From the IMG/VR virus record IMGVR_UViG_3300047299_000103, positions 1 through 24,368 of that record: a stretch of DNA of 24,368 nucleotides; one strand, written 5' to 3'. The stretch's first letter is position 1; each line of letters opens with the position of its first letter. A program made the translations under genes and the position numbers. Origin of the DNA: a virus. Below, piece by piece: positions 1 to 24,368 of this stretch. The notes under the pieces are model-generated. The model saw only the letters and a program-made list of their open reading frames with translations. It was not told the DNA's origin and did no database searches.

Positions 1-56
1 GTGTTTTGCAGGACACGGAGTTCGGTGCGGACAAAACTGTATTTGCTTACTGTCAT
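1..56 (-). CDS. Unknown phage protein, N-terminal fragment
   Basis: Leftward reading frame starting with ATG at 54-56 and running off the left edge, so only about 18 residues (MTVSKYSFVRTELRVLQN) are visible. The ATG overlaps the TGA of the upstream gene (53-55) as ATGA, the same arrangement as between its neighbours, which supports a real start in a translationally coupled operon. Nothing in the fragment identifies a function. Confidence 0.5.
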   Translation of the reverse strand, partial: MTVSKYSFVRTELRVLQN

Positions 57-301
57 TTTGAAATCCTCCAACCTTCTGGCATATTAGAATGCGGGTCACC
101 AGGAATACACACTTCCAAATCCTGCAAGATACGCTTGAGTTCGGCGATGTTGACTCGGAGAAACTCATGTGTGGTAAACAGTGAGATATGAACCTCAGTT
201 TTAGTGATGCCGTTGTCAAGAGCACACTTACATTCAGCGAGATACTTTTCCTTGCCGGCGATTGTGTTACGCAGGTTAGTGATTACGGTTTGCAGGTTCA
301 T
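53..301 (-). CDS. Unknown small phage protein (82 aa)
   Basis: No family recognised. The 82-residue protein is mostly predicted helix, with a Lys/Glu-rich segment GKEKYLAECKCALDNG (about residues 16-31) and two Cys in the first third (C24, C26). The ATG at 299-301 overlaps the TGA of the upstream 88-aa gene by four bases (ATGA), and its own TGA overlaps the next start, so it is the middle gene of a coupled leftward operon served by the promoter at 592-620. Function cannot be inferred; the coding call rests on the coupling and the continuous frame. Confidence 0.65.
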   Translation of the reverse strand: MNLQTVITNLRNTIAGKEKYLAECKCALDNGITKTEVHISLFTTHEFLRVNIAELKRILQDLEVCIPGDPHSNMPEGWRISK

Positions 302-564
302 TCTTCAACTCCGAAATGTTTCTTGATAATTGATACAGCATCGTCACATGCGTCATTGTGTCCACGCATATATTCTGCATTAGCCTGGATACGAGTTTTA
401 TGAATTTGGATCTTCTTGGCACATTCCCTGACAATCAACTCGGCGAACTTTTCCAAGTCCACACCATCGTGACAATGACTCTCGTAATCTTTGGAGAAGA
501 ACATACCAAACTTGTCATCGGTCATACCAGCCTGTTCAGCAAGTTCTAGAATTCGTTCGTTCAT
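298..564 (-). CDS. Conserved-type small phage protein (88 aa)
   Basis: First gene of a short leftward operon. It begins MNERILELAEQAGM and contains FAELIVRECAKKI, a pattern I recognise from many small uncharacterised proteins of large phages; no biochemical role is known to me. A GGAG ribosome-binding site lies six bases before the ATG (562-564), and a consensus sigma70-type promoter lies about 30 bp upstream (592-620). The protein is charged and helical with no membrane segment. The terminal TGA overlaps the next ATG. Confidence 0.75.
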   Translation of the reverse strand: MNERILELAEQAGMTDDKFGMFFSKDYESHCHDGVDLEKFAELIVRECAKKIQIHKTRIQANAEYMRGHNDACDDAVSIIKKHFGVEE

Positions 565-591
565 CGCCTGCTCCTTTCTTGCTATACATGT

Positions 592-620
592 ATTATAGCA
601 AAAAAGCCAATTTGTGCCAA
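592..620 (-). promoter_or_regulatory. Sigma70-type promoter, TTGGCA-N17-TATAAT
   Basis: On the minus strand, TTGGCA (620-615), a 17-bp spacer, then TATAAT (597-592), followed by ACATGTAT. It sits directly upstream of the RBS of the 88-aa gene. The flanks (AATTGGCACAAATTGG before, TATAATACAT after) are nearly identical to those of the promoter at 3200-3228, marking a repeated phage promoter family. Confidence 0.8.
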
Positions 621-622
621 TT

Positions 623-649
623 AAAAAAGAGTAGTACTAAGTACTACTC
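623..649 (-). terminator. Rho-independent terminator overlapping a TAG stop
   Basis: Nine-bp stem (641-649 with 629-637) and a 3-nt loop, followed on the minus strand by six T residues (628-623). It ends the leftward operon 2819-644. The TAG stop of the last gene (644-646) lies inside the stem. Confidence 0.8.
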
Positions 650-856
650 GTCAAGCGCGTGTTCGTCGTAGCGCCAGCCTTTGCCGCCCAGCTTTTCCAT
701 CAAATCGTATTCCTGTGCTTTTTCCTTGCACCAATCTGGTTGTCCCATTGACCCAACTACTGCAAAACATTCTTCGCAACGATAAGCAATACCCGAGCTT
801 TCATCGAAACAGGCAATGGCACCGCATGGGATTTTAATCCTAGGTAACATGTTCAT
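644..856 (-). CDS. Unknown small Cys-containing protein (70 aa)
   Basis: Last gene of the leftward operon that begins near 2819. The sequence carries four Cys, including a CEEC motif near residue 27 and a later WCKEK, so metal binding is possible but the spacing matches no zinc-finger family I can name. There is no strong SD; the ATG at 854-856 lies four bases after the TAA of the upstream gene, and a second ATG six bases downstream is an equally possible start. It is one of only three genes in the window that end in TAG, and that stop lies inside a terminator stem. Readthrough would add about 16 hydrophobic residues after the amber position. Confidence 0.65.
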   Translation of the reverse strand: MNMLPRIKIPCGAIACFDESSGIAYRCEECFAVVGSMGQPDWCKEKAQEYDLMEKLGGKGWRYDEHALDE

Positions 857-859
857 AAC

Positions 860-1081
860 TTATACTGCGCGGCCAGTGACTATGTAAATAAGCTCGTCGA
901 GTTCTTGTTCAAAGTTTTTACCTAAACGACGAAGTTCGTAAATTTTACTAACTAACTCAGAAGGTAACGTTCCGGGAACACTAAAACTTTTTCCACGTGA
1001 TGCTAATTCATCTAGCAAATCGTCTGTATCAAAGTCATCCAAACTTACGTCAACTTCGACTTCTGTATAAACTGTTGCCAT
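860..1081 (-). CDS. Conserved-type acidic phage protein (73 aa)
   Basis: Begins MATVYTEVEVDVSLDDFDTD, an acidic beta-strand-like N-terminus that I recognise from hypothetical proteins of many large phages; no function is known to me. The ATG overlaps the TAA of the upstream gene (TAATG at 1079-1083), indicating coupled translation. There are no Cys and no membrane segment. The middle gene of the leftward operon. Confidence 0.75.
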   Translation of the reverse strand: MATVYTEVEVDVSLDDFDTDDLLDELASRGKSFSVPGTLPSELVSKIYELRRLGKNFEQELDELIYIVTGRAV

Positions 1082-1413
1082 TATGCAATTGCCTTTTTAT
1101 TTTGAGGAGTGTAATCGCTATACACTTTATTGCCTTTTTCTCTAATCAAATCTACAATGCCTTGCGGATTTTCTTCGAACATTTCTTTTACACTTTCAAT
1201 AGACATTTGCCCACTAAATTCAAAAGTGTAAATTTCATAGCTTCGTTGAGAATTATATCTTGCACGAAGCATTAGTGCTGTTAAATTAAACGGAGTCTTA
1301 AACACTTCGTTTTTTAAACCAGCAAGCATCGCATCGTGCTCGAGGTCTGTGATGTCAAAAATACATTCTAGACCTTTGCAATCCCACATGGCTAAAAACC
1401 GGCTGTTTGTCAT
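1081..1413 (-). CDS. Unknown phage protein (110 aa)
   Basis: Soluble protein of mixed charge starting MTNSRFLAMWDCKGLECIFD. It shows no catalytic motif I recognise. The ATG (1411-1413) overlaps the TGA of the preceding gene by four bases, and its TAA overlaps the following ATG, so it is firmly embedded in the operon. A WDCKGLEC segment (about residues 10-17) holds both Cys. Function not inferred. Confidence 0.75.
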   Translation of the reverse strand: MTNSRFLAMWDCKGLECIFDITDLEHDAMLAGLKNEVFKTPFNLTALMLRARYNSQRSYEIYTFEFSGQMSIESVKEMFEENPQGIVDLIREKGNKVYSDYTPQNKKAIA

Positions 1414-1706
1414 TGCAAGCGTTTTTTGTTATCAACAAGCTCACCGGTTTCGAGATCGATGCCAAGAGCAGTTGCAAGTTGAATCATTTCTTCCTCGGAC
1501 ATATTTTCCAAATACTCGTCGTCGATTGGACGACTTTTTTCTAAAATTTCACCACTTTGAATAGTGCGTGTGATTTCTGCAATAAAGCTGTCAAGCTCTT
1601 CTTGTGTCCCTTCGAAGTTATCAAATGCACCCGGGGCAAAAACAATTTTTAGTTCTTTGCAATCCTCGGCTGTAAGGTCTTTGAATTTTTTATCTTTGTC
1701 AATCAT
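1410..1706 (-). CDS. Unknown acidic phage protein (98 aa)
   Basis: A strongly acidic, helical 98-residue protein with no Cys. Its C-terminal half is rich in Glu and Asp (for example PIDDEYLENMSEEEMIQL). No domain recognised; such small acidic proteins in phage operons sometimes act as inhibitors or DNA mimics, but nothing here shows that. The ATG overlaps the TGA of the upstream gene (1703-1706) and its TGA overlaps the next ATG. Confidence 0.7.
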   Translation of the reverse strand: MIDKDKKFKDLTAEDCKELKIVFAPGAFDNFEGTQEELDSFIAEITRTIQSGEILEKSRPIDDEYLENMSEEEMIQLATALGIDLETGELVDNKKRLQ

Positions 1707-2068
1707 GTTGTTTTTTCCTCTTGTGTAGAATGTGTTTGTGCCAACTGTCTAACTAGACGACTATGGCGGTAGTCGTCTTCTTTCTTTGTTCGCTTTTTTG
1801 CATCACTTACCTTTAGCATAAAGTCATAATCACGCGCCCATTGAACGCCGATAATCCAAGTTCTAATTTGTGCAAGGGTACCAGTAAAAAGTTCTGCATC
1901 TCGAGAATAAACAGGCAGACTTTCTGCATCTTTTGGCTTTACGCCAGCGCGGTCCGAGTACTCGTCGCCACTCCATCCGCCATGTTTTGGAGATGACAGC
2001 ATAAGGCCAAGTGCATCCAAGTCGCGTTCCAAACGTCGGATTTCTAAAACTGCTTCATAGCCTGCCAT
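1703..2068 (-). CDS. Unknown phage protein (121 aa)
   Basis: Charged 121-residue protein starting MAGYEAVLEIRRLERDLDAL, with a Trp-containing middle (RTWIIGVQWARDYDF, about residues 69-83) and a basic tail rich in Lys, Arg and His. An AAGGATTTATT sequence before the ATG (2066-2068) gives a usable RBS. No enzymatic motif is visible. Fourth gene of the operon driven by the promoter at 2849-2877; the basic tail could bind nucleic acid, which is only inference. Confidence 0.75.
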   Translation of the reverse strand: MAGYEAVLEIRRLERDLDALGLMLSSPKHGGWSGDEYSDRAGVKPKDAESLPVYSRDAELFTGTLAQIRTWIIGVQWARDYDFMLKVSDAKKRTKKEDDYRHSRLVRQLAQTHSTQEEKTT

Positions 2069-2077
2069 AATAAATCC

Positions 2078-2404
2078 TTATGCTGTATAAGACAAATCGT
2101 CAAATGTTCGGATGCTTTCGCTTCCGTCGTATTCTTCTACGACAAATCTCGTGCCTTGATCTAACCATATTACACAGAGATCACCGGCTCCGCCCATGTA
2201 GCTATCATAACCTAATGATGCGCATAACGCGCAAAAATCTTCGAGAGGCGTTTGCGATAGAATTGCATCAACTAAGCGGCTATCAAATAGCATAGCTTCT
2301 GCGTTGTCGCTCGCCCAGGTACTCCAGCCTGCGCCAAATCCCGGGCTAATTAGTACTGCTACACGATCGAGTTCATCGTATCTTTTTGTATATTCAATTG
2401 TCAT
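2078..2404 (-). CDS. Conserved-type phage protein (108 aa)
   Basis: Contains VLISPGFGAGWSTWAS (about residues 17-32), a pattern I recognise from hypothetical proteins of several large phages; no activity is known to me. It is acidic and ends FDDLSYTA. The ATG (2402-2404) lies inside the 3' end of the upstream 141-aa gene (11-nt overlap), so translation is probably coupled. No signal peptide or membrane helix. Confidence 0.75.
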   Translation of the reverse strand: MTIEYTKRYDELDRVAVLISPGFGAGWSTWASDNAEAMLFDSRLVDAILSQTPLEDFCALCASLGYDSYMGGAGDLCVIWLDQGTRFVVEEYDGSESIRTFDDLSYTA

Positions 2405-2819
2405 GTTCTATTGTGTTCAATGCATGTTCCAGCTCGATGAATCTCGAACCAGAGGTAACAAACCATGTTGCCTTACCTTCAACTTGGCGAAGGATGTAAT
2501 TGTATTCTTGAAATTGACCGGTACGCTTGTAAGTGTCAAAATTTGCAAATGTGCGGGCTTCGATACCAGCCTCGCCACGGTCGCGACCGTAAAAGGTGCA
2601 ACCATCTTCATATCGGTCGTTGAAGTTGTGCTTTTCGCCAATGCGGTGATGCAAGCTAGACAAGTCGCCCAAGTCGATCAACTCGCGCAACTTAAATGGA
2701 TCGGAATACGAATGAAACAAAATCTTGCCATTATGATCCAAGTAACCGTCCCAATGGCAATATACTTGCATAACGGTGCCGTCTGCGAATTCCAATGCGA
2801 TAGTAGAACGAGTTGCCAT
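2394..2819 (-). CDS. Widespread phage protein starting MATRSTIALEF (141 aa)
   Basis: First gene of the 2819-644 operon. The N-terminus MATRSTIALEFADGTV and the following VYCHWDGYLDHNG match a family of uncharacterised proteins that I know to be common in T4-like and other large phages; the conserved His/Trp/Asp cluster suggests a folded domain of unknown role. The RBS AAAAGGA lies 7 bases before the ATG, and a consensus promoter (2849-2877) lies about 30 bp upstream, giving a clear transcription unit. Confidence 0.85.
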   Translation of the reverse strand: MATRSTIALEFADGTVMQVYCHWDGYLDHNGKILFHSYSDPFKLRELIDLGDLSSLHHRIGEKHNFNDRYEDGCTFYGRDRGEAGIEARTFANFDTYKRTGQFQEYNYILRQVEGKATWFVTSGSRFIELEHALNTIEHDN

Positions 2820-2848
2820 TTTCGAGTCCTTTTGTTTAATGTGTATGT

Positions 2849-2877
2849 ATTATACTCTTTAATTGATTTTGTGTCAA
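2849..2877 (-). promoter_or_regulatory. Sigma70-type promoter, TTGACA-N17-TATAAT
   Basis: Minus strand TTGACA (2877-2872), 17-bp spacer, TATAAT (2854-2849), followed by ACATACAC. Both hexamers are perfect consensus. The -35 box abuts the stop codon of the GIY-YIG gene. It drives the operon from 2819 to 644. Confidence 0.85.
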
Positions 2878-2878
2878 A

Positions 2879-3193
2879 TTAAAGAGTGTTCAACGCAGGA
2901 GTAAATGCGCGAGTCAATTCGCGTTCACGTGCGTGGGCTGGCGCTTTACCACGGATAGTTTCCACAATACCGTAAGTAAAAGATTCAACACCGTGTTCGC
3001 GAATACTCATGCACAATGCCCAATCTTTGTTTTCTGTAAGGGCGCGGCGAATGTGCTTTTGCATGCGAACTTTGAGTGCTTTTTTAACGTTGCCGCTACA
3101 AACTGTAACACCAATGTATTGCTCTGCTGTAACTACGTTTGTGATAACGTAAATAGCATGGTTACGGTCTGTACGTGTTTTGCGTTTCATCAT
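2879..3193 (-). CDS. GIY-YIG domain endonuclease (104 aa)
   Basis: The N-terminal part holds the GIY-YIG signature in variant form: AIYVITN (about residues 13-19) followed by EQYIGVTV, then Arg and His in VRMQKHIRR and a Glu in the distal part. GIY-YIG proteins cut DNA with a Tyr/Arg/Glu metal-dependent centre and occur as phage homing or degradation nucleases. At about 104 aa this is a single-domain stand-alone form without an obvious DNA-binding C-terminal domain. It begins ATGATG, and the TATAAT of its promoter ends only six bases before the first ATG, so the mRNA may be leaderless or start at the second ATG. No intron or split gene is seen nearby, so I do not call it an active homing element. 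Confidence 0.8.
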   Translation of the reverse strand: MMKRKTRTDRNHAIYVITNVVTAEQYIGVTVCSGNVKKALKVRMQKHIRRALTENKDWALCMSIREHGVESFTYGIVETIRGKAPAHARERELTRAFTPALNTL

Positions 3194-3199
3194 GTATGT

Positions 3200-3228
3200 A
3201 TTATAACGCAGAAACCAATTTGTGCCAA
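3200..3228 (-). promoter_or_regulatory. Sigma70-type promoter for the GIY-YIG gene
   Basis: Minus strand TTGGCA (3228-3223), 17-bp spacer, TATAAT (3205-3200), then ACATAC and the ATG. The AATTGGCACAAATTGG flank is the same as in the promoter at 592-620. The very short distance to the ATG predicts a leaderless or almost leaderless transcript. Confidence 0.75.
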
Positions 3229-3244
3229 TTTAATTTTGTAATAC

Positions 3245-3619
3245 TTAAGTATTTGTGCTGCGATATTCTATTATAGAATATGCCATTACATTATTATCAG
3301 TATCGGATATACTTAAATGACATATAATGTTTATATTATCAGTGTAGATTTTAAGTTCATTTAAAAAATTAACTAACGGTTTTCCTGATTTAGAATGAGA
3401 AATTTCTATATTTTTCCAAGTAACTATATCGGATATTCCGGTGCCGAATGCTTTTGATATAGCTTCTTTTGCTGCCCATTTTTTTACAATATATAACTGT
3501 TTATTATCTTCTTTAGAAAATTCTTCAAACTCAAAATCAGTTAATATTTTAACTGCAAGTTTATTATAATTAATAAATCTAATTATGTCTGCAATATCAG
3601 TGCCAATGCCAAATATCAT
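3245..3619 (-). CDS. acpS: Holo-[acyl-carrier-protein] synthase
   Basis: Phosphopantetheinyl transferase of the AcpS type: it moves 4'-phosphopantetheine from CoA to a Ser of acyl carrier protein. The two metal/CoA motifs are present: GIGTDIADIIRF at residues 4-15 and VKKWAAKEAISKAFGTGI at about 45-62. The length of 124 aa is normal for AcpS. The ATG overlaps the TGA of the upstream SprT-like gene. No acyl carrier protein is encoded in the window, so the target is either a host ACP or a phage ACP elsewhere. The gene is visibly more AT-rich, with many TTA, ATA and AAT codons, than the ClpX or NadV genes, which could mean recent acquisition. The family call is firm; the role in infection is unknown. 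Confidence 0.9.
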   Translation of the reverse strand: MIFGIGTDIADIIRFINYNKLAVKILTDFEFEEFSKEDNKQLYIVKKWAAKEAISKAFGTGISDIVTWKNIEISHSKSGKPLVNFLNELKIYTDNINIICHLSISDTDNNVMAYSIIEYRSTNT

Positions 3620-4044
3620 GTTAATTTATAATACTTAATACGGTATTTTCTACTTAAAACAATACCGAATTTAGCTAACTCATCACGCCATAAAAAGAAT
3701 TGAGGGCCATGTGTCATATTCTCATTAGTTAGCCATTCCCATTGATGCACCATTTCATGCGCCATAGTATAAACGAAAAGCCTCTTTGATAAGAAGCTTT
3801 TGTTCATTTTAATTATACATTTAGATTGGTCGTTAATATCGCCAGTGCATTCACCCCAGAATGCTCCAGAATATACAAGCCTAAAATGAGGCATTTTAAG
3901 CTCGTTATTAAAAACTTGCTTGTTTATATTTCTAAAAACTTCCCTGCAATCAGCTATTGTGGGTCTAAACTTGCAGTCATATTCATCAAACTGCTGCACC
4001 ATTCTAAATAGTTTCGTACGGGTTATGTTTTGCTTATTAGCCAT
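3616..4044 (-). CDS. SprT-like zinc metallopeptidase
   Basis: A SprT/Spartan-type domain of 142 aa. The catalytic helix HEMVHQWEW (residues about 95-103) gives HExxH, and HGPQFFLW downstream contains the third His expected in SprT-like proteins. The N-terminal half (REVFRNINKQVFNNELKMPHF) matches the usual SprT lead-in. The eukaryotic relative Spartan digests DNA-protein crosslinks; the role of bacterial and phage members is not settled. An AGGGGGT RBS precedes the ATG (4042-4044). It is AT-rich like the adjacent acpS, with which it overlaps by four bases. Confidence 0.85.
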   Translation of the reverse strand: MANKQNITRTKLFRMVQQFDEYDCKFRPTIADCREVFRNINKQVFNNELKMPHFRLVYSGAFWGECTGDINDQSKCIIKMNKSFLSKRLFVYTMAHEMVHQWEWLTNENMTHGPQFFLWRDELAKFGIVLSRKYRIKYYKLT

Positions 4045-4102
4045 ATTATTACCCCCTATGTTAAAAATATTTAGTAATAATACAGTTGTATTAACTACTC
4101 TG

Positions 4103-4201
4103 TCAATACCACATCGAGTAACCGCGTTTCATAAACTGCTTTTTACGGTGCTCTCCGATGTCTAATAGCAATTCCCAAATAAATTGTCCTAATTTTTTCA
4201 T
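4103..4201 (-). CDS. Very small basic phage protein (32 aa)
   Basis: A 32-codon frame beginning MKKLGQFIWELLLDIGEHR and ending RGYSMWY. The ATG overlaps the TGA of the upstream 57-aa gene (ATGA at 4198-4201), the same coupling as in the rest of the genome, which is the main reason to call it. The sequence is an amphipathic helix with a basic C-terminal part. No family recognised. Confidence 0.5.
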   Translation of the reverse strand: MKKLGQFIWELLLDIGEHRKKQFMKRGYSMWY

Positions 4202-4371
4202 GATAACCAACTCCCGGTATTTTGACGACGATCGTATTCTCGTTGCCAATATTCAACTTCGCTGGTGGTAGTTGGTTGCTTGCTTGTAATAAAACGATCC
4301 AAATCGTTTTGATATTGATGTTGCTGTTCGTTAATCAGTGGTTTGATCAACTGTGCAATAAGTGATAGCAT
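4198..4371 (-). CDS. Small phage protein (57 aa)
   Basis: A 57-codon frame beginning MLSLIAQLIKPLINEQQHQY, followed by DLDRFITSKQPTTTSEVEYWQREYDRR and a short tail. The charged DLDRFI..EVEYW..EYDRR pattern is typical of small structural or virion-associated proteins in T4-like phages as I remember them, but I cannot name it. An AGGAAAGG stretch lies about 10 bases before the ATG, and a hairpin and late-promoter-like box lie upstream (4391-4421). It is followed by an overlapping 32-aa gene. Confidence 0.65.
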   Translation of the reverse strand: MLSLIAQLIKPLINEQQHQYQNDLDRFITSKQPTTTSEVEYWQREYDRRQNTGSWLS

Positions 4372-4390
4372 GTTGTGATGCCTTTCCTAA

Positions 4391-4421
4391 GTAGAAACTC
4401 AGTGTTTCTACTAGTATTTAT
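4391..4421 (-). promoter_or_regulatory. Late-promoter-like box plus leader hairpin
   Basis: On the minus strand ATAAATACT (4421-4413) is followed at once by an 8-bp hairpin (4404-4411 with 4391-4398, 5-nt loop), then the RBS region of the 57-aa gene. The box resembles the T4 late promoter TATAAATA with its first T missing. No U-tract follows, so I treat the hairpin as a leader element. Confidence 0.4.
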
Positions 4422-4449
4422 GCGGCATTGCAACATTTACTCATGGTTT

Positions 4450-4734
4450 CTACTGATTATATTCTGTAAAGATGTTCGACCACTTTTTAAGTTTTTCGCG
4501 TTTGGCTTCTGCATATTGTCTTACTTCTTGGGGATATACAATATCCAACTCATACATAAGTTCAATCATAGCTTGCAAGTCGCCTAGCTCTTCTGCTAAG
4601 TGTTGTCTATTAGTAAGTGGTTTATTGGGCTTTTTATTGTCCAGGCCAAAGCGGCTGATTTTGCTAACTGCAACAATCACTTCACCGCATTCTTCCTGGA
4701 GAATATCCAGGGCTTCTTTTTGCTTTGAATGCAT
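4450..4734 (-). CDS. MazG-like nucleotide pyrophosphohydrolase
   Basis: All-alpha NTP pyrophosphatase of the MazG/dUTPase superfamily, which hydrolyses NTPs to NMP and pyrophosphate. Metal-binding residues are visible as LQEECGEVIVAV (EExxE, about residues 12-23) and HLAEELGDLQAM (ExxD, about 45-56). The 94-aa length fits single-domain phage MazG proteins. In phages such enzymes are proposed to affect (p)ppGpp or dNTP pools. The start overlaps the clpS stop (TAATG). It ends in TAG, followed two codons later by TGA, so suppression would add only three residues. Confidence 0.85.
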   Translation of the reverse strand: MHSKQKEALDILQEECGEVIVAVSKISRFGLDNKKPNKPLTNRQHLAEELGDLQAMIELMYELDIVYPQEVRQYAEAKREKLKKWSNIFTEYNQ

Positions 4735-5039
4735 TATTCTGATTCTAAATTAATGTTAAGGGGGTGCCCATTTGTGCGGGCTAAGTATGTTGCTTCACTG
4801 TGCTTTTGTTCTGCAACTTCAAATGTATAAATGCCTGCAATACCACGGCCTAATTCGTGAATTTCCATGGTTGTTTTTGCGGCTGCGTCTTCATCGTGAT
4901 GGAAAACTGCTTTAAGCAAATCAATAACAAAGTCCATTGGAGTTGCATCGTCGTTATTAAAAACAACTTTATACATACTTGGACGCTTAATAACTACGTC
5001 TTGTTTAGTTGATTGACTGGTTTCTGCCATTACACTCAT
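4734..5039 (-). CDS. clpS: ClpS adaptor for N-degron degradation
   Basis: ClpS binds proteins with N-terminal Leu, Phe, Tyr or Trp and delivers them to ClpAP. The family core is clear: YKVVFNNDDATPMDFVIDLL (about residues 23-42), with the Asn-Asp-Asp, Thr-Pro-Met and downstream His (EIHELGRGIAGIYTFEVAE) that build the N-degron pocket, and ARTNGHPL near the C-terminus. The 101-aa length is normal. ClpS normally works with ClpA, which is not in the window, so it should act on host ClpAP. The start could be the ATG at 5037-5039 or the one nine bases downstream. A GATAAATACT box lies just upstream. Confidence 0.92.
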   Translation of the reverse strand: MSVMAETSQSTKQDVVIKRPSMYKVVFNNDDATPMDFVIDLLKAVFHHDEDAAAKTTMEIHELGRGIAGIYTFEVAEQKHSEATYLARTNGHPLNINLESE

Positions 5040-5053
5040 TTTTATCTTTCAAA

Positions 5054-5063
5054 AGTATTTATC
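5054..5063 (-). promoter_or_regulatory. Late-promoter-like box upstream of clpS
   Basis: Minus-strand GATAAATACT, one base away from the T4 late consensus TATAAATA, placed about 15 bp before the clpS ATG and directly after the hairpin that ends the heat-shock gene. The ATAAATACT extension recurs at 4413-4421 and 20456-20464. Confidence 0.45.
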
Positions 5064-5066
5064 AAA

Positions 5067-5084
5067 GGGGGCGGTTATGCCCCC
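5067..5084 (-). terminator. GC-rich hairpin after the Hsp20 gene
   Basis: Minus-strand GGGGGC, loop ATAACC, GCCCCC, followed by TTTGAT. A strong 6-bp GC stem with a short T run ten bases after the Hsp20 stop; probably an intrinsic terminator, although the U-tract is weak. Confidence 0.6.
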
Positions 5085-5093
5085 GAATTTTGG

Positions 5094-5540
5094 TTATTCC
5101 TTATCGTATCCTACAACTTGAACCTTACGTGGTTTAAGTGCTTCGGGAACGACTCGGGTAATTGCAATGCAAAGAACTCCATCTTTAATAGATGCTTGTC
5201 CTACTTCCATATGTTGAGCGAGAGTTAAACTCTTTTCAAAATTACGATAAGCAAGACCTCGATGTAAATACTCAAATTTACTTTCGTCTTCTGTCATTCC
5301 AATAGTCTTTTCACCTCGAATGGTTAGTAAGTTTTGGTTAACTTCTACATCAATTTCGCTAATATTGAATCCGGCAACTGCAATTTCGATTACATAGTTG
5401 TCTTCATCTTTCTTAACAATATTGTATGGGGGATAAGTTTGGTTTGTATTCAAACGTTCGGTGAACATTCTGTCAAAACCTACAAGTGCTCTGTTTAGTT
5501 GATTTAGAGCGGTAGTGTCAAATCGTGTTAATGCGTTCAT
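5094..5540 (-). CDS. Small heat-shock protein (Hsp20/IbpA family)
   Basis: An alpha-crystallin-domain holdase that binds unfolding proteins and hands them to ATP-dependent chaperones. The IbpA-like N-terminus is MNALTRFDTTALNQLNRALV, the crystallin domain starts at YPPYNIVKKDEDNYVIEIAVAGF and ends with the conserved DGVLCI and a short C-terminal extension KPRKVQVV. I chose the ATG at 5538-5540 because AAGGAG lies six bases before it; the frame extends seven codons further upstream, but that would place the SD inside the gene. Such genes occur in many T4-like phages. A TATAAATA late-type box and a structured leader lie upstream. Confidence 0.92.
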   Translation of the reverse strand: MNALTRFDTTALNQLNRALVGFDRMFTERLNTNQTYPPYNIVKKDEDNYVIEIAVAGFNISEIDVEVNQNLLTIRGEKTIGMTEDESKFEYLHRGLAYRNFEKSLTLAQHMEVGQASIKDGVLCIAITRVVPEALKPRKVQVVGYDKE

Positions 5541-5546
5541 TGTATT

Positions 5547-5568
5547 CTCCTTTTTAAGCAAGAACGAG
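5547..5568 (-). promoter_or_regulatory. Possible SD-masking hairpin in the hsp20 leader
   Basis: In the leader, minus-strand CTCGTTCTT (5568-5560) can pair with AAAAAGGAG (5555-5547), covering the ribosome-binding site with two mismatches, one of them G opposite G, across a four-base loop. RNA thermometers of the ROSE or fourU type control many bacterial hsp20 genes in this way. The pairing is weak and was drawn by hand. Confidence 0.25.
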
Positions 5569-5585
5569 CTGGGCGATGTGCCCTA

Positions 5586-5622
5586 TATGCAACCCTATTG
5601 GCGTTGCATAGTTATATTTATA
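5586..5622 (-). promoter_or_regulatory. T4-late-type TATAAATA box and leader hairpin for hsp20
   Basis: Minus-strand TATAAATA (5622-5615) exactly matches the late promoter consensus of T4. It is followed by a perfect 8-bp inverted repeat TATGCAAC/GTTGCATA (5603-5610 with 5586-5593, 9-nt loop). The hairpin may also help end the transcript of the 110-aa gene upstream, but it has no T run. Confidence 0.5.
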
Positions 5623-5630
5623 CGCTAATT

Positions 5631-5963
5631 TCATTCGTCTGTCAACGGGCTTTTTGCCAATTCTAACAAGAACTTATATTCATCATATGCTGTTTTAACG
5701 GCAGGATGGTTGTGTCGTATTTTGGCTTCTTCCAGCATGATCTTTTCCAATTTTTCTAATCTAGTGGTTAACTGATCAATCGTTACAGGACTTGTAATTG
5801 AACTTGCCATGTTAGTATACGGCATTGTCTGGGCAATGATGCCTGTTGTTACATCTGTATTGTGTGCCCATACAAATTCAACAGGTCCTACCGAAGATAA
5901 ATCAATCGAAAAAGAATCTTCTTTATTGCCGGGCATATTAGTATAACTTTTTTGGTAATGCAT
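5631..5963 (-). CDS. Unknown phage protein (110 aa)
   Basis: A soluble protein with an N-terminal segment SYTNMPGNKEDSFSIDLSSV, a central SPVTIDQLTTRLEKLEKIM that looks like a short coiled coil, and a helical tail. No domain recognised. I prefer the ATG at 5961-5963; an in-frame GTG nine bases upstream is also possible. The gene overlaps the 3' end of the bS21 gene by 26 bases and is the last member of the ClpX-IF3-bS21 cluster, so it is probably co-translated with it. Confidence 0.75.
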   Translation of the reverse strand: MHYQKSYTNMPGNKEDSFSIDLSSVGPVEFVWAHNTDVTTGIIAQTMPYTNMASSITSPVTIDQLTTRLEKLEKIMLEEAKIRHNHPAVKTAYDEYKFLLELAKSPLTDE

Positions 5964-6174
5964 CTGCTTCACGCTTTTTTTGTGCTCTGCGTGCTTGCTG
6001 ATTTTTAGTTTTGCGTTTTGTTACGCTGGGCTTTTCGTAAAACTCTTTTTCTCTAAGTTCTACTAGCTTGCCGCTTTCCATGATCTTCTTCTTGAAAATA
6101 CGTAATGCTTTTTCCCAATTATCGTTTTGTACCAAAACAGTACTACCCATCAATGGACCGTGTTTTTTACTCAT
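5938..6174 (-). CDS. rpsU: Ribosomal protein bS21
   Basis: Phage-encoded homologue of bS21, the last protein added to the 30S subunit, lying by the 3' end of 16S rRNA where the anti-Shine-Dalgarno sequence is. The family core is clear: NDNWEKALRIFKKKIMESGK (about residues 18-37), LVELREKEFYEKPSV and a highly basic C-terminal tail KRKTKNQQARRAQKKREA. The 78-aa length is close to the usual 70 or so, with an N-terminal extension of about eight residues. The ATG overlaps the infC stop (ATGA at 6171-6174). bS21 homologues are known in other large phages and are thought to bias initiation toward phage mRNA. Confidence 0.93.
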   Translation of the reverse strand: MSKKHGPLMGSTVLVQNDNWEKALRIFKKKIMESGKLVELREKEFYEKPSVTKRKTKNQQARRAQKKREADALPKKLY

Positions 6175-6710
6175 TTAGTTTTACCTTGAAATAATGTTGC
6201 AATCATTCTATTACCTTGCATTTCACTAGCACCTTCTAATTTAGCTGCCGGAACTTGGGCTAAAATATTATCTATAATAATTCGACCCTGCGAAGTATTT
6301 GCCATTTCACGACCTCTGAACTTGACTACAATTTTAACTTTGTCGCCTTCGACTAACCATTCCTTGATATGCTTGATTTTAACTTCCAAATCATGCTTAT
6401 CAATTCCAGGGCGTAGCTGAACTTCTTTTAGTTCAATTCTACTTTCTCTGGACTTTTTGTCTTGTTCTTTCTGACGCTTTTGCAAATCATACTTATACTT
6501 ACCTAAATCTCCAATCTTACAAACAGGCGGATTAGTTGCACCGTTGATTAAGATTAAATCGAGACTTTGATCCTGTGCAGAAGTCAGTGCTCTAAAATAA
6601 GGCCATACCCCCAGGTTGCTGCCATCTGAGCCAATAAGACGTACTTCGCGAGCGCGAATGTCCCTATTAGCTAGAACTCTGTTCTCTTGTCTTCTTTCGT
6701 TTATTGCCAT
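6171..6710 (-). CDS. infC: Translation initiation factor IF-3
   Basis: Full-length IF3 (179 aa) with both domains. The N-terminal domain begins with the hallmark RDIRAREVRLIGSDGSNLGV (about residues 16-35). The linker is Lys-rich, and the C-terminal domain shows KEVQLRPGIDKHDLEVKIKH and VKIVVKFRGREMA. IF3 binds the 30S subunit, blocks premature 50S joining and proofreads the start codon and initiator tRNA. It starts with ATG at 6708-6710, inside the last 44 bases of clpX; host infC genes use the rare AUU to autoregulate, which this copy does not. Weak SD (AAGGA about 13 bases upstream). The adjacent bS21 gene acts at the same ribosomal site. Confidence 0.95.
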   Translation of the reverse strand: MAINERRQENRVLANRDIRAREVRLIGSDGSNLGVWPYFRALTSAQDQSLDLILINGATNPPVCKIGDLGKYKYDLQKRQKEQDKKSRESRIELKEVQLRPGIDKHDLEVKIKHIKEWLVEGDKVKIVVKFRGREMANTSQGRIIIDNILAQVPAAKLEGASEMQGNRMIATLFQGKTK

Positions 6711-7905
6711 ATACTAGTAGTGGTTCCTTGCCTTCTGACACGCTTTCCTCGGTTAATGTAACTCGACTAACATTTTCGTTAGCCAAGTCGGGCAAGACAA
6801 ACTGCGTTTTTAAGAGAACAGATTCCAGTTCTGCTCTAAGGCCGCGGGCACCTAACTTCATCGACACGCATTTTCTTGCAATTGCAAGACTTGCTGCTGG
6901 ATCAATTTCTAATTCTACACCATCCATTGCAAACAATGTTTGATATTGACTGATAATACTATTCTTTGGTTCTTTCATTGCACGTACCAATTGATCTTCG
7001 GTTAGTTCTTCTAACACTGCAATCTTTGGCATTCGGCCTGCAAGTTCGGGAATGATTCCCCATTTAATAACATCATCGTGTATAACTTGCGTTAAGCTAG
7101 CTTTTTTACGACTATCTGTTGTGTTAAAACCAATTGTGGGCTTGTTGTTAAGACGTTTGTTTATAACATCTTCTAATCCCACAAATGCCCCGCCGAGAAT
7201 AAACAAAATATTTTTTGTGTTTATTGTTAGCGTTTCATTGTTAGGATGCTTTCTGCCTCCTCCTTGCGGGACTCGGCATTCTGTACCTTCGATAATTTTT
7301 AACAAGGCTTGTTGCACTCCTTCGCCAGATACGTCTCGGGTAATACTAGTGCCTTCGCTTTTACGACCTTTTTTGTCTATTTCGTCGATGTAAATAATGC
7401 CCTGTTCGCAACGCTCTATGCTGTTTCCTGCTGCTTGATATAATTTGTGAATAACATTTTCTACGTCTTCACCAACATATCCTGCTTCAGTTAAACTAGT
7501 AGCATCGGTAATTGCAAAAGGAACATCTAGGAATTTAGCAATTGTTTTGGCTAGTAAAGTTTTACCCGAACCAGTTGGTCCGATAAACAATACATTACTT
7601 TTTTCAATTTCAACATCGCTTGTATTTTGCAATCGCTTATAGTGATTATATACTGCAACACTAAGCGCAAGTTTTGGATAATCTTGACCAATGATATATT
7701 GATCCAAGTGTTGATAAATCTCCCTGGGCGTGGGCAGATTACTTTTATTAGTTGTCTTTACAACTTCGTCTTTAATAACTTCATTGCAAAGAACAATACA
7801 TTCGTCGCAAATGTAGCCTGTGCTACCTGCAACTAATTTTTTAACTTCGTTTTGACTTTTGTCGCAAAAACTGCAACGCATTAAAGGTTTGGATTTTTCA
7901 GTCAT
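6667..7905 (-). CDS. clpX: ATP-dependent protease ATPase subunit ClpX
   Basis: Complete 412-residue AAA+ unfoldase that feeds tagged proteins to ClpP. The N-terminal zinc-binding domain has C11, C14, C33 and C36. Walker A GPTGSGKT is at 109-116 and Walker B IIYIDEID follows; the pore-1 loop GYVG and the RKH loop (GGGRKHPN) are intact, and an IGF loop (PTIGFN) that docks onto ClpP is kept. It should therefore work with host ClpP; no clpP is present in the window. The ATG overlaps the upstream TGA (ATGA at 7902-7905), and the last 44 bases overlap infC. The tail KRKKTREQSSS differs from typical ClpX ends. The window also encodes a tmRNA whose tag ends MVA, a possible dedicated substrate. Confidence 0.95.
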   Translation of the reverse strand: MTEKSKPLMRCSFCDKSQNEVKKLVAGSTGYICDECIVLCNEVIKDEVVKTTNKSNLPTPREIYQHLDQYIIGQDYPKLALSVAVYNHYKRLQNTSDVEIEKSNVLFIGPTGSGKTLLAKTIAKFLDVPFAITDATSLTEAGYVGEDVENVIHKLYQAAGNSIERCEQGIIYIDEIDKKGRKSEGTSITRDVSGEGVQQALLKIIEGTECRVPQGGGRKHPNNETLTINTKNILFILGGAFVGLEDVINKRLNNKPTIGFNTTDSRKKASLTQVIHDDVIKWGIIPELAGRMPKIAVLEELTEDQLVRAMKEPKNSIISQYQTLFAMDGVELEIDPAASLAIARKCVSMKLGARGLRAELESVLLKTQFVLPDLANENVSRVTLTEESVSEGKEPLLVYGNKRKKTREQSSS

Positions 7906-8324
7906 TCGCCGACAAAATTTCTAAGCATCAAATGTAATTGTTCTCTATTGTTAAACACGTTTGCATTTATGCTATTTAACAATATTCTAACTTCTTTGTC
8001 AACCACTTCTTTATCAACGAAGAACCAAACTTTGTTTCCGTTCGCTGTTAAAAATGCCAAATTCAATTCTAGTGCTGTGCAACGTCCAACGTTAACCATA
8101 ATTAAATCACTGCTGTCAACCATGTGATATAACCATTGCCATTGGTCGTTTGTTCTTTCATCTAAATGATAAAACGTCATAGGGACGGTTGGGAATGTAT
8201 CTTCCAAATCATCACTTAATTGTTCTGTCCAGTCCTCGTCTGTGCCTATTACCGTAATTCGCAAACCTTCTTCAGGTAAAAAGATAGTAGGAGGTGTTAT
8301 GTAATAATTTTGAGTATCATCCAT
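7902..8324 (-). CDS. Unknown protein, possibly nucleotide-binding fold (140 aa)
   Basis: Alternating strands and helices (GLRITVIGTDEDWTEQLSDD near residue 20, then SSDLIMVNVGRCTALELNLAF and NGNKVWFFVDKE) look like a Rossmann-type or nucleoside deoxyribosyltransferase-like fold, with ALELNLAF in the place where that family has its catalytic Glu. This is a fold guess from pattern only. The gene overlaps the membrane-protein gene by 8 bases upstream and clpX by 4 bases downstream, so its product is made together with ClpX. It has no close to consensus SD. Confidence 0.7.
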   Translation of the reverse strand: MDDTQNYYITPPTIFLPEEGLRITVIGTDEDWTEQLSDDLEDTFPTVPMTFYHLDERTNDQWQWLYHMVDSSDLIMVNVGRCTALELNLAFLTANGNKVWFFVDKEVVDKEVRILLNSINANVFNNREQLHLMLRNFVGE

Positions 8325-9630
8325 TTTTGTTATTTTTAATTGGGCCCCAATGGGTAGTTTTGCTTCGAGTTTTCTTAGCTAGTTCTTTGACTATTTTTTT
8401 ATAAACTTGCTCAAGTCCTTGTTGATCTCCGTTTTCGATCATTTGCTGAACTTGATCATCTACTGCTATAGGTTTTCCTATGACTCCTTCTATTGATTTA
8501 TCACTGCTAGTCTGTTCTTCCAATTTGATAGTTTCGATTGGTTTATCAGATTCTATGATATAATCACCTGGGCGGTCGATAACATCTACTCCCATGGAAA
8601 GAATTTTAGTTTCTTCTATAACTTCTGGTTTATTTGGTTTTTGCTTTCGCGTCTTTTTTTTAGGTGCAGGTTCTTCTATTATTCCCACTGCTTCCACTGC
8701 GGCTGACTGTTGAACACTGGATTCAATTTCCTCTGCATTAACTGCAAGTGTTTGCTGCTGTTCTGGTGCTTGAGCAACCACTGGCAACTCAACTTCGTTA
8801 TGTATAATTTCATTTTGTTTATCAAGTTCAACTCCCTTAGATTCATTCTTGTCTTGTGCATTTTTAATTTGTGTTAGGTTTGCCGCAATCAGCATTAAAA
8901 CTGCCAGTGGGTCAAATACGCAAATCAATAATATAATTAGCCAACGAACACTACGTTCTAAAGAATTTTCGTCGGGGTTGTCGCCGTATATAAATGCTGC
9001 TAGATATTTTAAAGGACCAACTTCAGCTTCCACTTTGCGCACTTCTGCACGGATAGGCGACGCTTGGTCGTTAAGCTGCGCAATCGCTTTCTGCTGGGCT
9101 TCAATGTCTTTGGCCAACGCACTGCGATCCCGTTGTTGAGATTTACGTATATTGTTCGCCTTGGTCGCGCCTTCTTCTGTCGTTGAGCGAGCCATAACTT
9201 GGTCCACCGCTTCATCCATTTGTTTAAGTTGCTTACGGTTAGCGTCAATGTTTTCTTTTGCCGTTTTAATTTTTTCGTCATATACTGCCAATTTTGCCAG
9301 CACATCGCCACCGACTAAACTTTGGTCGCTGTGTGCCTTACTTAAGAATCCAAAGATACCCATGCTGGTAATCAACATAAGAACCACCAGTGCCGTGGTA
9401 AAATACGCTTTCATTAAGAAAGGAATATTCTTCCAATATCTATAAAGCCAACTTGCAACTACTAGCTTGGCAGCTTCTAAACTAGCTCCCATCATAGCGA
9501 CCGGAATGGTTGCTGCGCTAAAAATTGCTACAAGACCTATAACACTGTAATAAGCGGCTATGCCACTTATGATAACTGCGATGAAATATAATAAAAATGC
9601 CATTGTTATATTTATTAAGCTAATCACCAT
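8317..9630 (-). CDS. Membrane protein with periplasmic or cytosolic coiled coil (437 aa)
   Basis: Several hydrophobic helices fill residues about 10-95 (AFLLYFIAVIISGIAAYY, IPVAMMGASLEAAKLVVASW, TALVVLMLITSMGIFGFL). Then comes a long Lys/Glu/Gln-rich coiled coil (about 110-205), another hydrophobic helix with WLIILLICVFDPLAVLML (about 228-246) and a low-complexity Glu/Gln/Lys-rich C-terminal half. I recognise this architecture, including the DPLAVLML..AN motif, from uncharacterised proteins of large myoviruses. The role is unknown; a membrane-anchored scaffold or lysis/superinfection factor would be guesswork. The start is uncertain: ATG at 9628-9630, or 27 bases downstream (MAFLLYF). Neither has a good SD. 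It leads the cluster containing clpX, infC and rpsU. Confidence 0.8.
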   Translation of the reverse strand: MVISLINITMAFLLYFIAVIISGIAAYYSVIGLVAIFSAATIPVAMMGASLEAAKLVVASWLYRYWKNIPFLMKAYFTTALVVLMLITSMGIFGFLSKAHSDQSLVGGDVLAKLAVYDEKIKTAKENIDANRKQLKQMDEAVDQVMARSTTEEGATKANNIRKSQQRDRSALAKDIEAQQKAIAQLNDQASPIRAEVRKVEAEVGPLKYLAAFIYGDNPDENSLERSVRWLIILLICVFDPLAVLMLIAANLTQIKNAQDKNESKGVELDKQNEIIHNEVELPVVAQAPEQQQTLAVNAEEIESSVQQSAAVEAVGIIEEPAPKKKTRKQKPNKPEVIEETKILSMGVDVIDRPGDYIIESDKPIETIKLEEQTSSDKSIEGVIGKPIAVDDQVQQMIENGDQQGLEQVYKKIVKELAKKTRSKTTHWGPIKNNKNG

Positions 9631-9650
9631 AGGTTAAAACTATAGTGATT
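9622..9650. repeat. Inverted repeat between divergent genes
   Basis: AATCAC..GTGATT with inner CTATAG/CTATGG arms makes an 11-bp imperfect dyad around a 7-nt centre. It covers the possible first ATG of the membrane-protein gene and lies upstream of the radical SAM gene. It could be an operator for both directions or a leader hairpin. Confidence 0.4.
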
Positions 9651-9707
9651 AGATTAACATTATATATAACTACCAGAAACTTGTCAAATAAAGTGGTAAA
9701 TATCGTT

Positions 9708-10589
9708 ATGATGATCAAACAAGCCGAAGTCCATTGGAATTTAAACGACAATTGCAACGCAGGATGTACCTATTGCCCTAGCAAATACAGTGGCAACACA
9801 ACCAACAGAGGCATTGACGAATACCAACGTGTAATTAGAAAATTACAAGACAGTAGATACCAAGTTGCAGAATCTATTAAATGGAAACTAGGAGGAGGAG
9901 AACCTTTGCATTTTCCTGGTTTGGATATCATTTTAAAGGACATTAAAAAACATCCGAGTACTGTAAGATTGGATACAAGTGGAGGTAGCACGTGGTTCGA
10001 CCTTATGCCCATTGTGCATTTATTAGATCATATAAAATTTACACAACACTCTTGGCAAAATCCCAGCGTATTGGATTTTACGATAGACTTGTGCCACGAT
10101 AACAATGTCAAATTAGATGTTGTTATTCCATTGTTACCTGGGAAGATTTTACAAGGACGAGAACAAGTGCAAGAATTAATATCGCGCGGCATTTCTGCAC
10201 ATGAACAGATTCTTACTGCACAAGCATCTGGTGGTAATAATTTTTGGTCTGAGTACAGTGCAGGAGATATAAATTTAATAAATGGTTTGCCAGAAGATTG
10301 GTCTCCACCGCCGCCAGAACCCGTAGATACTAATGCACCAAATCCAGCGTGGGTAGATCCTAGAGTTATCGCCAATCCAGAATTTGTATATACAGGAGCA
10401 AGCTGTTGGGCAGGAGTTGATTATATTTTTATCGGTGCCAAAGGATGGGCAAGTGCCAGTGCATGCGGAGGAAGAGATATCGGAAATGTATTCCAAGCTG
10501 ATTGGTCAGCACCGAATTCTAGTTTCGCATGCCCGATGCTACAGTGCATGCACGAATCAGATAGAACAAGAATTAGAGTTAATCAATAA
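9708..10589 (+). CDS. Radical SAM protein with C-terminal Cys cluster
   Basis: The 4Fe-4S/SAM motif CNAGCTYC (CxxxCxxC) lies at about residues 16-23, right after HWNLND, and KLGGGEPLHF is the GGEP SAM-binding motif. The C-terminal part has Cys in ASCWAGVD, SACGGRD and FACPMLQCMH, which could hold an auxiliary iron-sulfur cluster as in SPASM or twitch domains. These enzymes often modify peptides or nucleotides by radical chemistry; the substrate here is unknown. The true start is probably ATG at 9708 or 9711, not the GTG at 9645, because the radical SAM core begins immediately after. Its stop overlaps the apt stop on the other strand by 7 bases. Confidence 0.85.
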   Translation: MMIKQAEVHWNLNDNCNAGCTYCPSKYSGNTTNRGIDEYQRVIRKLQDSRYQVAESIKWKLGGGEPLHFPGLDIILKDIKKHPSTVRLDTSGGSTWFDLMPIVHLLDHIKFTQHSWQNPSVLDFTIDLCHDNNVKLDVVIPLLPGKILQGREQVQELISRGISAHEQILTAQASGGNNFWSEYSAGDINLINGLPEDWSPPPPEPVDTNAPNPAWVDPRVIANPEFVYTGASCWAGVDYIFIGAKGWASASACGGRDIGNVFQADWSAPNSSFACPMLQCMHESDRTRIRVNQ

Positions 10590-11107
10590 CATTCTAATGC
10601 TGCAACATTATAGCCTGCGGCAGTCAATGATTTGGCGCCTGGCAAGAATTCCAAAGAAACTATAGCGGTATGAAACTGCTGTGTAGGAAGAATATCCCAG
10701 TGCTGCTCTAATAACTTGCCGACTGCTGCTAATGTGCCTCCGGTTGCTATTATGTCGTCCAAAATCATAACAGGGCCTTTTATGTTGGCTTCTTTTAATA
10801 AGGATAAACTCGCGGTGCTGTATTCGGTGGTATAATCTTGCGTAACTACTGTTCCAGGTAGCTTGCCTGTTTTCCTGGCCAAGAATAAAGGTATTTGTAA
10901 TTCTGCTGCCAATGCACCGGCCCATATAAAACCTCTTGCATCAACTGCTACTATACTTTCGATTTGATTTTGTGCCGCTTGTTTTACTAACCATTTTACA
11001 GTGTGTTTAAATGCTGCGGCATCAGCAAGTATACTAGATACATCTAAAAATTTAACTCCCGGTGACGGGAAATCATCAACTGTAGTAATTACTTGTTTAA
11101 GGTTCAT
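10583..11107 (-). CDS. apt: Adenine phosphoribosyltransferase
   Basis: Converts adenine and PRPP to AMP and pyrophosphate. The 174-aa length is typical. The N-terminus has the family pattern DFPSPGVKFLDVSSILAD (about residues 12-29), a VDARGFIWAGALA loop, and the PRPP-binding motif VMILDDIIATGGTLAA at about 118-133. An SD-like GTGAG lies five bases before the ATG. It is convergent with the radical SAM gene. Together with NadV, which also uses PRPP, it suggests phage control over base salvage. Family assignment is firm; adenine is the likely base. Confidence 0.9.
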   Translation of the reverse strand: MNLKQVITTVDDFPSPGVKFLDVSSILADAAAFKHTVKWLVKQAAQNQIESIVAVDARGFIWAGALAAELQIPLFLARKTGKLPGTVVTQDYTTEYSTASLSLLKEANIKGPVMILDDIIATGGTLAAVGKLLEQHWDILPTQQFHTAIVSLEFLPGAKSLTAAGYNVAALECY

Positions 11108-11118
11108 ATGTACTCACG

Positions 11119-11144
11119 AAAAAAGGACACTTACGTGTCCTTTT
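11119..11144. terminator. Intrinsic terminator after the HTH gene
   Basis: Perfect stem AAAGGACAC/GTGTCCTTT with a 4-nt loop, followed on the minus strand by a run of T. It ends the 11417-11166 transcript and separates it from apt; the A/T flanks would allow some function in both directions. Confidence 0.85.
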
Positions 11145-11165
11145 ATTTACTGTGCAAGTTCTAGA

Positions 11166-11417
11166 TTAAACTAGACCCATTGCCAATGCGCGGTAACCTG
11201 CGGCGATTACGCGCTTACTTGGATTGCCCAAACGATACTTGGTAGTTTCGCGGCCTTTAGTATCCTTGTGCTGGTTAGCATAGATAGCATAGCCCTGATA
11301 GCGAAGGTCACTAACAGTCGCACGCGGGTTCTTGATACCAAAACGTGCAGAGATTTGAGCTGCTGTTAGCTTCTCACCGGCTTGTAACGCTGTCAATAGT
11401 TTGCTAGATTTTGTCAT
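11166..11417 (-). CDS. Small helix-turn-helix DNA-binding protein (83 aa)
   Basis: LLTALQAGEKLTAAQISARFGIKNPRATVSDLRYQGY (about residues 7-43; described by key parts LTAAQISARFG and ATVSDLRYQG) reads as a winged-helix or HTH domain: a helix, a turn, then a recognition helix, followed by a beta wing with TKYRLG. This matches small uncharacterised regulators common in large phages. The C-terminal GYRALAMGLV helix may allow dimerisation. AAGGAAAAAGAAATG gives the start. It is monocistronic between two terminators (11119-11144 and 11479-11515), as expected for a regulator. Confidence 0.8.
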   Translation of the reverse strand: MTKSSKLLTALQAGEKLTAAQISARFGIKNPRATVSDLRYQGYAIYANQHKDTKGRETTKYRLGNPSKRVIAAGYRALAMGLV

Positions 11418-11478
11418 TTCTTTTTCCTTAAAATTTAAATGTCGTCACTGCGTTTGCAATGTATGACTATTATTACAT

Positions 11479-11515
11479 AAAAAAACGGTAAGAGCAATAG
11501 TGTATTTTACCGTTT
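11479..11515 (-). terminator. Intrinsic terminator
   Basis: Minus-strand AAACGGTAA (11515-11507) and TTACCGTTT (11491-11483) form a 9-bp stem around 15 nt, followed by a T run to about 11479. It ends the 86-aa gene at 11534. Confidence 0.8.
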
Positions 11516-11533
11516 AGTTGAGCAATTTAACCG

Positions 11534-11794
11534 TTATACCCGTTGGTTAATAAACTCGTTCAAGGTTTTGGCCTTGGCAATAACTTCTGCTTCAGTGGGG
11601 AAAGCTCTAAATTCAGGAAGCGTAGGAATATCAATTAGCAACGAATCTCGACCTTTGGCTTTGATTTTTGCCAGTTCAACTTCATGTTCCCATTTTGTTT
11701 GTGTCATCGAATGATTGGCGTGCCATTCTTGTTCTAGCATTTCTTTTGACATCTTGAGTAGTTCAAGACGAATTTCATATCCGTTAGTGCTCAT
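11534..11794 (-). CDS. Conserved-type phage protein starting MSTNGYEIRLE (86 aa)
   Basis: I recognise the start MSTNGYEIRLELLKMSKEML from small uncharacterised proteins of T4-like phages. The first half is an amphipathic helix, then a short linker and TLPEFRAFPTEAEVIAKAKTLNEF. The frame is open 15 codons upstream, but the purine-rich AGAGAA before the ATG at 11792-11794 and the match of the N-terminus favour this start; the upstream part contains a terminator hairpin. Function unknown. Confidence 0.75.
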   Translation of the reverse strand: MSTNGYEIRLELLKMSKEMLEQEWHANHSMTQTKWEHEVELAKIKAKGRDSLLIDIPTLPEFRAFPTEAEVIAKAKTLNEFINQRV

Positions 11795-11819
11795 ATGTGT
11801 GTTCTCTTTCTGTGTGTGT

Positions 11820-11855
11820 AAAAAATAAAGTGTATGCATCTATTGACGCATACAC
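11820..11855 (-). terminator. Intrinsic terminator
   Basis: Minus-strand GTGTATGC/GCATACAC 8-bp stem with a 10-nt loop (11855-11830), followed by TTTATTTTT. It ends the 65-aa gene at 11894. A TATAAT sequence immediately before the stem may start the transcript of the next gene. Confidence 0.7.
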
Positions 11856-11893
11856 TATTATATAGTCAGGTGTGTCTATATCCTAACGGTAGT

Positions 11894-12091
11894 TTACTCA
11901 AGAGTAACTGTCTGACCTGTTTCTTTTAAAAACTCTTCAACCATTGCATCAAATGCAGGATCTGGAACTGTTTGATCTTTTGTAAAATCTCTCGCTGCTA
12001 AAATGCCAGTGTAAGTTGGATTGTTCTTAGAAACTACCCATTCAAATAGCTCAACTACTTCTTTACCTGGTGCTGGTACAATACGTGCCAT
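11894..12091 (-). CDS. Small phage protein (65 aa), paralogue of the gene at 20234-20440
   Basis: A 65-residue protein with a good AGGAG RBS. The C-terminal part DPAFDAMVEEFLKETGQTV matches the 68-aa protein at 20234-20440 (DPEYHAMIDEFLTTTNQTV) position by position, and both have an N-terminal VV/WVA..NP.Y segment. The two are therefore paralogues of an unrecognised family. There are no Cys and no membrane helix. Function unknown. Confidence 0.75.
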   Translation of the reverse strand: MARIVPAPGKEVVELFEWVVSKNNPTYTGILAARDFTKDQTVPDPAFDAMVEEFLKETGQTVTLE

Positions 12092-12111
12092 AATGACTCC
12101 TTTAAGTTTGT

Positions 12112-12534
12112 TTATTTATTTATTTTTGCGGCCAATTCTTTGTAGCCTCGGCCGGTTGGATGTATTCCATCCTTGCTTATATTAGTAATAGGCAATACAG
12201 AATCGCCGTGCTGTGCTGCTATTTCTTTAACAAAATGCTGTATGACTTCGATATCAACTCCGGACGCTTTAAGGTTACCATTTGGCAATATCCAAAACAC
12301 TTTTGCCGCTTTAACGCGATTTCGCAATTTTTGCAATTCGTCATAAGTTTTTACTCCTCGGTGATCATTGCTACCTAAACTGATAATAACAGTTTGAGCC
12401 GGTTCGATATTCTGTGCATAGTTTTTATTAAACTGCCATGAATTGATGCCGCTTTTACCCGCTATGCTACATCTTGCAGCATGCATATGTGTTCCTACGG
12501 CGATGCTATCGCCCAATATTAAACAATCAATCAT
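12112..12534 (-). CDS. SGNH/GDSL-type hydrolase
   Basis: A 140-aa SGNH-fold esterase or lipase-like protein. Block I is LILGDSIAVG at residues 4-13 with the nucleophile Ser, block III is ISLGSNDHRG (about residues 50-59), and the last block DGIHPTGRGY carries the catalytic Asp and His. In phages, SGNH enzymes often de-acetylate surface or capsule sugars or sit in tail proteins; the small size and operon position here do not show which. I chose the ATG at 12532-12534, which starts right before LILGDS and overlaps the upstream gene by 8 bases. Confidence 0.85.
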   Translation of the reverse strand: MIDCLILGDSIAVGTHMHAARCSIAGKSGINSWQFNKNYAQNIEPAQTVIISLGSNDHRGVKTYDELQKLRNRVKAAKVFWILPNGNLKASGVDIEVIQHFVKEIAAQHGDSVLPITNISKDGIHPTGRGYKELAAKINK

Positions 12535-13054
12535 AATCGTAACTTTCTCTTTGTAATTTATCCCATAGTTTCTTATCATCGTATGCACGATAATAATCCT
12601 CATTTGGCATAAGAACCCTAAACTGTCCTGGATATTTTAAACTTAAAATCATCATGTCGTTCTTATCTAATATGTCGCATACCGTAAATTGCGAGCCGCA
12701 GCCTCCATATATAGTTTTAAACGGGCTGTGTTTAACGTTTTCACTTTTGAGTAGCGGCGCAAATGTATTATTTCTCCATATAATCCGAGTAATCCCCAAC
12801 TTCTGATTACGAAGGCGGATTTTATCGAATATTGTAAGTTTTGATAATGTTGCACCGTTTTCAGTGTCGATCGTTAGCAAACAATCTTTAACTTTTATAC
12901 TTCCCTTAGTATGCGGATTGTCACTAGTTTCTTTAGTGCTCCAAGGGATAGTGCAATCTACGTGATTTACGTAATAAGACTCGCCATGAGTTTTTAGGAC
13001 CCACATGGGAATGGTTTGGTCCTCGAGGTGTTTTTTGTTAAAGTGGAACACCAC
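12527..13054 (-). CDS. Unknown phage protein with an amber codon upstream in frame
   Basis: The unambiguous open part begins at GTG 13052-13054 and gives 175 aa (VFHFNKKHLEDQTIPMWV..., with CTIPWSTKETSDNPHTKGS near residue 34). I recall similar unknown proteins in large phages but cannot name a function. The frame continues upstream without a break for another seven codons to a TAG at 13076-13078, and beyond it to an ATG at 13088-13090 with a good SD. If the TAG is read by the suppressor tRNA at 21453-21527, the protein has 187 residues. Otherwise translation must start at GTG 13054 or 13051 (AGG just upstream) or the rare ATT after the TAG. The gene is followed by the SGNH hydrolase with an 8-base overlap. 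Confidence 0.8.
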   Translation of the reverse strand: MVFHFNKKHLEDQTIPMWVLKTHGESYYVNHVDCTIPWSTKETSDNPHTKGSIKVKDCLLTIDTENGATLSKLTIFDKIRLRNQKLGITRIIWRNNTFAPLLKSENVKHSPFKTIYGGCGSQFTVCDILDKNDMMILSLKYPGQFRVLMPNEDYYRAYDDKKLWDKLQRESYDYD

Positions 13055-13090
13055 ATCCTTGCAAGCTATTTCAATCTATTGTTGTGTCAT
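13052..13090 (-). other. In-frame amber codon after the best start site
   Basis: Minus strand: AAAGGAAAA RBS, ATG ACA CAA CAA TAG ATT GAA ATA GCT TGC AAG GAT, then the GTG of the long frame. The 12 residues MTQQ-amber-IEIACKD run directly into VVFHF. The RBS spacing to ATG is ideal, whereas the GTG has only a short AGG. The alternative is a four-codon leader ORF whose stop lies 21 bases before a downstream GTG. Confidence 0.7.
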
Positions 13091-13108
13091 TTTGTTTTCC
13101 TTTGTTAA

Positions 13109-13137
13109 AGTATAGCAATATTTATTTGTATTGTCAA
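13109..13137 (-). promoter_or_regulatory. Sigma70-type promoter, TTGACA-N17-TATACT
   Basis: Minus-strand TTGACA (13137-13132), 17-bp spacer, TATACT (13114-13109), 18 bp before the ATG at 13090. It points at the ATG of the amber-containing frame. It shares the divergent intergenic space with a late-type box on the other strand. Confidence 0.8.
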
Positions 13138-13138
13138 T

Positions 13139-13146
13139 TATAAATA
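13139..13146 (+). promoter_or_regulatory. T4-late-type TATAAATA box
   Basis: Exact TATAAATA, 16 bp before the ATG of the rightward radical SAM gene, with AAAAGGAAAAAC as RBS in between. It overlaps no other feature and is back to back with the consensus promoter of the leftward gene. Confidence 0.55.
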
Positions 13147-13162
13147 TGTTAAAAGGAAAAAC

Positions 13163-14515
13163 ATGTTTCATCCAGATAGTTATTGCGGAGAATTGTGGAG
13201 TCAAATAGAAATTACTCCATTTGGCGAATATAAAATTTGTTGTTTGGCAAATTTTGACACTGACTTTGGTCTTGCGTTAGATAAAGACGGAAAGCCCATG
13301 AGCATTTACACACATTCGATACAAGAAGCCATGAATAGCGAAACTCATAAAGAGCATCGCAGACAATACCGAGAAAACATCAAAGTTCAACGTTGCAGAA
13401 ACTGTTACGACGCAGAAGAAAGTACAGTAAAGCAACAATGGAAAAATAAAGATGGCACTATAAGCAAATACGGTAAAAGCAAAAGACAACGAGTAAACAA
13501 TATCACTTCAAAAGATATTCCAGAATATATCACATGGGATAAAGCAGATCAATATACCGCAGAAGATGGATCTATTACTTCTAACGTAGTCAATTTAGGA
13601 CTACGGTTAGGTAATCTATGTAATCAGAAGTGTATTATGTGCAGGCCGGAACATAGTAATCAATGGTATGACGATTGGGTTGCATTATACGGTTATGGAG
13701 CAAGTGTACTAAGACCTTCGGCATCAATAAAAACTCATACTATACAAAAAAATGAAAAGGGCAAAAACGAACTACCGATAGACACATGGTGGGAAAGTGA
13801 TATTTGGTGGCAACGATTTACCGAGATTGCGCCGAACCTAAGACACATCTACTTCACCGGCGGGGAGCCTTTAATATCTAAAGGGATGAAAGATATTTTA
13901 TTATATCTGATAGAAAAAGATTTTGCTAAGAATGTTATTCTACGATACGACACTAACCTCACCGCAATCAACAATCAAATTATCGATAACTTTAAACACT
14001 TTAAAAGAATCGACTTTTGTGTTAGTTTAGATGATACAGATGAAAAATACGAACTAATTCGTTACCCTGGTAAATTTAACAATATTGTGGAAAATATAAA
14101 AACAGTAAAAAGCAATGGTTTAAATATACACTATCTATCATGCTGCGTAGGTATAGCTTCCATTTATTCAGTCGAGCGAGTAACTGCTCTTGCCGAGCAA
14201 TTAGGAGTTCCGGCGGAATTTAGGTTTTTAGAAGGGCCGCATTGGCTAGACTTACGTGCATTACCTCGTAGTGCAAAAGAAGAAATTATCAAAGTATATC
14301 AAGGATTCGAATCGCATAGTCCTGCAAGAAAAAGATGGTATAACTCTGTTATAAAATTCCTAGAGAAATATATCGATCATAGCAATCAAAATAATGTAAG
14401 GGAATTCGTAACTACAATGGATAAACTAGATACGCTACGAGGAACCGATTGGAGAACTTCTATAGCAGATGTTCACGATTTATTAAAACGGCATTGCCCT
14501 TATTTAGGATTATAA
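13163..14515 (+). CDS. Radical SAM protein with N-terminal Cys-rich segment (450 aa)
   Basis: Radical SAM motif CNQKCIMC at residues 153-160 and GGEP in HIYFTGGEPLI. Before the core lies an extra Cys set: C8, C26-C27, C78xxC81. The same arrangement (C8, C25-C26, C62xxC65, then CNFKCIMC at 103-110) is found in the protein at 21573-22562, so the two are paralogues. This one has a longer insertion between the Cys segment and the core. The extra Cys may hold an auxiliary Fe-S cluster as in twitch-domain enzymes, but they are N-terminal. RBS AAAAGGAAAAAC, ATG at 13163. It converges on the AAA+ gene at a shared terminator. Substrate unknown; peptide modification would be the family's most common role. 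Confidence 0.88.
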   Translation: MFHPDSYCGELWSQIEITPFGEYKICCLANFDTDFGLALDKDGKPMSIYTHSIQEAMNSETHKEHRRQYRENIKVQRCRNCYDAEESTVKQQWKNKDGTISKYGKSKRQRVNNITSKDIPEYITWDKADQYTAEDGSITSNVVNLGLRLGNLCNQKCIMCRPEHSNQWYDDWVALYGYGASVLRPSASIKTHTIQKNEKGKNELPIDTWWESDIWWQRFTEIAPNLRHIYFTGGEPLISKGMKDILLYLIEKDFAKNVILRYDTNLTAINNQIIDNFKHFKRIDFCVSLDDTDEKYELIRYPGKFNNIVENIKTVKSNGLNIHYLSCCVGIASIYSVERVTALAEQLGVPAEFRFLEGPHWLDLRALPRSAKEEIIKVYQGFESHSPARKRWYNSVIKFLEKYIDHSNQNNVREFVTTMDKLDTLRGTDWRTSIADVHDLLKRHCPYLGL

Positions 14516-14538
14516 AAAAGCCCCATATGGGGCTTTTT
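14515..14538. terminator. Bidirectional intrinsic terminator
   Basis: Perfect palindrome AAAAAGCCCC-ATAT-GGGGCTTTTT between two convergent genes, with T runs in both directions. Serves the radical SAM gene (+) and the AAA+ gene (-). Confidence 0.93.
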
Positions 14539-14539
14539 A

Positions 14540-15655
14540 TTAAAACGCATCGTAATGGAACTGGCGTTCTTTGGCGCGAGTTAGTACCAATCGTTCGCCA
14601 TCTTCATTGACAAAGATGAACTTTTGATTTGCAGCATCGACTTTAATCAAGTCTTTTGGTGCAAAGCAAGAGTAATCCCAGTTCCAATCACGAGTAGCCG
14701 TAGCAGATCCTGCAATAGATGGTTGAGAAGCGAGGCCTTCATCCTCGTCCTCGTAGTTCTTCCAGGAGATTTCTTGCTCGTCTGTCAAAGGATTACCGTT
14801 CCAAGTTTTTGTTCCCAACTCGGTAGTTTCAATGTCAATCCCTTTAACTTGCAAGCTAACGTCGAACTTGACTTCACTGCTAAACTCTGGCTTGGCGTTC
14901 AGTAGCTTGATAACTTCCTGCGGAGTTTCACCGTAACGGTTCATGTCCTCGACCATAGCTTTAAGCATGTCAAAGTTAAACTGGTTAAAGATGGTGCTAA
15001 TGTTACACACCGAATTGATGTGCTCTTTGTTCAGCAGGTTGTCCTCGCAATATTCGCGAACGAAGTCAACATCCAGGCCTTTGAAGTCAATCATGTAGAA
15101 GATACGACCCGGACGGTTACGCATGTGTTGGTCCACACGCCACTTGTCGTTACAAGTTAGCAAGAACAGTTTCTTACTTGGGTAAACGCCATCTAGCAAA
15201 GTTAGAATTGCTTCTTGCTGTTCCTTGTCGTATACCTTCTCAAACTCATCAAACAGAATAACACAGGGTTGATCGATATTCTGCATAAAGCTGTTAAACG
15301 GATCACCGCACCATGGGCTGTTGATAACAATTGTCGGGATACCTTCTTGGGCTGCGTTGATAGAGATTCGCTTGGTTAGCAGTGTCTTACCAGAACCCTT
15401 CTCACCAGTCAGCATAACACCGGTGCTCGATCCGCGATCCTTGAAAGTATTCAAGATACGATCGGCGTGTCGCGTAGTATTGCCATACAACTTGCCTTTA
15501 ATTTCGAACGTGTCAATTTGTTCCAAGTAAAACTGTTTTGTCATTGGATTCTGTTTGACTACATAATTGCCAGGCGGCAGGAAGTCATGCAGATCCATTG
15601 CTTCTTTCGAAGAAACAGTGTAAGTGTTGCCAGATTTCAAAAAGTATGATGCCAT
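14540..15655 (-). CDS. AAA+ ATPase (371 aa)
   Basis: Single AAA+ module: Walker A GEKGSGKT (about residues 82-89), Walker B VILFDEFEK, sensor-1 like LLTCND and an arginine-finger segment RNRPGR. After the ATPase core, from about residue 250, comes an acidic stretch (NYEDEDEGLASQ) and a C-terminal domain with no recognised fold. I have seen proteins of this layout in many large phages; they are uncharacterised, and remodelling of a DNA or protein complex is only a class-level guess. Its own promoter (15687-15715) is upstream. No partner gene is adjacent. Confidence 0.85.
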   Translation of the reverse strand: MASYFLKSGNTYTVSSKEAMDLHDFLPPGNYVVKQNPMTKQFYLEQIDTFEIKGKLYGNTTRHADRILNTFKDRGSSTGVMLTGEKGSGKTLLTKRISINAAQEGIPTIVINSPWCGDPFNSFMQNIDQPCVILFDEFEKVYDKEQQEAILTLLDGVYPSKKLFLLTCNDKWRVDQHMRNRPGRIFYMIDFKGLDVDFVREYCEDNLLNKEHINSVCNISTIFNQFNFDMLKAMVEDMNRYGETPQEVIKLLNAKPEFSSEVKFDVSLQVKGIDIETTELGTKTWNGNPLTDEQEISWKNYEDEDEGLASQPSIAGSATATRDWNWDYSCFAPKDLIKVDAANQKFIFVNEDGERLVLTRAKERQFHYDAF

Positions 15656-15686
15656 GATTGTTACCTAAAGTTGTTTTTAAAAGTTT

Positions 15687-15719
15687 ATTATAAATGGAGT
15701 AGACATTTCTGTCTACTCC
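15687..15719 (-). promoter_or_regulatory. Promoter overlapping a perfect hairpin
   Basis: Minus-strand TAGACA (15715-15710), 17-bp spacer, TATAAT (15692-15687). The -35 box lies inside a 10-bp perfect stem GGAGTAGACA/TGTCTACTCC with a GAAA loop (15719-15696). The hairpin sits 14 bases after the nadV stop and may act as its terminator, with promoter and terminator sharing sequence. Confidence 0.65.
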
Positions 15720-15732
15720 TTAGTTTGCCAAT

Positions 15733-17172
15733 TTATTTGGCTGCGTTAGCACGAACAGTTGCAAAGTCAATTTCTTTGATTAGTTTGCCATCACGGTAAA
15801 CTTCTTCGAGTACTTCGCCAAAGTCACCAATGGCCTTATCGTGCCAGCCAGTTGGGCGAGCAACTGCACTCACATACTCACCACCACTCTTCCAAAGAGT
15901 GACACGACCTGCTTTAGACTTTTTACCACTGTCGGTAATAGGATCTTTTTGCACATCGCGCCAAACATTTTCATATCGACCACCTAAACCATCCGGTTCT
16001 GCGATACGTTCATATACACTAATTGCTGAGCACTTCATTGCAAAACGTTGAGTGTCACGATCCACTTGTTGCAGTAGCGCACCACCCATGCCAAATGCAA
16101 TGTTATCTGCGGAGTATCCGTATGCTTGGAATGAACCAAGAATTGTACGAATAGTGTTTTCGTTAACACCGTCACCTTGGATCAGTCGAACATTGTTCAG
16201 CACTTTAAAGCCTTTGCTGTTTACTGTGCTACCAAACTTGGCATCAAGTTTCTGAACTAGTTGACGGCACACAACGTCAGGGTCGCCACTGTCTGGACGA
16301 ATAACAACGGTAGCCCCGCTATCAATAACCTGTTGACGAAGCGTTTCACCCCAGAGTTTGTCGACGGCATTGTAGATATCGTAAGAATCAGATACGATAG
16401 CCACAATAGAGCCAGGCTTGGCAAATTGATTGAGCATGTTTCTGTAAGCATCTACTTCACCATCACGACCCCAGCTAGTAATTGTTGAGTGTTCGGCGGC
16501 AGGGATAGAAAAACCTGCAATCCCAGCATCATAGTATTCGCGAGCATACAGAACACCAGAAATAGTATCACTGCCCATGAAGTTAACCAAGTGTGCCGCG
16601 CCTCCGATAGCCGCTGACTCCAGGCTAGAAACACCACGAGCACCGAAATCGTGCAACTTAAAATCGATAAGGGAAGGGTCACCTGTTTTCTCCAATGCTT
16701 CTAAAATAACTTGACGAATTTTCCAGCTTTGTGTTGCCACAGTAGTTGGATACCAAATTGCACGAAGCAGAGCAGTTTCGAGCCAGGTAGTTAGCCAGTA
16801 GCATTCTGAGTCTGTGTTCTCGATTGTAGCGAGAACATTTTTGACAGGAACAACTGTTCCTTCGGAAACTGCACGAATGACGACCGGGAGATATCCGCTG
16901 TGCTTGTCAAGAATGTACTGCCATCCTGCTCGGTTGAAAGGCTCACCGTGAGCGGTAAGGATTTCATCAGCGATGTCAATGTCTGATTGGGTGATAGGGT
17001 CGAGAAGATATTCTTTGATGAACGCTTGTAGTCCGAAGAATACTGTTCTATCATATCGACCGCCCCGACTCTCGATATACGAATATACACCTGTGGTTCC
17101 TTGTGGGTATTGCTTGAACATGCTAACTTTGTAGCTGTCAGTGTTCAGAATGATGTTTTTTGCGAGTTTCAT
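15733..17172 (-). CDS. nadV: Nicotinamide phosphoribosyltransferase (NadV/NAMPT)
   Basis: Makes nicotinamide mononucleotide from nicotinamide and PRPP, the first step of the two-step salvage to NAD(+). The 479-aa length is typical. The start LNTDSYKVSMFKQYPQGT, the loop ARGVSSLESAAIGGAAHL, the catalytic His in PAAEHSTITSWG and the phosphate-binding RPDSGDP are all present. It has its own promoter (17227-17255) and follows the nadM operon. NadV and NadM pairs are known in KVP40-like phages and restore NAD in cells whose defence systems deplete it; that use here is inference. Confidence 0.95.
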   Translation of the reverse strand: MKLAKNIILNTDSYKVSMFKQYPQGTTGVYSYIESRGGRYDRTVFFGLQAFIKEYLLDPITQSDIDIADEILTAHGEPFNRAGWQYILDKHSGYLPVVIRAVSEGTVVPVKNVLATIENTDSECYWLTTWLETALLRAIWYPTTVATQSWKIRQVILEALEKTGDPSLIDFKLHDFGARGVSSLESAAIGGAAHLVNFMGSDTISGVLYAREYYDAGIAGFSIPAAEHSTITSWGRDGEVDAYRNMLNQFAKPGSIVAIVSDSYDIYNAVDKLWGETLRQQVIDSGATVVIRPDSGDPDVVCRQLVQKLDAKFGSTVNSKGFKVLNNVRLIQGDGVNENTIRTILGSFQAYGYSADNIAFGMGGALLQQVDRDTQRFAMKCSAISVYERIAEPDGLGGRYENVWRDVQKDPITDSGKKSKAGRVTLWKSGGEYVSAVARPTGWHDKAIGDFGEVLEEVYRDGKLIKEIDFATVRANAAK

Positions 17173-17199
17173 AATAAAGTTCCTTTATTTCAATTTGCC

Positions 17200-17213
17200 T
17201 TGCGTCTATCGCT
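17200..17213 (-). promoter_or_regulatory. 14-nt leader element, copy 2 (nadV)
   Basis: Minus-strand AGCGATAGACGCAA lies between the promoter and the RBS of nadV. An identical 14-mer lies at the same kind of position in front of the operon that holds nadM (19035-19048). I saw no other copy in the window. Confidence 0.65.
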
Positions 17214-17226
17214 AGGACTTGTTTAT

Positions 17227-17255
17227 ATAATAACACTAAATTCTTTTAGTGTCAA
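17227..17255 (-). promoter_or_regulatory. nadV promoter with palindromic spacer
   Basis: Minus-strand TTGACA (17255-17250), 17-bp spacer, TATTAT (17232-17227). The spacer is a 7-bp perfect dyad CACTAAA-AGAA-TTTAGTG (17251-17234). The dyad may be an operator, or a terminator for the gene ending at 17252. Confidence 0.75.
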
Positions 17256-17452
17256 CGTTGACCTCGAATAGCTTTCAACTTTTCTTGCCGTTCGTGATCT
17301 TCCCTGCACTCGGGCGAACAAAATGCGCCCGGGGTAGGTTCTTCGCAAGTTAAACAGAATCCGGTTTTTTCCGGTACTGCGGCTCTTGTATTCAGTGCCT
17401 TTTGTAGTAACATTTCTGTTACTTCGGCTGCTTCGTCTAATGGATCTGCCAT
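17252..17452 (-). CDS. Small zinc-finger protein, DksA/TraR-like (66 aa)
   Basis: Starts MADPLDEAAEVTEMLLQKAL, then CLTCEEPTPGAFCSPECREDHE (described by its motif CxxC...CxxxC, about residues 33-51). This resembles the short DksA/TraR-type zinc-finger proteins of phages, which can bind RNA polymerase, but the match is only to the overall layout. I chose the ATG at 17450-17452 because AGGAG lies four bases before it and TAATG couples it to the nadM stop; an upstream in-frame start would lie inside nadM. It is co-transcribed with nadM. Confidence 0.75.
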   Translation of the reverse strand: MADPLDEAAEVTEMLLQKALNTRAAVPEKTGFCLTCEEPTPGAFCSPECREDHERQEKLKAIRGQR

Positions 17453-18489
17453 TATGCTCCTAAAAAATGTTGTAAAATTTCCCAATGATCTTCAAAGCAT
17501 TCTTCGCTTCGAACATCCCCGATCGGTACCCAACGTGCTTTGTCGGCATCATCGCTACCTTTAACTTTTGGCAATTCGCCATCAGGCAGTTGGATATAAA
17601 ACGCATGTGTAATTATACGCCCACGCGGACTTCTGTCAATAGCATCAAACACTTTATTTCGAACAATGTTACCGCGGAGAACCGGGCTAGGCACTTTAAT
17701 GCCAGTTTCTTCACGAAGTTCGCGAATTGCTGCGTCTTCTACCGTTTTGTCTGTGTTAGCGTTTACATATCCGCCTGGTAGAGCCCATAAACCCTTACCA
17801 GGTTCAGCACGGCGACGGATCATGAGCACATGGCCAGACTGAATAACGACAGCGTCAGCAGTGCTAAAGATAGGCGGATAAGGGAGGCTTGCATACTGTT
17901 TTTTATAGTTTGCAACAAACTCACGTTCACGAATAATTTGTTCATATTCTTTGGTTTTAGAAAAACTTTCCAAAAATTCCAATGTGCTCTCTGGAACAAC
18001 ACTTTTAAGGAAATTAAAATTCAAATCCGATTTGAAATACAAGTCCCGAATGTTTACTGCACTCAAGAACTCAACCAATTCAACATCTTCGTAGCCCCAC
18101 TGCGGGAACATGTCGAGGTAGAAACTGGAGTCGTCTTTTTTGTGGCCGATGATGCCAACTCGCATGTTTTCTTTAGGACCATAGTTTTCCCAAGTGTGTT
18201 TGGCTACAATTTGTTGGACACGAACTGCCCATGCATTGTCATTGTAAATAGTGTCAATGTTTGGCTCGATGCTGATTTGCATGCTGAGTCCTGCTGTTGC
18301 GGCTCGAATCATGTTGCGGCGTTCATCGAATGAGAATGGGTTTTTGTAAGTGCGTGGTTGGCGTGCGCTACCTACGACAATGACTAATTTGTCGCAAAGT
18401 GCTGTGGCACGTTTTACAATCTCAAGGTGAGCATTGTGGAATGGTTGAAAGCGTCCAATGAGGACTAGTGTGTCATATTTTTTAGACAT
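17452..18489 (-). CDS. nadM: Bifunctional NMN adenylyltransferase / Nudix hydrolase (NadM type)
   Basis: N-terminal nucleotidyltransferase domain (about 1-180): GRFQPFHNAHLEIV at 12-25 carries the HxxH-type motif, and NPFSFDERRNMI is the second substrate loop. It joins NMN and ATP into NAD(+). The C-terminal Nudix domain (about 205-345) contains ALPGGYVNANTD and IRELREETGI, the REXXEEXG metal-binding core; the first Glu of the usual Nudix signature appears replaced or shifted. Such bifunctional proteins are known from phage KVP40 and from cyanobacteria; the Nudix part splits ADP-ribose-type substrates. With NadV it completes nicotinamide to NAD(+). The start overlaps the upstream small gene by eight bases. 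Confidence 0.93.
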   Translation of the reverse strand: MSKKYDTLVLIGRFQPFHNAHLEIVKRATALCDKLVIVVGSARQPRTYKNPFSFDERRNMIRAATAGLSMQISIEPNIDTIYNDNAWAVRVQQIVAKHTWENYGPKENMRVGIIGHKKDDSSFYLDMFPQWGYEDVELVEFLSAVNIRDLYFKSDLNFNFLKSVVPESTLEFLESFSKTKEYEQIIREREFVANYKKQYASLPYPPIFSTADAVVIQSGHVLMIRRRAEPGKGLWALPGGYVNANTDKTVEDAAIRELREETGIKVPSPVLRGNIVRNKVFDAIDRSPRGRIITHAFYIQLPDGELPKVKGSDDADKARWVPIGDVRSEECFEDHWEILQHFLGA

Positions 18490-18652
18490 TGTCTGCCTCC
18501 TTAGCAGTTACTTCGAGTATTTGGTCTGCGCCAATGCTCTTATATTTTAGGGACATTTCAGCCAATTGATTGCCAATGTACATTGCTTCAAACTGGGGAT
18601 CTTCGTCCGAAACAGTTACTCGGACAGTAACTGTGATATCATACTGTTTCAT
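18482..18652 (-). CDS. Small unknown protein (56 aa)
   Basis: A 56-codon frame beginning MKQYDITVTVRVTVSDEDP and ending LEVTAKEADNV. It is coupled on both sides: its ATG overlaps the TGA of the 118-aa gene (ATGA at 18649-18652) and its stop overlaps the nadM start by eight bases. The N-terminal alternating pattern suggests beta strands. No family recognised. It fills the only gap in the nadM operon. Confidence 0.7.
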   Translation of the reverse strand: MKQYDITVTVRVTVSDEDPQFEAMYIGNQLAEMSLKYKSIGADQILEVTAKEADNV

Positions 18653-19005
18653 TTTGTACCTTCCAACATAGCAATTTTACGAGCAAGCTCTTTTTCAATT
18701 TTGGCAATTTCTGCCATTGCTTTAGCTCGTGCTTCTGAAACGATTTCAGTAGTTTGAACTACTTTGGCTTGGACTTCGACTTCGACAACTTCAATCGAAG
18801 TTACATCTCGACGCATGTAGTCGGTGCCGGAAAATGTTGGAATCTTGTCCAGGCTGTCCCAAGTCTTGTGTTGATTGAAGAACGGGCTCCAGTATGGGTA
18901 ACCGCCGGAGTGTGAATCAGTGTCGTAGTAGACACGTTTGCCTGCTTTGTCAAGCGCTGACAGTGCATAGGCCTTTTTAATAGTGAATGTATTTGCTGCT
19001 GACAT
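18649..19005 (-). CDS. Unknown phage protein (118 aa), first gene of the nadM operon
   Basis: Starts MSAANTFTIKKAYALSALDK and has an aromatic segment DSHSGGYPYWSPFFNQHKTW (about residues 31-50), then a C-terminal coiled coil (ARAKAMAEIAKIEKELARKIAML). No family recognised. RBS AAAGGA, with a consensus promoter (19069-19097) and the 14-nt leader element in front. As first gene of the operon it shares expression with nadM, but a role in NAD metabolism is not shown by the sequence. Confidence 0.8.
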   Translation of the reverse strand: MSAANTFTIKKAYALSALDKAGKRVYYDTDSHSGGYPYWSPFFNQHKTWDSLDKIPTFSGTDYMRRDVTSIEVVEVEVQAKVVQTTEIVSEARAKAMAEIAKIEKELARKIAMLEGTK

Positions 19006-19034
19006 ACAAAAATCCTTTGTATTATTTGTTAAAG

Positions 19035-19048
19035 TTGCGTCTATCGCT
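19035..19048 (-). promoter_or_regulatory. 14-nt leader element, copy 1 (nadM operon)
   Basis: Minus-strand AGCGATAGACGCAA, identical to the element in the nadV leader. It begins about 14 nt after the predicted transcription start. GCG and CGC could form a small 3-bp stem, too weak to matter alone; a protein-binding site in DNA or RNA is more likely. Confidence 0.65.
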
Positions 19049-19068
19049 TCTTTTGTTTATTTAGTATT

Positions 19069-19097
19069 ATTATATTGTTTTTGCTATTTTGTGTCAA
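19069..19097 (-). promoter_or_regulatory. Consensus sigma70-type promoter of the nadM operon
   Basis: Minus-strand TTGACA (19097-19092), 17-bp spacer beginning CAAAA, TATAAT (19074-19069). Both hexamers are perfect. The TTGACACAAAAT start is shared with the promoter at 2849-2877. Confidence 0.85.
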
Positions 19098-19133
19098 TTA
19101 AAGGGGCATGCTAACCCCTTTAATTTGTCCGAT

Positions 19134-19997
19134 TTATGCGTAAATTTTCAAACTGGTTCCACATTTAGTACAGAAATTTGCAGTTGCTTTGTTTGTGTGT
19201 CCGCAGGTTTCACACTGTTGCTTGGCTTTTACTGTAACAGGTTTTTCGACCGGTTTGTTGTTACCCAAATCGCCCACAATATGCAGTATGATATTATGGA
19301 TAGTAGGATCCAATGCACCCACTGTAGTAGTTTGGAATGCTTGTGTAGAACGACTGCCTGGCACGGTAATACCTGCATCACACCAATCCATTGTAGCAGA
19401 ACCTTCGTGGCATTCTGATTGGCTTACGATGCCGTTAGTTGCACAGTAGTTATCGATAGCAGTAGCTGCCATGGATTTGACTTGTTCGCCTTTACTGTAA
19501 TCGGCTCCGCGAAGTACCCCGCCTACATTAAAACTTGTTGTAGATACTGTACCTTGTGGGACGATCCAATCGCCGGTGCTAGGATTACCAAATGATCTAT
19601 TCCATGGGTCATTACGAACATTGAGAACATTGAGAATAGGACGTGGTAGTTCAAACTGATATTCGATGCGAACTAAACCATCTTCTTCTTTGATGCCGCG
19701 TGGTCCATTTTCGATTGCACTAGTGCGTTCGATAAACTTAAAACAGTTGCCTTCTTGTAAGTTACCGTTTTTAACCCACCGTTCCAAATCTACACTTTGT
19801 CCAGCGTTGAGAACTAAGCCGCCGGGTACTGCATTTTCTCCATCAATAAAAATATTGACTACTGCTCTAACTGTGTTGAGGTTTTTTAGCAGAATGCTGT
19901 ATTCTGCTCCAAATGGGACATATACTTTGTCCTTAAATTCGCGGAGAATTTTGCCTTTTACTTTGATGGAGGCGACCAGCTTTTGATTATACATCAT
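19134..19997 (-). CDS. Unknown protein with C-terminal zinc ribbon (287 aa)
   Basis: The N-terminal region (KLVASIKVKGKILREFKDKVYVPFGAEYSILLKNL) and middle look like beta-rich domains, with GGLVLNAGQSVDLERWV and RSFGNPSTGDWIVPQG. The end holds a zinc ribbon CETCGH...NFCTKCG (about residues 261-280). I cannot name the family; beta-rich proteins with this kind of tail occur in large phages and could be virion-associated. I chose ATG at 19995-19997 because AAAAGGAAATAAA precedes it; the frame runs 21 codons further upstream without an SD. Some Cys pairs in the middle (DNYCATNG..ECHEG..WCDAG) are extra. Confidence 0.75.
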   Translation of the reverse strand: MMYNQKLVASIKVKGKILREFKDKVYVPFGAEYSILLKNLNTVRAVVNIFIDGENAVPGGLVLNAGQSVDLERWVKNGNLQEGNCFKFIERTSAIENGPRGIKEEDGLVRIEYQFELPRPILNVLNVRNDPWNRSFGNPSTGDWIVPQGTVSTTSFNVGGVLRGADYSKGEQVKSMAATAIDNYCATNGIVSQSECHEGSATMDWCDAGITVPGSRSTQAFQTTTVGALDPTIHNIILHIVGDLGNNKPVEKPVTVKAKQQCETCGHTNKATANFCTKCGTSLKIYA

Positions 19998-20081
19998 TTT
20001 ATTTCCTTTTACTGTGTACAGACTAAACACATAAATTCTTAAAGTCTGTTGGCGTAGCACTTGCTACTATTTTATTTAACG

Positions 20082-20234
20082 TTATTCGTCAAATAAATTT
20101 TCATTATACTCATCTAATGCTTCTTGATATTGTTCTTCAGTCAATCCATGCCAGCCGATGCATTTGCCAGTCGGACTGCGGCCGCAGCCGCACGTACCAA
20201 ACTCTTCGGGATTTTCTTTTACTCTTACTTGCAT
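20082..20234 (-). CDS. Small Cys/His protein (50 aa)
   Basis: A 50-codon frame starting MQVRVKENPEEFGTCGCGRS, followed by TGKCIGWHGLTEEQYQEAL. The motif CGCGxSPTGKCIGWH puts three Cys and one His within 15 residues, a plausible site for a single Zn or iron-sulfur group, loosely like the CDGSH pattern. The ATG overlaps the stop of the 68-aa gene (TGATG at 20232-20236). Named family not recognised. Confidence 0.65.
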   Translation of the reverse strand: MQVRVKENPEEFGTCGCGRSPTGKCIGWHGLTEEQYQEALDEYNENLFDE

Positions 20235-20440
20235 CACTCACCTCTTACAGTTTGATTTGTTGTTGTTAAAAATTCATCAATCATTGCATGATACTCCGGA
20301 TCAATAATAGGCAAATCGTTTTTAATCTCGTATGCATATTTTTCTAACAATGCTTCGTAAACAGGGTTATCTAATGTAGCAACCCATACACAAACCGGGA
20401 AGCCTGGCTCGCCGGTTTCTTTTGAAATAATTTCTGGCAT
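20234..20440 (-). CDS. Small phage protein (68 aa), paralogue of 11894-12091
   Basis: Starts MPEIISKETGEPGFPVCVWV and shares the C-terminal block DPEYHAMIDEFLTTTNQTV with the 65-aa protein at 11894-12091. RBS AAAAGGAGTTTT, with a TATAAATA box just upstream (20457-20464). It is followed by the overlapping 50-aa Cys/His gene. Function unknown; two divergent copies in one genome suggest a small family with separate targets or timing. Confidence 0.75.
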   Translation of the reverse strand: MPEIISKETGEPGFPVCVWVATLDNPVYEALLEKYAYEIKNDLPIIDPEYHAMIDEFLTTTNQTVRGE

Positions 20441-20456
20441 AAAACTCCTTTTGGAG

Positions 20457-20464
20457 TATTTATA
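20457..20464 (-). promoter_or_regulatory. T4-late-type TATAAATA box
   Basis: Minus-strand TATAAATA followed by CTCC, 16 bp before the ATG at 20440. It touches the stop of the rubredoxin gene (20467-20469). Together with the boxes at 5615-5622 and 13139-13146 it is one of three exact matches. Confidence 0.5.
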
Positions 20465-20466
20465 TG

Positions 20467-20595
20467 TTAAATTAGTTCGTAATCTTCTTTACCTACGCCA
20501 CACTCAGGGCATAGAAAATCATCCGGCAGTTCATCCCATTTGCCTTCCAAATCCTCATCGTGGACATGTCCACAAACAATACAAACGTGTTCCAT
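20467..20595 (-). CDS. Short rubredoxin (42 aa)
   Basis: Rubredoxins hold one iron by four Cys and pass electrons. Here CIVCGH (residues 5-10) and CPECGVGKEDYE (29-40) give the two CxxCG knuckles, and LPDDFLCPECG is the family signature. At 42 aa it is shorter than the usual 52-54, with a reduced loop between the knuckles. The ATG overlaps the rubrerythrin stop (TAATG at 20593-20597), so the two products are made together. Confidence 0.88.
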   Translation of the reverse strand: MEHVCIVCGHVHDEDLEGKWDELPDDFLCPECGVGKEDYELI

Positions 20596-21044
20596 TATAA
20601 TGTTTCCTTTACTTGTTGATATGCTTCTGCGTGACGCTTTTCTACTTTTGCCAAAGCGGCAAAACGCTTTTCTGCTTTCTTTAAGACTGCGGCAAATTGC
20701 TCTGCATGTTCTTTAGATTCTGCAATTTGATCTGTTGCCTCTTTTGCCGCATTTACATTACCTTCGGCAATGGCTTCGGCTTGCATATTCGGATACATAT
20801 GCGTAAACTCGTGTGTTTCGCCTTCGATGGCCATTTCTAGGCAATGTTCTGCGCTTGGCTTTCCGATTAGTAATTCCAAGTGCCCCCATGCGTGCAGTAA
20901 CTCTTGGTCTGCGGTATGTTCAAAGTGCTGTGCAACTTCTTCAAAGCCTTGTTCTCTTGCCATTTTAGCAAAATAACGATATTTAACATGAGCTTGGCTT
21001 TCGCCGGCTAATGCTGATTCTAAATTTTTAATTGTAATTGACAT
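20595..21044 (-). CDS. Rubrerythrin, diiron domain only
   Basis: Peroxide-scavenging ferritin-like four-helix protein. The diiron ligands are seen as ESALAGESQAHVKYRYFAKMA (Glu, then ExxxxH-like region near residue 15) and HTADQELLHAWGHLELL (ExxxH), with EGETHEFTHMYPNM in the centre. The 149-aa length equals the diiron domain alone; the rubredoxin domain normally fused at the C-terminus is encoded separately by the next, overlapping gene. Reductant in the cell is probably that rubredoxin. The protein could protect against oxidative damage during infection; that role is inference. Confidence 0.93.
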   Translation of the reverse strand: MSITIKNLESALAGESQAHVKYRYFAKMAREQGFEEVAQHFEHTADQELLHAWGHLELLIGKPSAEHCLEMAIEGETHEFTHMYPNMQAEAIAEGNVNAAKEATDQIAESKEHAEQFAAVLKKAEKRFAALAKVEKRHAEAYQQVKETL

Positions 21045-21053
21045 TGTTGTTCC

Positions 21054-21413
21054 TTACATTGATTTATATAAACTTGCACTAGCAACAAACTGATGCTTCC
21101 ATGCCCACTCGTCTAATACCAGTTGATTGAAAATATCTTCTTCGACTTCGATTTCTTTTTCTACACTTAGTTCTAACATGCGAATAGCACGTTCGTATTC
21201 TTTCTCATGGCTAGTGGGCGATTGAGGAATTGTTTTAATACGCGAAATCTTATCCAATTCTCCCGTATTGGCGATTTCTAAATTTGTCGTAGCAATACGA
21301 ATTGCCAATTCTTTAAAATCTTTAACGCTTTCATTGTATTCCAAAATATGCTTTTGTTTGTTCTCTCGAACAATGGCAAGTAATTTTTTCTTATCAATCT
21401 TTACACTACGCAT
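21054..21413 (-). CDS. Unknown phage protein (119 aa)
   Basis: Charged, helical protein starting MRSVKIDKKKLLAIVREN and ending DEWAWKHQFVASASLYKSM. The ending VLDEWAWKHQF..SLY is a pattern I recall from uncharacterised proteins of T4-like phages. The ATG at 21411-21413 is preferred over the one 24 bases upstream because AGGAG precedes it by 7 bases. It lies just after the amber tRNA and may be co-transcribed with it, as there is no terminator between. Confidence 0.8.
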   Translation of the reverse strand: MRSVKIDKKKLLAIVRENKQKHILEYNESVKDFKELAIRIATTNLEIANTGELDKISRIKTIPQSPTSHEKEYERAIRMLELSVEKEIEVEEDIFNQLVLDEWAWKHQFVASASLYKSM

Positions 21414-21452
21414 GACGTTTCTCCTAATGTTTTGCATGTTTTTCTTTAATAT

Positions 21453-21527
21453 TGGTGCGTTAGGTGGGAATCGAACCCACGATTCAGCGGTTTAGAATCG
21501 CCTGCTATGCCACTTAGCTACTAACGC
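21453..21527 (-). tRNA. Suppressor tRNA, anticodon CUA
   Basis: A complete 75-nt cloverleaf with encoded CCA: perfect acceptor GCGTTAG/CTAACGC, D stem GCTA/TAGC with G18G19, anticodon stem GGCGA/CCGCT, loop TTCTAAA, T stem GTGGG/CCCAC with loop TTCGATT. U33 is followed by CTA (plus-strand 21493-21495), so it reads UAG. G15-C48 fits. Weak points are a G-U pair at 27-43 and an A-C mismatch at 31-39. Variable loop is 5 nt, so it is neither a bacterial Tyr nor a Leu or Ser type. Discriminator is A73. The charged amino acid cannot be read from sequence; C70 excludes the Ala G3-U70 signal. Confidence 0.88.
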
Positions 21528-21536
21528 TTTAAGTCT

Positions 21537-21565
21537 ATTATATAGTATGCAATAGCACAAGTCAA
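21537..21565 (-). promoter_or_regulatory. Promoter of the suppressor tRNA
   Basis: Minus-strand TTGACT (21565-21560), 17-bp spacer, TATAAT (21542-21537), only about 10 bp before the first base of the tRNA. It makes independent transcription of the tRNA likely. Confidence 0.8.
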
Positions 21566-21572
21566 CATTTTA

Positions 21573-22562
21573 TCAAATGTAGTTAGCCAATTTTGTTGCT
21601 AGCATTTTTTTATATGACAATAGTTGTTTAGATAATTGGGCAAACGAATTATTGGTTAGAATAGATAACGCATAATCTATGTCGTCTTGCACTTTTGGGA
21701 TCAAATCCGCCGATAATTCGAATACCGACAAATGATTTGGTTTGGTCGCAGTATGTGCTACAAATTCTACATTGGGGTTATTTTCTATCGCTTTAACAAA
21801 ATACTCGGCTGTTTCTTTAATACCCAATATGGAAAGTTTTGTAAATGTCATATGGAATTTAACTTGACATGGTAGTTTGATAAATTTTTGTATGTTTGCA
21901 TCTACTACCGACCACGTCGTTCCTTCTCGCTGGCGTTCTGCAATTTCGCCCACAGCGTCGATGCTTAAATTTAGCGATGTTTTAAATTTTAACATTTTCT
22001 CTACGAAGATAGAGTTATATACACTTGCATTTGTATAAATTCTCAACCAAACTTTTGTTTTGTTATTTTCAATTAAATGGTCTAATAATTCGTAATAATG
22101 TTTAATCAACATTGGCTCACCGCCTGTAAGTGTCAAATGCTTTAGACCTAGCGAAGTATCTAATATTTCCTGCCAATTGTTATTTGTTATAGTATCTACC
22201 TTGCCTGCCCATAGTGAACTATTTGCAGAATTGCACATTATACACTTAAAATTACATAAATTGCTCGCTCTGAGTTCCATGTAATCTATTCCTGTTGTAG
22301 AATCGTTGCCGTATATTTTCAACATGTGTTGACGAATACTTTGCAACCCATTGTCTTCTAATTTCTTACAACCAGAGCATGTTTCTTCGTCGTACTCATT
22401 GTTTAAAAATTTCTGTTTTAAATTTTCTAAATAGTCACTTTCTAAATATTCACGCGGTGACATGTCGAGTAATTTAGAACTAATACAGCATACTCCTACT
22501 TTGTTAGTATGATAAAACATAGAATGCCACGGGGCAGGGCAAAAGAAATTACTCATAGTCAT
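21573..22562 (-). CDS. Radical SAM protein with N-terminal Cys-rich segment (329 aa)
   Basis: Radical SAM motif CNFKCIMC at residues 103-110 and HLTLTGGEPML as the GGEP motif. The N-terminal Cys set C8, C25-C26 and C62xxC65 has the same layout as in the rightward radical SAM gene at 13163-14515, and PAPWHSMFYH resembles its beginning. It is shorter (329 vs 450 aa). Starts at ATG 22560-22562, or at the second ATG two codons later; there is no strong SD. The gene is divergent from the structural protein at 22614. Substrate unknown. Twitch-domain radical SAM proteins are known in other phages without an assigned function. Confidence 0.88.
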   Translation of the reverse strand: MTMSNFFCPAPWHSMFYHTNKVGVCCISSKLLDMSPREYLESDYLENLKQKFLNNEYDEETCSGCKKLEDNGLQSIRQHMLKIYGNDSTTGIDYMELRASNLCNFKCIMCNSANSSLWAGKVDTITNNNWQEILDTSLGLKHLTLTGGEPMLIKHYYELLDHLIENNKTKVWLRIYTNASVYNSIFVEKMLKFKTSLNLSIDAVGEIAERQREGTTWSVVDANIQKFIKLPCQVKFHMTFTKLSILGIKETAEYFVKAIENNPNVEFVAHTATKPNHLSVFELSADLIPKVQDDIDYALSILTNNSFAQLSKQLLSYKKMLATKLANYI

Positions 22563-22613
22563 ATTTATTTTGCTAAACTGCTATTTTTCGGTAAATACTT
22601 AAAAGGAAGACAT

Positions 22614-23906
22614 ATGTCAAACTACCAACATCCAGATGATTTAAAATTATTCAACTTGCACCAAACTATGCAATACAACCCCCTCGGGCAACCTGAGATA
22701 AGAGTTGCTGCCCGCTTTGGCGCAGGCGGAGACCCTGCCGTAGGAGGAGGGGGTAATATAAATGCATCAACTGATGCATTTGGAAGACTTCGTGTTAGCA
22801 GTCCGTATACATTATTCGATAGCCAAAATAGATATCGCCTAAACGATAAGTTTAGTTATGGTGCAAGCGGAAGCGGCAGTGCTACATATTTGCCAAATGA
22901 AAGTAGCGTTAGATTAAGCTGTAGTGGTGCTGGTAACGTTATTGCCGAAAGTAAAAGAGTATTTGCATACCAACCGGGCAAAAGTTTACTAATTTACAAT
23001 ACATTTGTATTCAATCAGCCAACAGCTGGGGTCACGCAGCGTGTTGGCTATTTTGGCGCACAAAACGGAATTTATTTAGAACTCGAAAATACTACACTAA
23101 AAATCGTTCGTCGTAGCAGCACATCAGGTAGCGTAATAGATACCGCAGTTTCTCAATCTAATTGGAACGTAGATAAAATGGACGGCACTGGACCAAGCGG
23201 ATTAATCATAGACATTAGCAAGGCACAAATTTTATTCATCGATATAGAATGGCTAGGTGTTGGTAGTGTTAGAACTGGATTTGTTATAAATGGAAATTAT
23301 TATATCACACATGTGTTTAATCATGCCAACTTATTAGACGGTGTTTATATGACTACTGCACGGTTGCCAATTCGTTATGAAATTTCTAGCACTGGACCAA
23401 ACGCTAACATGAAACAAATTTGTAGCAGTGTCATTAGCGAAGGCGGATATAACGCCGCCAACGTAACCGAAACTGCCGGGTTAGGAACTTCTACTAAAAG
23501 ATTAACGACTTTGGGTACGTATTATCCAATGGTTAGCATACGATTAAATGCCAACCGACTAGACAGCATTGTTTTGCCTAGACAAGTAGATGTATTGAGT
23601 CCTACCGTAAATTATTATCGTTGGGTATTAGTGTCAAATGCCACGTTAATAGGAGCAACATGGGCCGGAATAAGTAGCACAGGAACCGTTGATTATGATA
23701 TTGCATCAACTGGGATGAGTGGCGGAGTCGAAATACAAAGCGGCTATATCAGTAGCAGAGAAATGGCTCAGTTAGGTGCAGATGCTTTCCAATTTCAACT
23801 AGGTAGATCTGTTGCAGGCATTAGCGATACTGTAACTTTAGCATTATCGGCAACTGCAAATAATGCAGATGTATTGGCACAAATAGGCTGGGAAGAAATA
23901 GTATAA
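22614..23906 (+). CDS. Phage structural protein (430 aa)
   Basis: Starts MSNYQHPDDLKLFNLHQTMQ with RBS AAAAGGAAGAC 4-5 bases before the ATG. The segment STDAFGRLRVSSPYTLFDSQ (about residues 51-70) is a signature I recognise from virion structural proteins of T4-like phages infecting aquatic bacteria. The rest is Ser/Gly/Thr-rich beta structure, as in tail or baseplate decoration proteins, with an EWLGVGSVRTGFVINGNYY-type block near the middle. The exact virion position cannot be told. The upstream GTAAATACTT may be a degenerate late box. The downstream hairpin (23905-23928) ends it. Confidence 0.8.
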   Translation: MSNYQHPDDLKLFNLHQTMQYNPLGQPEIRVAARFGAGGDPAVGGGGNINASTDAFGRLRVSSPYTLFDSQNRYRLNDKFSYGASGSGSATYLPNESSVRLSCSGAGNVIAESKRVFAYQPGKSLLIYNTFVFNQPTAGVTQRVGYFGAQNGIYLELENTTLKIVRRSSTSGSVIDTAVSQSNWNVDKMDGTGPSGLIIDISKAQILFIDIEWLGVGSVRTGFVINGNYYITHVFNHANLLDGVYMTTARLPIRYEISSTGPNANMKQICSSVISEGGYNAANVTETAGLGTSTKRLTTLGTYYPMVSIRLNANRLDSIVLPRQVDVLSPTVNYYRWVLVSNATLIGATWAGISSTGTVDYDIASTGMSGGVEIQSGYISSREMAQLGADAFQFQLGRSVAGISDTVTLALSATANNADVLAQIGWEEIV

Positions 23907-23928
23907 AAATAGGGACCGAGGTCCCTAT
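23905..23928. terminator. Bidirectional-type terminator between structural gene and tmRNA
   Basis: Perfect 9-bp arms ATAGGGACC/GGTCCCTAT with a 2-nt centre, and a T run on the minus strand. It ends the leftward tmRNA transcript and follows the structural gene stop directly on the other strand. Confidence 0.85.
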
Positions 23929-23929
23929 A

Positions 23930-24260
23930 GCTATTTCCTGTTGCTAGGCATAGTTGCCCCGGTTAGCCTTTTCAGGCCACCATTAGAAACTGTTCGTCGT
24001 TTGCATTTACGTTGTTTTGCTTCTTCGACCAGGTTACCCCAATCCTAACGGCTTCTACCTTGCCGAGCGATAATACATTTACTTGTTGCCTGGTCGATTC
24101 CAGATGACCCCCATCAAAAGCACACTATGGAAGGGTCCATAGTCTTACCCGAAACCTAACGTCGGGGCACATAACCTTTATCGGCGTGCTTTTGGTGGAG
24201 GTCAGGGGATTTGAACCCCTTTGTCAGACACCGTTCTTTATATTACTTTACGCTGTTCAA
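23930..24260 (-). ncRNA. ssrA: Circularly permuted (two-piece) tmRNA
   Basis: tmRNA rescues stalled ribosomes and tags their nascent peptide. Read leftward, the acceptor piece comes first: T arm GGGG-TTCAAAT-CCCC and GACCTCC-A-CCA, with the 3' end at 24193. After about 80 nt of intervening sequence comes the 5' piece at 24112: GGGGGTCATCTGGAATCGACC, typical of a tmRNA 5' end. The two ends pair as a 7-bp acceptor stem GGGGGTC/GACCTCC including the G3-U70 pair that marks Ala tRNA. The tag frame GCA AAC GAC GAA CAG TTT CTA ATG GTG GCC TGA (24004-23972) encodes ANDEQFLMVA. Normal tags end in LAA or VAA; this one ends in MVA. The exact 3' end of the coding piece is uncertain. Known permuted tmRNAs occur in alphaproteobacteria, some cyanobacteria and some betaproteobacteria. 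Confidence 0.92.
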
Positions 24261-24266
24261 GTATTT

Positions 24267-24295
24267 ATTATATACTTGTTTTTCCTGCTTGTCAA
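24267..24295 (-). promoter_or_regulatory. Perfect consensus promoter of the tmRNA
   Basis: Minus-strand TTGACA (24295-24290), exactly 17 bp, TATAAT (24272-24267). A transcript would start near 24260, at the beginning of the acceptor piece. A late-like ATAAATACT follows the -10 box, so late expression is also possible. Confidence 0.88.
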
Positions 24296-24296
24296 G

Positions 24297-24368
24297 CTAA
24301 TTTTGACTAATTGATTTCGGAATTGTTACATACTTTAGGTATGTCTCAACATCTATATCATTTTCAAT
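24297..24368 (-). CDS. C-terminal end of an unknown protein
   Basis: Leftward frame entering from the right edge, open for 23 codons (ending DVETYLKYVTIPKSISQN) and stopping at TAG 24297-24299, two bases before the tmRNA -35 box. Only the tail is visible, so no function can be given. If the TAG were suppressed, 17 more codons would follow before TAA at the tmRNA start. Confidence 0.5.
   Translation of the reverse strand: MENDIDVETYLKYVTIPKSISQN

Follow-up and report, generated by a model that had tools for sequence, protein, structure and literature searches.

A complete gene for a circularly permuted, two-piece tmRNA was identified on the minus strand (24260-23909) of a 24,368-bp virus record, which was analysed over its whole length (the window in what follows) and is probably a fragment. 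The tag encoded by this gene, ANDEQFLMVA, ends in LMVA instead of the usual ALAA; together with LMAA, this ending forms a family that is common in phage tmRNAs and absent from the host-type bacteria searched. The locus is best explained as a working phage-encoded tmRNA which would rescue ribosomes during infection and whose tag would remain a degradation signal, a reading to which we assign a probability of roughly 0.6. Because their final residues are read by proteases, tmRNA tags rank with the most strongly conserved short peptides in bacteria. Frequent use by phages of a tail class that is missing from the host-type genomes searched would imply that viruses carry a rescue system of their own with an altered fate for the tagged proteins, and it provides a simple handle on why phages carry tmRNA at all.

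The gene was called both by ARAGORN, as a permuted tmRNA (23881-24286, minus strand) with the tag ANDEQFLMVA, and by the Rfam covariance model RF04321 (tmRNA_permuted), which matched 23972-24254 of the minus strand over the full length of the model (74.1 bits, E 9e-13), exceeding its gathering score of 47; the pseudoknots of the mRNA-like part form no part of this model. It is preceded by a sigma-70 promoter (TTGACA-17 nt-TATAAT, 24267-24295, minus strand) that agrees with the consensus at 12 of 12 positions and has a spacer of 17 nt, and all elements described below were read on the same strand in the order acceptor piece with CCA, spacer, 5' piece with tag frame, P5 and terminator. The acceptor (3') piece (24193-24254), delimited by the RF04321 match and direct reading, comprises a P2 strand, a T-arm (AGGGG-TTCAAAT-CCCCT, 24220-24204) with a 5-bp T-stem, the acceptor 3' strand GACCTCC (24203-24197) and an encoded ACCA (24196-24193). 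An intervening spacer of exactly 80 nt (24113-24192) separates it from the 5' piece, which starts with the acceptor 5' strand GGGGGTC (24106-24112) and continues (24088-24105) with a D-loop-like ATCTGGAATCGA and then the P2 strand CAGGC (24092-24088), which pairs with GTCTG (24229-24225) of the acceptor piece. The tag reading frame (23972-24004; GCA AAC GAC GAA CAG TTT CTA ATG GTG GCC TGA) was obtained from ARAGORN and by direct reading, and its stop codon lies in the loop of a P5-type hairpin (23961-23981) formed by folding of GGTGGCC..GGCTAACC. An intrinsic terminator (ATAGGGACC-TC-GGTCCCTAT, 23909-23928) followed by a T-run ends the gene. No alternative placing of the tag frame yields an LAA end. 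The initial annotation, which had described a phage-borne, two-piece tmRNA with an acceptor piece preceding the 5' piece and a tag ending in MVA, was thus upheld by both programs and by direct reading.

The two separately encoded pieces are joined by an acceptor stem of 7 bp, all of them paired, with G3-U70; this stem, the 80-nt spacer and their coordinates, as previously proposed, were all confirmed by direct reading. Comparison of 19 distinct tmRNAs for which both acceptor strands could be found with a simple pattern (L326 being probably mis-assigned by that pattern) showed that the strands pair well in 18, at separations of up to 183 nt. Covariation was identified among these 18 well-paired tmRNAs, with pair 4 being G-C or C-G, pair 5 C-G, A-T or G-C, and pair 7 mostly G-C with some C-G, while pair 3 is always G-T.

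The score of the window's tmRNA is modest, at 74 bits versus about 137 for the best relative, and this would be compatible with a decayed or non-functional copy acquired by chance. RF01850 (beta_tmRNA) gave no match on the window at or above its gathering threshold of 84, a threshold passed by the relatives L005 (116 bits) and L004 (89.6 bits). Moreover, the strand of the acceptor piece 5' of the T-arm fits the RF04321 model poorly, and the unaided RNA folding energy of the locus was not significant (z about -1). However, promoter, terminator, 7-bp stem, T-arm, CCA and tag frame are all intact, and the tag and its neighbourhood are conserved in other phages, rendering decay of the gene highly improbable.

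Downstream, on the opposite strand, the tmRNA gene is converged upon by a gene for a virion structural protein (22614-23906, plus strand; phrog_1645, E 2.4e-110). The minus strand of the window also encodes a phage ClpX (6667-7905) with a zinc-binding domain, canonical pore-1, pore-2 and RKH loops and an IGF motif, a translation initiation factor IF-3 (6171-6710), a ribosomal protein bS21 (5938-6174) and a ClpS adaptor (4734-5039), and the window further codes for Hsp20, a SprT-like protein, NAMPT, NadM-Nudix and radical-SAM proteins. The block ClpX-IF3-bS21-Hsp20-ClpS (4734-7905, minus strand) is found repeatedly in large phage contigs, and ClpP is additionally encoded by several of these. 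Among 28 phage records examined, ClpP was present in nine and SmpB in none, so that SmpB is probably provided by the host. The identical tag was found on a 320-kb contig (G004), where the radical-SAM gene that directly follows the tmRNA is the same as that of the window, with genes for NadM-Nudix and NAMPT coming next; this contig also encodes ClpX, ClpP and a terminase. The MVA-ending gene thus resides in at least one jumbo phage. Bacterial contamination was ruled out by the adjoining virion gene and by the terminase encoded on the 320-kb contig, which shares the tag.

A tRNA with the anticodon CUA and an encoded CCA was also observed in the window (21453-21527, minus strand; reported as 'tRNA-Pyl' by ARAGORN, 63 bits with the Rfam tRNA model), and is likely to be an amber suppressor. 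Stop codons of 38 chosen ORFs of the window were TAA (22), TGA (14) and TAG (2).

For a working tmRNA of this anatomy, the strong promoter of its own would allow transcription by host RNA polymerase, and the 80-nt spacer would be cut out by tRNA-processing enzymes, by analogy with what is described in PMC11915505. The two resulting pieces would be held together by the acceptor stem and P2, alanine would presumably be charged by way of G3-U70, and, using host SmpB, the RNA would rescue stalled ribosomes during infection with the addition of (A)ANDEQFLMVA.

The exact tag was found on seven more viral contigs. A chance or mis-framed tag was ruled out by its conservation in independent contigs. 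A blastn search of the tmRNA locus against 50,697 phage records gave no tmRNA relative. The pattern ANDx..xM[VA]A matched 108 stretches in IMG/VR, most of which were confirmed by ARAGORN as permuted tmRNAs. Among the sequences identified there, at least 61 different tmRNA-like ones have an LM[AV]A end, nearly all permuted tmRNAs but including a few (e.g. L304) from an enterobacterial element not recognised as tmRNA; their commonest tags were ANDERFLMAA, ANDEKFLMAA, ANDEAFLMAA, ANDEQFLMVA and ANDNAFLMAA. When viral tags were sampled by the front of the tag only (n=103, partly drawn from the enterobacterial element), 81 ended in LAA, eight in M[AV]A and 14 otherwise, the respective counts among the 10-residue tags of this sample being 15, eight and eight.

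It had been considered that many host tmRNAs might already end in MVA. A search for the MVA form in 84,980 species genomes gave six sequence matches, bacterial and archaeal, and ARAGORN found no tmRNA at any of them. The M[VA]A form had a single match among 399 Burkholderiales genomes, in a non-tmRNA place (0/399 as tmRNA), and the sole match among 299 Pseudomonadota genomes was this same place; the absence of M[VA]A from host-type bacteria holds for these 399 and 299 genomes. An xLAA-type pattern was present in 79 of 100 Burkholderiales genomes, or about 78 given that at least one match is not tmRNA-like. The tag of one Burkholderiales genome (G032), ANDEQFALAA, shares its front half with that of the window, in line with the earlier observation of a betaproteobacterial front combined with a tail that departs from the host type.

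Within the 61 distinct LM[AV]A sequences, Leu codons vary (TTG/CTA/TTA/CTG) and Ala uses all four GCN codons while the residues stay the same, which suggests selection on the peptide; the constant ATG codon is uninformative, as the pattern used for sampling fixes Met. A tree constructed from the 150 nt that precede the tag in 87 sequences, with the tag itself left out, separates nine bacterial RNAs from most of those of phages (support 100/99), and the permuted tmRNA of one bacterial genome (G082, tag ANDENFALAA) groups among the phage RNAs. MVA tails are scattered over this tree, which requires LAA and LM[AV]A to have been exchanged at least 13 times, with well-supported branches forcing five of these switches. 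Because of the short alignment and probable recombination, the tree shows the lability of the tail and not its exact history.

Such repeated switching would also be in keeping with neutral drift, in which the P5 hairpin would be the main influence on the tail and degradation would hardly be affected; this hairpin extends into the final codons of the tag, and covariation is seen in its partner strand. However, it is the residues that are conserved and not the bases, only two main tail motifs recur, and ALAA is kept by hosts with the same P5 layout. Drift is consequently regarded as improbable.

The tag pattern also brought up a strongly conserved, unannotated RNA element (GTTTTCGTC..TTTGCGG..ACTGACCACAAAGATAAATGCAAACGAT-tag-TAA..AATTCGGCGCACTGGCCCGGTGTGATTAATAA) of enterobacterial phages and prophages, which occurs in Ackermannviridae and in lambdoid prophages, in the latter between antiterminator and holin. 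A resume site resembling that of tmRNAs is present in this element, and its 10-aa tags, which do not end in LAA and whose codons vary synonymously, are ANDEQFLAVA, ANDDLMLMAA, ANDDVVLMAA, ANDDLMMVAA and ANDNAYLMVA. Its loci are L123:6050-6620 and L044:1960-2520 (both minus strand), L059, L127, L088, L304/L368 (Serratia phage phiMAM1) and L369-L374, and in E. coli YP3 (NZ_CP072687, about 3.3717-3.3721 Mb; L375) it is situated in a lambdoid prophage between antitermination and holin genes. DNA similar to at least part of a 451-base query of the element was found in 1,422 of 5,426 complete E. coli genomes, and DNA similar to part of the Serratia phage region in 367 phage records, mostly with enterobacterial hosts. 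ARAGORN identified no tmRNA in the element, and Rfam gave sub-threshold tmRNA matches only, of which the highest-scoring (33.5 bits) was to permuted tmRNA, in Erwinia phage phiEa2809. In L123, L041 and L127, flanking pairs GGTAAGRGCATT ... AGTGCTCTTWCC are found up- and downstream of the tag element, and long stems enclosing inserts of high variability could arise from these pairs. One such insert (L076) contains a T-loop-like GGGTTCGAATCCC.

With regard to degradation, the tag ends in MVA and not in the C-terminal LAA of the canonical ssrA degron. The C-terminal alanine and carboxylate of ssrA are bound directly by ClpX (PMC7652416), and this final Ala is retained in ANDEQFLMVA. For E. coli, the final Ala-Ala was described as the main anchor, with changes of the penultimate Ala raising KM and changes of Leu doing so modestly (PMC7652416), and degradation of the MVA tag may be weaker for this reason. 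The nearest measured variant, LVA, is nonetheless reported to be less stable than AAV and ASV and is classed together with LAA (PMC9097571), it is degraded efficiently (PMC9097571, PMC11003136), and LVA reporters in Salmonella turn over even without ClpXP (PMC11003136). Slower degradation, as had been suggested in the initial annotation, is therefore less likely, and in all likelihood FLMVA would continue to act as a degron, perhaps one favoured by other proteases than usual.

A further-reaching explanation is that phages repeatedly rebuild the tmRNA degron, as LM[AV]A and independently as LAVA, LMAA and MVAA in the enterobacterial RNA, thereby uncoupling rescue from host ClpXP. The LM[AV]A tail would then have been selected to weaken handling by host ClpXP or SspB, with ribosomes still being freed by rescue but tagged phage proteins lasting longer or being sent to FtsH or Lon instead. 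The commonness of this tail class in phages as opposed to the host-type genomes searched, the recurrent switches on the tree, the likewise LAA-avoiding ends of an unrelated enterobacterial phage RNA and the higher KM upon change of the penultimate Ala are all consistent with this explanation. The rapid degradation of LVA, the retention of ALAA in many phages including close relatives, and the limited tree support with likely recombination of the RNA argue against it, and we consider it tentative and on balance unlikely, although better placed than drift.

It had also been suggested that the tag might be degraded only by the phage's own ClpX. A tag read specifically by phage ClpX, or by a phage ClpXP in relatives, would be in keeping with the presence of ClpX in both the window and the 320-kb contig and of ClpP in several relatives, and in the ClpX of the 320-kb LMVA phage (C1:146205-147407, L363:6205-7407) the RKH loop reads KKH. 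However, the residues of ClpX that bind ssrA, namely Tyr153, Val154, Thr199, Val202, Arg228 and His230 (PMC7652416), are all kept in the ClpX of the window (Y153, V154, T199, V202, R228, H230). Most relatives with ALAA tags also keep these six residues, and the ClpX proteins that deviate are those of L137 (Ser for Thr199), L138 (RRH for RKH) and the 320-kb phage (KKH for RKH). Furthermore, relatives with the ClpX-IF3-bS21-ClpS block have the tags ANDSQFALAA, ANDEVFALAA and ANDEQFALAA, and the large contigs with LM[AV]A that were tested (mostly fragments) for the most part showed no ClpX, among them the complete genome of phiMAM1, whose LM[AV]A element is not a recognised tmRNA. A rule pairing ClpX with tag type was looked for and not found. 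With ALAA occurring alongside the same ClpX block and LM[AV]A occurring without detected ClpX, the tail does not track phage ClpX, and exclusive degradation by the phage enzyme is very improbable, more so than drift. The preferred reading thus remains that of a working phage tmRNA with a tag that would still act as a degron.

Two-piece tmRNAs in phages and tags not ending in LAA are already known, and what appears to be new here is the LM[AV]A tail class. In one survey (PMC9004378), 53 of the 133 unique tmRNA structures from phages were of the two-piece kind, and the current database lists 79 phage tmRNA sequences (PMC11915505). The tags ANDEQFLMVA, ANDERFLMAA, ANDEKFLMAA and ANDNAFLMAA were absent from the literature searched, the tmRNA Website tag list lying outside that search. 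The closest known system is the permuted tmRNA of betaproteobacteria (RF04321, and relatives in RF01850), with which the window's tmRNA shares its gene order, the G3-U70 stem joining the pieces, the T-arm, the resume site TAAAT-GCA AAC GAC, the stop codon in the P5 loop and a 10-aa tag with an AND front; it differs in being phage-borne, in having LMVA in place of ALAA and in scoring below the RF01850 gathering threshold. The tmRNA of methylophage Melnitz (PMC9004378) is likewise two-piece and phage-borne, but is of the alphaproteobacterial type with a glutamine riboswitch, whereas that of the window is of the betaproteobacterial type and has a tail class that the literature searched does not name. 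Among the engineered ssrA variants LVA, AAV and ASV (PMC9097571, PMC11003136), LVA shares the penultimate Val and final Ala of the window's tag, which is natural and has Met for Leu at -3 and Leu for Ala at -4. Tags of Mollicutes, recognised by Lon (PMC9382460), are also natural and do not end in LAA, but these have the sequence NYAFA and represent a lineage-wide bacterial trait.
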